Below, piece after piece: positions 1 to 64,000 of a stretch of DNA of 64,000 nucleotides. A model generated the notes under the pieces. That model had not been told where the DNA came from and did not search any database. It saw only the letters and a program-made list of their open reading frames with translations. The number at the start of each line of letters is the position of its first letter. The first letter of the stretch is position 1. The stretch spans positions 1,116,001 through 1,180,000 of the forward strand of contig NZ_BSDC01000001.1 in assembly GCF_030268045.1 (NCBI RefSeq). Direction: 5' to 3'. Position numbers and translations under genes: made by a program. This DNA is from Geothrix edaphica (GTDB lineage Bacteria; Acidobacteriota; Holophagae; Holophagales; Holophagaceae).

Positions 1-726
1 GCCCTGAATGCCGCCATCATCGCCTCGCAGAGCGGGACGGCCGGCGACGGGCAGGCCAGGGGCTTCTCGGTGGTGGCCGACGAGATCAAGCAGCTCGCCG
101 AGCAGACCGGGCGCTCCACCCAGGAGATCCAGCAGATCATCGGGATGCTCCAGGCCGAGATCCGGAAGGCCTATCAGCAGGTGGAACTGGGCATCGACGC
201 GGTGCGGGACGGGGCCGAATCCATGGGGCAGAGCGAAGAGGCTCTCCAGGCGATCCTCGAATCGGTGGGGGGGATGGACCGGGTGGTGGAGAGCATCCTC
301 AGCGAGACCCTCCAGCAGGGCGGCCAGGCCAGCCTCATCCACGAGGCCAACCGCAACATCCACCACCAGGTGGAGACCATCCGCTCGGTCATCGCAGAGC
401 AGCAGCAGACCAGCAACCACATCCTGTCGCTGGCCATGAACGTCCAGCAGGCCACCAGCGTGGTCCGCGACTCCACCCGGGAACAGAGCGCGGGCAGCGA
501 CGAGATCGCGCGGGCCACCGAGCAGGTCCGGGCCCTGGCCAGCAGCCTCCACGAGATCCTGGCCCGGCAGGAGAGCCACGTGCTGTCCCTGAAGGAGACC
601 ATGAACCGGGTGCTGGGCAAGGCCGTGGAGAGCGAGCATGCCATCGGAGCCTCCAGCGGGGCCGTGGAGCAGCTGGGCGTCCAGGTCCACATGCTCAACC
701 GGGAAGTGAACCTCTTCAAGCTGTGA
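1..726 (+). CDS. Methyl-accepting chemotaxis protein, C-terminal signalling domain (5' end missing)
   Basis: The reading frame is open from the first base, so the N-terminal sensor and membrane parts lie outside the window. The first visible residues (ALNAAIIASQSGTAGDGQARG, then FSVVADEIKQLAEQT) match the conserved hairpin tip of chemoreceptor signalling domains, where CheA and CheW bind. The rest is heptad-rich coiled coil to the C-terminal NLFKL. The tip departs from the usual ALNAAIEAARAGE wording, including an insertion around TAGDGQ. It may share function with the histidine kinase 46 bases downstream, but no other chemotaxis gene is present here. Confidence 0.9.
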   Translation, partial: ALNAAIIASQSGTAGDGQARGFSVVADEIKQLAEQTGRSTQEIQQIIGMLQAEIRKAYQQVELGIDAVRDGAESMGQSEEALQAILESVGGMDRVVESILSETLQQGGQASLIHEANRNIHHQVETIRSVIAEQQQTSNHILSLAMNVQQATSVVRDSTREQSAGSDEIARATEQVRALASSLHEILARQESHVLSLKETMNRVLGKAVESEHAIGASSGAVEQLGVQVHMLNREVNLFKL

Positions 727-772
727 CCCGGCTACCTGCTAGGCTGGAAGCCGCTTCCCAGGGCCCCCCTGC

Positions 773-2443
773 ATGTATCGCCTGTCCATCAAGACCAAGC
801 TGAGCGCTGTCATCAGCATCCTGGTCCTCTCGTTCATCGCCTTCAACCTGCTGTATTACCCGCGGTGGGTGGAACAGCAGATCCGCACCCAGGCTGAACT
901 GAGCGCACGCCAGGTTGCCGAGACGGCCAGCTATGCCCTGGGTCCGGCGGTGAGCACGGGCAACACCCGGGACATCGCCAAGGTGCTCCAGGGGGTCCAG
1001 AACATCCCCTCCTTCCGTTTCAGCGCTGTCTATGGCGCCAACGGGGAGGCCCTGGACAGCACCCCCACCACCCCGGAGTGGGCCACCGGGCAGGTTCTGC
1101 GGGACGGCATCTCGCACACCTACACCCGCCGGGAAAGCAGCATGCTGGTGGCGGTGGCCCCGGTCTTCTACGAGGAGCCCAGGGCCGATCAGGTGGGCAC
1201 CCTGGTCATCGGTTTCACCACGGAGGGCACGCAGCGGGCCGTCCGCGAGAACATCCGCGCCAGCCTGGCCGTGGGCCTGGTGACCCTCGTGCTGGGCATC
1301 GGCGTGGCGGTCTTCCTCTCCAACCGATACCTCCGGCCGGTCATCCAGCTCACGGAGGCCGCCCAGAAGGTGGCCCAGGGCCACCTGGAGACCGTCTCCG
1401 TGAAGGTCTACACCCGGGACGAGATCCAGGACCTGGGGCATTCCTTCGAGGTGATGACCGACAAGCTGCGGGTATCCCGGGACGAGATCGAGCGGCAGAA
1501 CCGCCTGCTGGAGTACCGGGTCCAGGAGCGCACCCGCCAGCTCATGGAGACCATCTGGGAGCTCGAGGAGATCCGGGCCAACCTCGAGCAGCTCGTCCAG
1601 GAGCGCACCCGCGGCCTCGAGCAGAGTCGGGTGGAGCTCAGGGCCTGGGCCAGCACCCTGGAGGAAAAGGTCCAGGAGAAGACCCAGGAGCTGCGGGAAC
1701 TGAACGACAGCCTGCTCACCAGCTACCAGAAGCTGAAGGAGGTGGACCGCCTGAAGGACGAGTTCCTGGCCAACGTGAGCCACGAGCTGCGGACCCCCCT
1801 GAATTCCATCATCGGCTTCTCGGGCATGCTCATGCAGGATCCCGACGGGCGCTTGGGGGAGGAGGCGAAGGAGGATCTCCAGATCATCTACCAGAACGGG
1901 CGGTCGCTCCTGGGGCTCATCGACTCGATCCTTGACCTCTCGAAGATCGAGGCGGGCAAGATGGACCTGGAGCTCGAGGAGGTCGATCCCGTGGCGCTGC
2001 TGGATGAAGTGAAGGCCATGGCCACGGGGCTCGTCCAGGACCGGGCCATCCAGCTCGAATACCAGCGGCCCGACGCTCCGGTCCGGGTCATGGGCGATCC
2101 CGACCGGCTCCGGCAGGTCTTCACGAACCTCGTGGGCAACGCCATCAAGTTCACGGAGGGGGGTTCCGTGCGCATCTCCGCCGAAACCATCGAGGGCCGC
2201 TTCGTGGTCCGCATCGAGGATACAGGCATCGGCATGACCGAGGAGGACCTGGGCCGCCTGTTCAAGCCGTTCCAGCAGGTGGACGGAAGCATCTCCCGAC
2301 GCTTCGGCGGCACCGGACTGGGCCTCGCCATCAGCCAGCGGTTCATGGGGCTCATGAACGGGCGCATCCGCGCCACCAGCAAAAAGGGCGAAGGCAGCGT
2401 CTTCCTGGTGGACATGCCCCTCGCCCCCGGGAGTGCGGCATGA
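773..2443 (+). CDS. Membrane sensor histidine kinase with HAMP domain
   Basis: A complete 556-residue kinase. A first membrane helix (about residues 9-29) is followed by a periplasmic sensor region (30-162), a second helix (about 164-184), a HAMP linker (185-238), a long coiled coil (to about 330) and a HisKA/HATPase core. The phosphoacceptor is His337 in FLANVSHELRTPLN. The ATP-binding boxes are intact (QVFTNLVGNAIKFT, DTGIGM, FKPF, GTGLGL). The downstream receiver gene overlaps its stop by an ATGA, so the two are probably co-translated and form a partner pair. The sensor domain has no motif that reveals a ligand. Confidence 0.93.
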   Translation: MYRLSIKTKLSAVISILVLSFIAFNLLYYPRWVEQQIRTQAELSARQVAETASYALGPAVSTGNTRDIAKVLQGVQNIPSFRFSAVYGANGEALDSTPTTPEWATGQVLRDGISHTYTRRESSMLVAVAPVFYEEPRADQVGTLVIGFTTEGTQRAVRENIRASLAVGLVTLVLGIGVAVFLSNRYLRPVIQLTEAAQKVAQGHLETVSVKVYTRDEIQDLGHSFEVMTDKLRVSRDEIERQNRLLEYRVQERTRQLMETIWELEEIRANLEQLVQERTRGLEQSRVELRAWASTLEEKVQEKTQELRELNDSLLTSYQKLKEVDRLKDEFLANVSHELRTPLNSIIGFSGMLMQDPDGRLGEEAKEDLQIIYQNGRSLLGLIDSILDLSKIEAGKMDLELEEVDPVALLDEVKAMATGLVQDRAIQLEYQRPDAPVRVMGDPDRLRQVFTNLVGNAIKFTEGGSVRISAETIEGRFVVRIEDTGIGMTEEDLGRLFKPFQQVDGSISRRFGGTGLGLAISQRFMGLMNGRIRATSKKGEGSVFLVDMPLAPGSAA

Positions 2444-4260
2444 GCGGCGGAGCCCAGAAGATCCTCTGCATCGAGGACAACGCCATGAACTGGCGGCTGG
2501 TCCAGCGCCTCCTGTCGCAGGCCGGGTTCGAGATGCACTGGGCCGAGGATGGCCTCAAGGGCTACGAGCTGGCGGTGCAGTTGAAGCCCGCCCTCATCCT
2601 GCTGGACATCAACCTCCCGGGCCTCTCCGGATTCGAGGTGGCCACCAAGCTCCGCCAGAACCCGGCCATGGACGGCGTCCTGATCGTGGCGCTCACTGCC
2701 AAGACCATGCGCAGCGACCGGGAGACGGCCCTGGTGACGGGCTGCGACGGCTTCATCTCCAAGCCCATCGATCCCTTCCTGTTCGTGGGCCAGGTGGAAT
2801 CCTACCTGGGGGGCCACCGGGACCGGCTCGAGCAGGGGCGGGAGGGGGCGGCCCTGCGCCAGTTCACGCACCAGGTGGTCGAACACCTTGAGGCCCAGCT
2901 CCGGGAGGCCCAGGAGGGCAACCGGAAGCTCCTGGAGGTCCAGGCCGCGCTTGAGCAACGCAGCCACCATCTCTCAAGGCTGCTGGCCCTCAGCAAGGAC
3001 ACCATCCCGGTCCGGGACTCGGAGGAGATCCTGTCGCGGGTGCTCGGCCAGCTGCGGGAGGAACTGGGGCTCGGCCACCTGAGGGCCTATCGCCTCCACT
3101 CGAGCGGGGCCTATTTCCAGGGGCGCGCCTGGGAGGCCGAGGGCTTCGTGGAGACTCCGGTCCTGCCCCGAGAGCAGCCCTTGGCCACTGGCGTGGATTC
3201 CCTCCCGAGGGGTGTGGTCCTGATGAACACGGATCTCCGCCAGACCGCGGTCTGGGAGCAGGGGATCGACCTGGGTCTATGGGACCCGAGGGCCCAGGCG
3301 CTGCTGCTGCCCCTGCGCAGCCGCTCCGGCGAGGACAGCCTGTGGGGCTTCCTCGCCGCGGATCGCGCCGGGCAGGCCTTCCAGCCCTTCGAGATGGAGC
3401 TGGCGGCCCTGTACGCCGGGATCCTGCAGGTGAGCCTGGAGAACGCCGAACTCATCGCCCACCTGGACGAGACCAGCCGCGCCCTCGGCACCAGCTATGA
3501 GGGGCTCGAGTCCACCTATGTGGCCCTCAAGGACGCCCAGCGCGCCCTGGGCGCCCAGGATCGGAAGACCGCCCTGGGCGGCCTCTTCCTGCAGATGGCC
3601 CAGCGCCTCCAGCTGCCGGTCCGGACCCTGAAGGACGAGAGCCACACCCTGTCCGTCTACATGGAGCGGACCGATGTGGGGCCGTCCGAAGAACGGGAGG
3701 TCTGCCACCAGTCCATGGAGTCCATCCGGCAGGCCATCGCCCAAGTGGACGATCTGGTGCGCGCCCTGCTCCGGCGGGCGGGCCAGGTCGAGGCGAGCGC
3801 CCCGGAATGGATCCACCTGCATGACCTGCTGCGCCAGGAACTGGAGATCCTCCAGGCCGATGGGACCCTGGTCCCCGAACTTCCGGTGGAGGTCAACCTG
3901 CAGGCCCCGCGGGACCTGATCTTCGGCGTCTCGACGGATTTCTCCGAGTTGCTGGGGCACCTCGTCTCCCATGCGCTGGGAGGTGCTTCGAGCAGGATCC
4001 AGCTGCGGTCCTGGGGCGGGAAGCGGCATTTCCGGCTGGAGCTGGAGGACGATGGCGGTCCCATCTCCCCGGAGCTCATCGAGCGGGCCTTCGAGCCCTT
4101 CTCGGGGTTGCGGCCTGAGGATCCGGACCCGGATCCAGGCCGGCGACCGGGCACGGGGCTGCCGTCCTGCGCCCAGCTCATGACCGCCTATGGAGGCGCC
4201 GTCGAGCTCCTGCCCACCGCCCAGGGGTCCATCCTCCGGCTCAACCTTCCGATGGACTGA
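2440..4260 (+). CDS. Receiver-GAF protein with a degenerate histidine-kinase C-terminus
   Basis: Residues 1-125 are a canonical receiver domain with the acidic pocket (IEDN), phosphoacceptor Asp56 ([10 protein letters not shown]) and a conserved Lys (ISKPI). A coiled linker and a GAF-like domain follow (about 190-330). The last 250 residues look like a histidine kinase but lack its catalysis: the H-box position reads [12 protein letters not shown] with no His, the N-box lacks its Asn (HLVSHALG), and the G1 box is DDGGPI. It likely takes phosphate from the upstream kinase and signals by protein contacts rather than by phosphotransfer. The start is fixed by the ATGA overlap with the kinase gene. 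Confidence 0.85.
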
Positions 4261-4951
4261 TCCGGGTCACCACCTTCTCGATGCGCTTCTCATAGGCCGT
4301 TCCCAGCACCAACCGATGGACGAAGATGCCCGGTGTGTGGATGGCGTCGGGATCGAGTTCCCCGACCTCGACGATCTCCTCGACCTCCGCGATGCAGACC
4401 TTTCCGCAGGTGGCGGCCATGGGGTTGAAGTTCCGGGCGGTCTTGCGGAACACGAGGTTGCCGAGGCGATCGGCCTTCCAGGCCTTCACCAGGGCGAAAT
4501 CCGCGAAGATGCCCGCCTCCAGCACGCATTCCCGGCCGTTGAACCTGCGGATCTCCTTGCCTTCAGCCACCTTCGTGCCTGCCCCGGTGGGCGTGAAGAA
4601 GGCCGGGATACCCGCGCCGCCGGCCCGCATGCGCTCGGCCAGCGTGCCCTGTGGCACCAGCTCGACCTCCAGCTCGCCGCTGAGGAACTGCCGGGCGAAC
4701 TCGGCGTTTTCCCCCACGTAGCTGCTGACCATCTTGTGGATCTGGTGGTTCCTGAGGAGGATGCCCAGCCCGAAGTCATCCACCCCGGCATTGTTGGAGT
4801 AGCAGGTCAGGCCCTTCGCCCCGGTTTGGGCCAGAGCCGCGATGAGGTGCTCCGGGATGCCGCAGAGGCCGAAGCCCCCCACGGCCAGGTGGGCCCCGTC
4901 GGGGATGTCCTTCACGGCTTCCAGGGCGGTGCTGATGCGCTTGTCGATCAT
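4241..4951 (-). CDS. scoA: 3-oxoacid (succinyl-CoA:acetoacetate-type) CoA-transferase subunit A
   Basis: A full-length 236-residue subunit A of a family I CoA-transferase, which with subunit B moves CoA between succinyl-CoA and an acetoacetate-type acid. Typical sequence includes the glycine-rich start ([17 protein letters not shown]), SNNAG, and [27 protein letters not shown]. Subunit B, which carries the catalytic Glu and normally follows directly, is missing: the next gene downstream is convergent and overlaps by 20 bases. The partner must be encoded elsewhere or has been lost. ATG start, divergent from the TolB-like gene. Confidence 0.9.
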
Positions 4952-4999
4952 ATGGGAACCTCGGAGCGGCCCAACAGTGTGCCATCTCTGGCATCCTGC

Positions 5000-5021
5000 T
5001 CCAGTCCCTGTTTGGACTGGA
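5000..5021 (+). promoter_or_regulatory. Small hairpin in the leader of the TolB-like gene
   Basis: An 8-base perfect inverted repeat (TCCAGTCC / GGACTGGA) with a 6-base loop ends 11 bases before the start codon of the TolB-like gene, just upstream of its AAGAAGG ribosome site. It could be an operator in the 81-base divergent scoA/tolB-like region or an RNA stem in the leader. The function is unknown. Confidence 0.35.
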
Positions 5022-5032
5022 AGAAGGCGACC

Positions 5033-6106
5033 ATGAAACGACTGATGCTTGCCTGCCTCTGTCCGCTGGCCCTGTGGGCCCAGCCGGCCCCTCCCGCGCC
5101 GGAGGCCCGGCCCGTGCCCGGGGATGAGCTGAGGGACAGCCGGGAGGTCCACCTCCGGCACGTGAAGAAGCTCACGGGGACCGGCTCCAATGCCGAGGCC
5201 TATTGGTCGGACGACGGGCAGCGGATCGTCTTCCAGAGCACCCGGGACGGCTACCCCTGCGACCAGCTCTACACCATGAATGCGGATGGCACGGACCAGA
5301 AGCGCGTGAGCACGGGGAAGGGCCGGGTCACCTGCGGCTGGTTCCTGCCGGGGGGGCGGGGGATCCTCTACGCCAGCACCCACGGCGCCGCGCCGGACTG
5401 CCCGCCGGCCCCTCCCTTCACGCCCGGCAAGTACCAGTGGCCGGTCTTCCAGGGCTTCGACCTCTACATCGTCCCCGCCTCCGGCGGCGAGCCCCGGCCC
5501 TTCCTGCCCTCGCCAGGCTACGACGCGGAGGCCACGATCGCACCCAACGGCAAGTGGCTGGTGTTCACCAGCGAGCGGGGCGGTGACGTGGACCTCTGGC
5601 GGGCGGATCTCGACGGGCGGAACCTGCTGCGCCTGACGGACGGGGTGGGCTATGACGGAGGCGGCGTGTTCAGCCCCGATTCGAAGCTCATCGCCTGGCG
5701 CACGAACTACCCCAAGGGCGAGGCCGCCACGGCGAAGTACCGGGAGCTGCTGAGGCAGCACCTGGTCGAGCCCATGGAGATGGACATCTGGGTGATGAAC
5801 GCGGACGGCACAGGGAAACGCCAGGTCACGAAGCTGCCGGGCGCGGCCTTCGCCCCCATCTTCACCCCGGACGGCAAGGGCCTTGTCTTCGCCACGAACC
5901 ATCACGACAACCAGGGCAGGGGGCGGAGCTTCGATCTGTTCCGGGTCAACCTAGACGGCACCGGGCTCGAGCGAATCACCTGGACCGGCCTCTTCAACTC
6001 CTTCCCCCATTTCAGCCCCGACGGGAGGAAGCTGCTCTGGGTGAGCGGCCGGAACCCGCGGGGTCCCCGCCAGTTCGATGTGTGTGTGGCGGAGTGGATT
6101 CAATGA
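5033..6106 (+). CDS. Exported TolB-like beta-propeller protein
   Basis: A 357-residue protein with an N-terminal signal peptide ([17 protein letters not shown], probable cleavage after LWA). The body is made of repeated WD40-like/PD40 blades: [73 protein letters not shown]. Such propellers act as periplasmic binding scaffolds, as in TolB or in the N-terminal half of prolyl oligopeptidases. No peptidase domain follows, so it is probably non-enzymatic. AAGAAGG sits 6 bases before the ATG. The stop overlaps the gmhB start (ATGA). Confidence 0.82.
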
Positions 6107-6654
6107 GGCCCGCGGTCTTCCTCGATCGCGACGGAACCCTCAACGAAGAGGTGGACTACCTCAGCGACCCGGAGCGCCTGGTGATGATCCCCGGGGCCGC
6201 GGCCGCCGTGGCCCGCCTCAACGCCCGGGGCATCCCCGTGGTGGTGGTCTCCAACCAGAGCGGCATCGGCCGGGGCAAGTATGGGTGGCAGGATTTCGCC
6301 GCTGTCATGAGCCGCATGGGGACGCTGTTGGCCCTGGAGAACGCCCACATCGACGCGGTCTATGCCTCGCCCCATCACGAGAAGGGGCAGGGTGACTACT
6401 GCGTGGCAGACCACCCCGACCGCAAGCCGAATCCCGGCATGCTGATCAGGGCTGCGGCGGAGCACGAGCTCGATCTGGCGAAGTCCTGGATGGTGGGGGA
6501 CAAGGCCATCGATCTGGACGCCGGCCGGCGCGCAGGGTGCCGGGTGGCCCTGGTCCGCACGGGCTACGGGGCCGAGGTGGATGGCTCCACCGCCGATCTG
6601 GTGGCCGCGGACCTACCCGAGGCCGTGGACGGCATCCTGGCCCAGTGGCCATGA
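6103..6654 (+). CDS. gmhB: HAD phosphatase, D-glycero-beta-D-manno-heptose-1,7-bisphosphate 7-phosphatase type
   Basis: A 183-residue HAD-IIIA phosphatase. The nucleophile motif is FLDRDGTLNEE (Asp8, Asp10), followed by the SNQSGIGRGKYG loop and the C-terminal MVGDKAIDLDAGRRAGC motif. GmhB removes the 7-phosphate when heptose for the LPS core is made, and the LPS-related genes in this window fit that role. The usual GmhB zinc loop is only partly kept: PHHEKGQGDYC is present but the second CxC before RKPNPGM is replaced by DHPD. Overlaps both neighbours by ATGA, so it is in an operon with the TolB-like gene and sfsA. Confidence 0.85.
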   Translation: MRPAVFLDRDGTLNEEVDYLSDPERLVMIPGAAAAVARLNARGIPVVVVSNQSGIGRGKYGWQDFAAVMSRMGTLLALENAHIDAVYASPHHEKGQGDYCVADHPDRKPNPGMLIRAAAEHELDLAKSWMVGDKAIDLDAGRRAGCRVALVRTGYGAEVDGSTADLVAADLPEAVDGILAQWP

Positions 6655-7391
6655 TCCTGGTCGAGAAGGCCGGCCTGGTCCCGGGCACCCTGATCCAGCG
6701 ATACAAGCGGTTCCTGGCGGACGTGCGGCTGGCCGATGGCTCGGTGGTCACCGCCCACACCACCAACACCGGTTCCATGAAGACCTGCTGGGAGCCCGGC
6801 GACCGTGTGCTGCTGGAGCCTGCGGCCAACCCGGACCGCAAGCTGAAGTTCACCTGGCTGGCCGTGGAGCGGCCCGGCGGCTGGGTGGGCGTGGAGACGG
6901 GCATGCCGAACCGCGTGGTGGCCGAAGCGGCCCGGCGGGATGCGCTGCCGGGGCTGCCCGGTCTGCGCGCCGTGCGGACCGAAGTGAGATACGGGGCCGA
7001 GAACAGCCGCATCGACGTGCTGGCGTTGGACGCCAAAGGCCGCCAGGTGTTCATCGAGGTGAAGAACACCACACTGAAGGACGGCCCCTGGGGCCTGTTC
7101 CCGGATGCGGTCACCGAGCGCGGGACCAAGCACCTGCGGGAGCTCCAGGCCATGGTGCGCGAGGGCCACCGGGCGGCCATCGTCCTGTTCGTGCACCGGA
7201 CCGACGTGGATCGCTTCGACGCGGCCCGGGAGATCGATCCGGCCTATGCGGCCGAGCTGGACCGTGCCGCGGAGACCGGCGTGGCTGTCCTGCCCCTGGC
7301 TGTGCGGCTTGTCACAAGCAGGGAACCAAGCGGTCTGTGGAGCCTGGGCTGGGAATTGCCGGGCCTTCTGCCTTGGGTTCCCCGGCGATAG
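6651..7391 (+). CDS. sfsA: SfsA family DNA/RNA nuclease (sugar fermentation stimulation protein)
   Basis: A 246-residue SfsA homologue. An N-terminal OB-like part (LIQRYKRFLADVRLADG, TAHTTNTGSMKTCWEPGD) precedes a restriction-endonuclease-like core with RIDVLAL and FIEVKNTTL, the D...ExK residues expected for nuclease activity. It was named in E. coli for affecting maltose genes; later work treats it as a nucleic-acid binding protein or nuclease. The start codon overlaps the gmhB stop (ATGA), making it the third gene of that coupled cluster. Confidence 0.9.
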   Translation: MILVEKAGLVPGTLIQRYKRFLADVRLADGSVVTAHTTNTGSMKTCWEPGDRVLLEPAANPDRKLKFTWLAVERPGGWVGVETGMPNRVVAEAARRDALPGLPGLRAVRTEVRYGAENSRIDVLALDAKGRQVFIEVKNTTLKDGPWGLFPDAVTERGTKHLRELQAMVREGHRAAIVLFVHRTDVDRFDAAREIDPAYAAELDRAAETGVAVLPLAVRLVTSREPSGLWSLGWELPGLLPWVPRR

Positions 7392-7417
7392 ACTGGGGCT
7401 TCGCACTGGAGATTCCC

Positions 7418-8533
7418 ATGTCCACTTCCGCCACCGAGCTGATGAAGACCCCGCTGAACGCCGCCCATCGGGCCCTGAACGCCAAGATGGTGGATTTCGG
7501 CGGATGGGACATGCCGGTGCAGTACCCGGCCGGGATCCTCGCGGAGCATGAGGCGGTGCGCACCAAGGCCGGCCTCTTCGACGTGAGCCACATGGGCGAG
7601 ATCCGCGTGAAGGGCCCTGGCGCCCTGGCCCTGGTGGAACACCTGACCCCAAACGCCGTCTCCAAGCTGGCCATCGGCCAGGTCCACTACACGGCCTTCC
7701 TCTATGAGAACGGCACCTTCGTGGACGACTTGCTGGTCTACCGCGAAGGGGAGGAGGAGTTCCTGCTCGTGGTGAACGCGGGCAACTCCGACAAGGACTT
7801 CGCCTGGGTGCAGCAGAACGCCAAGGGCTACGACTGCACGGTGGTGAACGAGAGTCCCGCCACCGGCCAGATCGCCCTGCAGGGGCCGCTCTCGGTGGGC
7901 ATCCTCCAGCCTCTGACGAAGACCCCGCTGGAGCCCATCGGCTACTACTTCTTCACCCATGGCGAGGTGGCCGGGATCAAGTGCCTCATCAGCCGCACGG
8001 GCTACACCGGCGAGGACGGCTTCGAGCTCTACTGCGCCGCCGGCGACACCGAGAAGCTCTGGAATGCGGTGCTGGCGGCCGGGATGCCCGCCGGGCTCAT
8101 TCCCGCGGGCCTGGGCTGCCGGAACACCCTGCGCCTGGAGTGCAAGATGGCCCTCTACGGCCACGAGATCGACGACACCATCCATGCGCTGGAGGCGGGT
8201 CTCGGCTGGATCGTGAAGCTGGACAAGGGCGACTTCATCGGCCGCGGAGCCTTGCTGGCCGCGAAGGCCGCCCCCGCCCCGCGGAAGCTTGTGGGCTTCA
8301 AGACCCTGGAGAAGCGCGACATCGCCCGCGACCACATGCCCGTGGTGCAGGACGGCCGGCAGATCGGCTTCGTCACCAGTGCAGCCCCCTCGCCCACCTG
8401 CGGCATCAACCTGGGCCTGGCGTACGTCCCCACCGAACTGGCCAAGGTCGGCGGGCGTATCCAGATCGAGATCCGCGGCCGGGCCGTGGACGCGGAAATC
8501 ATCCCCACGCCGTTCTACAAGCGGCAGAAATAG
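7418..8533 (+). CDS. gcvT: Glycine cleavage system T protein (aminomethyltransferase)
   Basis: A 371-residue T protein, which releases ammonia from the aminomethyl group on lipoyl-H protein and passes the one-carbon unit to tetrahydrofolate. Family sequences include DFGGWDMPVQYPAGI, GLFDVSHMGEI, SRTGYTGEDGFELY and GLGCRNTLRLECKMALYGHE. gcvH follows after 56 bases; gcvP genes are not in the window. No glycine riboswitch can fit, since only 26 bases separate it from sfsA. A heptamer repeat array starts inside its TAG stop codon. Confidence 0.95.
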   Translation: MSTSATELMKTPLNAAHRALNAKMVDFGGWDMPVQYPAGILAEHEAVRTKAGLFDVSHMGEIRVKGPGALALVEHLTPNAVSKLAIGQVHYTAFLYENGTFVDDLLVYREGEEEFLLVVNAGNSDKDFAWVQQNAKGYDCTVVNESPATGQIALQGPLSVGILQPLTKTPLEPIGYYFFTHGEVAGIKCLISRTGYTGEDGFELYCAAGDTEKLWNAVLAAGMPAGLIPAGLGCRNTLRLECKMALYGHEIDDTIHALEAGLGWIVKLDKGDFIGRGALLAAKAAPAPRKLVGFKTLEKRDIARDHMPVVQDGRQIGFVTSAAPSPTCGINLGLAYVPTELAKVGGRIQIEIRGRAVDAEIIPTPFYKRQK

Positions 8534-8566
8534 CTCTCGGCTCTCGGCTATCAGCTCTCAGTCAAT
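8532..8566. repeat. Heptamer tandem repeat, copy A
   Basis: Five consecutive 7-base units between gcvT and gcvH: AGCTCTC, GGCTCTC, GGCTATC, AGCTCTC, and a decayed AGTCAAT. The array begins at the second base of the gcvT stop codon. The same unit (RGCTNTC) occurs at 11099-11168 and, in inverted orientation, at 60047-60077, always between genes. Confidence 0.7.
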
Positions 8567-8589
8567 AAACGACCCAACCTGGAGGATCC

Positions 8590-8976
8590 ATGTTCCCTGC
8601 CGACCTGAAGTACACCAAGGACCACGAATGGCTGAAGCCCGCGGGCGATGGCACGGCGCTGGTGGGGATCACCCACTACGCGCAGGATGCCCTGGGCGAC
8701 GTGGTGTTCGTGGACCTGCCCGAGGCCGGCGCGGCCTTTGATCAGGGCGAGGAGTTCGGCACCGTGGAATCGGTGAAGACCGTCTCTGAGCTGAACATGC
8801 CTTCGGCCGGCGAAGTCCTCGAGGTGAATGCGGCCCTGGCGGATCATCCGGAAGCCGTGAACGAGGATCCCTACGGCAAGGGCTGGATGGTCAAGATCAA
8901 GCTGACTGGCGCTCTGGCCGGCGATCTTCTGGACGCCGCCGCCTATGAGGCCCTGGTGAGCGCGGAAAGCCACTAG
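8590..8976 (+). CDS. gcvH: Glycine cleavage system H protein
   Basis: A 128-residue lipoyl carrier protein that shuttles the aminomethyl group between the P, T and L proteins. The lipoylation site is Lys63 in ESVKTVSELNMP, in the standard H-protein context (YAQDALGDVVFVDLPEAG upstream, NEDPYGKGWMVKIK downstream). A strong GGAGG lies 6 bases before the ATG. The next gene begins only 4 bases after its stop. Confidence 0.96.
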   Translation: MFPADLKYTKDHEWLKPAGDGTALVGITHYAQDALGDVVFVDLPEAGAAFDQGEEFGTVESVKTVSELNMPSAGEVLEVNAALADHPEAVNEDPYGKGWMVKIKLTGALAGDLLDAAAYEALVSAESH

Positions 8977-8980
8977 GCTC

Positions 8981-10942
8981 ATGCCGCTGCCGCTTCTGAC
9001 AGCCCTGCTCTGGGGGACGGCTCCGGTCCTGGGACCACCGCCGTCCCCCCAGCCCCAGGCCGTGATCGTCCCCGCCCGTGCGGCTGAATCGGACGCGGCC
9101 CGTATCGCCCGCCTGCGCGCCCTTGTGGAGGCCGCGGAGCAGGCGCTGGAGGCGGATGAGGAAGAGGTGGCCGAGGCCCGGGCGGACGAGGCGGACGTCC
9201 TCACGGCCGACTGGTCGCCGGAGCTGCTCCGGAGCCGGGTGGCGCAGGATCTGCTCCAGCGGCTGAAGGACGTCCAGGAGCAGCTCTCCGCGGAAGTGCC
9301 GGCGGCTCCCGGTGAAGCCGAGCCGGGCCTCAAGGCCGCCGAGGAGGTGCTCTCGCTCAGCGGCGAGGAGCTGCGGAGCGAGCTGGAGAAGGTCCGGGCG
9401 GCCGAGTACGGAGCCACCTACGATTTCCCCATCGACCTGAACGACAAGGTGCTCACCTGGGTGAGCCTCTTCACGACCACCAAGCGCGGCTTCATGGAGA
9501 ATGCCCTGGGCCGGGCCTCGGTGTACATGCCCATGATCCGCCAGGTCTTCGCCGAGGAGGGCGTGCCTTCGGATCTGGCCTACCTGGCGGTCATCGAGTC
9601 GGGCTTCCGCAACGAGGCCAAGAGCCGCGCCAAGGCCGTGGGCATGTGGCAGTTCATCCGCTCCACCGGCCGCATCTACGGGCTCACCGGCAATGCCTGG
9701 GTGGAGGAGCGGCGCGACCCCGTCAAGTCGGCCCGGGCAGCGGCCCGCTATCTGAAGCGCCTCTACGAGATCTCCGGCGACTGGTACCTGGCGGCTTCCG
9801 GCTACAACGCCGGCCCCCTCACGCTGGAGCGCGCCATCCAGAACCTCGGCACCCGGAACTTCTGGGATCTGGCCCGGTCCCGCTGGCTGCGCACCGAGAC
9901 CAAGAACTACGTGCCCGAGCTCTGCGCGGCGATCCTCGTGGGGCGGAACCCCGAGCGCTACGGTCTGAAGATCGTGCCGCTGGCGCCCTACGTCTACGAG
10001 ACGGTGACCGTGCCTGCGATGACCAGCCTCGCCGTCCTGGCCCGCTGCGCCGGCACGGACACAGCTTCGCTGAAGACCCTGAATCCCGAGCTGCTGAGGG
10101 GCTCCACGCCTCCGGGCAGCTACACCCTGCGCGTGCCTCCGGGCAAGGCCCTGGAGTGCATGCGCCAGCTCGCCCGGATGCCCGCCGGCAAGCGGCTGGA
10201 CTTCCAGCACTACACCGTGCGCCGGGGAGACACCCTCGCCAAGGTCGCGAAGCGGTTCAAGGTGGCGCCGGATGACCTGCTGGACGCCAACGACATCACG
10301 GCGCGGCAGTTCAAGCCCGGGAAGCGTCTGCTGGTGCCGCCCGCGCCCAGCCTGGCTCTGGATGCCCGCGACCTCGCTCCCAGGATCGAGCGTGTGAAGC
10401 TGCTCGGAGACCGGCCCCTGGAGCCCCTGCCGGTCGTTCCCGTAGACCCGGGGCCGGGTGGGACAGCATCGCCCGCGGCCGCGGGGACAGAGGCTGTTGT
10501 CGCCTCCAACCCTGCGATTCCGCCTGCCGTTCCACCTGGGGCCACCGGGCCGGCTTCCCCGGCCAGCGTGACCCCGCCTGCCACGGCGGCTGCCAGGCCC
10601 GAGCCCGCGGTGGAGGGAGCCACCTACCGCGCCAGGCCCGGCGATACCCTCGCGAAGATCGCCCGCGCCCGCCAGGTCCCCCTGGGCCTGCTGATGCGGC
10701 TCAATCCAGACGCCGTGAAGGAGCTGCATCCCGGGGATCTGGTCCGGCTGCCCGGCTCCGCGTCCTCCAGCTCCTCCCCGCGGACAGCGGGCGCGCCGCG
10801 GATCCATGTGGTCCAGCGGGGGGAGACTCTGGCCGCCATCGGCCGGAAGTACGACCTGGATCCCAAGGACCTCAAGACCTGGAACCGGCTGAAGGGCGAC
10901 CGGGTCCAGGTCGGCCAGCGGCTCCGTCTGGTGCCCCGGTGA
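8981..10942 (+). CDS. MltD-like membrane-bound lytic transglycosylase with three LysM domains
   Basis: A 653-residue exported murein hydrolase. After an N-terminal signal-like stretch and an Ala/Glu-rich coiled segment (35-140), the goose-lysozyme-type SLT domain spans about 170-330, with catalytic Glu206 in LAVIESGFRNEAKS and the conserved AVGMWQFIRSTGRIYGL and ASGYNAGP motifs. Three LysM peptidoglycan-binding modules follow (about 406-448, 548-590, 606-652; YTVRRGDTL, YRARPGDTL, HVVQRGETL), the first two separated by a Pro/Ala-rich linker. MltD has two or three LysM repeats, so this matches. It is probably translated by coupling to gcvH, as no clear ribosome site is seen. Confidence 0.9.
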   Translation: MPLPLLTALLWGTAPVLGPPPSPQPQAVIVPARAAESDAARIARLRALVEAAEQALEADEEEVAEARADEADVLTADWSPELLRSRVAQDLLQRLKDVQEQLSAEVPAAPGEAEPGLKAAEEVLSLSGEELRSELEKVRAAEYGATYDFPIDLNDKVLTWVSLFTTTKRGFMENALGRASVYMPMIRQVFAEEGVPSDLAYLAVIESGFRNEAKSRAKAVGMWQFIRSTGRIYGLTGNAWVEERRDPVKSARAAARYLKRLYEISGDWYLAASGYNAGPLTLERAIQNLGTRNFWDLARSRWLRTETKNYVPELCAAILVGRNPERYGLKIVPLAPYVYETVTVPAMTSLAVLARCAGTDTASLKTLNPELLRGSTPPGSYTLRVPPGKALECMRQLARMPAGKRLDFQHYTVRRGDTLAKVAKRFKVAPDDLLDANDITARQFKPGKRLLVPPAPSLALDARDLAPRIERVKLLGDRPLEPLPVVPVDPGPGGTASPAAAGTEAVVASNPAIPPAVPPGATGPASPASVTPPATAAARPEPAVEGATYRARPGDTLAKIARARQVPLGLLMRLNPDAVKELHPGDLVRLPGSASSSSSPRTAGAPRIHVVQRGETLAAIGRKYDLDPKDLKTWNRLKGDRVQVGQRLRLVPR

Positions 10943-10949
10943 TCTGTGC

Positions 10950-10978
10950 TTGCGGAAGGCGCAAAGGAGTGTGATACT
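10950..10978 (+). promoter_or_regulatory. Promoter of tRNA-Ala
   Basis: TTGCGG, a 17-base spacer and GATACT form a sigma-70-type promoter whose -10 box ends 14 bases before the mature tRNA. It begins 7 bases after the preceding stop codon. Confidence 0.6.
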
Positions 10979-10992
10979 GGGTCTTCCCCATT

Positions 10993-11068
<76 letters not shown>

Positions 11069-11072
11069 AAAC

Positions 11073-11098
11073 CGAAGGCCACCGGAAGGTGGCCTTCG
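11073..11098 (+). terminator. Terminator-like hairpin after tRNA-Ala
   Basis: A perfect 11-base stem (CGAAGGCCACC / GGTGGCCTTCG) with a GGAA loop starts 4 bases after the tRNA CCA end. No T-run follows, so it may act as a 3' processing or protective stem as much as a terminator. Confidence 0.6.
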
Positions 11099-11168
11099 CG
11101 CTGTCAGCCGTCAGCTATCAGCTGTCAGTCGCACCTCACCGATAGCTGACAGCCGATAGCCGAGAGCT
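11099..11168. repeat. Heptamer tandem repeat, copy B (two arrays facing each other)
   Basis: The left array reads CGCTGTC, AGCCGTC, AGCTATC, AGCTGTC, AGTCGCA. After a 7-base gap the right array carries the same units on the opposite strand: GATAGCT, GACAGCC, GATAGCC, GAGAGCT. The arms at 11113-11126 and 11148-11161 pair at 12 of 14 positions, so the copy can fold into a hairpin. It fills the gap between tRNA-Ala and the ABC-F gene and ends 8 bases before the start codon, where the ribosome site would be. Confidence 0.7.
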
Positions 11169-11176
11169 GAAACCCC

Positions 11177-13159
11177 ATGCTCGCTTCCCTCAACCATGTC
11201 GATCTCCGCTTCGGCCCCCAGGAGGTGCTGAAGGACGTGACCTGGGCCATCCAGGAGGGCGAGTGCTGGGGCGTCATCGGCCGCAACGGCGCGGGGAAGA
11301 GCACCGTCTTCAAGCTGCTGCTCGGCCAGCTGGAAGCCGACAGCGGCACGGTGGTGAAGCCCACGAAGGAGCGCGGCATCCGCATGGGCCACTACGCCCA
11401 GGACCTGGTGCCGGAGACGCAGGGCAGCGTGCTGGAGGAGGCCCTGGCGGCCTTCGGCGACGTGGAGCGCCTGCAGCATGAGATGCGCGAGCTGGAGCAC
11501 CGCATGGGCGAGGCCGGCGCAGATCTCGACGAGGTGATGGAGCGCTACCAGAAGGTCACGGAGACCTTCGAGCACCTCGACGGGTTCACCATCCGGGCCC
11601 GTGCCGAGAGCATCCTCCAGGCCCTCGGGTTCAGCGCCGCCGATTTCGAGCGCCCCGTGGAGACGCTCTCCGGCGGCCAGAAGAGCCGCGTGATGTTGGC
11701 CAAGGCCATTCTCCAGGGGCAGGATCTGCTGCTGCTGGACGAGCCCACCAATCACCTGGATCTGCCCAGCCTGCGTTGGCTGGAGGCCTTCATCCAGGAC
11801 ACGGATGCCACGGTGGCCGTCATCAGCCACGACCGCTACTTCCTGGACAAGATCGCCACCGAGATCCTGGAGCTGGAGCTGGGCCGCTCGCGGGCCTACG
11901 ACGGCAACTACTCCGAGTTCATGGAGAAGAAGGAACAGGAGCTGGAGCTGCTGGAGCGCCACTACGAGCAACAGCAGGCCTACATCAAGAACCAGGAAGA
12001 GTACATCCGTCGCAACATCGCGGGCCAGAACACCAAGCAGGCCCGTGGCCGCCGCACCCACCTCGCCAAGCTCGACCGCATCCAGAAGCCGCTGAAGGAC
12101 CGCCGGAAAGTGAAGTTCAGCTTTCCCGAGACGCAGCGCGGCGGGGACGTGGCCCTGGTGCTGGAGAACGCCAGTGTGGGCTGGGGCGGGACACCCCTCT
12201 ACGCGCCCCTGGAGCAGCTCCAGATCAAGCGCGGGCAGAAGATGGGCATCGTGGGCCTCAACGGCACCGGGAAGTCCACCCTGCTGAAGGCCATCTCCGA
12301 GGAGATCCCCTTCATCACCGGGCGGGCCCGGCTGGGCAGCCAGGTGAAGCTGGGCTACTTCGACCAGCACCACAGGAACCTGGATCCGCGGAATACCGTG
12401 TTCCAGCAGATCCACGCCGTGAATCCGCAGGCCCTCAAGCAGGACGTGCTGGGCTTCCTGGCCAAGTTCCAGTTCCGCGGCGACGAGGTGGACAAGCCCG
12501 TCACGGCGCTCTCCGGCGGCGAGCGGGCCCGCCTGAGCATCGCCACCCTCATCCGCCATGGCGTGAACCTGCTGCTGCTGGACGAGCCCACCAACCACAT
12601 GGACATCCCCAGCATGGAGGCCATGGAGGACACCATCCTGAGCTTCACGGGCGCGGCCATCGTGGTGACCCATGACCGCTACCTGCTGGGCCGCGTGGCG
12701 GACTCCCTGCTGCGCATCCACGAGGGCAGGGCCGAGTTCCGCGAAGGCGGCTACGAGGACCATCAGGCCTGGGTGGACCTGGACCTGAGCGCCGAGACGG
12801 AATCGGGCAGCCCTGAACCCGAGCCCTCCAGGAAAGTGGCTTCGCCGCAGGCGAAGCCCAGCCCGGCGGCGAAGCCGCAGGGCCTTGATGGCACACCGTC
12901 CAAGCCACGCCCTATAGACAAGGACAAGCAGCGGGCCGTGAAGCGCTTCGAGAAGCATGTGGCCGAAGCCGAGGCCAAGGTGGCGGCGCTGGAGGCGAAG
13001 CTGGCGGACCTGCAGAGGGAGATGGCCGCCATGGATCCCGCCGACTGGCAGGCCTTCAGCGCGAAGCTCGATGCCCAGAAGACCCTTGAGGCGGACCTGG
13101 CCTACGCCATGAGCGACTGGGAAGCCGCCCAGACCGCGCTGGAGGAAGCCCAGCGCTGA
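11177..13159 (+). CDS. ABC-F family ATPase (Uup-like)
   Basis: A soluble 660-residue protein with two ABC cassettes and no membrane segment. Cassette 1 has Walker A GRNGAGKST, signature LSGGQKSR and Walker B LLLLDEPTNHLDL. Cassette 2 has GLNGTGKST, LSGGERAR and LLLLDEPTNHMDI. The linker between them (EQELELLERHYEQQQAYIKNQ) is the P-site tRNA interaction motif region. A Pro/Ala-rich hinge and a C-terminal coiled coil (about 580-660) resemble Uup. ABC-F proteins bind the ribosomal E site and rescue stalled or mis-set ribosomes. An antibiotic-resistance role cannot be judged from sequence alone. Confidence 0.92.
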   Translation: MLASLNHVDLRFGPQEVLKDVTWAIQEGECWGVIGRNGAGKSTVFKLLLGQLEADSGTVVKPTKERGIRMGHYAQDLVPETQGSVLEEALAAFGDVERLQHEMRELEHRMGEAGADLDEVMERYQKVTETFEHLDGFTIRARAESILQALGFSAADFERPVETLSGGQKSRVMLAKAILQGQDLLLLDEPTNHLDLPSLRWLEAFIQDTDATVAVISHDRYFLDKIATEILELELGRSRAYDGNYSEFMEKKEQELELLERHYEQQQAYIKNQEEYIRRNIAGQNTKQARGRRTHLAKLDRIQKPLKDRRKVKFSFPETQRGGDVALVLENASVGWGGTPLYAPLEQLQIKRGQKMGIVGLNGTGKSTLLKAISEEIPFITGRARLGSQVKLGYFDQHHRNLDPRNTVFQQIHAVNPQALKQDVLGFLAKFQFRGDEVDKPVTALSGGERARLSIATLIRHGVNLLLLDEPTNHMDIPSMEAMEDTILSFTGAAIVVTHDRYLLGRVADSLLRIHEGRAEFREGGYEDHQAWVDLDLSAETESGSPEPEPSRKVASPQAKPSPAAKPQGLDGTPSKPRPIDKDKQRAVKRFEKHVAEAEAKVAALEAKLADLQREMAAMDPADWQAFSAKLDAQKTLEADLAYAMSDWEAAQTALEEAQR

Positions 13160-13193
13160 GGGTGATAGCATCCAGGGAACCCCCGAGGTCCCC

Positions 13194-14009
13194 ATGACGG
13201 CTTTCCGCGGCGCCCACGTCCTCATCACCGGTGCGGCCAGCGGCCTGGGCCGCCTCATGGCCCTGGAGGCGGTCCGGCGCGGCGCCCGCGTGAGCCTGCT
13301 GGACCGGGACGCCAAGGGCCTGGCCGAGGTCTGTGAGGCCCTCCGCGCAGAGAAGGGCGATGCCGAGGGCTTCGTCGTGGATCTCTCGGACCGGGCGGCC
13401 CTCCAGGCCACCTGCCACGAGGTGCAGGGCACCCGGGGCGGCGTGGACATCCTGATCAACAATGCCGGCATCGTCTCGGGGAAGACGCTGCTGGAATGCA
13501 GCGACGAGGCCATCGAGCGCACCTTCCAGGTGAACGTCCTGGCGGGCTTCTGGACGGTGCGGGCCTTCCTGCCGGGCATGCTGGCCGCAGGGAAGGGGCA
13601 CATCGTCACCGTGGCCTCCGCAGCAGGCCTTGCGGGCACCTCGCGCCTGGTGGACTACTCCGCCTCGAAGTTCGCGGCCTTGGGCTTCGACGAATCCCTG
13701 CGCATGGAGCTGAAGCGCCTGGGCAGTCCCGTGCGCACCACCGTGGTCTGCCCCTTCTTCATCGACACCGGCATGTTCGAGGGGGTGAAGACCCGCTTCG
13801 CCTGGCTGCTGCCCATCCTCAAGCCGGACTACGTGGTCCGCCGCATCCTGAAGGCCATCGAAGGGAACCGCTCAAGGCTCGTCATGCCCCGCTTCGTGCT
13901 GACCGTACCCGTGGTGCGCGTGCTGCCGCCCATCCTCTTCGATGCTGTGCTGGGCTTCTTCGGCGTGAACCGGAGCATGGACGAGTTCGTGGGACGGGCT
14001 CAGAAGTAG
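13194..14009 (+). CDS. Short-chain dehydrogenase/reductase (SDR)
   Basis: A 271-residue classical SDR. The cofactor motif is TGAASGLG near residue 12, with NNAG in the middle and the catalytic Ser and YSASK (DYSASKFAALGFDESL). Asp/Arg residues after strand 2 (LLDRDAKG) fit NAD(H) use better than NADP(H). The hydrophobic C-terminal stretch (LTVPVVRVLPPILFDAVLGFFGVN) resembles membrane-associated SDR16C/retinol-dehydrogenase-like enzymes acting on lipophilic alcohols. It converges on, and overlaps by 10 bases, the aldehyde dehydrogenase gene. The substrate is not known. Confidence 0.85.
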   Translation: MTAFRGAHVLITGAASGLGRLMALEAVRRGARVSLLDRDAKGLAEVCEALRAEKGDAEGFVVDLSDRAALQATCHEVQGTRGGVDILINNAGIVSGKTLLECSDEAIERTFQVNVLAGFWTVRAFLPGMLAAGKGHIVTVASAAGLAGTSRLVDYSASKFAALGFDESLRMELKRLGSPVRTTVVCPFFIDTGMFEGVKTRFAWLLPILKPDYVVRRILKAIEGNRSRLVMPRFVLTVPVVRVLPPILFDAVLGFFGVNRSMDEFVGRAQK

Positions 14010-15403
14010 CGCAGCGTCAGGTCGATCATCCGCCGCACGAAGCCGGTGTAGGGCGGGTACATGAGCTGGATGGCGGAGAACCGGGTCCGCTGGCGCAGGA
14101 TGCCGCGGGCGTTGGAGAAAGCCTCGAAGCCGTGCCGGCCGTGGGCCTTGCCGAAGCCGGAGGTATTCACGCCGCCCGTGGGCAGGCCCGTGTGGGCGAA
14201 GTGAAGGACCGTGTCGTTGATGCAGCTGCCGCCGGCGGTGGTCCGGGCGATGAGGTCCCCGGCGACCCGGCGGCTGCCGCTGAAGACGTAGAGGGCGAGG
14301 GGTTTGGGACGGGCGTTCACGAAGGCCACGGCCTCGGCCATGTCCCTCACCTTCAGGACCGGCAGAAGGGGGCCGAAGATCTCCTCCTGCATGACCGGCG
14401 AGGCGGGGTCCAGGTCCGTGAGCACGGTCGGGCTGATATAGCGGGAGGCCGCATCGACGTCCCCGCCGAAGGCGAGCTGTCCGCCGGATCCGCGCAGGAG
14501 CGCCTGGATCCTGGTGAAGTGCCGGTCATTGATGATCCGGGCCAGGTCTGGGCTCGTCCGCCGGGCTTCCGGAGTCGTGCCGTAGAAAGCCTCGAAGGCC
14601 TGCTTCAGTTCCGCCACCAGCGCCTCGTGGACCCGCTCGTGGACCAGCACGTAGTCGGGGGCCACGCAGGTCTGGCCGCCGTTGAGGCCCTTGCCCCAGG
14701 CGATCTTGCGGGCGGCTTCGCGCAGGTTGGCGTCCGCGTCCACGAGCACGGGCGACTTGCCGCCCAGCTCCAGCGTCACCGAAGCCAGATGCTCGGCCGC
14801 GGCCTTCATGACCGCCCTGCCCACGGCGGGGCTGCCCGTGAAGAAGACATGATCGAAGGGCAGGGCCAGCAGGGCCTGGGCCGTGTCGGCCTCCCCTTCC
14901 ACCAGGGCCACCTCCTCCTCCGGGAAGAGCCCCGCCAGCAGCTTCCGGAGGAATGTGTTGGTGTGCGGCGTGAACTCCGAGGGCTTGAGGATGGCGCAGT
15001 CGCCGGCGGCGATGGCCGAGACCAGGGGGCCGAGGGTCAAGTAGATGGGGTAGTTCCAGGGGCTGATGATGAGCGCCACGCCCTTGGGCTCGTGGCGGAT
15101 GGTGCCCGCGCTGCCGAAGAGGCCGATGGGGGTGGGGACCCGCCGCGGCTTCATCCAGCGGCGCAGGTGCCGCAGGGCCTCTTTGATTTCTGAGATGACC
15201 GGGTAGAGCTCCGTGAGGTCAACCTCCTCCGGGGACTTCCGGAAGTCCGCGGCCAGGGCTGCCTGGGCCTCGCCCCGGTGGGTCATGAGGGCCTCCAGGA
15301 GGGCCCGGAGCTTGGCCCGGCGCTGGTCGGGGGACGTTGCCGCCACCCGCCAGCGGGCCGCCTGCTGGCGGGCGAAGAGGGCTTCCAGCGGGGTGGCGGT
15401 CAT
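14000..15403 (-). CDS. Class 3 (fatty) aldehyde dehydrogenase
   Basis: A 467-residue NAD(P)-dependent aldehyde dehydrogenase. Family motifs are ISPWNYPIYLTLGPLVSAIAAG, FFTGSPAVGR, the general base in TLELGGKSP, the catalytic Cys in GGQTCVAPDY and EEIFGPLLPVL. The hydrophobic C-terminus (IQLMYPPYTGFVRRMIDLTLRYF) is typical of ALDH3/fatty aldehyde enzymes that sit on membranes. I chose the ATG preceded by AGGA at 6 bases; another in-frame ATG lies 30 bases upstream without a ribosome site. It is 34 bases downstream of tryptophanase on the same strand. Confidence 0.9.
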   Translation of the reverse strand: MTATPLEALFARQQAARWRVAATSPDQRRAKLRALLEALMTHRGEAQAALAADFRKSPEEVDLTELYPVISEIKEALRHLRRWMKPRRVPTPIGLFGSAGTIRHEPKGVALIISPWNYPIYLTLGPLVSAIAAGDCAILKPSEFTPHTNTFLRKLLAGLFPEEEVALVEGEADTAQALLALPFDHVFFTGSPAVGRAVMKAAAEHLASVTLELGGKSPVLVDADANLREAARKIAWGKGLNGGQTCVAPDYVLVHERVHEALVAELKQAFEAFYGTTPEARRTSPDLARIINDRHFTRIQALLRGSGGQLAFGGDVDAASRYISPTVLTDLDPASPVMQEEIFGPLLPVLKVRDMAEAVAFVNARPKPLALYVFSGSRRVAGDLIARTTAGGSCINDTVLHFAHTGLPTGGVNTSGFGKAHGRHGFEAFSNARGILRQRTRFSAIQLMYPPYTGFVRRMIDLTLRYF

Positions 15404-15437
15404 GGGCGGTCCTGGGGAGGTTCCGCCCATCATAGCC

Positions 15438-16808
15438 CTACGCCCAGGCCATCTCGGCGGTGAAATGCCGCAGGTACTTGCTCTGTTTGACGATCTTCAC
15501 GCCGCGGATCTCCCGGGCCTTGGCTTTCACCTCGGCGATGACCTCGGCGGCGAAGTCGAAGTGGCTCTGGGTGTACATGCGGCGGGGGAAGGCCAGGCGC
15601 ACCAGCTCCATGCTGTGGTAGGTCTCCGAGCCGTCATCCAGGTGCTTGCCGAACATGACGGAGCCGATCTCCACGCCGCGGATGCCGCCTTCCAGGTAGA
15701 GGGCGTTGCAGAGCGCCCAGGCCGGGTACTGCGAGACGGGCATGTCGGGCAGGACGGTCTTGGCGTCGATGTAGACCGCGTGGCCGCCGGTGGGTTTCAC
15801 GAAGCCCACGCCCGCGGCCTCCAGCTTCTCGCCCAGGTACTCGGCGGTGCGCAGGCGATAGCGCAGGTAGTCCTCCTGCATGCCCTCCTCCAGGCCCACG
15901 GCGAGGGCCTCCAGGTCGCGCCCGGCCAGGCCGCCGTAGGTGGGGAAGCCCTCGGTGAGGATCAGCATGTTGCGGACGGGATCCAGCCACTCATCGCTGC
16001 GCAGCATGATGAAGCCGCCGATGTTCACCATGCCGTCCTTCTTCGCGCTCATGGTGCAGCCGTCGGCGTAGCTGAACATCTCCTGGCAGATGGCCTTGAT
16101 GGGCGTGTTTTCGTAGCCGGGCTCGCGGAGCTTGATGAACATGGCGTTCTCGGCGAAGCGGCAGACGTCCATGATGAGCGGCTTGCCGTACTTCTTCAGG
16201 AGTGCGGCGTAGGCCCGGAGGTTGGCCATGGAGACGGGCTGGCCGCCGCCGGTGTTGTTGGTCACCGTGATCATGCCGAAGGGGATCCGGTGGCCTTCCT
16301 TCTTGAGCACTTCCTCCACGCGGACCAGGTCGATGTTGCCCTTGAAGGGGTGGATGAGGCTGGGCTGGAGCCCTTCGGGGATAACAAGGTCCACGGCCTC
16401 GACGCCGTTGTATTCCAGGTTGGCGCGGGTGGTGTCGAAGTGGCAGTTGTTGGGGACCAGGTCGCCCTGCTTGCACACGGCGGTGAAGAGCACCTTCTCG
16501 GCGGCGCGGCCCTGGTGGGTGGGGACGAAGTGGGCCATGCCGGTGATGTCCTTGAGCACGGCCTCCAGGCGGAAGAAGCTGCGGGCGCCGGCGTAGCTCT
16601 CGTCGCCCACCATGATGGCGCCCCACTGGGCCGAGCTCATGGCGCCCGTGCCGGAATCCGTCAGCCAGTCCAGCAGCACGTCCTCGGCCCGCAGCTTGAA
16701 GACGTTCAGCTTGGCGGTCTGCAGCATCTCCAGGCGCTCCTGGGGGCTGGTCATGCGGATGGGTTCCACGGACTTGATGCGGAAGGGCTCGATCATGGTG
16801 CGGGGCAT
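15438..16808 (-). CDS. tnaA: Tryptophanase (L-tryptophan indole-lyase)
   Basis: A 456-residue PLP enzyme of the beta-eliminating lyase family, converting tryptophan to indole, pyruvate and ammonia. The PLP lysine is Lys257 in MSAKKDGMV; LTDSGTGAM, PTHQGRAAE and EGFPTYGGLAGRD are conserved. Tyrosine phenol-lyase is the close alternative. The FDTT motif (Asp125, where phenol-lyases have FTTT) and VEIGS (an Ile where phenol-lyases have an Arg in MERG) favour tryptophanase, though MFSYADGCTMS is phenol-lyase-like. GGAG lies 7 bases before the ATG. No tnaC leader peptide or tnaB transporter is seen. Confidence 0.85.
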   Translation of the reverse strand: MPRTMIEPFRIKSVEPIRMTSPQERLEMLQTAKLNVFKLRAEDVLLDWLTDSGTGAMSSAQWGAIMVGDESYAGARSFFRLEAVLKDITGMAHFVPTHQGRAAEKVLFTAVCKQGDLVPNNCHFDTTRANLEYNGVEAVDLVIPEGLQPSLIHPFKGNIDLVRVEEVLKKEGHRIPFGMITVTNNTGGGQPVSMANLRAYAALLKKYGKPLIMDVCRFAENAMFIKLREPGYENTPIKAICQEMFSYADGCTMSAKKDGMVNIGGFIMLRSDEWLDPVRNMLILTEGFPTYGGLAGRDLEALAVGLEEGMQEDYLRYRLRTAEYLGEKLEAAGVGFVKPTGGHAVYIDAKTVLPDMPVSQYPAWALCNALYLEGGIRGVEIGSVMFGKHLDDGSETYHSMELVRLAFPRRMYTQSHFDFAAEVIAEVKAKAREIRGVKIVKQSKYLRHFTAEMAWA

Positions 16809-16918
16809 GGGGGGACTCCAGGCGAAAAACCCAGGGTATCGGAGGCTGCCGGAATGGGTATCACAAGGGGGTGGCGGGCCGGGCCCCGTCAGGCGATCCT
16901 GGAACGCTCGGAGTGCGC

Positions 16919-17713
16919 ATGAGTCTTCTGTTGGCCGTCGATGTGGGCAACACCAACGTGGTGCTGGGGATCTACGATCTGTCAAAGGGTCCGGACTCGC
17001 CCCTCGTCTGTTCCTGGCGCCTGGCCACCAGCCGCGAGCGCACCGTGGACGAGTACGGCGTCTCGGCCCTGGCCCTCATGCGCCACCAGGGCATCGAGGC
17101 CGGCCAGATCAAGCACGTCGCCATCTCCTGCGTGGTGCCGCCCCTCCATCCCATCCTCATGAGCCTGGCTTCGATCTACTTCGGCGTGGAGGCCTTCTAC
17201 GTCGAGCCCGGCGTCAAGACCGGCGTGAAGGTCCTCATCGACAACCCGGCGGAGCTGGGCGCCGACCGGCTGGTGAACGCCGTAGCGGGCATCGAGGCCT
17301 ACGGGGCCCCCCTCATCGTGGTGGACTTCGGCACGGCCACCACCTTCGATGTGGTGAACGCGAAGCGCGAGTATCTGGGAGGCCTCATCTGCCCCGGCCT
17401 GAAGATCAGCGCCGATGCCCTCTTCCAGCGGGCCAGCCGCCTGCCCCGGGTGGAGGTGGCCGAGCCCGAGCGCCTGGTGGGCCGCAACACCGTCCAGGCC
17501 ATGCAGTCCGGCATCTTCTACGGCTACGTGGGCATGGTGGACGGCATCCTGGAGCGTCTGCTGGCGGACATCCCGGAGGCCAAGGTGGTGTCCACGGGCG
17601 GCCTGGCGAGGGTGATCGGCCCCCACACCCGGCACATCCGGCTGGAGGCGCCGGACCTCACCCTGGACGGTCTGCGCATCCTCTGGCTCCGGAACCAGGG
17701 CGGGCGGAAATAG
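16919..17713 (+). CDS. coaX: Type III pantothenate kinase
   Basis: A 264-residue ASKHA-fold kinase doing the first step of CoA synthesis. The phosphate-1 motif is LLAVDVGNTNVVLGIYD, followed by GADRLVNAVAG and DFGTATTFDVV (phosphate-2 region) and STGGLARVI near the end. GGAG sits 6 bases before the ATG. birA starts 1 base after the stop, a pairing found in many bacteria, usually in the opposite order. Confidence 0.95.
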   Translation: MSLLLAVDVGNTNVVLGIYDLSKGPDSPLVCSWRLATSRERTVDEYGVSALALMRHQGIEAGQIKHVAISCVVPPLHPILMSLASIYFGVEAFYVEPGVKTGVKVLIDNPAELGADRLVNAVAGIEAYGAPLIVVDFGTATTFDVVNAKREYLGGLICPGLKISADALFQRASRLPRVEVAEPERLVGRNTVQAMQSGIFYGYVGMVDGILERLLADIPEAKVVSTGGLARVIGPHTRHIRLEAPDLTLDGLRILWLRNQGGRK

Positions 17714-17714
17714 G

Positions 17715-18395
17715 GTGGACCTGCCGCTGATCCGGCTGGCCGAGGTGGACTCCACCCAGGCCTTCCTGCGCCGGAATCCCCAGCTTGGCTTCTGCGCCGT
17801 GCTGGCGGACCGCCAGACCGAGGGACGGGGGCGCCAGGGCAACCGCTGGGAAAGCGCCTCCGGGGCAGGGCTCTGGATGTCGGTGGCGCTGCCTTCGCCC
17901 TCGGGAGTGGCCCCGGGCCTGGTGCTCCAGCGCGCCATGATCGCCGCCGCCCGGGTGCTGGACCCTGAAGGGCGGGCGCTGGGGCTGAAGTGGCCCAATG
18001 ACCTCGTGGCCTGGCGTGATGGCCGCCTGGTGAAGCTGGGGGGCATCCTGGGCGAGCAGGTCGGGGGCCGGCTCATCCTGGGCTTGGGCGTGAACCTCAC
18101 CTGGGCGCCGGCGATCCCGGATCGGGCCATCCTTCCGGCAAGCCTCGTGGATCTTGAGCTGTCCTCCGGGCCAACGCCGGATCTCGCCTTCTGTATCATT
18201 CGTTATTGGACGAATTTGGCGCAGGATCTTCAACCTCTCTTCCGATGGCCGGAAGCGGGTTCTCCCATCCATTGGGAGGGGGGGCAGGGCACCTGTCTGG
18301 GCTGGGAGCCCGATGGGCGTCTGAAGGTGGCCTCGGCGGAGGGCATCCGGCGGCTCAGCGCGGGAGATGTCTCGGGGCTCGGGCGCGAGCTCTGA
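17715..18395 (+). CDS. birA: Biotin--[acetyl-CoA-carboxylase] ligase
   Basis: A 226-residue biotin protein ligase that attaches biotin to the carboxylase carrier protein. The biotin/ATP site has the GRGRQGNRWES motif, and the catalytic region shows LKWPNDLVAWRDGRLVKLGGILGEQ and LGLGVNL. It has no N-terminal helix-turn-helix, so unlike E. coli BirA it cannot be a repressor. GTG start, coupled to coaX with a 1-base gap. Confidence 0.93.
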   Translation: MDLPLIRLAEVDSTQAFLRRNPQLGFCAVLADRQTEGRGRQGNRWESASGAGLWMSVALPSPSGVAPGLVLQRAMIAAARVLDPEGRALGLKWPNDLVAWRDGRLVKLGGILGEQVGGRLILGLGVNLTWAPAIPDRAILPASLVDLELSSGPTPDLAFCIIRYWTNLAQDLQPLFRWPEAGSPIHWEGGQGTCLGWEPDGRLKVASAEGIRRLSAGDVSGLGREL

Positions 18396-18483
18396 TCTCC
18401 CCTGGGGTTTTTGAGCCTCATCCGAGTTTCAAACGCCGTGGTCCGAATTGTTCCTTGAGCATTGATGCGTTCGGGCGCACTGT

Positions 18484-18509
18484 TTGATGGGTTTTTCCGA
18501 ATCCATCAA
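18484..18509. promoter_or_regulatory. Inverted repeat overlapping the qNOR ribosome-binding site
   Basis: TTGATGG and CCATCAA form a perfect 7-base inverted repeat around a 12-base spacer. The right arm runs into AAGGAG, the ribosome site of the nitric oxide reductase. As DNA it could be an operator, though the spacing does not match the TTGAT-N4-ATCAA FNR/DNR box. As RNA the stem would partly cover the ribosome site. Confidence 0.45.
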
Positions 18510-18522
18510 GGAGATGCGCGTC

Positions 18523-20811
18523 ATGAGCAGTGCCCATCAGGATTCCACGCCCCTTTCCCCCCGCTGGCGGCAGGCGGTCATCCTCGTGATGATCTTCGGC
18601 TTCAGCCTGCTGATCTGGGTCACGGCGAAGACCTACGCCGGCGCGCCACCCATCCCCGCACGGGTCGTGGGACCGGCCGGCCAGGTGTTGTTCACGGGGG
18701 AGGACATCAAGGACGGCCAGGAGGTCTTCCTGAAGTACGGCCTCATGGAGCACGGCACCCTCTGGGGCCATGGCGCTTACCTGGGGCCCGACTACACGGC
18801 CGAGTACCTGCACCGCCTGGCGGAGACCGGGCGCGACACCCTGGCCCAGTCTCGCTATGGGAAGGCCTTCAAGGATCTGGGCGAGGGGCAGGCCCTGGAG
18901 ATCGGCGCCCTGTTGACCGCGCAGATCAAGCAGAACCGCTACGACCCGGGCAGCGACACCCTCCGGTTCACGGAAGCCGAGGTGGCCGCCTACCGCACCC
19001 AGGTGGCGGAGTGGAAGACCTACTTCTCTGGCGACCAGCCTGCGGTGGGACTGCCCGCCAAGTTCATCCAGGACGAGGGGGAGCTGAAAAACCTGACCAC
19101 CTACTTCGCCTGGGCCACCTGGGCCACCGTGGCTCCGCGCCCCGGAAAGGACTACTCCTACACCAACAACTGGCCCTACGAGCCCCTGGTGGGCAACACG
19201 CCCACGGCGTCGACCTACCTGTGGAGCGCCATGAGCCTCATCACGCTGCTGGGTGGCCTGGGCCTCATCCTCTTCATCTTCGGGAAGTTCGACTACCTGG
19301 GCTGGGGCGGCGATGCGGGCTGGAAGCACGCGGAGGAAAGCCGGCTCCATGCGTGGACGCTCACCCCCAGCCAGAAAGCGGTGGGCCTCTTCTTCGCCGT
19401 GGTGGCCCTGCTGTTCCTGGGCCAGGCTGCTCTGGGCGGGGCCCTGGCTCACTACCGCGTCGAGCCCGGTGGCTTCTACGGCTTCGACCTGGCCCGCATC
19501 CTGCCTTACAACCTGGCCCGGACCTGGCATCTGCAGCTGGCCATCTTCTGGATCGCCACGGCCTGGGTGGGTGGCGGCCTCTTCCTGGCGCCCCTCGTGG
19601 GCGGGGCTGAACCCAAGGGCCAGAGGGCTGGCGCCCTCCTGCTCCTCGGCGCCCTGGCCATCGTGGTCTTCGGCAGCCTGTTCGGCGAGTTCGCGGGCAT
19701 CAACGGGTACCTCGGCAGCCTGTGGTTCTGGCTGGGCCACCAGGGGAGCGAATACCTCGACCTGGGCCGGTTCTGGCAGCTGCTGCTGGCGGTGGGGCTC
19801 ATCTTCTGGCTCTTCCTCATGTTCCGGGCCCTCCGCCCGGCCATGAAGGGCCGTGAACAGGGGGAGCTGCCCTCGCTCTTCTTCTACGCGGCCATCGCCA
19901 TCCCGCTCTTCTACGTGCCGGCCCTGTTCTACGGGCCCCGCACCAACTTCGCGGTCATCGACAACTGGCGCTTCTGGATCATCCACCTGTGGGTGGAGGG
20001 CTTCTTCGAGCTCTTCGCGACGGTGCTGGTGGCCGTGATGTTCTACCAGCTGGGCCTCGTCACGGCGAAGTCCGCCACGCGGCTCGTGTACCTCGACGCC
20101 ATCCTCTACCTGGCCGGCGGCATCATGGGCATCGGCCACCACTGGTACTTCACGGGGCAGGGCACCCTGAACATGGGCCTGGCCGCCAGTTTCTCGGCGC
20201 TGGAGGTGGTGCCGCTCACGCTGCTGACGCTGGACGCCTGGGACTTCATCCGCCTGCAGGACAAGAACTGCGAGGACTGCGGCCGGCCTCTGGCGGCGCG
20301 GCAGCGCTGGGCCATCAAGTTCCTCATCGCCGTGGGCGTGTGGAACTTCGTGGGGGCCGGCGTTTTCGGGTTCCTCATCAACCTGCCCATCGTGTCCTAC
20401 TTCGAGATCGGCACGACACTCACCGCCAACCATGGTCACGCCGCCATGTTCGGCGTCTTCGGGATGCTCGCCCTGGCCGTGCTGGTCTTCTGCCTGCGGG
20501 AGCTCAAGGGCGACCGGGCCTGGGAGCGGGCGGAGAAGGCCATCCGCATCGGCTTCTGGGGCCTCAACATCGGCCTGGGCCTGATGCTGCTGCTGGACCT
20601 GTTCCCCGCCGGCGTCATCCAGCTCTGGGACGTACTCTCCAACGGCTACTGGCACGCCCGGCGCCTGACCTACCTCATGGGCGGCACCTTCCACACGCTG
20701 GAGTGGATCCGCATCGTGGCCGATACGGTCTTCCTGCTCGCGGGCGCACTGCCCATCGCCTACGCCACGCTGCGGCTGGTGTTCTCCCCTGAACCGAAGG
20801 ACGCGGCCTGA
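18523..20811 (+). CDS. norZ: Quinol-dependent nitric oxide reductase (qNOR)
   Basis: A 762-residue single-subunit NO reductase, oxidising quinol and reducing two NO to N2O in the inner membrane. An N-terminal membrane helix (18-35) and a hydrophilic cytochrome-c-like domain without a CxxCH haem motif (about 40-225, ending NNWPYEPLVGN) precede about a dozen helices of the haem-copper oxidase fold. The metal-ligand histidines are in RTWHLQLAIFW, IGHHWYFTGQ and TANHGHAAMFG; the WVEGFFELF glutamates mark NO reductases. AAGGAG sits 8 bases before the chosen ATG; two earlier in-frame ATGs are less well placed. It is followed by a cupin and NDH-2. Confidence 0.95.
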   Translation: MSSAHQDSTPLSPRWRQAVILVMIFGFSLLIWVTAKTYAGAPPIPARVVGPAGQVLFTGEDIKDGQEVFLKYGLMEHGTLWGHGAYLGPDYTAEYLHRLAETGRDTLAQSRYGKAFKDLGEGQALEIGALLTAQIKQNRYDPGSDTLRFTEAEVAAYRTQVAEWKTYFSGDQPAVGLPAKFIQDEGELKNLTTYFAWATWATVAPRPGKDYSYTNNWPYEPLVGNTPTASTYLWSAMSLITLLGGLGLILFIFGKFDYLGWGGDAGWKHAEESRLHAWTLTPSQKAVGLFFAVVALLFLGQAALGGALAHYRVEPGGFYGFDLARILPYNLARTWHLQLAIFWIATAWVGGGLFLAPLVGGAEPKGQRAGALLLLGALAIVVFGSLFGEFAGINGYLGSLWFWLGHQGSEYLDLGRFWQLLLAVGLIFWLFLMFRALRPAMKGREQGELPSLFFYAAIAIPLFYVPALFYGPRTNFAVIDNWRFWIIHLWVEGFFELFATVLVAVMFYQLGLVTAKSATRLVYLDAILYLAGGIMGIGHHWYFTGQGTLNMGLAASFSALEVVPLTLLTLDAWDFIRLQDKNCEDCGRPLAARQRWAIKFLIAVGVWNFVGAGVFGFLINLPIVSYFEIGTTLTANHGHAAMFGVFGMLALAVLVFCLRELKGDRAWERAEKAIRIGFWGLNIGLGLMLLLDLFPAGVIQLWDVLSNGYWHARRLTYLMGGTFHTLEWIRIVADTVFLLAGALPIAYATLRLVFSPEPKDAA

Positions 20812-20833
20812 ACCGGCCGTGAAAGGAACCCCC

Positions 20834-21142
20834 ATGACCATCACGAACCTGCAGGAAGCCCTGCCCATGCCGGAATCGCAGCGGGCCAACCTCCCTCTCA
20901 TCGATGTGGAGCACGGTGTCAAGGTGGTGCTCGTGGCCCTGCCCGGAGGGGTCAAGATCGCCCCCCACAAGGCCCCCTACGTCGCCACCGCCCAGCTTCT
21001 GACCGGGCGCATCGAAGTGCTCAAGGGCGAGGCCTGGATCCCCATGGCCCCCGGGGACCGGGTGGTCTTCGACAAGGACCAGCCCCACGCCCTGACCGGG
21101 ATCGAGTCCTCCTACGTCCTCGTGACCCATATGCGGGACTAG
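20834..21142 (+). CDS. Small cupin-domain protein
   Basis: A 102-residue single cupin. The barrel runs from VKVVLVALPGGVKIAPHKAPYVATAQLLTGRIEVLKGE to GDRVVFDKDQPHALTGIESSYVLVTHMRD. Likely metal ligands are His and Glu from IAPHKAPY and RIEVLKGE and a His in QPHAL. It is 22 bases after norZ with AAAGGA upstream and 5 bases before ndh, so it belongs to the NO reductase transcript. It might sense or handle NO damage, but nothing in the sequence proves a role. Confidence 0.8.
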   Translation: MTITNLQEALPMPESQRANLPLIDVEHGVKVVLVALPGGVKIAPHKAPYVATAQLLTGRIEVLKGEAWIPMAPGDRVVFDKDQPHALTGIESSYVLVTHMRD

Positions 21143-21147
21143 GCACG

Positions 21148-22419
21148 GTGGCAGATCCAGATCCTGTCCCTCCCACGGTCCTCATCGTCGGTGGTGGGTT
21201 CGGGGGGCTCCGGGCCGCCCGCGCCCTCGCTGGCGCGCCGGTCCAGGTGGTGCTGGTGGACCGCCAGAACCACCACCTGTTCCAGCCCCTCCTCTACCAG
21301 GTGGCCTCGGCCACCCTCTCGCCGGCCGACATCGCCGCTCCCATCCGCCACATCCTCCGGGACCAGGCCAACGCCGACGTGGTGCTCGGAGAAGTCGCCT
21401 CCGTGGACCTGGACGCAAGGCGGGCAGTCCTGGTGGACGGGAGGGGTCTGTCCTATGACTTCCTCATCCTCGCCGCGGGTTCCCGCAGCTCGTACTTCGG
21501 GCGGGACGCCTGGGCGGGCCTGGCGCCGGGCCTCAAGACCCTGGAGGACGCCCTGGAGATCCGGCGGCGCTTCCTGCTCACCTTCGAGCGGGCGGAGCAG
21601 GAGGAGGACCCGGATCTCCGCCGGGAATGGCTGACCTTCGTCATCGTCGGCGGCGGGCCCACGGGCGTGGAACTGGCCGGCACCCTGAAGGAGATGGCAC
21701 GGCTCACCCTGCCGCAGGAGTTCCGGCGCATCCGAACGGATCGCGCCCGGGTCATCCTGGTGGAGGCCGGGCCGGGCATCCTGGCGAACTTCGGCTCCGG
21801 GTTGTCGGAGAAGGCCCTGCAGGGCCTGGAGCGCATCGGCGTCGAGGTCCGCCTGGGCCAGCCCATCACGGCCATCGAGGAGCATGCCGTCCAGCTCGGC
21901 GGGGAACGCATCCCGACGCGGACGGTGGTCTGGGCGGCCGGGGTGTCGGCGGTACCCCTGGGGGCGACCCTCGGCGTGCCCGTGGATCGCATCGGCAGGG
22001 TGCTGGTGGAACCCGATCTCAGCCTTCCAGGCCATCCCGAGGTGTTCGTCGTGGGGGACCTGGCCGCCTTTACGCATGGGCCCGGAGGCGCCTTGCCGGG
22101 CGTCGCCCCCGTGGCGATCCAGCAGGGCATCTGCGCTGCCGGGAACCTCCTGGCGACCCTGGCCAGCCGGCCGCGCCAAGCATTCCGCTACCGGGACAAG
22201 GGCAGCATGGCGACCCTCGGCCGGGGCAGGGCCGTGGCCCACATCGGCCGCCTGAGCTTCACCGGCTACCCCGCCTGGCTGGCCTGGCTGTTCATCCACC
22301 TCATGCTGCTCGTAGACTTCCGCAGCCGCGTGTTCGTGTTCTTCGAATGGCTGTGGGCCTACCTGACCACCCAGCCCAGAGCGCGGCTGATCCTCGGGAA
22401 GAAAACCCGCGATATCTAA
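21148..22419 (+). CDS. ndh: Type II NADH:quinone oxidoreductase
   Basis: A 423-residue FAD enzyme that passes electrons from NADH to quinone without pumping protons. Two Rossmann motifs are clear: FAD-binding VLIVGGGFGGLRAARAL and NADH-binding FVIVGGGPTGVELAGTL. VWAAGVSAVPLG and VFVVGDLAAF complete the FAD site. The C-terminal part (WLAWLFIHLMLLVDFRSRVFVFFEWLWAYLT) is the amphipathic membrane anchor. GTG start, 5 bases after the cupin. In this operon it would supply quinol for the NO reductase. Confidence 0.92.
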   Translation: MADPDPVPPTVLIVGGGFGGLRAARALAGAPVQVVLVDRQNHHLFQPLLYQVASATLSPADIAAPIRHILRDQANADVVLGEVASVDLDARRAVLVDGRGLSYDFLILAAGSRSSYFGRDAWAGLAPGLKTLEDALEIRRRFLLTFERAEQEEDPDLRREWLTFVIVGGGPTGVELAGTLKEMARLTLPQEFRRIRTDRARVILVEAGPGILANFGSGLSEKALQGLERIGVEVRLGQPITAIEEHAVQLGGERIPTRTVVWAAGVSAVPLGATLGVPVDRIGRVLVEPDLSLPGHPEVFVVGDLAAFTHGPGGALPGVAPVAIQQGICAAGNLLATLASRPRQAFRYRDKGSMATLGRGRAVAHIGRLSFTGYPAWLAWLFIHLMLLVDFRSRVFVFFEWLWAYLTTQPRARLILGKKTRDI

Positions 22420-22531
22420 CGGCTCATCAGGAGATTCCCCGACTCTGGTGGGGGACAGTAGCTGTTAGACATAGACGGGAGCTCGCCTCGAATACCTGCG
22501 CGCCATCTCCGATGCGAGTTCCTCAGCTGGT

Positions 22532-22575
22532 CCCCAACGAAAACGACCGCCTGCTGGCGGCCGTTTTCGTTGGGG
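22532..22575 (-). terminator. Long hairpin overlapping the 3' end of tRNA-Gln
   Basis: On the minus strand the tRNA 3' end runs into a long stem: CCCCAACGAAAACG pairs with CGTTTTCGTTGGGG, followed by a second GC block (GGCGG/CCGCC) separated by one mismatch, with a short loop. Outer stem bases are the CCCC of the tRNA acceptor itself. It is probably the terminator or processing stem of the spoVG/tRNA side and also faces the end of ndh. Confidence 0.7.
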
Positions 22576-22641
22576 AGGAAGGATTCGAACCCTCGGTACG
22601 CAGGATCAAAACCTGCTGCCTTACCACTTGGCTACTCCCCA
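22570..22641 (-). tRNA. tRNA-Gln (TTG anticodon)
   Basis: Acceptor TGGGGAG pairs with CTCCCCA, the D-arm is GCCAAGTGGTAAGGC, the anticodon loop TTTTGAT gives TTG, and the T-arm has GGTTCGAATCC. CCA is not encoded, unlike the five other tRNAs in the window, so it must be added after transcription. Confidence 0.95.
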
Positions 22642-22653
22642 GGCGGAAAGGCA

Positions 22654-22682
22654 AGCATAGCGCGGGTCTGAGTCCGGCCCAA
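22654..22682 (-). promoter_or_regulatory. Promoter of tRNA-Gln
   Basis: On the minus strand TTGGGC, a 17-base spacer and TATGCT lie just upstream of the tRNA; the -10 box ends 12 bases before its first base. Confidence 0.5.
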
Positions 22683-22700
22683 GCCCGCGGTTCGGTTGCG

Positions 22701-22739
22701 GGGCCTGGCTTCAGGGCCTGGCTTCAGGGCCTGGCTTCA
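22701..22739. repeat. Three perfect 13-base direct repeats at the end of spoVG
   Basis: GGGCCTGGCTTCA is repeated three times without a gap or mismatch. On the minus strand each unit begins TGA, and the first of them supplies the spoVG stop codon, so the array carries the stop codon three times. Confidence 0.9.
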
Positions 22740-23096
22740 GGGGTTGGTCTTGGGGGTGAAGCCGAACTCTTCGACGCCCAGGAGGTCGGGGCGCACCTGG
22801 GCGGCCTCGCCGCGCTCGATGCGGCTGAGGGCGCGGTGGCCGGTGGCGGTCTCGTAGGCCAGCAGCACCTTCTCCTCGATCTGCTCGCGGAGGTTGTTGT
22901 TCAGGGGATAGGCGATGTCCTTGAAGCTGCCGTCGCGCTTGCGGCGGCTGGGCATGGCCACGAAGTAGCCGTCTTCGCCCTCCACCACCCGCAGGTCCCC
23001 CACCAGGAAGCAGTCGTCGATGACCAGGCCGGCGAAGGCCCGCAGCTTGTCGTCGCCTTCCACCTTGGTGATGCGGATGTCGGTGATATTGAGCAT
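22737..23096 (-). CDS. spoVG: SpoVG-family RNA/DNA-binding regulator
   Basis: A 119-residue SpoVG homologue. The N-terminal half is the conserved fold (MLNITDIRITKVEGDDKLRAFAGLVIDDCFLVGDLRVVEG), followed by FVAMPSRRKRDGSFKDIAYPLNNNLREQIEEKVL. SpoVG binds nucleic acid and affects septation, capsule and virulence genes in Gram-positives and spirochaetes, and also occurs in diderm soil bacteria. It follows pgeF after 48 bases, so it may share the D-Ala-D-Ala peptidase transcript. The C-terminal 30 residues are less conserved. Confidence 0.92.
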   Translation of the reverse strand: MLNITDIRITKVEGDDKLRAFAGLVIDDCFLVGDLRVVEGEDGYFVAMPSRRKRDGSFKDIAYPLNNNLREQIEEKVLLAYETATGHRALSRIERGEAAQVRPDLLGVEEFGFTPKTNP

Positions 23097-23144
23097 GGGC
23101 TGTCCTCGGTCTTCAGCCGCCGGGAAGGAGGGCCGACTTCCAGG

Positions 23145-23822
23145 TTAGCCGATCTCGACCCAGCCCCACTGGCGGCCGGTGGTCTCGCCGCGGCGGTAGG
23201 AGTAGAGCAGATCGGGGCGGCACACGGTGCAGAGCGCCACGCTACCTTCCTTCCCGGGATCCAAGCCAAGGCTCAGGGCCTGGGCGCGCAGGAAGCCGTG
23301 CAGATCGAGGTGGGCCCTTCCGGAGGGGCCCTCGCTGCGCAGGCCCTCATCCCAGGCGGGATCCTGCCGGGCGGCGGCGATGACTTCGTCGCCCACCTCG
23401 AAGTGGCAGGCCAGGATGGCGGGACCGAAGGCCCACACCAGCTCCGCCGGACGACCGCCCAGGGCGCGGTAGCGGGCCACGCCGCGCCGCAGGATGCCGC
23501 GGCCCGGCCCGGGGAAGGGGCTGTCATCGCCATGCCCCGTGGCGCCGCGCCAGCCTGCATGCAGGGCGGCCACCCAGGGCGTGCCATCGGCCAGGGGACC
23601 GGCCAGCAGCACGGGTACGCAGTCGGCGACGCGCACACCGATGCGGACGCCGGGGTGGGTGGTCCAGAGGCCATCGGCCTCCACCACCGCGTCGGTGGCC
23701 TCCACCACGCCGCAGCGATGCACCTGGTTCAGGCGCCGCTCGGGCAGGGCCTCCGGGGGATCCTGCCGGGTGGAGAAGCCCCAGGCCAGCGGGAAGGGAG
23801 GCCGGACATCAGGCGTGAGCAA
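23145..23822 (-). CDS. pgeF: Peptidoglycan editing factor / multicopper-polyphenol-oxidase-like YfiH family protein
   Basis: A 225-residue member of the YfiH/LACC1 family, linked both to removal of wrongly inserted serine from peptidoglycan precursors and to purine nucleoside phosphorolysis. Signature residues are present: NQVHR, RVADCVPVLL, AALHAGWRGA, FGPAILACHFEVG and the C-terminal CRPDLLYSYRR. The metal-binding His/Cys/His set is intact. TTG start 7 bases after the peptidase stop, so translation is probably coupled; no ATG lies nearby. Its place beside a D,D-peptidase fits a cell-wall role. Confidence 0.88.
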   Translation of the reverse strand: MLTPDVRPPFPLAWGFSTRQDPPEALPERRLNQVHRCGVVEATDAVVEADGLWTTHPGVRIGVRVADCVPVLLAGPLADGTPWVAALHAGWRGATGHGDDSPFPGPGRGILRRGVARYRALGGRPAELVWAFGPAILACHFEVGDEVIAAARQDPAWDEGLRSEGPSGRAHLDLHGFLRAQALSLGLDPGKEGSVALCTVCRPDLLYSYRRGETTGRQWGWVEIG

Positions 23823-23829
23823 GGAGGCC

Positions 23830-24666
23830 TCAGCCCTTGGGGCCGAGACGGCCTTCCAGCCACGACTTGATGCGGTTGGCGTCGCCCAGGCGGCTGTACT
23901 TGCCCCAGGAATCCAGCAGGATGATGAGCACGGGCCGGTTGGCCAGCATGGCCTGCATCACCAGGCAGCGGCCGGCCTCTTCGATGTAGCCGGTCTTGGA
24001 GAGGCCGATGTTCCACCGGGGGCTGCGCACCAGGGCGTTGGTGTTGGGGAACTGGATGCTGCGGCGGCCGGCCTGGATGGTGGTCTCGGACCGGGTGGTG
24101 AAGTCGCGGATCTCGGGGTAGCGGTAGGCGGCTTCCAGGATCCGGGCCAGGTCGTGGGCGGAGGCGACGTTGCCGGCGGAAAGGCCGGAGGGATCCTCGA
24201 ACCGGGTCTCCGCCAGGCCGAGCTCCCGGGCCTTGGCGTTCATCGCCTGGACGAAGGCGGTGAGGCCGCCGGGGAAGGTGCGGCCCAGGGCATGGGCGGC
24301 GCGGTTCTCCGAGGCCAGCAGGGCCAGCAGGAGAGCCTGCTCGCGGGGGAGGCGGGTGCCCACGGGGAGGCGGGACCTGCTGTGGCGCAGCATGTCCATG
24401 TCCTCGCGGGTGATGGTGAGCGTCTCCTGGGGGTCCAGGCGGGCATCCAGCAGCACCATGGCCGTCATCAGCTTGGTGAGAGAGGCGATGGGCTGGACGG
24501 CCCCGGCCTGCTTCTCGATCAGGGCCTGGCCCGTGACCTGGTCCAGCACCAGGGCCGAGGCGGACTTCAGCGAGAGCTTGGCCGGGGTGCGGGGGGCCGC
24601 CTGCAGGGCCGTGAGGGCCGCGCAGCACAAAAATCCCACCCTTCGGATGCCCCGGCTGAATCCCAT
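23830..24666 (-). CDS. D-alanyl-D-alanine carboxypeptidase/endopeptidase (PBP7/DacA-like)
   Basis: A 278-residue exported penicillin-binding protein. A signal peptide (about 1-24, RRVGFLCCAALTALQAAP) precedes the SxxN/K catalytic set: Ser62-Leu-Thr-Lys65, Ser120-Glu-Asn122 and Lys225-Thr-Gly. It trims or cuts peptidoglycan cross-links in the periplasm. It lacks the C-terminal domain of DacA-type enzymes and is near PBP7 in size. GGAG lies 6 bases before the ATG. It leads the group peptidase-pgeF-spoVG. A Fur-box-like sequence sits 14 bases upstream of the start. Confidence 0.9.
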   Translation of the reverse strand: MGFSRGIRRVGFLCCAALTALQAAPRTPAKLSLKSASALVLDQVTGQALIEKQAGAVQPIASLTKLMTAMVLLDARLDPQETLTITREDMDMLRHSRSRLPVGTRLPREQALLLALLASENRAAHALGRTFPGGLTAFVQAMNAKARELGLAETRFEDPSGLSAGNVASAHDLARILEAAYRYPEIRDFTTRSETTIQAGRRSIQFPNTNALVRSPRWNIGLSKTGYIEEAGRCLVMQAMLANRPVLIILLDSWGKYSRLGDANRIKSWLEGRLGPKG

Positions 24667-24680
24667 GCCCGCTCCATGAA

Positions 24681-24699
24681 GATAACGATTGTCATCACC
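24681..24699. promoter_or_regulatory. Fur-box-like site upstream of the D,D-peptidase gene
   Basis: On the minus strand GGTGATGACAATCGTTATC matches 15 of 19 positions of the Fur consensus GATAATGATAATCATTATC. It ends 14 bases before the peptidase start. A Fur-family gene is present at 37243. Zinc or manganese family members bind similar sites, so the metal is open. Confidence 0.45.
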
Positions 24700-24748
24700 C
24701 ATTCCCAGTCTACTGGATCGGATGGACGATGCCTTCATTAGAAATTGG

Positions 24749-25651
24749 TCAGGGCCAGAGCAGGACCAAAAGGCTTAGGTCCGTCACGGCCCAGGCACCC
24801 AGACCCCAATACATGCCAGTTTCGTGCCGCCGGTCGGTCCAGGTGCGCCAGCCCCTCATCCAGGGCAGGAGGACGCCCAGCCAGCCCGCCAGGGAGGGCA
24901 CCAGGAACAGGGCGTTCCGCCCCCGGGCCAGGGCTGCGGCGCCGAACAGCAGGTGGGCTGCCGCAGCGGCCGCCAGGGCCAGGGCCAGGCTCCGGCCCAC
25001 CCCCAGGCGGATCACGAGGGTGCGGTCACCGCGGGCGGTGTCCTCGGCCACCTGGTAGATCTGGGTCATGGGGTAGAGGGCGGCGAAGAGGAAGGCGAAA
25101 CCCCAACAGGCCCACCAGATGGCTCCGTCAAAGGGCCTTCCCGTGAGGGCCCAGCCAGCCAGGGGCGTGAACAGGCCGAAGCCGAGGCAATTGATGAGCA
25201 GGTCCCAGCCGGCCCGGGCCTTGAGCCGCACCGGGGGCACGGAATACAGCACGCTCATGACCACGCAGGCGAGGTTGAGCAGGGCGAAGGGCCTGGGTAG
25301 CAGGAAGCCCAGGAGGGCGGAGGCGGCCAACAGCAGTGAGGAGAATGCCAGCAGGTGTTCGGGCGGCTTCGGTGGCGCCTTCAGGTAGCCGATGTCGCCC
25401 TCATCCTTGTCGAAGGCGCTGTTGATGGCGAGGGTGCCGCCGTTGAGCAGGGCGACGAAGACCAGCCACCCCAGCAGGGTGGGGCGGGCCCGCAGGGCCC
25501 AGCCCGCGGCCAGCAGGGTGCCCAGCAGGAAGTGCGCCGTCATGATGGGCCACTCCAGCGGGCGCAGGTGGAGCAGGTAGGCCAGGGCCCGGGGGCCCAG
25601 GAGGCGCTGGAAGAAGGCCCGGATGGGGAAGGCCGGGGCGTCCCCGGTCAC
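24749..25651 (-). CDS. UbiA-family membrane prenyltransferase
   Basis: A 300-residue polytopic protein of about eight or nine helices. The first Asp motif is NSAFDKDEGD (Asn77, Asp81, Asp86) and the second YQVAEDTARGDRTLVIRLG, the Mg-diphosphate sites of aromatic and tetrapyrrole prenyltransferases. The first motif has one extra residue before its last Asp compared with the common NDxxDxxxD. The acceptor (quinone precursor, haem, chlorin-like or lipid head group) cannot be told. The GTG start overlaps the DUF116 stop (GTGA), so it is the last gene of the Mla operon. Confidence 0.88.
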   Translation of the reverse strand: MTGDAPAFPIRAFFQRLLGPRALAYLLHLRPLEWPIMTAHFLLGTLLAAGWALRARPTLLGWLVFVALLNGGTLAINSAFDKDEGDIGYLKAPPKPPEHLLAFSSLLLAASALLGFLLPRPFALLNLACVVMSVLYSVPPVRLKARAGWDLLINCLGFGLFTPLAGWALTGRPFDGAIWWACWGFAFLFAALYPMTQIYQVAEDTARGDRTLVIRLGVGRSLALALAAAAAAHLLFGAAALARGRNALFLVPSLAGWLGVLLPWMRGWRTWTDRRHETGMYWGLGAWAVTDLSLLVLLWP

Positions 25652-26436
25652 GCGATGCCTTCGTGGCGCAGGGCCTGGACCTCGCCGGAGGGCCGCCGGG
25701 GCTCCACCAGGGTCTCCATGGCGGCGAGCAGGTGGGGCACGCTGAAGTCTGTGTCCACACACATGCCGTGGGGCAGGCCCAGCGGGATCACGTAGCAGGG
25801 GATCTCGGGCATCTTGGTGAGCCCCTTGAGCAGCCGGTCCGGGCAGCTCACGGCCACGACGAGATCGGGCCGGAATTCCCGGGCCTCGCGGTAGGCCTTG
25901 TGGCTGCGGTTGGTGATGCGGCCCTCCCAGCGGTTCGTCAGCACCAGGTTCATGTAGTCGCCCACGGGGCACAGGCCGCAGTCGTAGCAGGCCTGGAGGT
26001 CATCGAGGATGCCGGCCTTGCAGCGGGCCATCTGGATGCAGTGGGGCAGCAGGATGAGGGCCCGCTTGGCGCGGCGGTCGCTGAAGGCCTCGCGGACCCG
26101 CCGGTTGTTGTCGCCGCAATAGGAGAGGATCCACGCGTCCTCCTGACCCAGCCAGCGGGCGAGGGGGCGGAAGGCGTGGGCCCAGATGCTGTCCTGCCGC
26201 CGGACGGCCGTCCGGTTCCGCAGGAAGGCTTCGCCCCGCAGGAAACTCGGCCAGGCCGCTGCGAGGGCCGTCACGCCCGCCAGCAGCCACCAGCCGCGAC
26301 CGGCGGAGTGAAAGGCCGCGCCCAGGAAGGCGAAGGCCGCGGCGGCCAGCGGCACACCCCGGCGGACCCAGAGGAACAGCACGCCCCGCTCCTCCGGCAG
26401 GGAGCCGGGGAGGGGCAGGGCGCGGGGTTCCTTCAC
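25648..26436 (-). CDS. DUF116 membrane protein with a cysteine cluster
   Basis: A 262-residue protein of unknown function. One or two membrane helices occupy residues 27-65. The soluble C-terminal part is DUF116, with Cys133, Cys139, Cys150, Cys153 and Cys156 (in PHCIQMARCK and ACYDCGLCPVGDY), then Cys198, Cys214 and Cys226. The spacing suggests an Fe-S or zinc site on the cytoplasmic face; that is inference. GTG start overlapping the MCE gene stop (GTGA), and its own stop overlaps ubiA (GTGA). This coupling to lipid-transport and prenyltransferase genes is the best functional clue. Confidence 0.85.
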   Translation of the reverse strand: MKEPRALPLPGSLPEERGVLFLWVRRGVPLAAAAFAFLGAAFHSAGRGWWLLAGVTALAAAWPSFLRGEAFLRNRTAVRRQDSIWAHAFRPLARWLGQEDAWILSYCGDNNRRVREAFSDRRAKRALILLPHCIQMARCKAGILDDLQACYDCGLCPVGDYMNLVLTNRWEGRITNRSHKAYREAREFRPDLVVAVSCPDRLLKGLTKMPEIPCYVIPLGLPHGMCVDTDFSVPHLLAAMETLVEPRRPSGEVQALRHEGIA

Positions 26437-27899
26437 TTGCCGGCTCCAGCCAGGCCGATGATCTTCTTGAGATCGTCGTCCTTCCAGCGCAGGCCGCCGC
26501 CGAAGAAGATCGTGCGGAGGTCCTTGTTGCCGATGTCCTGGACGCCAGCCTGGACGTAGGCGCCCTTCCAGAACTGATAGCTGCTGGTGAACCGGTAGCG
26601 CGGGTTGGGCTTGTCGTCACGCTTGGTGAAGTCGTAGGCCAGGACGCCGAAGCGCAGCCGGTCGTTGTCCAGGGTGCGGAGTTCCACGCCGCCGCCGCCC
26701 TTGCCCTCGACGATGCCGGCGGAGAAGACTGCAGGGCCGATGCGCTTGGCGAACTGGGCGGACAGGGTGAAGCTCCGATCCGTGGTGACGAACTGGTTCC
26801 GCTCCAGCACGGTGATGGGCTGGCCGGTGACGGGGTCGAGCTGGGTGACGGTGCGGGTGCTCTCGCTCAGCTTGCCATCCGGCGTGGAGGCGAAGCCCAG
26901 GGCGTACCAGTAGTCGGGCCTGGGGGCGATCTCGAGGCCGAGGGCCACGCGGCTGTCCTTGCGCTTGTCCCACTGGGCCGCGTCCATGTCCAGACGGAAG
27001 TCCATCTTGTTGAAGCCGCCCAGCAGGCCGTTCACGTTGTCCACGGCCTCATTGATCTTCTTGATGGTGGTCTCGTCGTTGAGCAGCTTGCCGATGGTGC
27101 CCTCGCCCTTGTTGATGCGGTCGGTGAGCACCTTCAGGTTGTCGGCCGTGCCCTGGAAGCTCTGGGCCAGCTTGCGGACGTCACCCATGACGCCCTTCAG
27201 CTCGGGCCGGTTCTCTTCGAGCATGGCGTTCAGGTTCTTGCCGACCATCTCGAACTGCTGGGCGAGCTTGGGCAGCTTGTCGCGCAGATCGGCGGTGATG
27301 GCCTCGACGTTGCCCATGGTGTTGTTGATGGCGCTGTGGTTCTCCTGGGCCATGGACCGGAACTCGGCCGTCAGCACGCGGATGTTGTCCACGATCTCGT
27401 CGAGCTTCTGACGGCCCTGCTCGCCGCCGATGGACTCGTTCAGGGCCTGGGTGACACCCTTCACGTTCTTGCTGATATCAGAGAGGGACTCCATGAGGTT
27501 GTCGAGGCTGACGCCGGCCTTGCTGGGCAGGGGCTTGCCCTCGGGGAAGGGCCCCTTGGCGCTGTGGCCGGCATCCAGGTCGATGAACTTCTCCCCCAGG
27601 ATGCCGATGGAGCCCAGCGACACGAAGGCATCCGCGTAGACCGGGACATCCTGGCTCAGCCCCACCACGACGCGGGCCTTCCCGTTCTCGAGGGCGATGG
27701 TGCGGACATCACCCACCTTCACGCCGGCGATGCGTACGGCGCTCTGGACGTTGAGGCCCGCCACGGAGTCGAAGTAGGTGAAGCGCTCGGACTGGTTCTT
27801 CTTGCCGCCAATCTCCAGCTTCTCTGAACGGAAGACCAGCACCGCCAGCAGGAAGATGGCGCCGGTGAAGAAGAGGCCGACCTTGGTTTCGGGCTTCAT
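26433..27899 (-). CDS. mlaD: MCE-domain lipid transport protein (MlaD-type) with long stalk and beta-rich C-terminus
   Basis: A 488-residue protein, far longer than the roughly 180 residues of E. coli MlaD. A membrane anchor (7-24) is followed by one MCE domain (about 38-115; AGLNVQSAVRIAGVKVGDV, GSIGILGEKFIDL). Residues 130-295 are long amphipathic helix. From about 315 the chain alternates in short strands (SRVALGLEIAP, YWYALGFAST, SFTLSAQFAKRI, LRFGVLAYDF, RYRFTSSYQFW, TIFFGGGLRW) like an outer-membrane barrel. MlaD proteins with a C-terminal barrel are known from diderm Firmicutes as envelope-spanning bridges, and this has the same plan. The ATG overlaps the ATPase stop. Confidence 0.88.
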   Translation of the reverse strand: MKPETKVGLFFTGAIFLLAVLVFRSEKLEIGGKKNQSERFTYFDSVAGLNVQSAVRIAGVKVGDVRTIALENGKARVVVGLSQDVPVYADAFVSLGSIGILGEKFIDLDAGHSAKGPFPEGKPLPSKAGVSLDNLMESLSDISKNVKGVTQALNESIGGEQGRQKLDEIVDNIRVLTAEFRSMAQENHSAINNTMGNVEAITADLRDKLPKLAQQFEMVGKNLNAMLEENRPELKGVMGDVRKLAQSFQGTADNLKVLTDRINKGEGTIGKLLNDETTIKKINEAVDNVNGLLGGFNKMDFRLDMDAAQWDKRKDSRVALGLEIAPRPDYWYALGFASTPDGKLSESTRTVTQLDPVTGQPITVLERNQFVTTDRSFTLSAQFAKRIGPAVFSAGIVEGKGGGGVELRTLDNDRLRFGVLAYDFTKRDDKPNPRYRFTSSYQFWKGAYVQAGVQDIGNKDLRTIFFGGGLRWKDDDLKKIIGLAGAGK

Positions 27900-28687
27900 G
27901 TGTGGGCCTCCTGGGTTCTTCGCTTGGGCGGGGGCGGGTCCTGAAGGAAGGGACCATCCGCATCGCCCCGCAGGAACTGCTGGATGACGGGATGCGGATT
28001 GACCTTGAAGGCGGCGGGCGGCTCGCAGGCGATGCACTCACCGCGGAAGAGCAGGGCGATGCGGTCGGCGATCTCGAAGGCGGACTTGAGGTCGTGGGTG
28101 ATGGTGATGGTGGTGACGCCCAGCTCGTGCTTGAGGTCGAGGATCACGCGGCCGATGACGTCGGTCATCACGGGGTCCAGGCCCGTGGTGGGCTCGTCGA
28201 AGAGGAGGATCTTGGGCTTGAGGGCGATGGCCCGGGCGAAGCCCACGCGGCGCTTCATGCCGCCGGACAGCTCGGCGGGCTTCAGCTTGTCGGTCCCCTT
28301 CATACCGACCATGGAGAGGCACTCCTCCACCCGGGCGGCGATCTCGCCCTCGGTGTACTTGAGGTGCCGCCGCAGGCCGAAGGCCACGTTCTCGAAGACG
28401 GTCATGGAGTCGAAGAGGGCCGCCATCTGGAAGCACATGCCGATGCTCTGGCGGACCTTGAACAGCTCCTCGCGGGAGAGCTGGGCGATGATCTTGCCCT
28501 CGATGGCCACATGGCCGGAATCCGGCGTGAGCAGACCCATGATGTTGCGCAGCAGCACGGTCTTGCCGGTGCCGGAACCGCCCAGCACCACGAGGCTCTC
28601 GCCCTCCTGGACCTGGAGGTTCACATTGGACAGCACGACCTTCGGACCGAAGGCCTTGGAGAGGTTGACGACATCAATCAGGGCCAT
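27896..28687 (-). CDS. mlaF: Mla-type ABC transporter ATP-binding protein
   Basis: A 263-residue ATPase that powers lipid movement through the MlaE/MlaD complex. Walker A is GGSGTGKTVLL, the signature ELSGGMKRRVG and Walker B ILLFDEPTTGLDP, followed by TITHDLKSAF. The SGGMKRR signature wording is typical of MlaF/TtgA-type proteins. A Pro-rich tail of about 20 residues follows the core. It starts 4 bases after mlaE and overlaps mlaD by ATGA. Confidence 0.94.
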   Translation of the reverse strand: MALIDVVNLSKAFGPKVVLSNVNLQVQEGESLVVLGGSGTGKTVLLRNIMGLLTPDSGHVAIEGKIIAQLSREELFKVRQSIGMCFQMAALFDSMTVFENVAFGLRRHLKYTEGEIAARVEECLSMVGMKGTDKLKPAELSGGMKRRVGFARAIALKPKILLFDEPTTGLDPVMTDVIGRVILDLKHELGVTTITITHDLKSAFEIADRIALLFRGECIACEPPAAFKVNPHPVIQQFLRGDADGPFLQDPPPPKRRTQEAHT

Positions 28688-28691
28688 GCCG

Positions 28692-29468
28692 TCACACCAG
28701 CAGGAGCTTGGTCAGGAAAAAATCGGAAATCAGGATCCACAGCGAGCTGGTCACCACGCTGCTGGTGGGTGCGTTGCCCACCCCCTCGGCGCCGCCCTGC
28801 GTGCGGTAGCCCTTCCAGCAGCCCACCAGGGCGATGATCATGCCGAACACCAGGGCCTTGTAGAGCGCGATGCGGAGATCCCTGAAGGCCAGCAGCTTGT
28901 AGAACTCGTTGCCGTAGACGAAGGCGCTCTGGCCCTCGACACCCACCAGGATCATGTAGCCGCCCCAGAACCCGACGTAGATGGAGATCACGGTCAGGAG
29001 GGGGACCACGAGCACCGACGCGAGGAAGCGCGGCACGAAGAGGTAGTGGATGGGATCCGTGGCCAGGCACTCCAGGGCGTCGATCTGCTCGGTGACCTGC
29101 ATCGTTCCCAGTTCCGCGGCCATGGCCGAGCCGATGCGCCCCGAGAGCATGAGGCCCGTGATCACAGGGCCCAGCTCGCGGACGATGGCCAGGCCCTCCA
29201 CCTGGGAAGCCAGGCCTTCCGCCTGGAACTGCCGGAAGCCGAAGGCCAGCTGCACAGCGAACACCATGCTGACGGCGACGCTCGTGAGGATCACCACCGG
29301 GAGGGAGTGGACCCCCACGGCCTGGAGCTGGTTCAGCAGGTTCTTGCCGTCGAAGGGACGCTTGAAGAGGGCGACGAACGTCCGGCCCGCCAGGGTGGCG
29401 AAGTCCCCCGCGGTGTCGAGCGCTCCCAGCACGCGGGCACCAGTCTTGTCGATGAGGGTCAGAACCAT
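28692..29468 (-). CDS. mlaE: Mla-type ABC transporter permease
   Basis: A 258-residue inner-membrane permease of the MlaE family with about five or six helices. Conserved blocks include FAVQLAFGFRQFQAEGLASQVEGLAIVRELGPVITGLMLSGRIGSAMAAELGTMQVTEQIDAL and the late GCWKGYRTQGGAEGVGNAPTSSVV. GGAG lies 5 bases before the ATG. It is 21 bases downstream of glmU. The operon has no mlaC or mlaB, which suits a transporter whose MlaD reaches the outer membrane itself. Confidence 0.94.
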   Translation of the reverse strand: MVLTLIDKTGARVLGALDTAGDFATLAGRTFVALFKRPFDGKNLLNQLQAVGVHSLPVVILTSVAVSMVFAVQLAFGFRQFQAEGLASQVEGLAIVRELGPVITGLMLSGRIGSAMAAELGTMQVTEQIDALECLATDPIHYLFVPRFLASVLVVPLLTVISIYVGFWGGYMILVGVEGQSAFVYGNEFYKLLAFRDLRIALYKALVFGMIIALVGCWKGYRTQGGAEGVGNAPTSSVVTSSLWILISDFFLTKLLLV

Positions 29469-29489
29469 GGGGCTCCGGAGCGCAAAGGA

Positions 29490-30887
29490 CTAGCTTAACC
29501 GAGTCTGCTTCTTCTGCCGGTCCCGCAGAAGAGCGGCGCCACCTTCACGCAGGGTCTGGGGAGTCCGGCTCAGGGCCAGGCCGTCCGCCGGTACGTCCTT
29601 GGTGATGGTGCTGCCAGCGCCGATGAGGGCCCCGTCGCCGATCGACAGCGGAGCGACCAGCTGGGTGTCCGATCCCACGAAGACGCGGCTGCCGATGAGC
29701 GTGCGGTGCTTGTTCACGCCGTCGTAGTTGCAGGTGATGACGCCGGCGCCGATGTTCGTGCCTTCGCCGATCTCCGTGTCGCCGAGGTAGGCGAGGTGGT
29801 TGGCCTTGGCGCCGCGGTGGAGCTTCGCCTTCTTGGTCTCCACGAAGTTGCCGACATGGACGCCTTCGGCCAGGTCCGTGCCCTCGCGCAGCCGGGCGAA
29901 GGGCCCCAGCTTGGCGCCCGCGCCCACCGCGGCCTGCTCGATGACGCAGTAGGGCCGGACCTCCACGCCCTCCGCCAGGGTGGAGTCGGTGATGATCGTG
30001 CCCTGGCCGATGCGGCAGCCCTCACCGATGGCGACGGAACCCTCCAGCCTCACGCCGGGTTCCAGGAGCACATCCTGCGCGAGGGTCACCCGCGGACCGA
30101 CCAGCGTGCTGTCGGGATGGAGGAAGGTCACGCCCTCGGCCATCCAGTGCCGCTGGACCCTTCGCTGGGCCGCGGCCTGGAGGGCAGCCTGGTCGTGACG
30201 GGAGTTCATGCCCGCCAGCTCCTCGGGGTCGCACACCTCCACGGCCACGGGGAGTTCCCGGGCCACGGCAGCCACCGCATCCGTGAGGTAGTACTCCTTC
30301 TGGGCGTTGTGGTTGGTGAGGCCCTGGAGGGCGCGGCGCAGGGCGGGCCAGGGCAGGGCATAGGCGCCGCCGTTCACGCGCTGGACGGCCAGCTGCTCCG
30401 GCGTGGCGTCTTTGGCCTCCACCAGGCCCGCGAGGCGGCCGTCGGCATGCTGGATCACCCGGCCGTACGAGCCGGGGGTCTGCAGGTCCATGGCCAGGAG
30501 CAGGGCGTCTGCCGAGCAGAGCCTCCGCACGGTGGCCGGAGAGGTGAGCGGCACATCGCCGCAGAGGATGGCCACCTGGGTGGCACCGAGCCGGTCCAGC
30601 TCGGGGATGCAGACCTGGAGGGCGTGACCGGTGCCGAGCGGCTCGCCCTGGTCCACGGCGGTGACGGGACAGGGCAGCAGCCCGGCCTGCCGCCAGGCCT
30701 CCAGGGCCGCCAGAACCAGCTCCTTGCCGTGATGGACCACCACGACGGCGCCGCCGAGATCCGGAGGCAGGGTCCGCAGCGCCCAGAGCAGCGACGGGTC
30801 GCCGAGGATCGGGTGCAGCACCTTGGGAAGCCGGGATTTCATGCGGGTTCCGAGTCCCGCCGCCAGGATCACCGCCACCGTCGACAT
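29490..30887 (-). CDS. glmU: Bifunctional UDP-GlcNAc pyrophosphorylase / glucosamine-1-phosphate acetyltransferase
   Basis: A 465-residue enzyme making UDP-GlcNAc for peptidoglycan and LPS. The N-terminal uridyltransferase has VAVILAAGLGTRMKSRLPKVLHP, QGEPLGTGHAL and CGDVPLTSPAT. The C-terminal left-handed beta-helix acetyltransferase has hexapeptide repeats and the conserved NFVETKKAKLHRGAKANHLAYLGD and GAGVITCNYDGVNKHRT. GGAGG lies 5 bases before the ATG. It precedes mlaE by 21 bases and so probably shares a transcript with the lipid-transport genes. Confidence 0.96.
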   Translation of the reverse strand: MSTVAVILAAGLGTRMKSRLPKVLHPILGDPSLLWALRTLPPDLGGAVVVVHHGKELVLAALEAWRQAGLLPCPVTAVDQGEPLGTGHALQVCIPELDRLGATQVAILCGDVPLTSPATVRRLCSADALLLAMDLQTPGSYGRVIQHADGRLAGLVEAKDATPEQLAVQRVNGGAYALPWPALRRALQGLTNHNAQKEYYLTDAVAAVARELPVAVEVCDPEELAGMNSRHDQAALQAAAQRRVQRHWMAEGVTFLHPDSTLVGPRVTLAQDVLLEPGVRLEGSVAIGEGCRIGQGTIITDSTLAEGVEVRPYCVIEQAAVGAGAKLGPFARLREGTDLAEGVHVGNFVETKKAKLHRGAKANHLAYLGDTEIGEGTNIGAGVITCNYDGVNKHRTLIGSRVFVGSDTQLVAPLSIGDGALIGAGSTITKDVPADGLALSRTPQTLREGGAALLRDRQKKQTRLS

Positions 30888-30924
30888 GCTGCCTCCAGCC
30901 TCCAGCCTACAACAGCCCACGGCA

Positions 30925-32901
30925 TCACTCCGCCGGCTCCCGCAGCAGGGCCAGCACGGACTTGCCGAAGGCCGCGGGCTCGAAGGGCTTTTCCAGGAAG
31001 CCGATCCGGCGCAGGCCCAGGGACGCCGGGTCCATGGGCAGGGGCTGGTCCATGCCGATCACCAGGGTGGGTATGGGCTCTTTCTGGAAAGTGCGGAGCG
31101 CCCGGTGGAAGCGCTCCAGTTTCGGCGTCCGCTCGAGCACCAGCACGTCCGGCTGGGCCAGTCCGCGGCTCCCCCGCAGGAGCTTCGGCAGGTCTTCGAA
31201 CGTCCCGGCCTGGCCCCCCAGCTGCCAGACCAGGTCTGCGAGGGCGCTCCGGACCAGCGGATCGCGGTCCACGATCCAGAGGGTCCGCCCTGAGAGCAGC
31301 GCGCCCGCCAGAGGCCGGACCGGCGCAGCCACGGGCAGGTAGACCCGGGGCCGCACCCCCGAGCGGGCATCCTGCTCCAGCTCCAGCATGCCGCCGGCCT
31401 CCAGCACGGATTGGCGCAACCACCCGAGGCCGAACAGCTCCCGGGTCCAGCCCCCGGGCCCTCCCACCGGCTCCGCATGGAGCAGTCCGAAGCCATGGCC
31501 CCCCAGGTCCGCGGCCTCGAGGGTCAGCACCAGGTCTTCGCGGCCCGTGCGTTCCCTGGCATGGAGCAGGAGCTGCGTGGCGATGCGCTTCAGGGCCTCC
31601 GCCTCCACGGCCAGAGACAGGGATGCGGCCCTGAGCTCCATGCTCCGGCCCGCCGGGAGAAGCCTCCGGAGGCCCGGCAGCAGCGCCTCCAGCGTGGCCC
31701 GGCCCTCCACTGGTCCGCGCTCCGGCTGAGTCGGCGACAGCCTCCGGGTGGCCTCCCCCACGCGCTCGGCGGCCTCCCGGAGCGGGCCTGCCGGAGCATC
31801 CGACAGCAGCCGGTCGGCGGCGGCGGCGAGGGCCAGCATCGCGTTGGCGCCTAGCCTCCGCTGCTCCTCGTCGCCGCCGGACCGGGGGGAGGCGCCGGCC
31901 CGCAGGGACAGGGCCCCGGCGACGGCATTGGCGATCCACACCAGGCCCATGCCGCGGTCGAAGGCCGAGGCCTCGAGGACGACCTCGCTGAAGCTCCCGT
32001 CCTCGCTGACCTGGGTGGCGGTCACCGAGGCGCTTCCGAACTGGAGGAGCTGGTTCCGGATGGCCTGCCAGACCGGCAGCTCGCCCCCCTGGAAGAGCGC
32101 ATCCATGGGGTAGCCCCGCAGCTGGTAGCGGGGCAGGCCCACCAGCTGGCTGAAGGGACCGTTGGATTCAAGGACCCGGCCCTGGTCGTCCACCAGCCAC
32201 ATGGGCTGGCGCGGATCGAGGCCCAGGGCCAGTCCGGGCAGTTCCGCGGGCCCGGCCTTCTCCACCAGGGCCAGAGCCAGGCGGAGGCCCTGACCGCGCC
32301 CTTCCACCCAGGCGCCCTGCTCCCGGAGCCACTTCAGCTGCTGGAGGGCCACTAGGCCGAGGAGCAGGCCCGCGAGGATGGCCGAGAGCCAGGAGAAGCG
32401 GGGTGCGTCCGGAGGCAGCAGCAGCTGGGCCAGGGCGCCCGCGCCCAGGGTGAGGGCCCCGACGAGGGGCATCCGCAGCTCCAGCTGGCGTCCGTGGGTC
32501 CACCGGTAGGCCAGGTCCGAGAGGACCAGCCAGAGCAGGGCCTCCAGGGCCGCGCCGGCCCACAGGTGCAGCACGGCCTGCCAGGGCAGGTGGAGCCGGA
32601 CCAGCAGCAGGGCCAGGAAGAGGCTGGCGCTGCCCACGCCCACGGCCAGCCGGCGCACGCCCTGGACGCCCTCCCGCTGAGCCTGGAGGAAGATCGTGAA
32701 CCCGAGCAGGGCCCCGCCGAGCTGGGCGGCCGGCAGGGGCAGGCCCGTGAGGTGGCCCCAGGGCAGGGCCAGCACCGCGAGGATCCCGCCCAGGAAGTAG
32801 CCGTAGCTGAGGCCCACGCGGCCCTTGCGGCGGAAGGTCCAGAACCCCAGCCAAGGCGGAAGGGGCAGCAGCAGGGCCGAGATCAGGTCTGCGAAGGCCA
32901 T
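30925..32901 (-). CDS. Membrane PAS protein with degenerate kinase and receiver domains
   Basis: A 658-residue protein. Residues 1-190 hold about six or seven membrane helices. A PAS-like domain follows (about 228-330; DPRQPMWLVDDQGRVLESNGPFSQLVGLPRYQLRGYPMDALF). The kinase-like region (350-560) has no H-box His and no recognisable N or G boxes. The last 120 residues are a receiver fold, but the phosphoacceptor Asp is Glu590 (VLVLERTPKL), while the pocket IVDRDPL and Lys in FLEKPFEP remain. It is probably a signalling scaffold unable to phosphorylate. It sits 37 bases upstream of glmU, so a cell-envelope link is possible. Confidence 0.75.
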   Translation of the reverse strand: MAFADLISALLLPLPPWLGFWTFRRKGRVGLSYGYFLGGILAVLALPWGHLTGLPLPAAQLGGALLGFTIFLQAQREGVQGVRRLAVGVGSASLFLALLLVRLHLPWQAVLHLWAGAALEALLWLVLSDLAYRWTHGRQLELRMPLVGALTLGAGALAQLLLPPDAPRFSWLSAILAGLLLGLVALQQLKWLREQGAWVEGRGQGLRLALALVEKAGPAELPGLALGLDPRQPMWLVDDQGRVLESNGPFSQLVGLPRYQLRGYPMDALFQGGELPVWQAIRNQLLQFGSASVTATQVSEDGSFSEVVLEASAFDRGMGLVWIANAVAGALSLRAGASPRSGGDEEQRRLGANAMLALAAAADRLLSDAPAGPLREAAERVGEATRRLSPTQPERGPVEGRATLEALLPGLRRLLPAGRSMELRAASLSLAVEAEALKRIATQLLLHARERTGREDLVLTLEAADLGGHGFGLLHAEPVGGPGGWTRELFGLGWLRQSVLEAGGMLELEQDARSGVRPRVYLPVAAPVRPLAGALLSGRTLWIVDRDPLVRSALADLVWQLGGQAGTFEDLPKLLRGSRGLAQPDVLVLERTPKLERFHRALRTFQKEPIPTLVIGMDQPLPMDPASLGLRRIGFLEKPFEPAAFGKSVLALLREPAE

Positions 32902-32925
32902 GGCGGAGTTCCTAGGGGAAGCCTC

Positions 32926-33630
32926 TCACGGAAGCGTGGCGGGCCAGAGGCCGCGAAGGGCATTCAGGCACCAGAGCCGCCCTCCGCCGCAGTCCTCGAG
33001 GGAGATGGGCGCGCGCTGCAGCAGCCACCCGTGCTCCTCGGCCCAGGCAGGGAGGTCCAGCCGCTCGGCGACACTGGCCACGCGGCCTTCAGGCGGCGGC
33101 AGGGTGAGCGTACCGGCCCGCTCCAGGGCCACCGTGGCGATGGCGCTCTCCGCGAGGGTGCCATCCGGCCACAGCAGCAGAGCGTCCTCGGCGCCATGCC
33201 GCCAGGCCTCGGCCAGGGCCTGGGGGCGCCAGGGGCCGGAGAGTCCCTTGTGCGGCGCCAGGGGGTCCGGGCGCAGATCGCCCATGGGGTGGGGCAGGGG
33301 CGCGAGGCGATAGGGTGTGGACGGCGGGGGCAGGGGCTCCAGGCGGGCGTCCAGGAGCTTGAGATCCAGGCGGAGTTCCAGGCGCAGGGCGGCCTCCGGG
33401 GCCGCATGCCGCTTCAGCCAGTAGCCGAGTTCCTCCGTGGCCTCGGGCAGCCAGGGGGAGGCGTGCCCCAGGGCCTTGGCTCCGGCCTGGAGGCGATCCA
33501 GGTGGGCCGCCAGGTGTCGGGGCGTGCCCTGGCGGACCGGCAGGGCCGTGCGGGGAACCGCGGCGCCCTGGGGTTCCGTTCCATGCAGGGTCGCGCCCGG
33601 CCCGAAGGCGGCTCGGAGGGCGGGACTCAA
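32926..33630 (-). CDS. pabC: Class IV aminotransferase-fold protein, likely 4-amino-4-deoxychorismate lyase
   Basis: A 234-residue PLP fold-type IV protein. The PLP lysine is probably in LAPHKGLSGPW, and the cofactor-side motif DALLLWPDGTLAESAIATVALERAGTLTLPP matches the D-amino-acid transaminase/PabC group. The usual GVLPGVTR after it is altered to EGRVASVAE. PabC makes 4-aminobenzoate for folate. I chose a TTG start that overlaps the pdxA stop (TTGA); no in-frame ATG is near. The gene is very GC-rich, and neither pabA nor pabB is nearby, so the substrate assignment is tentative. Confidence 0.7.
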   Translation of the reverse strand: MSPALRAAFGPGATLHGTEPQGAAVPRTALPVRQGTPRHLAAHLDRLQAGAKALGHASPWLPEATEELGYWLKRHAAPEAALRLELRLDLKLLDARLEPLPPPSTPYRLAPLPHPMGDLRPDPLAPHKGLSGPWRPQALAEAWRHGAEDALLLWPDGTLAESAIATVALERAGTLTLPPPEGRVASVAERLDLPAWAEEHGWLLQRAPISLEDCGGGRLWCLNALRGLWPATLP

Positions 33631-34829
33631 GGCTCGGCCACCCGGGCGGTCCAGGGTTCCCCCTGCGCCCGCCCCGCGAGCCGCACGGCCAGGGCCGCGG
33701 CCTCGAGGAAGTTCCGCGGATCCGCGATCCACCGGCCCGCCTTGTCGAAGGCGGTGCCGTGATCGGGGCTGGTGCGGATGAAGGGCAGGCCCAGGGTGAG
33801 GTTCACAGCCCGGCTGGGCTCCAGCAGCTTGATGGGGATGAGGCCCTGGTCGTGGTAGAGGGCGACCACCAGATCGAACTCGCCCGAGACGGCGCGGTGG
33901 AACAGGCTGTCCGAAGGCAGGGGACCGGAGAAGCGCGGCCCGCGGGGGCCCGAAGCGGGTCTGGGAACCGGGGGCTCGCCTGGATGGAGGGTCCATCCAG
34001 CGGGCGCGGGCTCGGCCGGAAAGGGGGAAGGCAGGCTGGCGAAGGGGCCCGCGGGCCCTGCTTCGCGGAAGGCCGCCTCGGCCCGGTCGCGGGCTTCTGC
34101 CAGCAGGCGCTCTTCGTCTCCGAACGCCCCGGCCTCCCCGGCGTGGGGATTGAGGGCGCAGAGGGCCACGCGGAGATCCGGGTTCCCCGTGAGCTGGATG
34201 AACCGGCTGGCGGAGAAGGCCAGGGTTTCCGCCACGGCCTCCGCGTCCAGGTCCTCCACCACGGAGCGCAGGCTCTGGTGGACTGTGTGCAGCACCACGG
34301 ACAGGCGGGGGCTCACGAAGGCCATGCGCGTGAGGGGCGCGCCGGCGAGCGTCTGGAGGTATTCGGTGTGGCCGGGGATGGGGTACCCGGCCAGATGCGC
34401 GGCGGACTTGGCCATGGGCAGGGTGGTGAGGGCGTCCGCCGCCCCGGACAGGGCCAGGCCCGCAGCCAGGCGGATGGCCTCCACGGTGGCCCGGCCGGAG
34501 GCGGCGGAGCCGCGGCCCAGGACCAGCTGGCCGGTGTGGATCTCAGGCGTTGGGTCAAGCCAGAGCGCAGTGGTGGAGCCGCCGAGGTTCTCCACTTCGA
34601 GGCCGCAGGCCGTCCCCAGGAAACCCTCCGGCGCCGGAGCGGGGGCATCCGCCCACCGCCAGTTCACGAGCCTGCCCTCAGTGCCCTTGAGGAGGTCCAC
34701 GCCAGCCCGCGCCCCGACCACGACCACGTCGGCCCAGGCTCCCAGGATCGGCAGGGACCGCAGCAGCAGCTCGGGCCCGATGCCGCAGGGATCCCCCAGG
34801 GTGATGGCGATGCGCGGTGGGCGGCTCAT
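33627..34829 (-). CDS. pdxA: 4-hydroxythreonine-4-phosphate dehydrogenase
   Basis: A 400-residue PdxA, an NAD-dependent enzyme of pyridoxal phosphate synthesis. Conserved parts are IAITLGDPCGIGPELLL, TLPMAKSAAHLAGYPIPGHTEYL, CALNPHAGEAGAFGDEE, LVVALYHDQGLIPIKLL and LGLPFIRTSPDHGTAFD. Usual length is near 330. The excess is an Ala/Pro-rich insertion of some 50 residues between the EERLLAEA helix and the GPLPSDSLFH strand. It overlaps the PLP-dependent pabC-like gene, joining cofactor maker and user. Confidence 0.93.
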   Translation of the reverse strand: MSRPPRIAITLGDPCGIGPELLLRSLPILGAWADVVVVGARAGVDLLKGTEGRLVNWRWADAPAPAPEGFLGTACGLEVENLGGSTTALWLDPTPEIHTGQLVLGRGSAASGRATVEAIRLAAGLALSGAADALTTLPMAKSAAHLAGYPIPGHTEYLQTLAGAPLTRMAFVSPRLSVVLHTVHQSLRSVVEDLDAEAVAETLAFSASRFIQLTGNPDLRVALCALNPHAGEAGAFGDEERLLAEARDRAEAAFREAGPAGPFASLPSPFPAEPAPAGWTLHPGEPPVPRPASGPRGPRFSGPLPSDSLFHRAVSGEFDLVVALYHDQGLIPIKLLEPSRAVNLTLGLPFIRTSPDHGTAFDKAGRWIADPRNFLEAAALAVRLAGRAQGEPWTARVAEP

Positions 34830-34854
34830 GGTGGTCCCTGAGGCGTTCCCGCCC

Positions 34855-35337
34855 TCAATCGTAGGCGGCGATCTCCACTTCCGTGGTCAGCGGTTCTTCC
34901 TTCTTGGACGGGCGGCTCCGGCGGATCCGGGGCTCCTCCTCCTGCTTGTAGATGTACTTGATGTTGTGCTTGGGCACGAGGACGTTGGGTTCCTTCACCC
35001 GGTTGATCTTCAGGCAGTGCTTGTCGTACCACTCGATGACGCCGCGCACCTTTTCATCGTCCTGGAGCACGATCACCATCGGCGTCTTGGACTGCATCTG
35101 CTTGAGGTAGTAGAAGCTCTCGGCGTTGGTCTGTTCGGGCGGCGCGATCTTGCGGCGGGGACTCCCCAGCCCCTGGGGCGCCGTGGCCGCCGAGGGGTTG
35201 ACCACCGGATTCGGTTCGCCGCTCGGCGTGAGCGAGGGAGGCACGGGTGTCATGGCTTCTCCGCCGCCCCCCTTGGCGGGAATACCCAGCTTGTCCTTGA
35301 GTTCGCTGAGGTTCGGTCGGATGAGCTTGCGGTTCAT
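34855..35337 (-). CDS. Divergent Hfq-like Sm-fold protein with N- and C-terminal extensions
   Basis: A 160-residue protein whose centre (about 69-131) reads as an Hfq/LSm fold: EQTNAESFYYLKQMQSKTPMVIVL, then DDEKVRGVIEWYDKHCLKI and VPKHNIKYIYK. The KHNIKYIY end corresponds to the Hfq Sm2 motif (YKHAIS), and the start helix matches the Hfq QxxxLxxLR pattern. Hfq is usually near 70-100 residues. Here a 65-residue Pro/Ser-rich N-terminal arm and a 28-residue charged tail (RIRRSRPSKKEEP) are added. It likely binds RNA. The assignment rests on motif reading; the gene stands 25 bases upstream of pdxA. Confidence 0.72.
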   Translation of the reverse strand: MNRKLIRPNLSELKDKLGIPAKGGGGEAMTPVPPSLTPSGEPNPVVNPSAATAPQGLGSPRRKIAPPEQTNAESFYYLKQMQSKTPMVIVLQDDEKVRGVIEWYDKHCLKINRVKEPNVLVPKHNIKYIYKQEEEPRIRRSRPSKKEEPLTTEVEIAAYD

Positions 35338-35381
35338 GGCAGATCCTGGCCCGGTGGGCAGTGCGGGAGATGTCAAAGGCA

Positions 35382-35426
35382 TTGGCGGGCGGCCACCCCC
35401 TTTCATGGCTGAACGGGGCCCGCCAA
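35382..35426. promoter_or_regulatory. Inverted repeat between the PilS-like kinase and hfq-like genes
   Basis: TTGGCGGGC and GCCCGCCAA form a perfect 9-base inverted repeat around a 27-base spacer in the roughly 195-base gap between the two minus-strand genes. It may end the kinase transcript or regulate the hfq-like gene, whose start lies 45 bases further on. There is no T-run. I see no gene in this gap. Confidence 0.4.
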
Positions 35427-35532
35427 GGGGGCAGGAGCCGAAAGCAGTGGAAGGGATGAACCACTGTGGCAGGTGCCAAGTGGACCCTGCAAGGGTGTGT
35501 CCTGATTTAGATGACGGAAAGCTGCCGGAAGT

Positions 35533-37206
35533 TTACGCCGGATCCTCCTGCTGCGCCAACAGCTCTTCCGGTGGATGTTCCGGTAGGAAAATCCTGACCC
35601 GGGTGCCGGTCCCGGGCCGGCTCTGGACATCGATGCGCCATCCCATGGCTTCGGTGAACTTGTAGACCAGGCTCATGCCCAGCCCCGATCCCTCCTCGAA
35701 ACTGCCCGAGAACGGGACGAACAGACGATCCAGTTGATCGGGGGCCATGCCGCAGCCGTTGTCCTCGACCATCAGCCGGATCCGGCCCCCGGTGACCTGG
35801 GCCGAAAGGGTGACCCGAGGCGAGGGGACGCCCTTCACCGCCTTCCGGGCGTTGCTCAGGAGGTTCATGAGCGTCCGGTGCAGGCCCACGGGATCCGCGT
35901 GGAGGAGGGCCTGGGGGGGCTCCTGCAGGCTGAGGGGCAGGCCTTCCGTCCGGGGATCCATCTCCCAGCTTGCGCGGGCCTCTTCCAGGACGCGGGCGAG
36001 GGGAAGCACCTTGCCGGGCGCGGCCTCGGGCCTGGCCAGATCGAGGAAATCGGAGACGATGGCGCCCACCCGCTGGGTCTCCCGATCCAGGATGCCCAGC
36101 ACCCGGCCCCTGACCTCCTCTGGCGCCCCTTGCCGGTGCAGCAGCTGCACGCAGCCGCTGATGGAGGCCAGGGGGTTGCGGAGCTCGTGGGCGAGGCCGG
36201 CCGCGAGCTGCCCGATGGCCGCAAGACGCTCGCTGATCCGGGTGCGTTCCTCCAGGGCCTTGAGCTCGGTCAGATCCTGGAACAGCAGCAGCTGGCCTGT
36301 TTCCTGGCCCCCCGGTCCCCGGAGGGAGGTCAGATGCCCGCCCAGGATCTGCGGATTCCGGCCCTCCTGGGGACGGGCGAGCTCGAACCGGTGCTGGGCT
36401 GGCAGGGGATCTCCTAGATCGAGGAGCTCCTGGATGGGGAGGCCCATGGGCACGGGCCGTCCGAGGATGGCTGCCGCGGCGGGGTTGGCGGACGTGATCC
36501 GTCCCGCCGGGTCCAGGGTGACGAGGCCGGAGGACATGGACTCCACCACCCGGAGATGCAGGGCCGACAGCTCGTCCACCGTGGCTTCGCTGGCGCTCAG
36601 GTCGGTCCGCAGCCGATCGAGGCTCCGGCGGATGAGGACCAGCACCAGGGTCGCGGCGAAGATCTGCAGCGAGGCGATGCCCAGCAGGAACGGCAGGCGG
36701 CTTCCCTCCAGATCCAGGCCCTCGCCGGACAGGCCGAACGGCGGGATCAGGCCCAGCGTGAAGCCCAGCACGAGCAGGATGTGCGACATGGAGGAGACCA
36801 CGCCCACCCAGACGATCTCCGTGGTGCCCAGATAGAAGGCGGAGGCCAGCACAGGGAAGATGTAGAGGGTGGAGAAGCGCTCCTGGACCACGCCCTGGTA
36901 GGCGATGACCAGGGTGACCAGGCCCAGGTCCAGCACGAGGTTCCACCAGATCCACGGCAGGGTGGGGGTGGGGAAGATCTGGCCCCGGTCCCGGAGGCCC
37001 TGGCCCGCCTCCGCCACCGCCTCGATGAGGAAGAGGGCCAGGGCGGCCAGGTACAGGTCCTCGCCCGGGCCCACGACCCGCCCCTCGGCCGGCAGCGCGA
37101 GGTGCAGCACCAGCAGGCCGAAGCTGGCGTAGAGCCGGAAGGCGAGGGGAAGGAACGGCTGGCTGGCATCCGTTGCGCCAAGCCGGCCCAATGTGCGCTG
37201 GAGCAT
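35533..37206 (-). CDS. PilS/NtrB-type membrane sensor histidine kinase
   Basis: A 557-residue kinase. Six hydrophobic helices (about 20-195) are followed by a coiled linker, a PAS domain (about 220-330; VVESMSSGLVTLDPAGRITSANPAAAAILG) and a canonical kinase. The H-box is LAAGLAHELRNPLASI, the N-box LLSNARKAVKG and the G boxes EDNGCGM and GSGLGMSLV. This order is that of PilS/ZraS kinases, which pair with sigma-54 activators; no response regulator is adjacent. Alternative ATGs lie 12 and 28 bases upstream of the chosen one, so the start is uncertain. Divergent from the fur-like gene. Confidence 0.88.
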   Translation of the reverse strand: MLQRTLGRLGATDASQPFLPLAFRLYASFGLLVLHLALPAEGRVVGPGEDLYLAALALFLIEAVAEAGQGLRDRGQIFPTPTLPWIWWNLVLDLGLVTLVIAYQGVVQERFSTLYIFPVLASAFYLGTTEIVWVGVVSSMSHILLVLGFTLGLIPPFGLSGEGLDLEGSRLPFLLGIASLQIFAATLVLVLIRRSLDRLRTDLSASEATVDELSALHLRVVESMSSGLVTLDPAGRITSANPAAAAILGRPVPMGLPIQELLDLGDPLPAQHRFELARPQEGRNPQILGGHLTSLRGPGGQETGQLLLFQDLTELKALEERTRISERLAAIGQLAAGLAHELRNPLASISGCVQLLHRQGAPEEVRGRVLGILDRETQRVGAIVSDFLDLARPEAAPGKVLPLARVLEEARASWEMDPRTEGLPLSLQEPPQALLHADPVGLHRTLMNLLSNARKAVKGVPSPRVTLSAQVTGGRIRLMVEDNGCGMAPDQLDRLFVPFSGSFEEGSGLGMSLVYKFTEAMGWRIDVQSRPGTGTRVRIFLPEHPPEELLAQQEDPA

Positions 37207-37242
37207 AGGATCCAGCATGCCCGAATCTGGCATCCTAGGACC

Positions 37243-37677
37243 ATGTCCGACCCCGGTCCCGCCTCCTCGCCCTCCCTGCGTGCCGCCGGCATGCGGCAGA
37301 CGCCCCAGCGCGAAGGGATCCTCCAGGTGCTCAAGGACTCGGACCGCCCGCTCACCGTGGAGGAGATCTGGGAACGCATGCCGGAGCGGCGCTCGGGCCT
37401 GCCCACGGTCTACCGGAACCTCGAGCGCTTCGTGCAGGAGGGCTGGGCCGAGAGCATCATGGGCCCGGACCAGGTCATGCGTTTCGTCCGGTGCGACTCG
37501 CGCCGCCACCACCACCACCTCCAGTGCGAGCGCTGCGGACGCACGGTGGAGGTCGATGCCTGCGGGCTCGATGAATCGCTGATCGAGCTCGAGACCCTTT
37601 CGGGGTTCCGGATCACCCGGCACCAGCTGATGCTCTTCGGCCTCTGCCCTACCTGCCGATCCGAAAAAGACCGTTGA
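37243..37677 (+). CDS. Fur-family metal-responsive repressor
   Basis: A 144-residue Fur-superfamily protein. The winged helix includes MRQTPQREGILQVLKDSDRPLTVEEIWERM and the recognition segment GLPTVYRNLERFVQEG. The dimer part has HHHHLQCERCGRTVEVDACGL and the C-terminal CPTCR, giving two CxxC pairs for structural zinc. Fur, Zur and PerR cannot be separated with confidence. The -35 box of the tRNA-Gly promoter overlaps its stop codon. Confidence 0.9.
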   Translation: MSDPGPASSPSLRAAGMRQTPQREGILQVLKDSDRPLTVEEIWERMPERRSGLPTVYRNLERFVQEGWAESIMGPDQVMRFVRCDSRRHHHHLQCERCGRTVEVDACGLDESLIELETLSGFRITRHQLMLFGLCPTCRSEKDR

Positions 37678-37702
37678 CCGTATCGCGCGCCATTGCTAGT
37701 CT
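37674..37702 (+). promoter_or_regulatory. Promoter of the tRNA-Gly/tRNA-Cys unit
   Basis: TTGACC, a 17-base spacer and TAGTCT make a good sigma-70-type promoter ending 11 bases before tRNA-Gly. The TGA inside TTGACC is the stop codon of the Fur-family gene. Confidence 0.7.
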
Positions 37703-37713
37703 TGATGTCTCAC

Positions 37714-37788
<75 letters not shown>

Positions 37789-37794
37789 CTGCAC

Positions 37795-37816
37795 CCGGGC
37801 CGCGCAAGCGGCCCGG
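37795..37816 (+). terminator. Hairpin between tRNA-Gly and tRNA-Cys
   Basis: A perfect 9-base stem CCGGGCCGC / GCGGCCCGG capped by a GCAA (GNRA) tetraloop lies 6 bases after the tRNA-Gly CCA. There is no T-run, so it may be a processing stem in a two-tRNA transcript. Confidence 0.5.
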
Positions 37817-37844
37817 ACTGTTTGAAAGCTCCACAGCAACACAA

Positions 37845-37919
37845 GGCGCCGTAGCCAAGTGGTAAGGCCCGGGACTGCAAATCCCGTATCCATCGGTTCG
37901 ATTCCGATCGGCGCCTCCA
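37845..37919 (+). tRNA. tRNA-Cys (GCA anticodon)
   Basis: A 75-base cloverleaf with encoded CCA. Acceptor GGCGCCG pairs with CGGCGCC, the anticodon loop CTGCAAA gives GCA, and the T-arm is ATCGGTTCGATTCCGAT. Confidence 0.96.
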
Positions 37920-37922
37920 GAC

Positions 37923-37946
37923 AAGCCCCCGCAAGGGGGCTTTTTT
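37923..37946 (+). terminator. Rho-independent terminator after tRNA-Cys
   Basis: Stem AAGCCCCC / GGGGGCTT with a GCAA loop runs straight into six T residues, 3 bases after the tRNA end. Confidence 0.92.
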
Positions 37947-38016
37947 GTGCGTCGATCGGGAGCGACATCGCGGATGGCGCGGGCGGGGCTGCTACGGTGG
38001 TTCCGGAGATTCCCCC

Positions 38017-39168
38017 ATGAAACGCGCCGCGGCCTTCTTCTGCGCCTGCCTCCTGGCGTGCCTTCCGGGCCTTGCCCAGGCTTCGCTTTCCGCGCCCGCC
38101 CCCCCAGCCCAGCGCCCCACGCTGGAAGAGGTCCGGAGGACCATGGGCATCCCCTCCCAGGGGGACCTCCGGGGTCAGCAGGATGCGGTGGGCTTCGCCT
38201 CGAAGCCGGAGCAGATGGCGAAGGTGTGGGAGCGGTCCGCCCTTCCGCCGGCTCCCGAAGCCCTCGCCCCCATGCCCGCCCCGGGGGTCGCCGGCCTCAT
38301 CTGCCCGCACGATGACTACCTCTACGCGGGCAGGGTGTACCACCAGCTGATGCCGCTGGTGAAGGCCCGTACCATCGTGTTGGTGGGTGTCTTCCACAAG
38401 TACCGCCGGTTCGGGGCCAAGGATGCCCTGGTGTTCGATCCCTATCGCGCCTGGCGCGCACCGGATGGCGAGATCAAGGTCTCCGGCCTGCGTGAGGAGC
38501 TGCTGGCCAGGATGCCCGCCTCGGAGGTCATCCGCGATGCGGCCATGCAGGACAGCGAACATTCCGTCGAGGCCATCGCCTACTGGCTGAAGCACCAGGA
38601 CCCGAGAGTCGAGATCGTATCCATCCTCGTGCCCTCGGCTTCCTTCGAGCGGTTCCAGACGCTGGCCTCGCACCTGGGGAAGGCCCTGGCCGAATGTATT
38701 CAGGCCCGCGGCTGGGCCCTCGGCCGCGATTTGGCCATCGTCATCTCCTCCGATGGCATCCATTACGGTGAGGACTTCAAATACACTCCCCATGGTTCCG
38801 GGGGCGTGCGGGCCTATGAGGAGGCCATCGCAAGCGACCGCCACCTGCTGAAAGGCCCCCTGGCCGGCCCGGTGTCCGCGGCGAAGGCCCGGGCATTCTT
38901 CACCGCGGTGGTGAACCCACAGGATCCCGACCAGTACCGCATGCCCTGGTGCGGCCGCTTCTCCATTCCGTTCGGTCTGTTGCTGCTGGAAGAGACCGCC
39001 CGGGACCTGGGATTGGCTTCTCCGACCGGATACCCGGTGGCCTTCGGCACCTCCATCAGCTTTCCCCAGGTCCCAGTACGGGATGTGGGGATGGGCGCCA
39101 CGGCAGAGGCCAACCTCTACCATTTCGTGAGCTATCCGGGTGTGGCCTTCACGCTGGGAGGGCGGTGA
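38017..39168 (+). CDS. Exported MEMO-family protein (AmmeMemoRadiSam system protein B-like)
   Basis: A 383-residue protein that starts with a clear signal peptide (MKRAAAFFCACLLACLPGLAQA), unusual for a family mostly described as cytosolic. The MEMO core begins near residue 90. The expected metal-site residues are present: His98 (ICPHDDYLYAG), His127 (VFHKYRRFG), Asp246 and His249 (SSDGIHYGED) and Cys312 (MPWCGRFSIP), plus the DSEHSVE motif. The AmmeMemoRadiSam partners (AMMECR1 and a radical-SAM enzyme) are not in the window. It converges on mnmA with a 9-base gap. The role is unknown. Confidence 0.85.
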   Translation: MKRAAAFFCACLLACLPGLAQASLSAPAPPAQRPTLEEVRRTMGIPSQGDLRGQQDAVGFASKPEQMAKVWERSALPPAPEALAPMPAPGVAGLICPHDDYLYAGRVYHQLMPLVKARTIVLVGVFHKYRRFGAKDALVFDPYRAWRAPDGEIKVSGLREELLARMPASEVIRDAAMQDSEHSVEAIAYWLKHQDPRVEIVSILVPSASFERFQTLASHLGKALAECIQARGWALGRDLAIVISSDGIHYGEDFKYTPHGSGGVRAYEEAIASDRHLLKGPLAGPVSAAKARAFFTAVVNPQDPDQYRMPWCGRFSIPFGLLLLEETARDLGLASPTGYPVAFGTSISFPQVPVRDVGMGATAEANLYHFVSYPGVAFTLGGR

Positions 39169-39177
39169 TCTTCTCGA

Positions 39178-40311
39178 TCACTCGGGCTGGCTGTCGATCC
39201 ACCCGCCGCCCAGGAGCTCCCCCTCCTGATAGAAGACCACCGCCTGGCCGGCGGCGATGGCCCTCTGGGGCTCCGCGAACGCGACCTTGACCCGGCCATC
39301 CGGCAGGGGGATCACCAGCGCCTCGGCTTCCATGGACCGGCTGCGGATGCGGGCCTGGCAGGCCAGGGGCCCGCGGGGAGGGCCATCCACCCAGCTGAGT
39401 TCGCGGGCCACCAGGTCGCGACCGAGGAGGTCGGCCTCACCGCCGACCCAGACCGTGTTGGTGGCAGGTTCCACCCGGACCACATAGAGGGGCTCGGCGT
39501 AGGCGACGCCCAGGCCCCGCCGCTGTCCCACCGTGTGCCGCCAGTAGCCGCGATGCCGGCCCAGGACCCGGCCGTCCAGGTGGCGGATGTCCCCATCGCC
39601 CCGGCCGGGATCCCGGCCCTCCGCCTCCAGGAAGCTGTCGTAGCGATCCTGGGTCACGAAGCAGATCTCCTGGCTTTCGGGTTTCTCCGCGAGGTGCAGG
39701 CCCAGTTCCGCGCCCAGGCTCCGCACCTCGGGTTTGGTGAGCCCGGCCAGGGGGAACAGGGTCCGCGCCAGGGTGGCCTGGGTGTGATGGAAGAGGAAGT
39801 AGCTCTGATCCTTGGCCGGATCCGAGGCCTTCCGCAGGTGCCAGCGCCCATCGGCATGGGTGATGGTCGCGTAGTGGCCCGTGGCGACAAAGGCGGCTTC
39901 CAGGGATTCGGCTCGCTCCATCAATGCAGAGAACTTGAGATGCTGATTGCAACGAATGCATGGACTAGGGGTTTCGCCATCCAGGTACCCCTGGATGAAG
40001 CCCTCGATGACCGTGTCCCGGAAGCGGGCCTCGAAATCCATCACATAGTGCGGGAACCCCATCTCATAGGCCACCCGGCGGGCGTCCTGGAAATCATCCA
40101 GAGTGCAGCACTTCCCATCGGATGTTCGAGCCGTCTTCTTGTCGAAGAGCTGCATGGACACGCCGATGACTTCATAGCCGGCATGGTGGAGCGTGGCCGC
40201 CATCACGGAGCTGTCCACCCCGCCGGACATGGCGGCGAGGACCCGGGCTCCGGGACGGAGCAGGGGATGCTCCGCCAAGGCTTGTCGGACTCGAGCGAAC
40301 AAGGAACTCAC
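39178..40311 (-). CDS. mnmA: tRNA-specific 2-thiouridylase
   Basis: A 377-residue enzyme that puts sulfur on U34 of tRNA-Lys, -Glu and -Gln, so it acts on the tRNA-Gln(TTG) of this window. The PP-loop is VLAAMSGGVDSSVMAATL. Catalytic cysteines are Cys118 in SPCIRCN and Cys217 in ESQEICFVTQDRY. GHYATI, KDQSYFLFHHT and HTVGQRRGLGV are further family motifs. I chose a GTG start (VSSLFARVRQ); an upstream in-frame GTG is possible. It lies 34 bases after the LtaS-like gene. Confidence 0.94.
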   Translation of the reverse strand: MSSLFARVRQALAEHPLLRPGARVLAAMSGGVDSSVMAATLHHAGYEVIGVSMQLFDKKTARTSDGKCCTLDDFQDARRVAYEMGFPHYVMDFEARFRDTVIEGFIQGYLDGETPSPCIRCNQHLKFSALMERAESLEAAFVATGHYATITHADGRWHLRKASDPAKDQSYFLFHHTQATLARTLFPLAGLTKPEVRSLGAELGLHLAEKPESQEICFVTQDRYDSFLEAEGRDPGRGDGDIRHLDGRVLGRHRGYWRHTVGQRRGLGVAYAEPLYVVRVEPATNTVWVGGEADLLGRDLVARELSWVDGPPRGPLACQARIRSRSMEAEALVIPLPDGRVKVAFAEPQRAIAAGQAVVFYQEGELLGGGWIDSQPE

Positions 40312-40345
40312 GATTCGGGCTTCCTGGATGGACACGTAAGGGTGA

Positions 40346-42304
40346 TCAATTGTACTTCTTTGCCTTGAATAGCTCATACGCCGTCTGGTAGTAGGCGATG
40401 GCCAGATCATCGTGGCTGGCGCCCTCCGGCTGGGGCAGGTAGGCGTCCTTCTCGGCGTCATACCTCTTGGAGACCCGGGTGCCGTGGAGGCCGAGGATGG
40501 TGAGGACGCCATCCTTCATCAGGGCCACGTGATCGTTGTGGTTGAACAGCATGACCCGGCCGGACTCCGGCGTGCGGAGCACGTCCTGGCCGAACCATGG
40601 CGCGGTGTAGGGGAGCCCCAGCAGGCCCATGAGCGTGGGGGCCAGGTCGATCTGGGACATGAGCCCGTCCGACCGCCGGGGGGCCAGGCGGCCGGGTGCG
40701 TAGAACATCAAGGGGATCTCGTAGGTCTTCAGAGGGATCTCCTGCCGGCCGTAGACCCTGGCGCCATGGTCGGCGATGACGATGAAGAGGGTGTTCCTGA
40801 ACCAGGGGTGGCGTTCCGCATCCCTCAGGAAGCGTCCCTGGGCGAAGTCGGCGTACCGCACCCCGGATTCCCGGCCTCCTCCCGAAGCCTTCACGCCGAT
40901 GGACTCCAGCCCGGGCCGGAAGGTGTAGGGCTTGTGGTTCGAGGTGTTCATGATGTGGAGGAAGAAGGGCGCCCCCTTGGCCGCGCGCTCGTCCGCGCAG
41001 GACAGGGCCATGTCGAAGAGGTCCTCATCCGACACGCCCCAGATGTTCTCGAACCTGGGCTTGGTCTTCAGGTTGGTCCGGTCCAGCACCTCGTAGCCGT
41101 TGCTCTGGAAGAACTCGTTCATGTTGTCGAAGTACCCATAGCCGCCGTACAGGAAGGCCGTCTGGTAGCCATGGCCCCGGAGTACCGCGCCGAGGGTGGC
41201 CATGGACTCGTGTCCCGGGCGCCTCAGGACGGCCTCGGTCGGAACCGGGGGCATGGAGGTGCTGATGGCTTCAAGGCCTCGGACCGTGCGGGTCCCCGTG
41301 GCATAGGCATGCCGGAACCAGAGCCCCTGCTGGGCGAAATGGTCGAATTCCGGCGTCCAATCCCTCGCGGAGCCGTAGAGGCGGCTGAACTCGGCGCCGA
41401 AGGACTCGCTCGAAATCAGGATGACGTTCAGCTTCCCCAGGCCCTCGGGACGGGCGGGGAACTGGCGGTCCAGGCGCCCTTCCGGCAACCGGGTGAACCG
41501 GCCATCGCCCGAGGCCAGCTGCGCCTCGAGGCGCTTCAGGTTCTCCGCGGGAGGGCGGGTGGGGTAGTAGGCGTGGTAGTCGATTTCGCTGGTGCGCAGC
41601 GCCCGGAAGAAGCTGGAGGGTCCGTTGGCCGCCAGTTCATTGGTGACCCGGTTGAGGGAGAACCCGAAAAGGTTGGTGGGAATCCAGAGGATGGCCACAG
41701 CCAGCGCGGCGCCGTAGACCGCCATGGCCAGGCTGCGGGCCTTGAAGCTCAGTGGGGTGGACATAGCCTTCACCCATTGGGCCCGAAGCTTCCAGGCGGC
41801 GAAGCCCGCCACCAGGGCGCAGACCAGAAGGATCTTGACCACAGGGTATTCGGACCAGATATCCCCTGCCACTTCAGTTGGATACATCAGGTAGTTCACG
41901 GAAACCAGGTTGAACCTGGCGTTGAACTCCTCGAAGAAGAAGTACTCGCAAGCCACCAGGAAGAGCCCGCCGACGGCGTACAGAAAGGTCACGAGGGTCG
42001 GAAGGACCGCTCCCCAGGCCCGCCGTCCGGAAGGACGAGGGGGTCGGAGCCAGCCGTACAGGGCCAAAGGGAGTAAGAAGTAGAGGGCCTGGACTGCATC
42101 GGAAATCAGGCCCGCTGGGAGGACCCAGAGCATGGAGGAGGCCGGAACGTGCGCCTCCCGGCCGAAGATGCTCCAGAGCGTCAGGCGCAGCACCAGGCCG
42201 AGGCCCAGATACCCCGCAGCGAGCAGCACCAGGGGGCGATAGCGGTCCGCCAGCCCCTGGAGGGTCGGGGCAGGGGGCTGATCGGAATTCAGCGAGTGAT
42301 CCAA
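40346..42304 (-). CDS. LtaS/OpgB-like membrane sulfatase-fold phosphotransferase
   Basis: A 652-residue protein with about five membrane helices (30-210) and an extracytoplasmic alkaline-phosphatase-fold domain (about 285-600). The metal/nucleophile residues appear in VILISSESFGAEFS, the Thr nucleophile in ATGTRTVRGLEA and the metal site in IVIADHGARV. In Gram-positives such enzymes polymerise lipoteichoic acid; in a diderm they more likely move phosphoglycerol or phosphoethanolamine onto periplasmic glucans or LPS. Its neighbours kdsD and lptFG support an LPS role. TTG start with AGGA 5 bases upstream. Confidence 0.85.
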   Translation of the reverse strand: MDHSLNSDQPPAPTLQGLADRYRPLVLLAAGYLGLGLVLRLTLWSIFGREAHVPASSMLWVLPAGLISDAVQALYFLLPLALYGWLRPPRPSGRRAWGAVLPTLVTFLYAVGGLFLVACEYFFFEEFNARFNLVSVNYLMYPTEVAGDIWSEYPVVKILLVCALVAGFAAWKLRAQWVKAMSTPLSFKARSLAMAVYGAALAVAILWIPTNLFGFSLNRVTNELAANGPSSFFRALRTSEIDYHAYYPTRPPAENLKRLEAQLASGDGRFTRLPEGRLDRQFPARPEGLGKLNVILISSESFGAEFSRLYGSARDWTPEFDHFAQQGLWFRHAYATGTRTVRGLEAISTSMPPVPTEAVLRRPGHESMATLGAVLRGHGYQTAFLYGGYGYFDNMNEFFQSNGYEVLDRTNLKTKPRFENIWGVSDEDLFDMALSCADERAAKGAPFFLHIMNTSNHKPYTFRPGLESIGVKASGGGRESGVRYADFAQGRFLRDAERHPWFRNTLFIVIADHGARVYGRQEIPLKTYEIPLMFYAPGRLAPRRSDGLMSQIDLAPTLMGLLGLPYTAPWFGQDVLRTPESGRVMLFNHNDHVALMKDGVLTILGLHGTRVSKRYDAEKDAYLPQPEGASHDDLAIAYYQTAYELFKAKKYN

Positions 42305-42430
42305 GGGGGTCCTTTCAAACGGGACAAAAAAGAAGCCCGCCCTGAGGAACGGACGGGGATCTGTGATTCATTCTCTCATCCCCGGTGGCCAGGGGTCCAA
42401 GGGTTCCGTGCCCGGAGAGCCGCTTCGGAC

Positions 42431-44650
42431 TCAGGTCCGCAGCCTCGAGACCCGGACCAGGGCGCTGGCCCCCAGGAGCATGAAGGGCGCCACGATGCCC
42501 CAGTAGGCCGGGATCTCGGAGGCCCTGGCGGCGCCTCCGAAGAGGGTCTGGAGACCCAGGAACACGAGCCCGCCGACCAGGCCGATCCCGATGGCCTGGC
42601 CCCGGCCCTGACGAGGTCCCGGAAACGCGTACGAGAGCATGGCCAGGACCAGCAGCGGACCGGCCAGCCAACCAAGGAGGCGGCTCCACAGGAGGTAGGA
42701 GCGTTCCGGATCCGGCGCCCATCGCTGCCACTCGATCAGGTCAAGGGTCTTGGCTTCGGCCGCGGAGGGGGCGGCGCGGAGGGCCCGGTCCGGGAACAGG
42801 GCCTCGGTGCTGGGACCTGGCACCAGGCGGGTGCCGCCCCAGGCGAGGGCTTCCGACCGCTCCGCCCCGGGCTGCCACCGGAGGAGGATCGGCGCCTCGC
42901 CGGGGCCCTTCAGGGGGAACCCCCAGCGAGCCTCCGGGGAGAGATGCCACAGGACGCCCGTGGAGCCGAGATGCATCCAGGGAGAGGCGGAAGAGGAGCC
43001 CTGGGGGCGCTGGAGGATCTGGTAGTACAGCCTCCGGGCCTGCGTCCTGGCAAGGGGGGCGAGACCGGCCTGGAGAAGGAAGGTGGCCAGGGCCACGGCG
43101 CCCCAGGCGAACCGGCTGGCCCAGATCCACTGGAGCAGGCTGACACCACCGGCGCGGATGGCCAGCCACTCGCGGTTGAGCGCCGCTTCGGACAGGGTGA
43201 GCATGCTCCCCAGGAGGAAGGAGACGGGGAAGGCCACCTCGAGAAACGGGGGGAGATTCCAGATCCAATATTTAATGAATACAATTAAATGGATATTGTT
43301 CTTCGACAGGTCTCCAGCAAGGTTGGAGAACTCGATGAGCAGATCCAGCGCCAGCAGACTGCCCAGCGTCAGCCCCCAGTTGCGCCACCAGGCGAGGGTG
43401 GACCAGTGGCGGAAGATGCCCCGACGGGTTCCCTGGCCATGGATCCACTGCAGGACCGAGGATTTGGCGGCGGAGATCCGGGCATGGAGGGGGCCCAGGG
43501 GCAGGACGCGCCCCAGGGAACGCATGAGGATCACCCCCAGGCCGGGGCGGGTCCGATGAGGCGACAGCCGCTGGTTGAAGATGAACCAGGCAGCCCCGAG
43601 GAACAGAAAGGGCAGGAGGAGAGTCGGATAGATGGAGGTAGCTTTTCCGCCCAACACCATGTCTTCAAAGTATTTCATCATCAAGTAATAGACCAGGATC
43701 ACGCCGAGGCTCTTGATGACGGCGCCCCCTCGGTAGAACCGGGGATGGCCGAAGCCCAGGGCGATCCCCATGAGCAATAGCGAGAGGCCAGCCACGGGCA
43801 GGGTGATCCTCCGGCCGAGCTCGATGGCGGACTGCTGGCGCAGGGGGGTAGGGGTGGTGGCGTCTCCGTAAGTCTGCAGCAGGGCCCTGGAGGACTTGTA
43901 GCGAAGGGGAATCGGAGCGAGCAGGCGGGGGCCCGCCGGGACAAGGAAGCGCAGGATCTGCTGTTCCTGCTTCAGATGGATGACGCTGCCACCAGCGGCA
44001 GGCTGGAAGAGCACGCCCTGAAGGTCCGAAAGATGAAGCCGGATCTCGGCATCGCCGGAGGGGGCACTCTCCAGAGCGTAGGTCATCTGGGAGGCCGTCA
44101 TGTGCTGCGTGCCCTGGGCGGTGGACTCCATCAGGTGGATCTGCCCGCCCTCGGAGACCCAGAACGCGGTGTCCGGGGAGCCCGGCGGATGCCAGGGCGG
44201 GCTGCCCGGCCGCAGGAACCGGGCCTTGGCCGCTTCCGACATCTTCCGGCGCAGGGACTGCTGGAGGCCCGCCGAGGTCGGCACCAGGACGTGGGCGTTG
44301 AAGGAGGCCAGGAGGAGGAGGCCGCAGGCCATGATCGCCCAGGGCGCGAACCAGGTCCGGCGGCCCGCGCCAAGCCCCTGGGCGGCCACCAGCTCCGACC
44401 CCTCCATCATCTGTTGCGTACCCACCAGCCCTCCGAGCACGGCCGCCATGGGCAGGACCATGGAGAAGGTCTCGGGGAGGGAGAGCATGAGCAGGGGGAA
44501 CATCCAGCGCAGGGGGGCGCCCTGCGAAAAGATCTCCTTCGAGATGGCGATCATCTCCCAGGAGACCAGCAGGAACCCGTAGAAGAACAGCGCCCCGAGG
44601 AAGGGCGTCGTCCAGCGGCGGAGGATGTAGCGGGTCAGAACGGAAGGCAC
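42431..44650 (-). CDS. Fused LptF-LptG-type LPS export permease
   Basis: A single 739-residue chain carrying two YjgP/YjgQ domains. Residues 1-365 form one LptF/G unit (RYILRRWTTPFLGALFFYGFLLVSWEMIAISKEIF, then a periplasmic jellyroll and three C-terminal helices). About 415-739 form a second unit (WWRNWGLTLGSLLALDLLIEFSNLAGDLSK, a periplasmic domain and a final set of helices). Separate LptF and LptG are about 360-390 residues each. They form the transmembrane part of the LPS exporter with LptB. The reading frame is continuous, with no frameshift. GTG start, preceded by an AT-rich probable promoter. Confidence 0.88.
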   Translation of the reverse strand: MPSVLTRYILRRWTTPFLGALFFYGFLLVSWEMIAISKEIFSQGAPLRWMFPLLMLSLPETFSMVLPMAAVLGGLVGTQQMMEGSELVAAQGLGAGRRTWFAPWAIMACGLLLLASFNAHVLVPTSAGLQQSLRRKMSEAAKARFLRPGSPPWHPPGSPDTAFWVSEGGQIHLMESTAQGTQHMTASQMTYALESAPSGDAEIRLHLSDLQGVLFQPAAGGSVIHLKQEQQILRFLVPAGPRLLAPIPLRYKSSRALLQTYGDATTPTPLRQQSAIELGRRITLPVAGLSLLLMGIALGFGHPRFYRGGAVIKSLGVILVYYLMMKYFEDMVLGGKATSIYPTLLLPFLFLGAAWFIFNQRLSPHRTRPGLGVILMRSLGRVLPLGPLHARISAAKSSVLQWIHGQGTRRGIFRHWSTLAWWRNWGLTLGSLLALDLLIEFSNLAGDLSKNNIHLIVFIKYWIWNLPPFLEVAFPVSFLLGSMLTLSEAALNREWLAIRAGGVSLLQWIWASRFAWGAVALATFLLQAGLAPLARTQARRLYYQILQRPQGSSSASPWMHLGSTGVLWHLSPEARWGFPLKGPGEAPILLRWQPGAERSEALAWGGTRLVPGPSTEALFPDRALRAAPSAAEAKTLDLIEWQRWAPDPERSYLLWSRLLGWLAGPLLVLAMLSYAFPGPRQGRGQAIGIGLVGGLVFLGLQTLFGGAARASEIPAYWGIVAPFMLLGASALVRVSRLRT

Positions 44651-44725
44651 CTTGGGATCCAGATTTTACTTTCGATAATGTATATTATGTAACCTTAAAT
44701 CAACGCCGAGGACGGCTCTGGGAAC

Positions 44726-45712
44726 CTACAAGACCTTTGCTGTCAGTAGATCGTGGATATGGATGAGCCCAACGGGCTGCTCCGGCTTCCCCACCAGGAG
44801 GAAGGTGATCTTCCGGGCCTCCATGTCGCCAGCGGCCTCCAGGGCCAGAGCCTCTTCGCCGATCATCGCCGGGCTCCGGGTCATGATCTGCTCCGCCCGG
44901 AGGTCGAGGGGGTTCCGGCCCTCGCGCTCGGCACCTTCCAGCGCCCGGCGCAGGTCGCCATCCGTGATGACCCCCAGGAGCTTCGGCCCGTCCATGACGC
45001 TGGTCATGCCCAGCCGGCCCCCGGTCATGGCCCGCAGCACGTCGGTCAGGGCCGAGGAGGCGGAGACACTGGGCCAGCTGGTGTGCATCAAGGCTTTCAC
45101 CTTCATTAACTTCGCACCAAGACTTCCAGCGGGATGATTCAGGGCGAAGTGGTCCCGGGTGAAGCCCCGGCGGGACATGAGGCTGGCCGCGAGCAGGTCA
45201 CCCCAGATCAGCTGGAGGGTGGTGCTGGCCATGGGCGCCAGATCCAGAGGGCAACCCTCCCCCTGGGGCAGCCGGTAGGTGAAGGTCCAGTGGGCGGCCT
45301 GCCCCAGGCTGCTGTCGGGCCGGGCGGTGATCGCGGCCATCGGGATGCCCAGGCGGACGAGGCTGGGCAGCAGGCGGACCACCTCTTCACTTTCCCCGCT
45401 GTTGGAGAGGGCGAGGACGGAATCCTCCCGGGTCACCATCCCGAGGTCTCCGTGCAGAGCTTCGGCCGGATGGAGGAACAGGCTGGGGCATCCCGTCGAG
45501 GCCAGCGTCGCCGCCACCTTCTGGGCCACGAGTCCCGACTTCCCCATGCCGGTGAGCACCACCCGGCCGGAGCGCTCCAGCACACTGGTGCACCAGGCGT
45601 CCACCTGGGCCTGGTTCCAGCTGTCGCGCAATTCCATGAGGGCGGCCTGAGCCGCCTCCAGCACGGCCTGTCCGGCCTCCGCGGCCCCTGCGACCTGGTT
45701 CTCGTCCGTCAC
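44726..45712 (-). CDS. kdsD: Arabinose-5-phosphate isomerase (KdsD/KpsF)
   Basis: A 328-residue sugar isomerase that makes arabinose-5-phosphate, the first committed precursor of KDO in LPS. The SIS domain (about 36-190) has VVLTGMGKSGLVAQKVAATLASTG and ALSNSGESEEVV. Two CBS domains follow (about 205-265 and 272-325). Gene order kdsD-lptFG-LtaS-like on one strand suggests an LPS supply and export set, with 75 bases between kdsD and lptFG. GTG start. Confidence 0.93.
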   Translation of the reverse strand: MTDENQVAGAAEAGQAVLEAAQAALMELRDSWNQAQVDAWCTSVLERSGRVVLTGMGKSGLVAQKVAATLASTGCPSLFLHPAEALHGDLGMVTREDSVLALSNSGESEEVVRLLPSLVRLGIPMAAITARPDSSLGQAAHWTFTYRLPQGEGCPLDLAPMASTTLQLIWGDLLAASLMSRRGFTRDHFALNHPAGSLGAKLMKVKALMHTSWPSVSASSALTDVLRAMTGGRLGMTSVMDGPKLLGVITDGDLRRALEGAEREGRNPLDLRAEQIMTRSPAMIGEEALALEAAGDMEARKITFLLVGKPEQPVGLIHIHDLLTAKVL

Positions 45713-45878
45713 GGTTTCGACTCCGGTGGGGTGGGCAAAGCGTTCATGCTACCAGCCATTCTCCACCTCATCCCCCTGCCCCGGACCCTGCACTTCACAC
45801 GATCCGCCCAGCCAGCTTCTTCAGGAGAGAGGCCGCGGGATCCGCCGCATGGGGCCGGAGAACCGCGCCTGCGTTTGC

Positions 45879-45884
45879 TACACT
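45879..45884 (+). promoter_or_regulatory. Probable -10 box of the tRNA-Ile2 gene
   Basis: GCTACACTG, with TACACT as the -10 box, lies 6 bases before the tRNA; the same GCTACACTG stands before the other CAT tRNA at 54480. No good -35 box is seen. The rest of the 178-base gap after kdsD holds no gene I can support. Confidence 0.4.
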
Positions 45885-45890
45885 GGCCCC

Positions 45891-45966
45891 GGCCCTGTAG
45901 CTCAGCGGTCAGAGCTGGCGGCTCATAACCGCTTGGTCGTGGGTTCGAACCCCACCGGGGCCACCA
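45891..45966 (+). tRNA. tRNA with CAT anticodon, probably tRNA-Ile2
   Basis: A 76-base cloverleaf with encoded CCA; acceptor GGCCCTG pairs with CGGGGCC. The anticodon arm GCGGCTCATAACCGCTTGGTCG closely follows that of known tRNA-Ile(CAU), whose C34 is changed to lysidine so it reads ATA. The other CAT tRNA at 54480 looks like elongator Met, which supports this split. TilS is not in the window. Confidence 0.9.
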
Positions 45967-46009
45967 TCTGCGCGCGCCGCCCTGGCGGCTCGCGCAGGCG
46001 GCGCACGGT

Positions 46010-46726
46010 TCAGACGATCCACTTCCGCAATTCGCCTTCGGCGAAGTTCAGGTGCGCGAGCATGGCCTCGGACGCGGCCTGGGAGGAGCCGGACCGGATG
46101 GCGGCGAGGATCTCGGAGTGCTGGTCGATGATCCGCTGGGGGTTCTGGACATTGTCGTGGTAGAGCTGCCGGCGGGCGACGGAGTTGGCCTTGGCGAACT
46201 CCTCGGAGACGGTCTTGAAGAGCTTGGTCAGCAGGCTGTTATGGGTGGCCTCGGCCACGGCGTAGTGGAAGGCGGCGTCGAATTCCTCACCCTTCTCGGA
46301 ATCCTGCAGATTGAGGCGCTCCCGCATGTTCGCCAGCATGGACTCGATCTGATCGAGCTCCTCGAACGTGGCCCGCTGGGCCGCCAGGCTCGCGGTTGCA
46401 GTCTCGAAGATCCGGCGCATCTCGAACATGTCGAGGAGCGAGTTGCGCTCCACCGCCAGGAACATGGCCAGGGGACGGATGATGTCGTCGGTCTCGGTGC
46501 CCCGGACGAAGGTGCCCTCACCGGGGCGGATGTCGATGATGCCGAGCATCTCCAGGGTCCGGATGGCTTCCCTCACGGAAGCCCGGCTGACCTGGAAGCG
46601 GTCGGCCAGGTCGCGCTCGGCGAGGAGCTTGTCGCCGGGCTTCAGCTTCCCGTCGGCGATGAGCTGCTTGATCTGCTCGACGATTTCCTCGTAGAGCCGT
46701 TTGGTCTTGATCGGTGTGAGGTCCAT
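46010..46726 (-). CDS. GntR/FadR-family transcriptional regulator of lactate use
   Basis: A 238-residue FadR-subfamily repressor. The N-terminal winged helix has LYEEIVEQIKQLIADGKLKPGDKLLAERDLADRFQVSRASVREAIRTLEMLG; the C-terminal helical FCD domain binds the effector (FETATASLAAQRA, EFDAAFHYAVAEATHN, QHSEILAAI). The ATG at MDLTPIKTKRL gives the usual start. It is divergent from the lactate permease, and the shared gap holds a TGGTC-T-GACCA palindrome of the kind bound by LldR/PdhR-type regulators, so it probably represses the lactate genes and itself. Confidence 0.9.
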   Translation of the reverse strand: MDLTPIKTKRLYEEIVEQIKQLIADGKLKPGDKLLAERDLADRFQVSRASVREAIRTLEMLGIIDIRPGEGTFVRGTETDDIIRPLAMFLAVERNSLLDMFEMRRIFETATASLAAQRATFEELDQIESMLANMRERLNLQDSEKGEEFDAAFHYAVAEATHNSLLTKLFKTVSEEFAKANSVARRQLYHDNVQNPQRIIDQHSEILAAIRSGSSQAASEAMLAHLNFAEGELRKWIV

Positions 46727-46795
46727 ATCCAACCATCCTAAGTGATGGAAAAGGGAATAGATGCGAAATGTGATAAAAAGCAAACGCCTTGCGTA

Positions 46796-46806
46796 TGGTC
46801 TGACCA
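46796..46806. promoter_or_regulatory. Probable operator for the GntR-type lactate regulator
   Basis: TGGTC-T-GACCA is a perfect 11-base palindrome in the 158-base gap between the regulator and the lactate permease, 79 bases before the permease start. It matches the core of FadR-subfamily operators such as those of LldR and PdhR. AT-rich sequence to its left and TTGCGT next to it probably belong to the divergent promoters. Confidence 0.7.
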
Positions 46807-46884
46807 CTAGACCCATTGTAGGCTTTCGCGAGGCTCTTTTCCAAAACTCTACCTTCTCATCCCCTACCCCCATCTGGAGGCAGC

Positions 46885-48648
46885 ATGACCCCCTGGACCC
46901 AAGTCTATTCCCCCGTCATGGGGAATATCTTTCTCTCCGCACTGGTGGCCGCATTGCCGGTCTTCGTGCTGCTGGGCTTCCTGGCCAAGCACGTGAAGGC
47001 CCACTACTCGGCCATCCTGGGTCTGCTCACCTGCTATGTGGTGGCCGTCCTGATCTACAAGATGCCTGCGGGCATGGCCGGCATGGCCGCCGTGCATGGC
47101 GCCCTGTTCGGACTGGTGCCCATTGGCTGGATCGTGCTGAACGCCATCTTCATCTACGACATCACCGTGAAATCCGGTGACTTCGAGGTCGTGAAGCACT
47201 CCATCGCGGGTCTGGCCGGTGACCGCCGCATCCAGGCCCTGCTGATCGCCTTCAGCTTCGGTGCCTTCATCGAGGGCGCGGCCGGCTTCGGCACGCCCGT
47301 GGCGATTTCCGCCGCCATGCTCATCGGCCTGGGCTTCCGGCCCCTCCAGGCCGCCGGCCTGGCCCTCATCGGCAACACCGCCCCCGTGGCCTACGGCGCC
47401 CTGGGCAGCCCCCTGATCGCCCTCGCTGGTGTGACCGGCCTGCCCCTGGACATGCTGAGCGCCGCCGCCGGCCGCATCCTGCCCATCTTCTCGCTGATCG
47501 TGCCCTTCTGGATCATCTGGACCATGGCCGGGCGGAAGGCGATGATGGAAGTCTGGCCCGCCTGCCTCGTGGCCGGTGGCAGCTTCGCCATCACCCAGTT
47601 CGCGGTGAGCAACTTCCACGGCCCCTGGCTGGTGGACATCATCGGCGCCATCGTCTCCATGGTCGCCCTGGTCCTGTTCCTCAAGATCTGGCAGCCCAAG
47701 ACCACCTGGCGCTATGAGCACGAGCGCGAAGAGCCCCATGCGGTGAAGATCGAGCAGCCCACTGGCAAGGTCGTCAAGGCTTGGCTGCCCTGGGTCTTCC
47801 TGTCCCTGTTCGTGTTCGCCTGGGGCACCCCCCAGGTCAAGACCTTCCTCAATGGCGGCACCAAGGACAAGCCGAACTTCCTGGCCGGCTACACGGTCAA
47901 GAATTTCGAGATCCCCAAGCTCCACAAGATGGTCATCAAGGCCCCCCCGGTGGTGGCCAAGGCCTCGGCCGAGCCGGCCGTCTGGACCTTCAACTGGCTT
48001 TCCCTCACGGGCACCAGCCTCCTGCTCGCCGGCATCTGCAGCGGCCTGCTGGCCGGGTTCAGCTTCCCCGAGCTCGTCAAGGTCTGGGGCAACACCGTCA
48101 ACCGCGTGAAGATCTCCCTGCTCACCATCGCGGCCATGCTGGCCCTGGGCTTCGTGTCCAAGTCCGCGGGCCTGGACGCGACCATGGGTCTGGCCTTCGC
48201 CAGCACCGGCGTCCTCTTCCCCTTCTTCAGCGCCATGCTGGGCTGGCTGGGCGTGGCCCTGACCGGCAGCGACACCTCCGCCAACGTGCTGTTCGGCGGT
48301 CTCCAGAAGATCACCGCCCAGCAGCTGGGTCTGAACCCGATCCTCACGGCTGCCGCCAACACCACCGGCGGCGTCATGGGCAAGATGATCGACGCCCAGA
48401 GCCTCGTGGTGGCCTCGGTCGCCACCAACCAGCAGGGCGAGGAGGGCACCATCCTCCGCTACGTGTTCTTCCACAGCCTGGCCCTGGCCGCCATGGTCGG
48501 CGTCGTGATCTTCCTCTATGCGAAGGTCCTGCCCGCCAACTGGATGCCCCAGCTTCCTCCCGCGGCCCCCGCGGTGGCGGCTCCCGTGACCGCTCCTGCG
48601 GCTCCCGCCGCTCCGGCCACCCTGCCCGCCCCCGCCCCTGCCAAGTAG
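46885..48648 (+). CDS. lctP: L-lactate permease family transporter
   Basis: A 587-residue LctP/LldP family symporter with 12 or more membrane helices. Family sequences include AFSFGAFIEGAAGFGTPVAIS, GNTAPVAYGALGSPLIALA, GSDTSANVLFGGLQ and the late NTTGGVMGKMIDAQSLVVASVAT. It brings lactate (and possibly glycolate) in with protons. The C-terminus is an Ala/Pro tail of about 30 residues. CTGGAGG precedes the ATG. A terminator-like hairpin separates it from the dehydrogenase genes. Confidence 0.95.
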   Translation: MTPWTQVYSPVMGNIFLSALVAALPVFVLLGFLAKHVKAHYSAILGLLTCYVVAVLIYKMPAGMAGMAAVHGALFGLVPIGWIVLNAIFIYDITVKSGDFEVVKHSIAGLAGDRRIQALLIAFSFGAFIEGAAGFGTPVAISAAMLIGLGFRPLQAAGLALIGNTAPVAYGALGSPLIALAGVTGLPLDMLSAAAGRILPIFSLIVPFWIIWTMAGRKAMMEVWPACLVAGGSFAITQFAVSNFHGPWLVDIIGAIVSMVALVLFLKIWQPKTTWRYEHEREEPHAVKIEQPTGKVVKAWLPWVFLSLFVFAWGTPQVKTFLNGGTKDKPNFLAGYTVKNFEIPKLHKMVIKAPPVVAKASAEPAVWTFNWLSLTGTSLLLAGICSGLLAGFSFPELVKVWGNTVNRVKISLLTIAAMLALGFVSKSAGLDATMGLAFASTGVLFPFFSAMLGWLGVALTGSDTSANVLFGGLQKITAQQLGLNPILTAAANTTGGVMGKMIDAQSLVVASVATNQQGEEGTILRYVFFHSLALAAMVGVVIFLYAKVLPANWMPQLPPAAPAVAAPVTAPAAPAAPATLPAPAPAK

Positions 48649-48677
48649 GCCGGGCGGCATCCTGACGTAAGACCCGG

Positions 48678-48716
48678 GTCCCGCCGCGCCCCAACCGGCC
48701 GGCGGGACCTTTTTTC
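48678..48716 (+). terminator. Terminator hairpin between permease and dehydrogenase genes
   Basis: GGTCCCGCCG pairs with CGGCGGGACC and is followed directly by six T residues. It lies inside what looks like one operon, so it should reduce dehydrogenase transcription relative to the permease, or a second promoter exists. Confidence 0.8.
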
Positions 48717-48745
48717 GCGATCGCCTGATCCAGAGGATGTTTCTC

Positions 48746-51601
48746 ATGAGCACCGCCACCGCCACTTCCCTGAGGGAATCCCTCGTGTCCATCGTCGGTC
48801 CCGACCGTGTCCTCGACCGGCCGGTGGACTTGATCGCCTTCGCCTCGGATGCGAGCTTCTACCGGCTCATCCCCAAGGCCGTGGCCTTCGCGGGCAGCGT
48901 GGACGAAGTCCGGGCCCTGTTCCGGCTCAGCCGCGAGCTCGGGGTCCCCATGACCTTCCGCGCCGCCGGCACCAGCCTCTCGGGCCAGTCGGTGTCCGAC
49001 GGCATCCTGGTGGAAGTGGCCCGCAACTGGCGCGGCATCCAGGTGCTGGAAGGCGGCGCCAAGGTGAAGGTGCAACCCGGCGTCATCGGGGCCCATGTGA
49101 ACCATGCCCTGCGCCCCTACCGGGCCAAGATGGGCCCCGACCCGGCCTCCATCAACACCTGCACCGTTGGCGGCATCCTCTCCAACAACTCCAGCGGCAT
49201 GTGCTGCGGCGTCACCCAGAACGCGTATCACACCCTGGAATCCCTGACCTTCGTCCTGCCCTCGGGCACGGTGATCGACACGGCCGCGCCGGACGCAGAC
49301 GCGCGCTTCCGCGAAGCGGAGCCGGAGCTGGCCGCAGGGCTCCTCAAGCTCAAGGCCGACCTGGAGGCCAACCAGCCCCTGGCCCAGCGCATCCGTGCCA
49401 AGTACAAGATGAAGAACACGACGGGCTACTCGCTCAACGCCTTCATCGACTACGAGCGCCCCGTGGACATCTTCCGCAATGTGCTGGTGGGTTCGGAAGG
49501 CACGCTGGCCTTCATCGCCGAGGCTGTGCTGAACTCCGTGCCGGATCTGCCGGTGAAGGTGACGGGTTTCCTGATCTTCCCCGACCTGCATGCGGCCTGC
49601 GCCGCCATCGTGCCCCTGCGCGACGCCGGCGCCGCGGCCCTGGAGCTGCTGGATCGGGCCTCTCTCCGCTCCGTTGAGAACCAGGCCGGCGTACCCCCCA
49701 CCATCAAGACCCTGCCTGATGGCGCCGCTGCCCTGCTGGTGGAGTTCCAGGGCAAGGATGAGTCCGCCCGCGCCGAACTGGAGCGCCTGGCCCTGGATGC
49801 CGCCGCCCACCTGACCTTGCTCGAGCCCGCCCGGTTCACCCACGATCCTGTAGAGCAGGCCCTGATGTGGAAGATCCGCTCGGGCACCTTCCCGTCCGTC
49901 GGCGCCGTGCGCGCCCGCGGCACCACCGTGCTCATCGAGGACGTGGCCTTCCCCATCGAGAAGCTGGCCGATGCGGCCGTGGACCTCACCAAGCTCTTCG
50001 CCAAGCACCGCTATGACGAGGCCATCCTCTTCGGCCATGCCAAGGATGGGAACCTGCACTTCGTCATCACCCAGTCCTTCAACGACAAGGCCGCTGTGGA
50101 TCGCTATTCCGCGCTCATCGACGATGTAGTGGAGCTGGTGGTCAAGAAGTACGACGGTGCCCTCAAGGCCGAGCACGGCACCGGCCGCAACATGGCGCCC
50201 TTCGTGGAAGCCGAGTGGGGCCCCGAGGCCAAGGCCGTCATGGAGCAGCTCAAGAACCTGGTGGACCCTCTGCGCCTGCTGAACCCCGGTGTCATTCTCA
50301 ACGCCGATCCCCACTGCCACCTGGCCGACCTCAAGCCCATGCCGGGCGTCGAGGAGGAGGTCGACAAGTGCATCGAGTGCGGCTATTGCGAGCCCAAGTG
50401 CCCCAGCCGCGAGCTCACCCTCACCCCCCGGCAGCGCATCGTCGTGCGCCGTGAGATGGCCCGTCTGGAGGGAAACCGGGAAAATCCCGCCCTGCTGTCG
50501 TCCCTGCAGGAGGCCTTCCCCTACATGGCCCTGGACACCTGCGCCACGGATGGCCTCTGCGCCACCGCCTGCCCCGTCGGAATCGACACCGGCCAGCTCA
50601 CCAAGCGGTTCCGCCGCGCCAGTCACAGCCGCCGCGCCCAGAAGATCGCCCTCTCCGTGGCCCGCAACTTCGCCACCGTGGAGCCGGCCATGCGGCTGGC
50701 CCTGCGCAGCGGGCACCTCGTCCAGAGCCTCTTCGGGCCCAAGGCCATGCCCTTCCTCACCCGGATCATGAAGACCTTCGGCGCCTCCCACCAGTGGAGC
50801 CCGGAGATGCCCAAGCCCGCCAAGGCGCCGCTGCCCGTGACTACTCTGGAAGGCGCCCAGGCCATCTACTTTCCCGCCTGCCTCTCCCGCATGATGGGCC
50901 ACCTGCCCGGCGAGCCCGAGGAGATGAGTCTGGTGGAGGCGCTGGTGAAGGTGTCGGCGCGGGCCGGCTACCCGGTCCACATCCCCTTCGATGTGGAAGG
51001 CACCTGCTGCGGTGTGCCCTTCAGCTCCAAGGGCTATGACGAAGCCCACCGCTACACCATCAACCGCACCATCGAGAAGTTCTGGGAGTGGACCCAGCAG
51101 GGCCGGCTGGCCCTCGTCATGGACACCAGCCCCTGCACCTATGGCGTGCTCACCAGCCGGGGCTACCTCACGCCCGAGAACCAGGCGAAGTTCGACAAGC
51201 TCAAGATCCTCGACAGCACCGCCTTCGCCAACGATGTGCTGCTGCCCCGCCTCCAGGTGACCCGCAAGGTGGGTTCCGTGGTCCTCCACCCGGTCTGCTC
51301 GGTCACCAAGATGAACCTGCTGCCCAAGCTGGAGGGGGTCGCCAAGGCCTGCGCGGACAAGGTCGTGGTGCCCCGGGATGCAGGCTGCTGCGGCTTCGCC
51401 GGCGATCGCGGCTTCACCCACGCCGAGCTGACCGCCTCCGCAACCAAGCACGAGGCCCGGGAGGTGAAGGCCGAACGTTTCGATGGCTACTTCGCCAGCA
51501 GCCGCACCTGCGAGGTGGGCATGACCCGTTCCACGGGCCAGGTCTACCGAAGCTTCCTATACTTGCTCGAGTCCGCGACCCGACCGGAGGTCTCCAAGTG
51601 A
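48746..51601 (+). CDS. FAD/Fe-S D-lactate dehydrogenase (Dld-II type)
   Basis: A 951-residue peripheral membrane flavoprotein. Residues 1-540 form an FAD-binding part (TFRAAGTSLSGQSVSDGILV, GGILSNNSSGMCCG, LVGSEGTLAFIAEA, FGHAKDGNLHFV, KAEHGTGRNMAPF). Two 4Fe-4S motifs follow (CIECGYCEPKCPSRE, CATDGLCATACPVGID). Two CCG domains end the protein (GTCCGVPFSSKG, GCCGFAGDRG). This plan and the gene order permease-dld-lldEFG match the Shewanella Dld-II locus. AGAGG 9 bases upstream favours this ATG over one 9 bases earlier. D-2-hydroxyglutarate or glycolate are other possible substrates. Confidence 0.9.
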   Translation: MSTATATSLRESLVSIVGPDRVLDRPVDLIAFASDASFYRLIPKAVAFAGSVDEVRALFRLSRELGVPMTFRAAGTSLSGQSVSDGILVEVARNWRGIQVLEGGAKVKVQPGVIGAHVNHALRPYRAKMGPDPASINTCTVGGILSNNSSGMCCGVTQNAYHTLESLTFVLPSGTVIDTAAPDADARFREAEPELAAGLLKLKADLEANQPLAQRIRAKYKMKNTTGYSLNAFIDYERPVDIFRNVLVGSEGTLAFIAEAVLNSVPDLPVKVTGFLIFPDLHAACAAIVPLRDAGAAALELLDRASLRSVENQAGVPPTIKTLPDGAAALLVEFQGKDESARAELERLALDAAAHLTLLEPARFTHDPVEQALMWKIRSGTFPSVGAVRARGTTVLIEDVAFPIEKLADAAVDLTKLFAKHRYDEAILFGHAKDGNLHFVITQSFNDKAAVDRYSALIDDVVELVVKKYDGALKAEHGTGRNMAPFVEAEWGPEAKAVMEQLKNLVDPLRLLNPGVILNADPHCHLADLKPMPGVEEEVDKCIECGYCEPKCPSRELTLTPRQRIVVRREMARLEGNRENPALLSSLQEAFPYMALDTCATDGLCATACPVGIDTGQLTKRFRRASHSRRAQKIALSVARNFATVEPAMRLALRSGHLVQSLFGPKAMPFLTRIMKTFGASHQWSPEMPKPAKAPLPVTTLEGAQAIYFPACLSRMMGHLPGEPEEMSLVEALVKVSARAGYPVHIPFDVEGTCCGVPFSSKGYDEAHRYTINRTIEKFWEWTQQGRLALVMDTSPCTYGVLTSRGYLTPENQAKFDKLKILDSTAFANDVLLPRLQVTRKVGSVVLHPVCSVTKMNLLPKLEGVAKACADKVVVPRDAGCCGFAGDRGFTHAELTASATKHEAREVKAERFDGYFASSRTCEVGMTRSTGQVYRSFLYLLESATRPEVSK

Positions 51602-52344
51602 ATGGAACCAAGCCCAAGAAGGTCTACTTCTACGGCACCTGCCTGGTGGACCTGTTCTTCCCGGACGCCGGCATGGCCGGCATCCAGCTCCTGCGCCGGG
51701 CCGGCGTGGAGGTGGTCTTCCCCGAGGGCCAGACCTGCTGCGGCCAGCCTGCCTTCAACTGCGGCTATTGGGAGGAGGCCCGGGACGTGGCCCGCACCCA
51801 GGTGGCCCTGTTCCCCGAGGACCTGCCCGTGATCCTGCCCTCCGGCAGCTGCGCGGGCATGATGAAGGTCCACTATCCCGAGCTGTTCCACGGCCAGCCT
51901 GATGAGGCCAAGGTCCGCGCCTTCAGCGCCCGGGTCTACGAGCTGACCCAGTTCCTCGTGGACGTGCTGGACGTGAAGCTCAAAGACCTCGGCGAGCCCG
52001 TGAAGGTCACCTGGCACAGCTCCTGCCATGCGGTCCGCGATCTGGGCCTGAAGGGCGAGCCCCAGGCCCTCATCGGCCAGCTCTCCAACGTGGAGCTGGC
52101 GCCCCTGACCCGGGAATACGAGTGCTGCGGCTTCGGCGGCACCTTCGCCGTGCGCCACCCCGAAATCTCCGGCGCCATGGTCACCGACAAGATCGCGGAC
52201 GCCACCGCCACCGGCGCCTCCCTCGTCCTGTCCACGGACGGCGGCTGCCTGATGAACGTGAACGGCGCGCTGGAGGCCAAGAGCAGCAAGCTCAAGGTCC
52301 AGCACATCGCCGAATTCCTGTGGGAGCGCACCCGTGCACGCTGA
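51598..52344 (+). CDS. lldE: L-lactate oxidase complex subunit LldE/LutA
   Basis: A 248-residue CCG-domain subunit of the LldEFG L-lactate dehydrogenase. Two cysteine-rich motifs (TCCGQPAFNCGYWEEA and ECCGFGGTFAVRHPEIS), with partner Cys residues at GTCLVDLFFPD and HSSCHAVRDLG, bind Fe-S clusters. GGAGG lies 8 bases before a GTG start that overlaps the dehydrogenase stop (GTGA). Confidence 0.93.
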   Translation: MNGTKPKKVYFYGTCLVDLFFPDAGMAGIQLLRRAGVEVVFPEGQTCCGQPAFNCGYWEEARDVARTQVALFPEDLPVILPSGSCAGMMKVHYPELFHGQPDEAKVRAFSARVYELTQFLVDVLDVKLKDLGEPVKVTWHSSCHAVRDLGLKGEPQALIGQLSNVELAPLTREYECCGFGGTFAVRHPEISGAMVTDKIADATATGASLVLSTDGGCLMNVNGALEAKSSKLKVQHIAEFLWERTRAR

Positions 52345-53767
52345 GAACGAAGTCCATTTCAGGGATGCCGCCGCCAAGGCCCTGCTGGATCCCCAGCTCC
52401 GGGCCAACTTCCGCCGCGCCATGGACGGCCTCATCACCAAGCGCAAGGCCCAGTTCCCCGATCCGCGGGACCTCCAGGACCTGCGGGACCTCAGCACGGC
52501 CATCCGCTCCCGCAGCCTGCTCTGCCTGCCGGAGCTGCTGGAGCAGCTGGAGGCCAGCTGCGCCAGGAACGGCATCAAGGTGCACTGGGCCGAGACCTGC
52601 GAACAGGCGAACCAGCTGATCCTGGGCATCCTCCAGGCCAAGGGCGCCAAGACCCTGGTCAAAGGCAAGAGCATGGTCTCCGAGGAGATGCACCTCAACG
52701 CCTTCCTCGAATCCAAGGGCATCGAGGCCCTGGAATCCGACCTGGGCGAGTACATCATCCAGCTCGACGGTGAGACGCCGAGCCACATCATCATGCCGGC
52801 CATCCACAAGAACAAAGACCAGATCGCCCGGCAGTTCAGCCAGAAGATCAAGGACGCGAAGTACACCGAGGATGTGGACGAGCTGACGGCCATGGCCCGC
52901 AAGGTGCTGCGCCAGAAGTTCCTCGATGCCGATGCCGGCCTGTCCGGCGTGAACTTCGCCGTGGCTGAGACCGGGACCCTGTGTCTGGTGGAGAACGAAG
53001 GCAACGGCCGCATGAGCACCCATGTGCCGCCTCTCCACATCGCCGTCATGGGCCTGGAGAAGGTCGTGGCGCGGCTGGAGGATGTGGCGCCGCTCTACGC
53101 CATCCTCACGCGCTCCGCCACCGGCCAGGCCGTGAGCACCTACTTCAACCTGATCACCGGGCCCCGCGGTGCCGGGGAGAAGGACGGCCCGCAGGAAGTC
53201 CACCTCGTCATCCTCGACAACGGCCGATCCCGGATCTACGCCGATCCCCAGCTGCGCGCCACCCTGCGCTGCATCCGCTGCGGCGCCTGCATGAACCACT
53301 GTCCTGTCTACACCCGCGTGGGCGGCCATGCCTACGAGGCCATCTATCCCGGCCCCATCGGGAAGATCCTCACCCCGCAGATGGAGGGCGTCGGCGTGCG
53401 CCACGACCTCATCCACGGCTCCAGTCTCTGCGGCGCCTGCGGCGAGGTCTGCCCCGTGGAGATCCCCATCCCCGAGATCCTGGTGCGCCTGCGCCGGGAG
53501 GCCACCCACGACGACATGGCCTCGACCGTGGCCGGCAAGGCCACCGGCCGCACGGCCACGGAGGACTGGGCCTGGCGTCTCTGGGCCGGAGTGACGAAGC
53601 GCCCCGCCCTCTATCGCGTCGCGACTTGGTTCGCCACGCGCTTCGGGAAGGCCCTGCCCGCCAATGCCCCCCTCATCAAGAACTGGACCCAATCCCGCAC
53701 CAAACCTGTTCCCGCCCGCCGTTCACTGAGCGAGCGCATGCGCGCCGAGGGAGCCAGCCATGAGTAG
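52334..53767 (+). CDS. lldF: L-lactate oxidase complex Fe-S subunit LldF/LutB
   Basis: A 477-residue subunit. The N-terminal LUD domain (VKGKSMVSEEMHLN, GVNFAVAETGTLCLVENEGNGRMSTHVPPLHI) leads to a ferredoxin-like part with CIRCGACMNHCPVY and CGACGEVCPVEI, two 4Fe-4S sites. It passes lactate electrons toward quinone. The GTG start lies 11 bases inside the end of lldE. Confidence 0.94.
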   Translation: MHAENEVHFRDAAAKALLDPQLRANFRRAMDGLITKRKAQFPDPRDLQDLRDLSTAIRSRSLLCLPELLEQLEASCARNGIKVHWAETCEQANQLILGILQAKGAKTLVKGKSMVSEEMHLNAFLESKGIEALESDLGEYIIQLDGETPSHIIMPAIHKNKDQIARQFSQKIKDAKYTEDVDELTAMARKVLRQKFLDADAGLSGVNFAVAETGTLCLVENEGNGRMSTHVPPLHIAVMGLEKVVARLEDVAPLYAILTRSATGQAVSTYFNLITGPRGAGEKDGPQEVHLVILDNGRSRIYADPQLRATLRCIRCGACMNHCPVYTRVGGHAYEAIYPGPIGKILTPQMEGVGVRHDLIHGSSLCGACGEVCPVEIPIPEILVRLRREATHDDMASTVAGKATGRTATEDWAWRLWAGVTKRPALYRVATWFATRFGKALPANAPLIKNWTQSRTKPVPARRSLSERMRAEGASHE

Positions 53768-54443
53768 CCCGAACTCGTCCGCTGCGGATTCCCGCAGCGC
53801 CATTCTCGGTCGCCTCCGCGCCGCCGGCGATTCCGGCCCCCTGCCCGCCCTTGATACGGCGGTTCTCGAGCGCCGCCAATGGTCAGCCGCCGAACGCGTG
53901 ACCCGGCTGCGCAAGGGCATGGAGGCGGTCCACACGGAATTCATCGAGGCCACGCCCGCTGATTGGCCAGCCGTGATCCGCGCCTTCTGTGAGCGCGAGG
54001 GGCTGAGGAACCTGCTCTACGGTCCCACCAGCGAGGCGGGTTCCGCCCTGGCCGCCGCCTGGGCGCCCGGTGGACCACAGCTGAAGCCCTACGACCGCCC
54101 CGTGGAGGACTTCAAGCAGGAGCTGTTCGGCGACATCGACGCCGGATTCACCGGCACCGTGGGCGGCGTCGCCGAGACCGGCGGCCTGCTGCTGATGCCC
54201 GGTCCTGCCGAGCCCCGGCTCATGTCCCTGGTGCCGCCCGTCCACATCGCGCTGCTGCGCGCCTCCACCATCCAGGACAGCTTCTGGTCCGCCGTGAAAG
54301 CCCTGGGCTGGGGCCGGGCCCTGCCCCCCAACGCCCTGATGATCTCCGGTCCCAGCAAGACCGCCGACATCGAGCAGACCCTCGCCTACGGCGTCCACGG
54401 TCCCAAGCGCCTCATCGTGGTGCTCGTGGATGATCTGAAGTAG
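53760..54443 (+). CDS. lldG: L-lactate oxidase complex subunit LldG/LutC
   Basis: A 227-residue LUD-domain protein, the third subunit of LldEFG. Typical sequence is DIDAGFTGTVGGVAETGGLLLMPGPAEPRLMSLVPPVHIALL and MISGPSKTADIEQTLAYGVHGPKRLIVVLVD. It overlaps lldF by 8 bases. The TAG stop is part of the -35 region of the following tRNA promoter. Confidence 0.94.
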   Translation: MSSPNSSAADSRSAILGRLRAAGDSGPLPALDTAVLERRQWSAAERVTRLRKGMEAVHTEFIEATPADWPAVIRAFCEREGLRNLLYGPTSEAGSALAAAWAPGGPQLKPYDRPVEDFKQELFGDIDAGFTGTVGGVAETGGLLLMPGPAEPRLMSLVPPVHIALLRASTIQDSFWSAVKALGWGRALPPNALMISGPSKTADIEQTLAYGVHGPKRLIVVLVDDLK

Positions 54444-54469
54444 ACGAAGACCCGCGCCCCCGCTACACT
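54441..54469 (+). promoter_or_regulatory. Promoter of tRNA-Met
   Basis: TAGACG, 17 bases, then TACACT, ending 10 bases before the tRNA. The -35 box includes the lldG stop codon, as with tRNA-Gly. Confidence 0.5.
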
Positions 54470-54479
54470 GCTCCTTCAT

Positions 54480-54556
54480 GGCTGGGTAGCTCAGGTGGTT
54501 AGAGCGAGGGTCTCATAATCCCTAGGTCGGCAGTTCGAGTCTGCCTCCAGCCACCA
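54480..54556 (+). tRNA. tRNA-Met (CAT anticodon, elongator type)
   Basis: A 77-base cloverleaf with encoded CCA. Acceptor GGCTGGG pairs with TCCAGCC (one G-U), so the first pair is G-C, unlike initiator tRNA. The anticodon loop CTCATAA gives CAT. The acceptor and arm sequence AGGGTCTCATAATCCCT fits elongator Met rather than Ile2. Confidence 0.93.
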
Positions 54557-54561
54557 CACAG

Positions 54562-54593
54562 AACACCGGAGCCGAGCTGCTCCGGTGTTTTTG
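54562..54593 (+). terminator. Rho-independent terminator after tRNA-Met
   Basis: Stem ACACCGGAGC / GCTCCGGTGT with a 6-base loop is followed by four T residues, 6 bases after the tRNA. Confidence 0.9.
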
Positions 54594-54783
54594 TACGCCC
54601 ACCCAAGCCAAAGACTCGGACTGCCGAGAAGCAGTGGCGGCCAGGTAGCCCATAGCGAGCAAGGCCCCAGTGGGGCCTGCGCAGCGTACATGGGCGTGGC
54701 CAGCCACGCGCCAGTTCGAGTCTGCCCTCTGGGGCTAGGCCAGTGCCAGTCAGTCAGACGATCGGCCTGAGCCCCCGACCCGT
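54594..54783. other. Non-coding stretch with nested hairpin and a copy of the tRNA-Met T-arm
   Basis: No gene is seen. CAGTTCGAGTCTGCC, the T-arm of tRNA-Met (54531-54545), recurs exactly at 54712-54726. Between them is a nested hairpin: GCCCAT (54648-54653) with ATGGGC (54690-54695) enclosing AGGCCCC/GGGGCCT (54662-54678). This could be a decayed second tRNA or a remnant of tRNA-targeted integration or rearrangement. Confidence 0.5.
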
Positions 54784-55305
54784 CTAAGCCGCATCGCTCG
54801 GACCGGCCGGGCGCCGGGACATCCGCGTGTCATTCCAGACCCGGAGGAGATGGGGTCTGGCCTGTTGGTACCAGTAGCGCACCAGGTCGATCCGCCGCCG
54901 GTCGGAGGCGCCGGCCAGGAAGGAGCCGTCGGCCAGGGCGAACGAGGCGTCGACACCCGGTCCCAGGACGTGGAACCGGGCAGGACCCTGCACGTCCGGT
55001 CCAAGCTCGATCCGCAGGCCGCCCACGCCGCCGAGCGGCGCCCTCCCGAACAGGAGCAGGGTCTCCTCCCCGTCGAAATAGACACAGAGGCCGCTGTTCA
55101 GAACGGTGGCGAGATGCTCTTCAAACGCTTCGATTCGGGAGAATCCCTGCAGGCAATCGAACCGGAGGGACGGGGGGATGCCGCCGGCCGGGGACCCCGG
55201 GGCCAGCGCCGGCCGGGCCGGGCATCGGCGCCGGGTCCACGTCGACAGGGAGGCCAGATAGGTCGGGGCGGTCTCGCGCTGGAGGTCGGTTGGGAGGGGT
55301 GGCAT
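54784..55305 (-). CDS. Hypothetical protein
   Basis: I do not recognise this 173-residue protein. It has no signal peptide or membrane helix. The middle has a beta-rich look (ATVLNSGLCVYFDGEETLLLFGRAPLGGVGGLRIELGPDV), and the C-terminus is helical and basic (DLVRYWYQQARPHLLRVWNDTRMSRR). The start is uncertain: the chosen ATG (MPPLPTD) has AGGA 11 bases upstream, and an in-frame GTG lies 27 bases earlier. It stands alone between tRNA-Met and the propeller sensor, with coding-like base use. Confidence 0.5.
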   Translation of the reverse strand: MPPLPTDLQRETAPTYLASLSTWTRRRCPARPALAPGSPAGGIPPSLRFDCLQGFSRIEAFEEHLATVLNSGLCVYFDGEETLLLFGRAPLGGVGGLRIELGPDVQGPARFHVLGPGVDASFALADGSFLAGASDRRRIDLVRYWYQQARPHLLRVWNDTRMSRRPAGPSDAA

Positions 55306-55416
55306 ATCGGGCGAAGTCCTCACGGGAATCACCCATGAAACACACCTTCGGCCCCTGCTGGTGGCAGAACCGGCTGAACGGTCATATCTGGCGTCCCAAC
55401 GGGAGAGCTCCCCCGG

Positions 55417-57987
55417 TCATTCCCCCTGGGAGGGCCCGGTCTGGCCCTGGCCCCCCTCCCCTTCCCGCCTGGTGGCCCGCTTCCGCTCGGGGTACAGGGC
55501 GTCCGCGCAATCCGGGCAGATGCCGTGGGTGAAGTCCGCGTCCGAATGGGCGGTGATGTAGTGCTCCAGCTGGTTCCAGTAGCCCGAGTCGTCGCGGATC
55601 TTCTTGCAGCTGGCACAGATCGGCAACAGACCGGAGAGCTGCTTCACTTGGCCGAGGGCCGTGGACAGCGCGGCGTTCCGGGATTGGAGCTCCTCGGTCC
55701 GCTTGGCCACCAGGGCCTCCAGCTCGGCTTTGCTGCGCGCCAGGGCCGCCACGCGGAGCCGCAGGATCACGAGGCCGAGCCCCAGGAAGGCCAGGCCGCC
55801 AAGGCCCAGGGCCCACCAGGTCCGCCACCAGGGCGGGAGGACGCGGAAATCCAGTCCGGTCGCGGGACCGAAGGCGCCATCCTTGCCCGCGGCACGGGCT
55901 TCGAACCGGTAGTGCCCGCCCGGCAGCGCGGGGTAGCGCACCAGGGGTGCGTCAACCTCCCGCCAGGCGTCCTCGAGGCCCAGCAGCCGCACCTGGAACC
56001 GCGTCTGGCGTTCGTCCAGGTAGGTGGGCGCGGCGACCCGGAAGGAGAGGGTGGCTTCCCGGTGGGCGATCGGCGCGAGGTTCCCAAAGGGGGGTTCCAG
56101 CCGCCGGGTCCCATAGGAGAGCTCCAGGATGTGCGCCGGTGCCTGCACGGGCTGGGGCCAGGCCCCATCCGTCTCGTAACGCACCAGGCCCGCGGCCGTC
56201 CCCACCCAGATGCGCCCGGATTCAGCCAGCAGGGCCTGGATGGCGCAGTCCTCGCTCACCATCCCATCCTCCTGGCCGATGTGGAGCGGCGGATCCAGGC
56301 GGTCCAGGCCCTGGTCCGTAGTGGCCCAGGTCTGCCCCCGCTCGTCCACCTCCACGGCGTAGATCTGGTCCGAGTGAAGGCCCTGGCCCTTGACGCGCTG
56401 CTCCAGCACGGTGAGCCGGTCCCCGTCCACGCGGACCCGGGAGAGCCCCTGGGGCTCCTGGTAATGCACCCAGGCGCTGCCATCCGGCAGGAAGGCCATG
56501 CCGTAGAGGCCGAAGGGCAGGAGGCCGTCCTTTTCCGTGAACAGCCGCCAGGGGCCCTTGGCAGCTTTCAGGTACAGCCCCGCGGTGGTGGCGGCCCAGA
56601 GGCGGCCCCCGGCATCCTCCCGGATGCGGAAGACCCCGAGAGCGCCTGCACCCGCGGGTTTCACCTCCTGGATGAGGCGCTGCCCGGCTGGATCCCAGCG
56701 GAGGATTCCGGACCGGACATGGCTCAGCCAGACCTGCCCCCTGGAGTCCACCATCACGCTGTTCACGGCGAATCCGAGGTCTCCCAGAGGCGCCACTTCA
56801 GCGGCCTGGTGCCCGGGGCGGAGCCAGAAGGTGGGTCCGATGGTGCTGACCATCCACAGGGTGCCGGTCCGGTCGAGGGTCAGGCTCTTGATGCGGTGGC
56901 CCTCCGTGCCGGGAATCCGCGAGGCGGCGGTGGCGGTCACCCGCCGGGCCCCGTCATCCGTGGCGGCCAGGAGCTCGCCGCCCGGCTGGCGGGTGATGGA
57001 CCAGACCACCTCCCCGGAGATGCCTGCGGCCAGGGCATGATTCCAGACCCGGCCGCCGCCCTGGAGCCGTGCCAGGGCGGTCCCCAGGACCCAGAGCGTG
57101 CCCTCCCGGTCCCTGAACACCGTGCGGACCCAGCGGAACGGCAGCCCTCCGGCCGCGTCCATGCGCTCGGTCTGGTCCCCCGAGAGGTGCAGCGCCCCCG
57201 CCTGGGTGGGCAGCCAGATGGAACCGTCGGCGTCCGTGAAGGGGACGCTGTTGGGGGACAGGCTTGCGTCCAGCCTGCGGGACTGGTCCGAGAACCGGGG
57301 GGCTCCCGGCGCCTTCAGGACCAGGCTCCGCCCGAAGCCTGCCCAGACCCGCCCGGCCCCATCCTCCACGACCATGGAGACCCCATCGGCCGGCAGGCCC
57401 TGGCCCGGGCCCCAGTCCTCCCGGGATCCATCAGGAAGGAACGTGATGAGGCCCGCCTTCGTGCCCAGATGCATGGCCCCCCTGGCCCCGGCCGCGAGGA
57501 TGGCGACCAGACCAGCCGGCCTGGGTGCCCGGAGCCGGAACTGCACGCCCTCCTCCTGGACGAACAGCCCTTCAGAGGTCATGGCCCATAGCCGGCCACG
57601 GCGGTCCAGGGCGATGGTCTCGGCGGGCAGTGGGCCCGGCAGGCTGCCGAAGCGGGCCGGCTCGATGCGCCCCTCCCGGATCCGCACCAGACCCCTCAGG
57701 GTGGCTGCCCACACACCGCCTTCCCGGGCGGGGAGCAGCCGGTGGATGAACCCCGAGGGCAGCCCGTCTTCCCGGGTCCAGCGACGGCAGTGGCCACCCT
57801 CATAACGCAACAGGCCGCTTTCCGTCCCCAGCCAGAGGAACCCCTCCGCATCCTGGGTCAGGGTGGTGATGGCCCCGGAGGGCAGGCCCTGGGCCGGGCC
57901 CATGACCGCGAAGGGACGGCGCCAGCCCTCGGAGGCCAGGCAGAGGACCCCCAGCAGCCCCGCCACGATGATCCTGACCCATGCCAT
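55417..57987 (-). CDS. Periplasmic two-component-propeller sensor with a C-terminal CxxC...CxxC module
   Basis: An 856-residue membrane protein. After a signal peptide, residues 25-620 carry many Reg_prop propeller repeats (GFLWLGTESGLLRYEGG, GRLWAMTSEGLFV, GQVWLSHVRSGILRW, GRIWVGTAAGLVRYE). A Y_Y_Y domain (about 625-700; FQVRLLGLEDAWREV, LPGGHYRFEARAAG) and one membrane helix (about 708-730) follow. In place of a kinase there is a coiled coil and a tail with Cys791, Cys794, Cys824 and Cys827 (SGLLPICASCKKIRDD, GYWNQLEHYI, HGICPDCADALYPE). AGGAG lies 5 bases before the ATG. Confidence 0.85.
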   Translation of the reverse strand: MAWVRIIVAGLLGVLCLASEGWRRPFAVMGPAQGLPSGAITTLTQDAEGFLWLGTESGLLRYEGGHCRRWTREDGLPSGFIHRLLPAREGGVWAATLRGLVRIREGRIEPARFGSLPGPLPAETIALDRRGRLWAMTSEGLFVQEEGVQFRLRAPRPAGLVAILAAGARGAMHLGTKAGLITFLPDGSREDWGPGQGLPADGVSMVVEDGAGRVWAGFGRSLVLKAPGAPRFSDQSRRLDASLSPNSVPFTDADGSIWLPTQAGALHLSGDQTERMDAAGGLPFRWVRTVFRDREGTLWVLGTALARLQGGGRVWNHALAAGISGEVVWSITRQPGGELLAATDDGARRVTATAASRIPGTEGHRIKSLTLDRTGTLWMVSTIGPTFWLRPGHQAAEVAPLGDLGFAVNSVMVDSRGQVWLSHVRSGILRWDPAGQRLIQEVKPAGAGALGVFRIREDAGGRLWAATTAGLYLKAAKGPWRLFTEKDGLLPFGLYGMAFLPDGSAWVHYQEPQGLSRVRVDGDRLTVLEQRVKGQGLHSDQIYAVEVDERGQTWATTDQGLDRLDPPLHIGQEDGMVSEDCAIQALLAESGRIWVGTAAGLVRYETDGAWPQPVQAPAHILELSYGTRRLEPPFGNLAPIAHREATLSFRVAAPTYLDERQTRFQVRLLGLEDAWREVDAPLVRYPALPGGHYRFEARAAGKDGAFGPATGLDFRVLPPWWRTWWALGLGGLAFLGLGLVILRLRVAALARSKAELEALVAKRTEELQSRNAALSTALGQVKQLSGLLPICASCKKIRDDSGYWNQLEHYITAHSDADFTHGICPDCADALYPERKRATRREGEGGQGQTGPSQGE

Positions 57988-58049
57988 GCCCACTCCTGCT
58001 GTCCGTTCCCTATCGATAGCTCCCGCGCCCCGGTTGACTAACGGGACCG

Positions 58050-59159
58050 TCAGCCCTGGCCCAGCACCCGCCGGTAGAGCGCTTCGTACCGGTCCACGAT
58101 GGGCCCTTCCGCGAAGGTACCCAGGGCCCGCTCTCGGGCCGCGTTGCCCATGGTCCGGCGCAGGTCGTCATCGCGCAGGAGCTTCACCGCGTCAGCCGCC
58201 ATGGCCTCCACATCACCCATGGCCTCCAGGTAGCCGTCCACTCCGTGGCGCACCACCTCCGGCAGGCCCCCCACCCGGCTGGCGATGACGGGCACCCGGT
58301 GCCCCATGGCCTCCAGGGCCGCCAGGCCGAAGCTCTCCGTGGCGCTGGGTAGCAGGAAGAGGTCCGAGCAGGCCAGGACCGTGCCAATGTCCAGCTGCTT
58401 GCCCGTGAACCGCACCTCGGAGGCGAAGCCCCGGTCCCGGCAGTAGGCCTCGGCCTCCACCCGGTCTGGTCCATCGCCCACCATCACCAGGCGCACCGGG
58501 ACTTCCCTGCGGACGAGTTCGAAGACCTTCAACACGTCCATCACGCGCTTCACGGGCCTGAAGTTGGAGATGTGGGTCAGCACCGAGGTGGCCCTGGGCG
58601 CCAGCCAGGCCCGGCAGTCCGGGCTCTCCTGGCCCGGGGGCTCGACGAAGTTCCCGATGACGTCGATGTCGCGATCCACCCCGAAGGTGCGGTAGGTCTC
58701 ATCCCGCAGGTACTCTGAAACGGCAGTCACGCCATCGCTTTCCCGGATGGCCATCTTCACCATGGGGAGGTAGCTGGGGTCGCTGCCCACCACGGTGATG
58801 TCCGTGCCGTGCAGGGTGGTCACGACCTTCAGGCCCGGAATGGCCATGCGGGCCAGCAGGGCGGCCATGGCGTGGGGGATGGCGTAGTGCGCGTGGATGA
58901 TCTCCAGGCCGTGGTGCTCGGCCACGTCCGCCATCTTGGAGCCCAGGGCGATGGAATAGGGGGCATCCTCGAAGAGCGGATAGGTGGTGGCCCGGACTTC
59001 GTGGAAGTTGATGCGGTCCTCGAAGCCCACCAGGCGTGGCGGCACGCTGGGGCTGAGGATGTGCACCTCGTGGCCCCGGGCGGCCAGGGCCTTGCCCACC
59101 TCCGTGGCCACGACGCCCGAGCCGCCGAAGGTGCTGTAGCAGGAGATACCGATGCGCAT
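58050..59159 (-). CDS. bshA: N-acetyl-alpha-D-glucosaminyl L-malate synthase
   Basis: A 369-residue GT4 glycosyltransferase, first enzyme of bacillithiol synthesis. The N-terminal [33 protein letters not shown] and the [36 protein letters not shown] and [12 protein letters not shown] blocks follow Bacillus BshA closely. The sugar-nucleotide site has [23 protein letters not shown] and [13 protein letters not shown]-like sequence ([22 protein letters not shown]). bshB and bshC are not in the window. Divergent from yggT. Confidence 0.9.
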
Positions 59160-59160
59160 G

Positions 59161-59197
59161 GGGAACCCTCTCTACCCGCTATGATGAACGGGTTCCC
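59161..59197. promoter_or_regulatory. Inverted repeat in the bshA-yggT divergent region
   Basis: GGGAACCC and GGGTTCCC form a perfect 8-base inverted repeat 21 bases apart in a 50-base intergenic gap, beginning one base outside the bshA start codon. A possible -10 box (TATGAT) lies between the arms. It may be an operator for both genes. Confidence 0.35.
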
Positions 59198-59209
59198 GGG
59201 ATCCTGCCC

Positions 59210-59467
59210 ATGCCCCTTCTCTTCGCCATCGCCTACCACGCCCTGACCCTGCTCAGCTGGCTGCTGATCGCGACGGCCCTGCTCTCCTGGTTCCCGGTCG
59301 ACCCCAGGAACCGCTGGATCCGGCTGCTGCACGCCATTACCGACCCGGTGCTGCACCCCATCCGCGCCCTGGTTCCGCCCATCGGTGGAATCAGCCTGGA
59401 CATCTTCATCGCCCTCCTGCTGCTGTGGGGGGTCCAGAAAGTGCTCGCCCAAGCCGTGGGTTCATGA
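59210..59467 (+). CDS. YggT-family membrane protein
   Basis: An 85-residue protein with two hydrophobic helices and the YggT family middle (ALLSWFPVDPRNRWIRLLHAITDPVLHPIRALVPPIGGISLDIFIALLLLWGVQKVL). YggT (YlmG) proteins are linked to cell division and osmotic response and often sit next to divIVA, as here, with a 13-base gap. Confidence 0.92.
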   Translation: MPLLFAIAYHALTLLSWLLIATALLSWFPVDPRNRWIRLLHAITDPVLHPIRALVPPIGGISLDIFIALLLLWGVQKVLAQAVGS

Positions 59468-59480
59468 CACAGGAGGAGGC

Positions 59481-60041
59481 ATGAAATACACCCCTCTCGA
59501 CATCCAGCGCCGGGAGTTCGAAAAGGCCTTCCGCGGCATCGAGGAATCGGAGGTGCGGACCTTCCTCCACGAGGTGGCTGCCGAATGGGAGGAGCTCCTG
59601 GCCGAGAACCAGAAGCTGAAGGAGGAGATCCTCGACAGCCGGGAGCGCCTCCGCCAGTACCAGGACCAGGACCGCATCTTCCGCGAGACCCTCCTCCAGG
59701 CCCAGCGCACCCGAGAGGATGTGCTGGATGGTGCCAACCGGGAGAAGGAGCTCATCCTCCGCGAGGCCCAGTTCAAGGCCGACGAGGTCATCCGCGATGC
59801 CCAGCAGCATGTGGTCGAGCTGGAGGTGCAGATCCGCAACTTGAAGATGGAGCGAACCCGGTTCGTCCGGGACCTGGAATCCCTCATGGAGCGCACCCGC
59901 CGCCACGTCCAGGAGGAGGCTCCGGACATCTACCTGGCCGCTCCCCCCACCCTGAACCTGGAGGGGCTGGACTTCAGCTCGCTCGACGAGCCCACCACCC
60001 AGGCGATCCCCCCCATCCGCCGGCCGAAGGCCTCGAGCTAG
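59481..60041 (+). CDS. divIVA: DivIVA-domain protein
   Basis: A 186-residue coiled-coil protein. The N-terminal membrane-binding DivIVA motif is YTPLDIQRREFEKAFRGIEESEVRTFLHEVAAEWEEL; a long coiled coil follows (to about 145) and a Pro-rich tail. DivIVA proteins mark curved membrane at poles and septa. AGGAGGAGG lies directly upstream. The yggT-divIVA pair is common in Gram-positives and also seen in some diderms. Confidence 0.92.
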   Translation: MKYTPLDIQRREFEKAFRGIEESEVRTFLHEVAAEWEELLAENQKLKEEILDSRERLRQYQDQDRIFRETLLQAQRTREDVLDGANREKELILREAQFKADEVIRDAQQHVVELEVQIRNLKMERTRFVRDLESLMERTRRHVQEEAPDIYLAAPPTLNLEGLDFSSLDEPTTQAIPPIRRPKASS

Positions 60042-60046
60042 CCTTC

Positions 60047-60077
60047 AGCTGATGGCCGATAGCTGACAGCTGATAGC
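60047..60077. repeat. Heptamer tandem repeat, copy C
   Basis: AGCTGAT, GGCCGAT, AGCTGAC, AGCTGAT and a partial AGC lie between divIVA and the thiolase. On the minus strand these read ATCAGCT-type units, the same family as 8532-8566 and 11099-11168. The array starts 5 bases after the divIVA stop. Confidence 0.7.
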
Positions 60078-60094
60078 CCCCCATTGGAGTTCCC

Positions 60095-61267
60095 ATGTCC
60101 CACGCCGTCATCCTGAAAGCCCTCCGGAGCCCCATCGGCAAGTTCCAGGGGGGTCTGGCGCCCCTGGCGGCGCCGGACCTGGCGGCCCAGGTGGTGAGGG
60201 CCCTGCTGGCCGCCGTGCCGGGGGCGGCTCCGACCGAGGCGATCTTCGGCAATGTCGTGAGTGCGGGTGTGGGCCAGGCGCCGGCCCGCCAGGCGGCCCT
60301 GCGGGGCGGTCTGCCCTCCAGCGTCTCGGCCCTGACCATCAACAAGGTCTGCGGCAGCGGCCTCAAGGCCATCCAGCTGGCCGCCAACGCCGTGCGCCTG
60401 GGCGATCATGACGTGGTGCTGGCCGGCGGCATGGAGTCCATGTCCAATGCCCCCTACCTCATGCCCAAGCTCCGGGCCGGAGCCCGCATGGGTCACACCG
60501 AGGCCAAGGACGCCATGATCCTCGACGGCCTCTGGTGCGCCATGACGGACCAGCACATGGGCCACACGGGCGAGCTGGTGGCCGACAAATATGGCGTGAG
60601 CCGCGAAGCCCAGGACGCCTGGGCCGCCGAGAGCCACCGGAAGGCTGTAGCCGCCATGCAGTCCGGCGCCTTCCATGCCGAGATCGTGCCCATCGCCGTG
60701 CCTGGGCGGAAGGGCGATGTGATGATCACGGAGGACGAGGGGCCCCGCCCCGATTCCACGCCCGAGTCCCTCGCGAAGCTCCGCCCCGCCTTCAAGAAGG
60801 ACGGCACTGTCACCGCCGGGAACGCCCCCAGCGTGAACGACGGCGCCGCCGCGGCCCTGGTGACGACCGAGAGCTATGCCAAGGCCCACGGCCTGGCCGT
60901 CCAGGCCCGCATCCTCGGCACGGCCACTGCCGGTCTCGACCCCGAGTGGGTGCTCATGGCGCCCGTGGAGGCCATCCGCAAGGTGCTGGCCCAGGTGGGC
61001 TGGACGGTGGGCGACGTGGACCTCTGGGAGATCAACGAGGCCTTCGCCGTGCAGCTGGTGGCCACGATGAATGAGCTGAAGCTGCCGGCCGACCGCATCA
61101 ACGTTCACGGCGGCGCCGTGGCCCTGGGCCATCCCATCGGGGCCTCCGGCGCCCGCGTCATGGCCACCCTGCTCCATGCCCTGGAGCGCCAGGGCAAGCA
61201 GCGCGGCATCGCCGCGCTGTGCCTCGGGGGTGGGAACGCCATTGCCATGGCTGTGGAACGGGTGTAG
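60095..61267 (+). CDS. Acetyl-CoA acetyltransferase (thiolase)
   Basis: A 390-residue thiolase II. The nucleophile is Cys86 in [13 protein letters not shown]; the second active-site set is [19 protein letters not shown] and the acid/base Cys in [16 protein letters not shown]. The biosynthetic type condenses two acetyl-CoA to acetoacetyl-CoA or reverses it, and could supply the acetoacetyl-CoA used with the CoA-transferase at 4241. Beta-oxidation genes are not adjacent. A strong bidirectional hairpin follows. Confidence 0.93.
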
Positions 61268-61289
61268 CCCGCCGCGGAGCACCCTATAA

Positions 61290-61323
61290 CGAGAAGGGGC
61301 CCGGCATGCCGGGCCCCTTCTCG
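61290..61323. terminator. Bidirectional terminator between thiolase and fadL
   Basis: A perfect palindrome (CGAGAAGGGGCCCGG, then CATG across the centre, then the complement) lies between the convergent ends of the thiolase and fadL genes, 15 bases from the fadL stop. Confidence 0.85.
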
Positions 61324-61338
61324 TTGCAGAGGCTGGAA

Positions 61339-62838
61339 CTAGAAGCTGTAGCGCAGCGAGACGCCCAGGATGTCGATGGTGGCCTTCATCGTGGCGCTGA
61401 GGCTGCCGCGGGTGAGGTTGTCGCCCGCAGATGTCAGGTTGATCTTGCTGTCGCTGATGAACAGGTGGGTGTAGCCGACATCGATCGCCGTCTTCTTGGA
61501 CAGGTTGTAGCTCACGCCCAGGGAGACCCACTTGCGGTCGTTGTCGGGGATGCGGGGCGTGCGGTGGGCCTCATCCACGGCGCTCTGGTCATAGGCGAGG
61601 CCGCCACGGACCGTCCACTCCTGGTTCACCTTCCAGGTGCCGCCCACGGAGTAGAACCAGGTGTTCTTCCAGCTCTCGTTCGTGACGGAATCAGCCAGCC
61701 CCGTGTCGAACTTCACGCGGAGCTCCTTGAAGCGGGACCAGGTGCTCTGCGCCACTTCGCCCTGGAGGGAGAAGGCGGGGCTCAGCTGCCAGTCGAAGCC
61801 CAGCGAAGCGGTGGCCGGGAGGGCGAGATCAGCCTGACCCTTGCCATTCCGGAGGCCGGCGCCCTGCAGCGCCGCCAGATCCGTGGCGGGCATGGCGGCG
61901 GGGTACTCGAAGGAGGCATCACCCTTGAGTGTCATGGTCATGGCGGCGGAATAGGCACCGCCCAGCCGGAACTCCTTGGTCGGCTGCCAGGTGAAACCCG
62001 CCTTCCAGCCGTAGCCCCAGCCGTCGCCCTTCAGGCCGGCCTTGCCGTCCCAGGCGCCGGGGATGGCGTAGCCAGGGGTGCCGAAGGTCGCGCTGGGGGC
62101 GCCCATGGCGACGGTGGCCACGGGGCTGTTCTGGGTCGGACTGGGCGCCACGGGGGACATGCCGGCCGCAGCCAGCCCGCTGCCCACCTTCAGGGCCAGG
62201 GCCGTGCCGTAGTCCACGCCGTTGGTCAGCTCGGCATCGGCCTTGCGGGCGATGAAGGCCACGCCGAAGGAGAACTGGTCAGCCACCCGGTAGGCCAGGC
62301 TGGGCGTGATGTCGATGGTCTTCAGGTCGGACTTCAGCGCGTGATAGCGGCCGATCCAGTTGGCGTCGTACTCGGTGGTGAGGCCGAAGGGGACATTCAG
62401 GGAGAGTCCCAGTTTCAGGTCCTTGTTCACGCTGTACATGATGTTGAATTCAGGCAGGACGGCGGAGATTCCGGAGTTCGGATGGCTGGAGGCGCCGGAA
62501 ATGGGGATCAGGCTCGTCGTGGTGTTGGGCGCCACGTTGAAGCCGAGGGCAGTCAGGGCCGGCGTGCGGTTGGCCGTCATGTCCGAGAGCTTCACGTCCA
62601 GGCCGACGTAGGTGCCGCCGAAGGAGAACTGCCAGCCATCGTACTGGGTCATCACGGCGGGGTTGAAGAAGAGGGCGCTGATGTCGCTGCCACCCGCGCT
62701 GACACCGGCGAAGGCATTGCCCTGGGAGCTGGGGCTCTGCTCGCGAAGCTGGAAGCCGGAGGCCTGGGCCTGGGGAGCGAAGGCGCCGGCGGCGATGAGG
62801 GTCAAGGCCGTGAGGGTGAGACGTGAACGGTGGGTCAT
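61339..62838 (-). CDS. FadL/OmpP1/TodX-family outer-membrane transporter
   Basis: A 499-residue outer-membrane barrel for long-chain fatty acids or other hydrophobic compounds. A signal peptide (MTHRSRLTLTALTLIAAGAFAPQAQA) is followed at once by the FadL N-terminal hatch motif SGFQLREQSPSSQGNAFAGVSAGGSDISALFFNPAVM. The rest is amphipathic strands ending in a terminal Phe (SLRYSF), the assembly signal of outer-membrane proteins. AGGAG lies upstream of the ATG. A sigma-70-type promoter is at 62916-62943. Confidence 0.93.
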   Translation of the reverse strand: MTHRSRLTLTALTLIAAGAFAPQAQASGFQLREQSPSSQGNAFAGVSAGGSDISALFFNPAVMTQYDGWQFSFGGTYVGLDVKLSDMTANRTPALTALGFNVAPNTTTSLIPISGASSHPNSGISAVLPEFNIMYSVNKDLKLGLSLNVPFGLTTEYDANWIGRYHALKSDLKTIDITPSLAYRVADQFSFGVAFIARKADAELTNGVDYGTALALKVGSGLAAAGMSPVAPSPTQNSPVATVAMGAPSATFGTPGYAIPGAWDGKAGLKGDGWGYGWKAGFTWQPTKEFRLGGAYSAAMTMTLKGDASFEYPAAMPATDLAALQGAGLRNGKGQADLALPATASLGFDWQLSPAFSLQGEVAQSTWSRFKELRVKFDTGLADSVTNESWKNTWFYSVGGTWKVNQEWTVRGGLAYDQSAVDEAHRTPRIPDNDRKWVSLGVSYNLSKKTAIDVGYTHLFISDSKINLTSAGDNLTRGSLSATMKATIDILGVSLRYSF

Positions 62839-62915
62839 GGGCGCATGGCTCCTAATCCCGGAAGTCCCGGGGTGGGTGGCTGTTGCCAGCCGATTCCGAA
62901 GGTGGAAGATGGATC

Positions 62916-62943
62916 ACAATACCAAATCGATGCAGACCTGCAA
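62916..62943 (-). promoter_or_regulatory. Probable fadL promoter
   Basis: On the minus strand TTGCAG, a 16-base spacer and TATTGT lie about 80 bases before the fadL start. Confidence 0.5.
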
Positions 62944-62977
62944 TCACTCCCGAGAGCCTACCCTAAGGAAAGATCGC

Positions 62978-62989
62978 GACCTATAGGTC
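62978..62989. promoter_or_regulatory. Palindrome upstream of the fadL promoter
   Basis: GACCTATAGGTC is a perfect 12-base palindrome, 35 bases upstream of the proposed fadL -35 box and 4 bases after the trpA stop. It may be a repressor or activator site; no regulator can be named. Confidence 0.35.
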
Positions 62990-62993
62990 ACCA

Positions 62994-63737
62994 TCAGAGG
63001 AGTGGAGCGAGGCAGGCCGACAGGCTCCTCCCCCCGGCCAGCTCCCGCACCAGAGCGGATCCGATGACCGGAGTGGCCCCCATGGCCCGCACGGCGGCGA
63101 GGCTGGCCGCATCGGACAATCCGAAACCCACGGCGAGTGGGCGCGTCGTGAGCGTTCCCAGGTCCGCCACGCGCTCCCGCACCGGCGCCAGGTCCGTCCC
63201 CTGCCCTGTGCCCGTGACGCCCAGCCGTGCCACCACATAGGCGAAGCGCTGGGCAAAGGGCGCCGGAGCCCCCGGATCCGGGCGCTCGCCCAGGACCTGC
63301 CGGGCCCGCTCCAGGGTGGTGGTGGGCGCCAGGAGCGGCACCATGGGATAGCCCGCCGCCCGCAGCTCCGCCTCGAACGCGGGCTCCTCCCCGAAGGGCA
63401 GGTCCACCACCAGCAGCGCCTTCACGGGCGTGGTCCTCAGCAGCGTCTTCAGCCGCTCCGCCCCGATCTGGAGCAGGGGATTCAGGTAGGTGAAGAGGAT
63501 CAGGTCCGGGCTGTCCGTGATCCCCGCCAGGGCTTCCAGCACCCGGACCGGCGTGGCGCCGGTTGCAATCGCGCGGTGCGCGGCCGCCTGGAGCACAGGG
63601 CCGTCCGCGATGGGATCCGAGTGCGGCAGGCCGAGTTCCAGGGCCTCGAGGCCAAGGGCCTTGGCCTCGGAAAGCAGGTGCGGGAGCAGGTCCAGTGAGG
63701 GATCGCCGGCCATGAGAAAGGGAAGGAGCGGGTTCAT
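62994..63737 (-). CDS. trpA: Tryptophan synthase alpha subunit
   Basis: A 247-residue TIM barrel that splits indole-3-glycerol phosphate and passes indole to TrpB. LPFLMAGDPS is the N-terminal strand; the catalytic Glu and Asp lie in ALELGLPHSDPIADGP; phosphate-site glycines are in VTGTGQG and VGFGLSDAA. It is about 20 residues shorter than the E. coli protein, mainly at the start. It begins 1 base after the trpB stop. Tryptophan made here would be the substrate of the tryptophanase at 15438. Confidence 0.94.
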   Translation of the reverse strand: MNPLLPFLMAGDPSLDLLPHLLSEAKALGLEALELGLPHSDPIADGPVLQAAAHRAIATGATPVRVLEALAGITDSPDLILFTYLNPLLQIGAERLKTLLRTTPVKALLVVDLPFGEEPAFEAELRAAGYPMVPLLAPTTTLERARQVLGERPDPGAPAPFAQRFAYVVARLGVTGTGQGTDLAPVRERVADLGTLTTRPLAVGFGLSDAASLAAVRAMGATPVIGSALVRELAGGRSLSACLAPLL

Positions 63738-63738
63738 G

Positions 63739-64000
63739 TCAGATCCCCAGGCGTGATTGGTAGGTGGACAGATCCTTGTCGCCGCGGCCGCTGAGCCCCA
63801 GCAGGATGGTGGCGGCGCCTTCGGCGGCCAGCGCGGGCAGCAGGGCCAGGGCATGGCTGCTCTCCAGCGCGGGGAGGATGCCTTCGGCCTCGCAGAGCAG
63901 GCGGGCGCCGGCAAGCGCCTCGTCATCGGACGCGCGGCGCACCTCCACGTTGCCGTCGAGCGCAAGCGCCGCCAGCTCAGGCCCCAGGGCCGGGTAGTCC
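63739..64000 (-). CDS. trpB: Tryptophan synthase beta subunit, C-terminal end (5' part beyond the window)
   Basis: The last 86 or so residues of TrpB: a GLDYPALGPELA-like start at the window edge, then VRRASDDEALAGARLLCEAEGILPALESSHALALL and LGLSGRGDKDLSTYQSRLGI, the PLP-phosphate and C-terminal parts of the beta subunit. The gene continues past base 64000. Its stop is 1 base before the trpA start. Confidence 0.93.
   Translation of the reverse strand, partial: DYPALGPELAALALDGNVEVRRASDDEALAGARLLCEAEGILPALESSHALALLPALAAEGAATILLGLSGRGDKDLSTYQSRLGI

Follow-up and report, generated by a model that had tools for sequence, protein, structure and literature searches.

The five genes mlaE, mlaF, mlaD, DUF116 and ubiA of Geothrix edaphica are best understood, with a probability of roughly two in three, as one transcription run holding two modules: a known type of lipid bridge encoded by mlaEFD, and a separate DUF116-UbiA pair that would modify a quinone or an isoprenoid. 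In the window, i.e., the whole stretch of 64,000 nucleotides that was analysed, the run and its neighbors are as follows:

29490-30884, minus strand: glmU, co-directional and upstream of mlaE (TIGR01173, 506 bits, above cut-off)
28692-29468, minus strand: mlaE, an MlaE-family lipid ABC permease of 258 aa (Pfam MlaE, 6e-76; TIGR00056, 252.9 bits, above cut-off)
27896-28687, minus strand: mlaF, an ABC ATPase of 263 aa (ABC_tran, 7e-35; best NCBIfam model PRK11831 (MlaF), 218 bits, under its cut-off of 441)
26433-27899, minus strand: mlaD, 488 aa (Pfam MlaD, 1.8e-15)
25648-26436, minus strand: DUF116 protein of 262 aa, GTG start (PF01976, 5e-24, 84.9 bits against a gathering cut-off of 25)
24749-25651, minus strand: UbiA-superfamily prenyltransferase of 300 aa, GTG start, divergent subfamily (PF01040, 5e-21, 75.6 bits against a cut-off of 34.2)
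23830-24738, minus strand: D-Ala-D-Ala carboxypeptidase, downstream of ubiA (Peptidase_S11, 2e-53)
23145-23822, minus strand: YfiH/laccase-family gene, downstream (Cu-oxidase_4, 4e-39)

The initial annotation had placed the five genes here, joined by 4-base overlaps or 4-base gaps; this arrangement is real, and Pfam confirms all five. The gap of 4 bases lies between mlaE and mlaF, while mlaF/mlaD, mlaD/DUF116 and DUF116/UbiA overlap by 4 bases each. However, the run does not stop at five genes: it is extended upstream by glmU, 21 bases from mlaE, and downstream by the carboxypeptidase gene, 10 bases from ubiA, and the YfiH/laccase gene a further 7 bases on. A promoter-like site was sought and none was found, and terminator-like sites are no more frequent than in shuffled sequences. 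A SpoVG homologue (window 22737-23096) closes the same conserved block, and the host genome looks diderm. Upstream of glmU lies a 658-aa protein (window 30925-32901) that reads like a sensor/receiver and whose presence varies among relatives; it has zero Pfam matches at E 0.01.

The linkage of mla to the DUF116-UbiA pair is a trait of the host's own family, f1 (f labels stand for families, g for genera, G for genomes and L for loci), often kept but not fixed. The window-type DUF116 is found in 38 of the 39 f1 genomes sampled, and the order glmU-mlaE-mlaF-mlaD-DUF116-ubiA is kept in all 17 f1 relatives examined over 15-16 kb each, at 40-97% protein identity. Across related genomes glmU-mlaEFD-DUF116-ubiA recurs in seven of the nine genera of the family, and thus the adjacency is not peculiar to this genome; its recurrence in several genera at such identities also argues against chance. 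In the main genus the conserved block is larger, namely pdxA-HK-glmU-mla-DUF116-ubiA-dac-laccase-spoVG. Roughly half of these 17 relatives have 4-base overlaps at both mlaD-DUF116 and DUF116-UbiA, and many g1 genomes show translational coupling of mlaD and DUF116. In the main genus the mlaD-DUF116 spacing spans -4 to 299 bases. The order is also kept in g5, g2 and g120, the last with contig ends interrupting DUF116.

It is the deviations in g168, g3, g169 and g121 that mark the linkage as not fixed. The mlaD-DUF116 adjacency is kept in g168, where a 1-kb gene separates DUF116 from UbiA in two of three genomes, and the same kind of gene sits at this point in g3. It codes for a PIG3-type NAD(P)H:quinone-reductase-like protein (L040:6706-7698 and L226:4992-5960; the second g168 copy was read by eye). 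Not all PIG3-type genes are quinone reductases. In g169 (G308) an insert of about 3.1 kb separates mlaD from DUF116, its genes, among them a LysR-like regulator, having been identified by eye, and the DUF116-UbiA pair remains intact about 19 bases apart. In g121 (G292) mla, DUF116 and UbiA lie on three separate contigs, with the laccase gene as the sole neighbor retained by UbiA. Among the flanking genes, glmU-mlaE adjacency is conserved in the family and the YfiH/laccase gene adjoins ubiA in most of its genera, whereas the carboxypeptidase was not found at this site in other genera. As neighbors, glmU, laccase and spoVG are conserved to roughly the same degree as DUF116.

Judged by its modelled structure, mlaEFD belongs to the minimal transenvelope Mla type known from Veillonella. 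In Veillonella parvula a long MlaD is reported to work without MlaA and MlaC, a type said to be widespread (PMC10665443); a system of this type would move glycerophospholipid, and its loss would result in hypervesiculation. As in Veillonella parvula, mlaE, mlaF and an MCE-bearing mlaD are all present and stand alone, MlaA and MlaC are missing, mlaF overlaps mlaD, and the long MlaD combines a TM helix, an MCE domain, a helical stretch and a C-terminal barrel; the two differ in the length of MlaD (488 aa here against 419) and in the genes 3' of mlaEFD, which are tolC and tamB in Veillonella parvula and DUF116 and ubiA here (PMC10665443). In the AF2 model of MlaD the TM helix is followed by the MCE domain (about 36-112), helices at 132-297 and a C-terminal barrel at 298-472 with twelve strands in 300-472; mean pLDDT is 58 and the barrel mostly scores 60-79, so that an outer-membrane-type barrel is predicted at moderate model confidence. 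With VIA-align, residues 298-472 match the outer-membrane barrels of OpcA (139 residues, Z 15.6), a Legionella porin (164 residues, Z 14.8) and OmpT (Z 10.6), and residues 34-129 match E. coli MlaD (Z 15.6). The E. coli system (MlaABCDEF) has MlaE, MlaF and MlaD's MCE domain in common with it; the two differ in that our genome lacks MlaA and MlaC, the operon lacks mlaB, and MlaD is far longer with a barrel added.

The earlier claim that MlaC and MlaB are absent stands genome-wide for MlaC: both MlaC and MlaA gave zero matches across the whole genome, with positive controls in E. coli and Caulobacter. For MlaB it stands within the operon, where a local search did not find the gene. Because mlaEFD matches the minimal Veillonella-type system, the missing MlaC and MlaA are what one would expect, and since a barrel-bearing MlaD explains their absence, a new partner is not required. 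By analogy, mlaEFD probably carries lipids from one membrane to the other, and it adds an Acidobacteriota example to the barrel-bearing MlaD systems. Elsewhere the genome codes for a second MCE protein of 321 aa with its own MlaE (G000:C1:801973-802200; L188).

The two modules are independent in their distribution. In G115 and G190, which represent sister families within the class, mlaEFD includes a long MlaD and is followed by different genes, and both DUF116 and the window-type UbiA are absent. Conversely, in f74, a distant Acidobacteriota family, a DUF116 profile search recovered DUF116 immediately upstream of the same UbiA subfamily (G271; 33% and 47% identity, respectively, to the window proteins), with no mla genes in the stretch read. 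There, mqnE (TIGR03700, 471 bits, above cut-off) precedes DUF116 with a 4-base overlap, and 4 bases separate the DUF116 stop from UbiA, provided that UbiA starts at TTG 3276. In a second f74 genome (G247) the contig starts within DUF116, with UbiA next. A3-type MlaD was found in neither f74 genome, mqnE adjoins the pair in one genus only, and a class-wide search around f74 yielded no third case of the pair. The initial annotation knew of no described system with this gene set; the mlaEFD half has in fact been described in Veillonella (PMC10665443), while we found neither a published description of a DUF116-UbiA pair nor literature on mlaE with prenyltransferase neighbors. DUF116-UbiA is thus an undescribed, recurring pair.

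Textbook UbiA enzymes carry the metal-binding motifs NDxxDxxxD and DxxxD. The Pfam UbiA domain spans nearly the full length of the window protein, and both acidic loops expected of Mg-diphosphate binding are there, but in altered form: motif I reads N77-D81-D83-E84-G85-D86 (N-x3-D-x-D-E-G-D), with Gly replacing the usual third Asp, and motif II reads Q200-D204, with Gln replacing the usual first Asp. These alterations raise the possibility that the enzyme may act on an unusual substrate or with changed catalysis. It also differs from the rest of the superfamily in that no NCBIfam subfamily fits, the best score in the comparison with the curated MqnP/CtaB models being 28 bits against a cut-off of 212. 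The closest solved structure is 4tq3 (5e-8), which we take to be the Archaeoglobus UbiA. The genome encodes four further UbiA proteins, i.e., an MqnP-like copy that exceeds the TIGR01475 cut-off, a CtaB-like copy (184 bits against a cut-off of 210), and two fusions. By these matches the window UbiA is neither the genome's housekeeping MqnP-type quinone enzyme nor its CtaB-type haem enzyme, both of which are encoded elsewhere. In a small UbiA tree it clusters with homologues from f74 and f14, apart from the other copies of its own genome, with support of 91/94 and long branches. EboC is another operon-borne orphan of the superfamily (PMC5133447); the NCBIfam scan, judged by model names only, returned no EboC-named model. 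Of the two fusions, one joins IspH (LytB) to UbiA in a single 584-aa frame (G000:C1:1568478-1569011; L061:3398-5149, minus strand) and the other joins a flavodoxin-type NAD(P)H-oxidoreductase-like domain to a MenA-like UbiA (G000:C1:1597487-1598236; L060:2759-4327, plus strand).

The window DUF116 displays two N-terminal hydrophobic helices, which constitute the membrane anchor noted earlier, followed by a cysteine-rich Rossmann-like domain. Its cysteines number nine rather than the eight first counted; seven (C133, C139, C150, C153, C156, C198 and C226), forming a conserved set that includes a CxxCxxC motif, are near-invariant in divergent members. The AF2 model of the fold is confident (pLDDT 87), and its likeness to known structures is Rossmann-like in general arrangement only: the best VIA-align match (Z 8.8) is to a designed protein, and a Foldseek search gave no match below E 0.001. 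A weak profile match to light-independent protochlorophyllide reductase subunit B (E 0.008) covers 44 positions. These features, namely N-terminal membrane helices, CxxCxxC with further cysteines and a Rossmann/flavodoxin-like domain, are shared with DUF116/COG1852/arCOG02078, for which a flavodoxin-like fold and Fe-S/metal binding were predicted, and an electron-transfer role proposed (PMC5898192). Our model agrees with that published fold prediction, and a redox or metal role, already in print, is plausible (PMC5898192).

Arginines flank both hydrophobic helices, before and after, according to hydropathy and charges. Under the positive-inside rule, positively charged residues mark the cytoplasmic side of membrane proteins. 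The cysteine-rich domain is therefore predicted to be cytoplasmic, making it unlikely to act on the periplasmic MlaD bridge. In two other Acidobacteriota families DUF116 continues into a polyprenyl-synthetase-like domain, which NCBIfam confirms in one (L056, at roughly 4.2-9.9 kb; G077:C161) and which was read by eye in the other (L057; G183:C85); squalene-cyclase-like and radical-SAM genes adjoin these fusions. A fusion of DUF116 to a polyprenyl synthetase is also on record from Pirellula (PMC5898192).

We posit that in the two-module reading MlaE and MlaF would form an inner-membrane ABC transporter working with MlaD oligomers anchored in the same membrane, whose MCE ring would bind lipid, whose helices would span the periplasm and whose barrel would enter the outer membrane. 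Given such a bridge, MlaA and MlaC would be dispensable, the layout coming from the model and the transport from Veillonella. DUF116 and UbiA would be inner-membrane proteins modifying a quinone or isoprenoid lipid: UbiA would transfer a prenyl group to a putative acceptor within the membrane, and DUF116, held by its two-helix tether, would act either ahead of UbiA or following it, contributing a redox or metal step through its cytoplasmic cysteine-rich domain. We place the pair in a quinone/isoprenoid context because of mqnE, the PIG3-type reductase and the polyprenyl-synthetase fusion; the pairing of DUF116 with UbiA and mqnE and that fusion offer a testable lead towards isoprenoid/quinone chemistry for DUF116, to which no function had been assigned. 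The shared run would serve joint expression of envelope-building genes (glmU, mla and the pair) rather than one machine. Several observations count against this two-module reading: mlaD-DUF116 adjacency and coupling exceed what is expected for unrelated genes, confidence in the MlaD model is moderate, the UbiA branches are long, and mqnE adjacency is limited to a single genus.

The initial annotation had instead suggested one system of five proteins that moves a lipid between membranes and modifies or uses a prenyl lipid, with a redox or metal step. In the form weighed here, UbiA would make a prenyl lipid or quinone, DUF116 would perform a redox step and MlaEFD would export the product to the outer membrane. 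The gene order shared by most of the family's genera, together with the double 4-base overlaps, speaks for it. Nevertheless, the opposite presence of pair and mla in f74 and the sister families, their separation in g169 and g121, the variable mlaD-DUF116 spacing even in the main genus, the comparable constancy of glmU, laccase and spoVG, and the predicted cytoplasmic domain together make such a machine unlikely. A related idea, in which the MlaEFD of this family would be dedicated to a prenylated lipid or redox-active quinone made by DUF116-UbiA and would deliver it across the MlaD bridge into the outer membrane, strikes us as very improbable. Were the run instead plain background synteny, with mla, DUF116 and UbiA all mutually unrelated members of a large retained block, the conserved block of the main genus would be accounted for; but the tightly coupled DUF116-UbiA recurs in distant f74 inside another block, the pair outlasts the g169 insertion, and neither subfamily is seen in the sister families, leaving this explanation quite unlikely too. 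A sharper version of the second module, less improbable than these but still unlikely, is the proposal that UbiA is a true quinone-biosynthesis prenyltransferase, for a second, specialised menaquinone or a related quinone, and that DUF116 would be the redox partner of this enzyme. The mqnE-DUF116-UbiA run of f74 and the quinone-reductase-like gene that two genera carry inside the pair favor it, whereas the MqnP-like enzyme encoded elsewhere, the failure of the window UbiA to exceed any quinone-model cut-off, its non-canonical Asp pattern and the distance even from its closest, archaeal structure count against it.

The window subfamily of DUF116, partnered with UbiA, differs from generic bacterial DUF116, which lies in def-fmt-DUF116-rsmB runs in 58 of 80 loci from many phyla (gene names by eye). 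Generic neighborhoods were considered as a clue to the pair and rejected, with neither UbiA nor an Mla operon near DUF116 at any of the 80 loci; a search for A7-type UbiA in 28 genomes with generic DUF116 gave just two weak matches with different motifs. In families f9 and f20 (L053, L054, L055) DUF116 adjoins genes that read by eye as 2-oxoacid:ferredoxin-oxidoreductase-like.

Follow-up and report, generated by a model that had tools for sequence, protein, structure and literature searches.

A phylum-wide family of Hfq-fold LSm paralogues in the Acidobacteriota, with a member in Geothrix edaphica

The LSm gene of Geothrix edaphica

The window analysed here, a stretch of 64,000 nucleotides from Geothrix edaphica, carries on its minus strand a gene (34855..35337) for an LSm paralogue with a predicted Hfq fold, consisting of 160 codons and a stop, with a translation beginning MNRKLIRP. 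An alternative upstream ATG would extend the ORF to 183 residues. However, the 160-residue form is preferred, because the relatives of this protein start at NRKLIRP or within a few residues of it (one aligned row, L064, ends at a contig edge), and because a Shine-Dalgarno-like AGGA (35344..35347, minus strand) lies 6 bases before this ATG. An initial annotation described the protein as twice the usual size of Hfq, which is true in comparison with proteins of about 80 residues, but it is only 1.6 times as long as E. coli Hfq (102 residues).

The protein begins with a short motif (residues 1-17, MNRKLIRPNLSELKDKL; 35287..35337, minus strand), which is followed by an arm (residues 21-66; 35140..35277, minus strand) that is mostly disordered by prediction and differs in length among relatives. 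With 10 Pro, 7 Gly, 6 Ala and 4 Ser in 46 residues, this arm is proline-rich, as initially described, but it is better termed Pro/Gly/Ala-rich than Pro/Ser-rich. The Sm core (residues 67-134; 34936..35139, minus strand), delimited by profile matches and a structural model, includes the KHNIKYIY segment on which the Sm-like assignment had been based, and is modelled as a helix (72-82) and five strands (86-91, 96-103, 108-112, 119-122 and 126-131). The C-terminal tail (residues 135-160; 34858..34935, minus strand) had been called basic, which holds for its RIRRSRPSKK portion but not for the acidic stretch thereafter.

Codon differences between this gene and six Geothrix relatives, summed over all six, are distributed unevenly: 61 synonymous and 2 non-synonymous in the core, 20 and 6 in the N-terminal 20 residues, and 101 and 46 in the arm. 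These counts indicate strong purifying selection on the core and the tip and more drift in the arm, and the near-exclusively synonymous differences in the core rule out a chance ORF or antisense artefact. No match to the protein was found among the plasmids or phages searched, and none of the 51 stretches in viral contigs that fit the pattern is a relative of the LSm family; a mobile-gene reading is unsupported.

Downstream, at a distance of 25 bases, lies pdxA (33627..34829, minus strand), a neighbour that is kept within the class, and upstream lies a PAS histidine kinase gene (35533..37623, minus strand), which is also a neighbour in the Holophagaceae loci that were compared. Elsewhere in the window, a 658-residue protein (30925-32901, minus strand) has sub-threshold PAS matches only, and its end appears by eye to be receiver-like, with a glutamate replacing the phosphorylated aspartate. 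A Memo-like protein (PF01875; 37945-39168, plus strand) has what looks by eye like a signal peptide.

Predicted fold and profile matches

The predicted Sm/Hfq fold covers residues 70-133. An AlphaFold2 model based on 31 sequences contains a confident helix and five strands over residues 72-131, with pLDDT above 90 in the core (91-95 in ten-residue blocks) and below 50 in most of the arm; the N-terminal motif has no confident placement in either of two models (pLDDT about 58). The best Foldseek match to the model is Caulobacter Hfq (6gwk; E 1.1e-5, TM by target 0.89), to which the Geothrix protein is 32% identical over 63 columns. In VIA-align, many Hfq structures are matched at Z of about 11-12 and are mostly tied, the top row being Synechocystis Hfq (Z 12.3, 1.6 A over 66 residues), itself tied with others; all 50 matches listed are Hfq-type entries, although the lack of other folds among them carries no information. 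The Sm fold is well supported as a prediction, and the resemblance to Hfq proposed in the initial annotation extends to the predicted structure.

The same annotation suggested that standard Hfq searches could miss the protein, and this depends on the profile that is used. Pfam PF17209 (Hfq; 24.2 bits versus a cut-off of 27) and NCBIfam TIGR02383 (20.1 versus 61.7) fall short, as does NF047718 (Hfq_rel_Cyano; 27 versus 52), but PF21979 (Hfq_1) scores 31.6 bits against a cut-off of 27. Neither the PF21979 match (residues 81-129) nor that of NF047718 (82-129) extends beyond the Sm core. All 40 LSm family members match PF21979 at E 0.01 or better, and one, L068, passes PF17209 (35.1) and fails TIGR02383 (33.2). 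The archaeal and eukaryotic Sm profile PF01423 (LSM) gives the Geothrix protein 14.1 against a cut-off of 23.4, and a search of the whole genome with it returned no matches. PF17209 and PF21979 each have one match in this genome, and in both cases it is the LSm gene; a canonical Hfq elsewhere in the genome was looked for by profile and was not found.

A family apart from canonical Hfq

Related stretches were detected 193 times in genome contigs, and the best 80 of the 193 were examined. Among these 80, two (L053 and L076) bear Bacillota or Acidimicrobiia names, but their proteins resemble those of Acidobacteriota and they are taken to be mislabelled MAGs. The family architecture consists of an N-terminal NRKLIRPxLxExK motif, a linker and the Sm core, and the full pattern comprises RKLIRP at the N-terminus, EQTNAESFYYLKQM ahead of the core, and then EWYD, K, PN, K, I, Y and K. 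An RKLIRP-type motif is present in 40/40 members of the family alignment, a count that is not independent, given that the aligned members were selected by models that contain the motif; two matching genomes (G246 and G042) align only from profile position 27-29, and the motif there may be absent or split. The linker between motif and core measures 21-60 residues (median 27), and the Geothrix protein is at the long end with 60. The long arm that had seemed to be a hallmark of the protein is therefore a stretched linker, and what stays constant is the short motif that it carries at the tip. Canonical Hfq, by comparison, usually has an N-terminal tail of 4 residues, according to an excerpt of PMC6561178.

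No cross-matches between the LSm-family profile and the profile of canonical Acidobacteriota Hfq were observed at E 1e-4 among the fetched loci. In a tree built from 63 columns, a single clade on a long branch holds all 40 LSm sequences (SH-aLRT 84.6, UFBoot 89); its neighbour is Anabaena Hfq (84.4/95), a partial sequence, and this placement is not relied upon. A W..D..C pattern in Sm1 is common to the LSm family and to the Caulobacter and Anabaena Hfqs. The family and canonical Hfq (PF17209, TIGR02383) also have in common the Sm fold, with its N-terminal helix and five strands as modelled, and the equivalents of D40, G34, K56 and I59, in what we take to be the Hfq numbering.

Burkholderia offers a precedent for an additional, longer Hfq-like protein alongside the canonical one: its Hfq2 is described (PMC7074383) as having a C-terminal extension, with about 58% sequence identity between the two genes. 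Unlike Hfq2, the LSm proteins have an N-terminal extension with a conserved motif, and they are far more divergent from Hfq. Among the open-access papers searched, no publication describing the LSm family was found, nor any paper on the use of an Hfq-type protein in Acidobacteriota.

Distribution in the Acidobacteriota and the Holophagaceae

The LSm family profile matches 198 of 297 Acidobacteriota genomes, or about two thirds. The canonical Hfq profile matches 151 before filtering and 143 after, eight matches (E 1e-8 to 1e-3) having been dropped as cross-matches to the LSm gene; all eight genomes hold an LSm match, and in the one whose match positions were listed (G161) the two overlap. Both genes are present in 92 genomes, LSm only in 106, canonical Hfq only in 51 and neither in 48. 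There is no association between the two (Fisher p 0.46, a descriptive value only, as the genomes are related), and the presence of LSm consequently does not track the loss of canonical Hfq.

The coexistence of both genes in 92/297 genomes rules out a simple divergent orthologue of Hfq. The initial view of a lone divergent Hfq must be abandoned in favor of a separate family, in which, moreover, most RNA-contact positions are changed (see below): the Geothrix protein is a member of a phylum-wide Acidobacteriota family of Hfq-fold paralogues, apart from canonical Hfq.

Within the Holophagaceae, the profile search detected canonical Hfq in none of the 77 genomes, and the LSm gene is present in 65 (45 of the 48 that are of good quality). 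The same canonical profile finds Hfq in 5/6 genomes from the two remaining families of this class, which serve as a positive control. In four loci of these sister families canonical hfq follows miaA, as in E. coli (by eye; miaA was confirmed by Pfam in one), whereas the LSm gene of Geothrix is not at the miaA locus, and no Hfq match lies within the 7 kb surrounding the single miaA of its genome. Apart from the LSm protein, no Hfq-type protein was detected in the Holophagaceae, and to this extent the nomination of LSm as a candidate RNA chaperone of the lineage stands; that it acts as an RNA chaperone is a hypothesis.

Three small and apparently reduced Holophagaceae genomes (G174, G297 and G298; 0.9-1.2 Mb) were found to have neither canonical Hfq nor LSm.

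RNA-contact positions in the core

The cores of 50 canonical Hfq sequences and 40 LSm sequences were compared site by site, in a register that agrees with the phmmer alignment and with positions named by an E. coli Hfq numbering that is in part assumed. In Hfq, Q8 and H57 belong to the proximal uridine pocket, and R17 and R19 to the rim. In the available excerpt of PMC6239178, K56A, Y25D and R16A are the proximal, distal and rim mutants of Hfq, and F42 is counted as a proximal position.

Most of these positions are altered in the LSm family, and many of the replacements are themselves invariant or nearly so. All 40 sequences have E at the Q8 position, W at S38, Y at both F39 and T61, and K at L45, and there is M at R16 in 39, E at I30 in 38 and V or I at Y25 in 36. 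At R17 the residue is mostly Q or N, and at F42 it is H, N, S, T or G in most sequences. D40 is retained, K56 is retained in 40/40 (K123 of the Geothrix protein) and H57 in 23/40, and the R19 position is still basic (K or R) in 38/40. Neither the proximal pocket of Hfq (Q8/F42/K56/H57) nor the distal Y25 with the rim R16/R17/R19 is preserved as a set. On average, the LSm core carries a net charge of +1.7, which is lower than the +3.0 of canonical Hfq.

Uridine recognition by the proximal pore is strongly conserved among Hfq homologues, according to the section of PMC6561178 available. In the LSm family, the contact positions have mostly been swapped for other conserved residues and have not decayed, which suggests that the core is under selection for a function different from that of canonical Hfq.

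Gene neighbourhoods

Among 83 loci scanned, pdxA was found in 54, including two from a sister family, and within the class it follows the LSm gene. In more distant loci the LSm gene is preceded by tmk (11 loci) and holB (12 loci). In the two sister-family loci (L162:586-5001 and L164:2200-6703), a gene for an RNB-domain exonuclease of the RNase R type, a PSP1 gene (RicT-type), LSm and pdxA occur together, with LSm between the upstream PSP1 gene and pdxA and with the RNB-domain gene beside PSP1. In Bacillus, RicT acts together with RNase Y, and these neighbors are suggestive of a role in RNA decay, but no more: the arrangement is limited to 2/83 loci, the others having tmk-holB (DNA metabolism) or pdxA and the histidine kinase, and the genomic context is thus weak evidence. 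No partner gene was linked to LSm across families in the 83 loci.

In a locus from another family, a convergent neighbour of LSm (L163:3636-3908, minus strand) encodes 91 residues that are faintly Sm-like, with an Lsm as the best PDB match (E 1.2, not significant).

Possible functions of the LSm family

Given these data, it is possible, with about an even chance in our estimation, that this phylum-wide Hfq paralogue is an RNA-binding ring with changed recognition and a tethered docking motif, probably active in RNA processing or decay. Like other Hfq-fold proteins, it would form a ring, and the changed proximal face of this ring would bind single-stranded RNA via the retained K123 (K56 of E. 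coli Hfq), which the new invariant residues E73, W103, K110, R113, Y128 and K131 may join. Such a ring would be without the arginine-rich rim of Hfq, and it would for that reason be a poor matchmaker of sRNAs and mRNAs. Each subunit may extend its RKLIRP motif on a tether, as a hook for docking a partner that would most likely belong to RNA processing or decay. The lower net charge of the core and the low confidence in the placement of the motif speak against this reading, and the genomic context lends it little weight. A more far-reaching version is tentative, and we would sooner doubt than accept it: the family would add to Hfq and the cyanobacterial type another kind of Sm ring in bacteria, with RNA-recognition faces rebuilt around new invariant residues and with RKLIRP hooks, one tethered to each subunit, that recruit an RNA-decay or RNA-processing enzyme, and it would be the sole Sm-family riboregulator of the Holophagaceae.

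The absence of canonical Hfq from all 77 Holophagaceae genomes, when 65 have LSm and the control genomes mostly have Hfq, and the lack of an Hfq match at the Geothrix miaA locus, could also mean that LSm is the working Hfq of this family of bacteria, having taken over sRNA-mRNA matchmaking after the loss of the canonical protein. However, across the phylum LSm occurs about as often in genomes that have canonical Hfq as in those that lack it, and the rim arginines, the distal Y25 and the proximal Q8 and F42 are replaced. According to PMC6561178, an Hfq that lacks these arginines may show little annealing activity and may have its role elsewhere in RNA metabolism. A takeover is considered unlikely. 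Another reading, by analogy, is that the main activity of LSm is attachment to a protein machine, with RNA binding secondary, as cyanobacterial Hfq docks onto the pilus ATPase PilB1 (PMC4390875). The closest profiles include Hfq_1 and Hfq_rel_Cyano, Synechocystis Hfq heads the tied VIA-align rows, the conserved N-terminal motif resembles a docking peptide, and the tree groups the family weakly with Anabaena Hfq. That tree, however, has 63 columns and its Anabaena sequence is partial, which leaves room for long-branch attraction, and no gene for a partner stays linked to LSm from one family to another in the loci scanned; a primarily docking role seems rather unlikely. The changes at most Hfq RNA-contact positions would also fit a protein that has the Sm fold but no function involving RNA. 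This is very improbable in view of the universal K56, the basic residue at R19 in 38/40 sequences and several newly invariant residues that are basic or aromatic.

The combination of a kept Hfq fold, swapped contact residues and a tethered motif indicates which residues to mutate and a peptide to use as bait. The genomes with both genes suggest that LSm is not redundant with canonical Hfq, and the Holophagaceae, in which LSm is the only copy detected, are a clean system for testing its role. Acidobacteriota are abundant soil bacteria. With no other Hfq-type protein found in its family of bacteria, the gene is a concrete target for testing how RNA is managed in these organisms.

Two or three LSm copies are found in some Acidobacteriota genomes, for example with three matches in G043 and two each in G121, G210 and G265.
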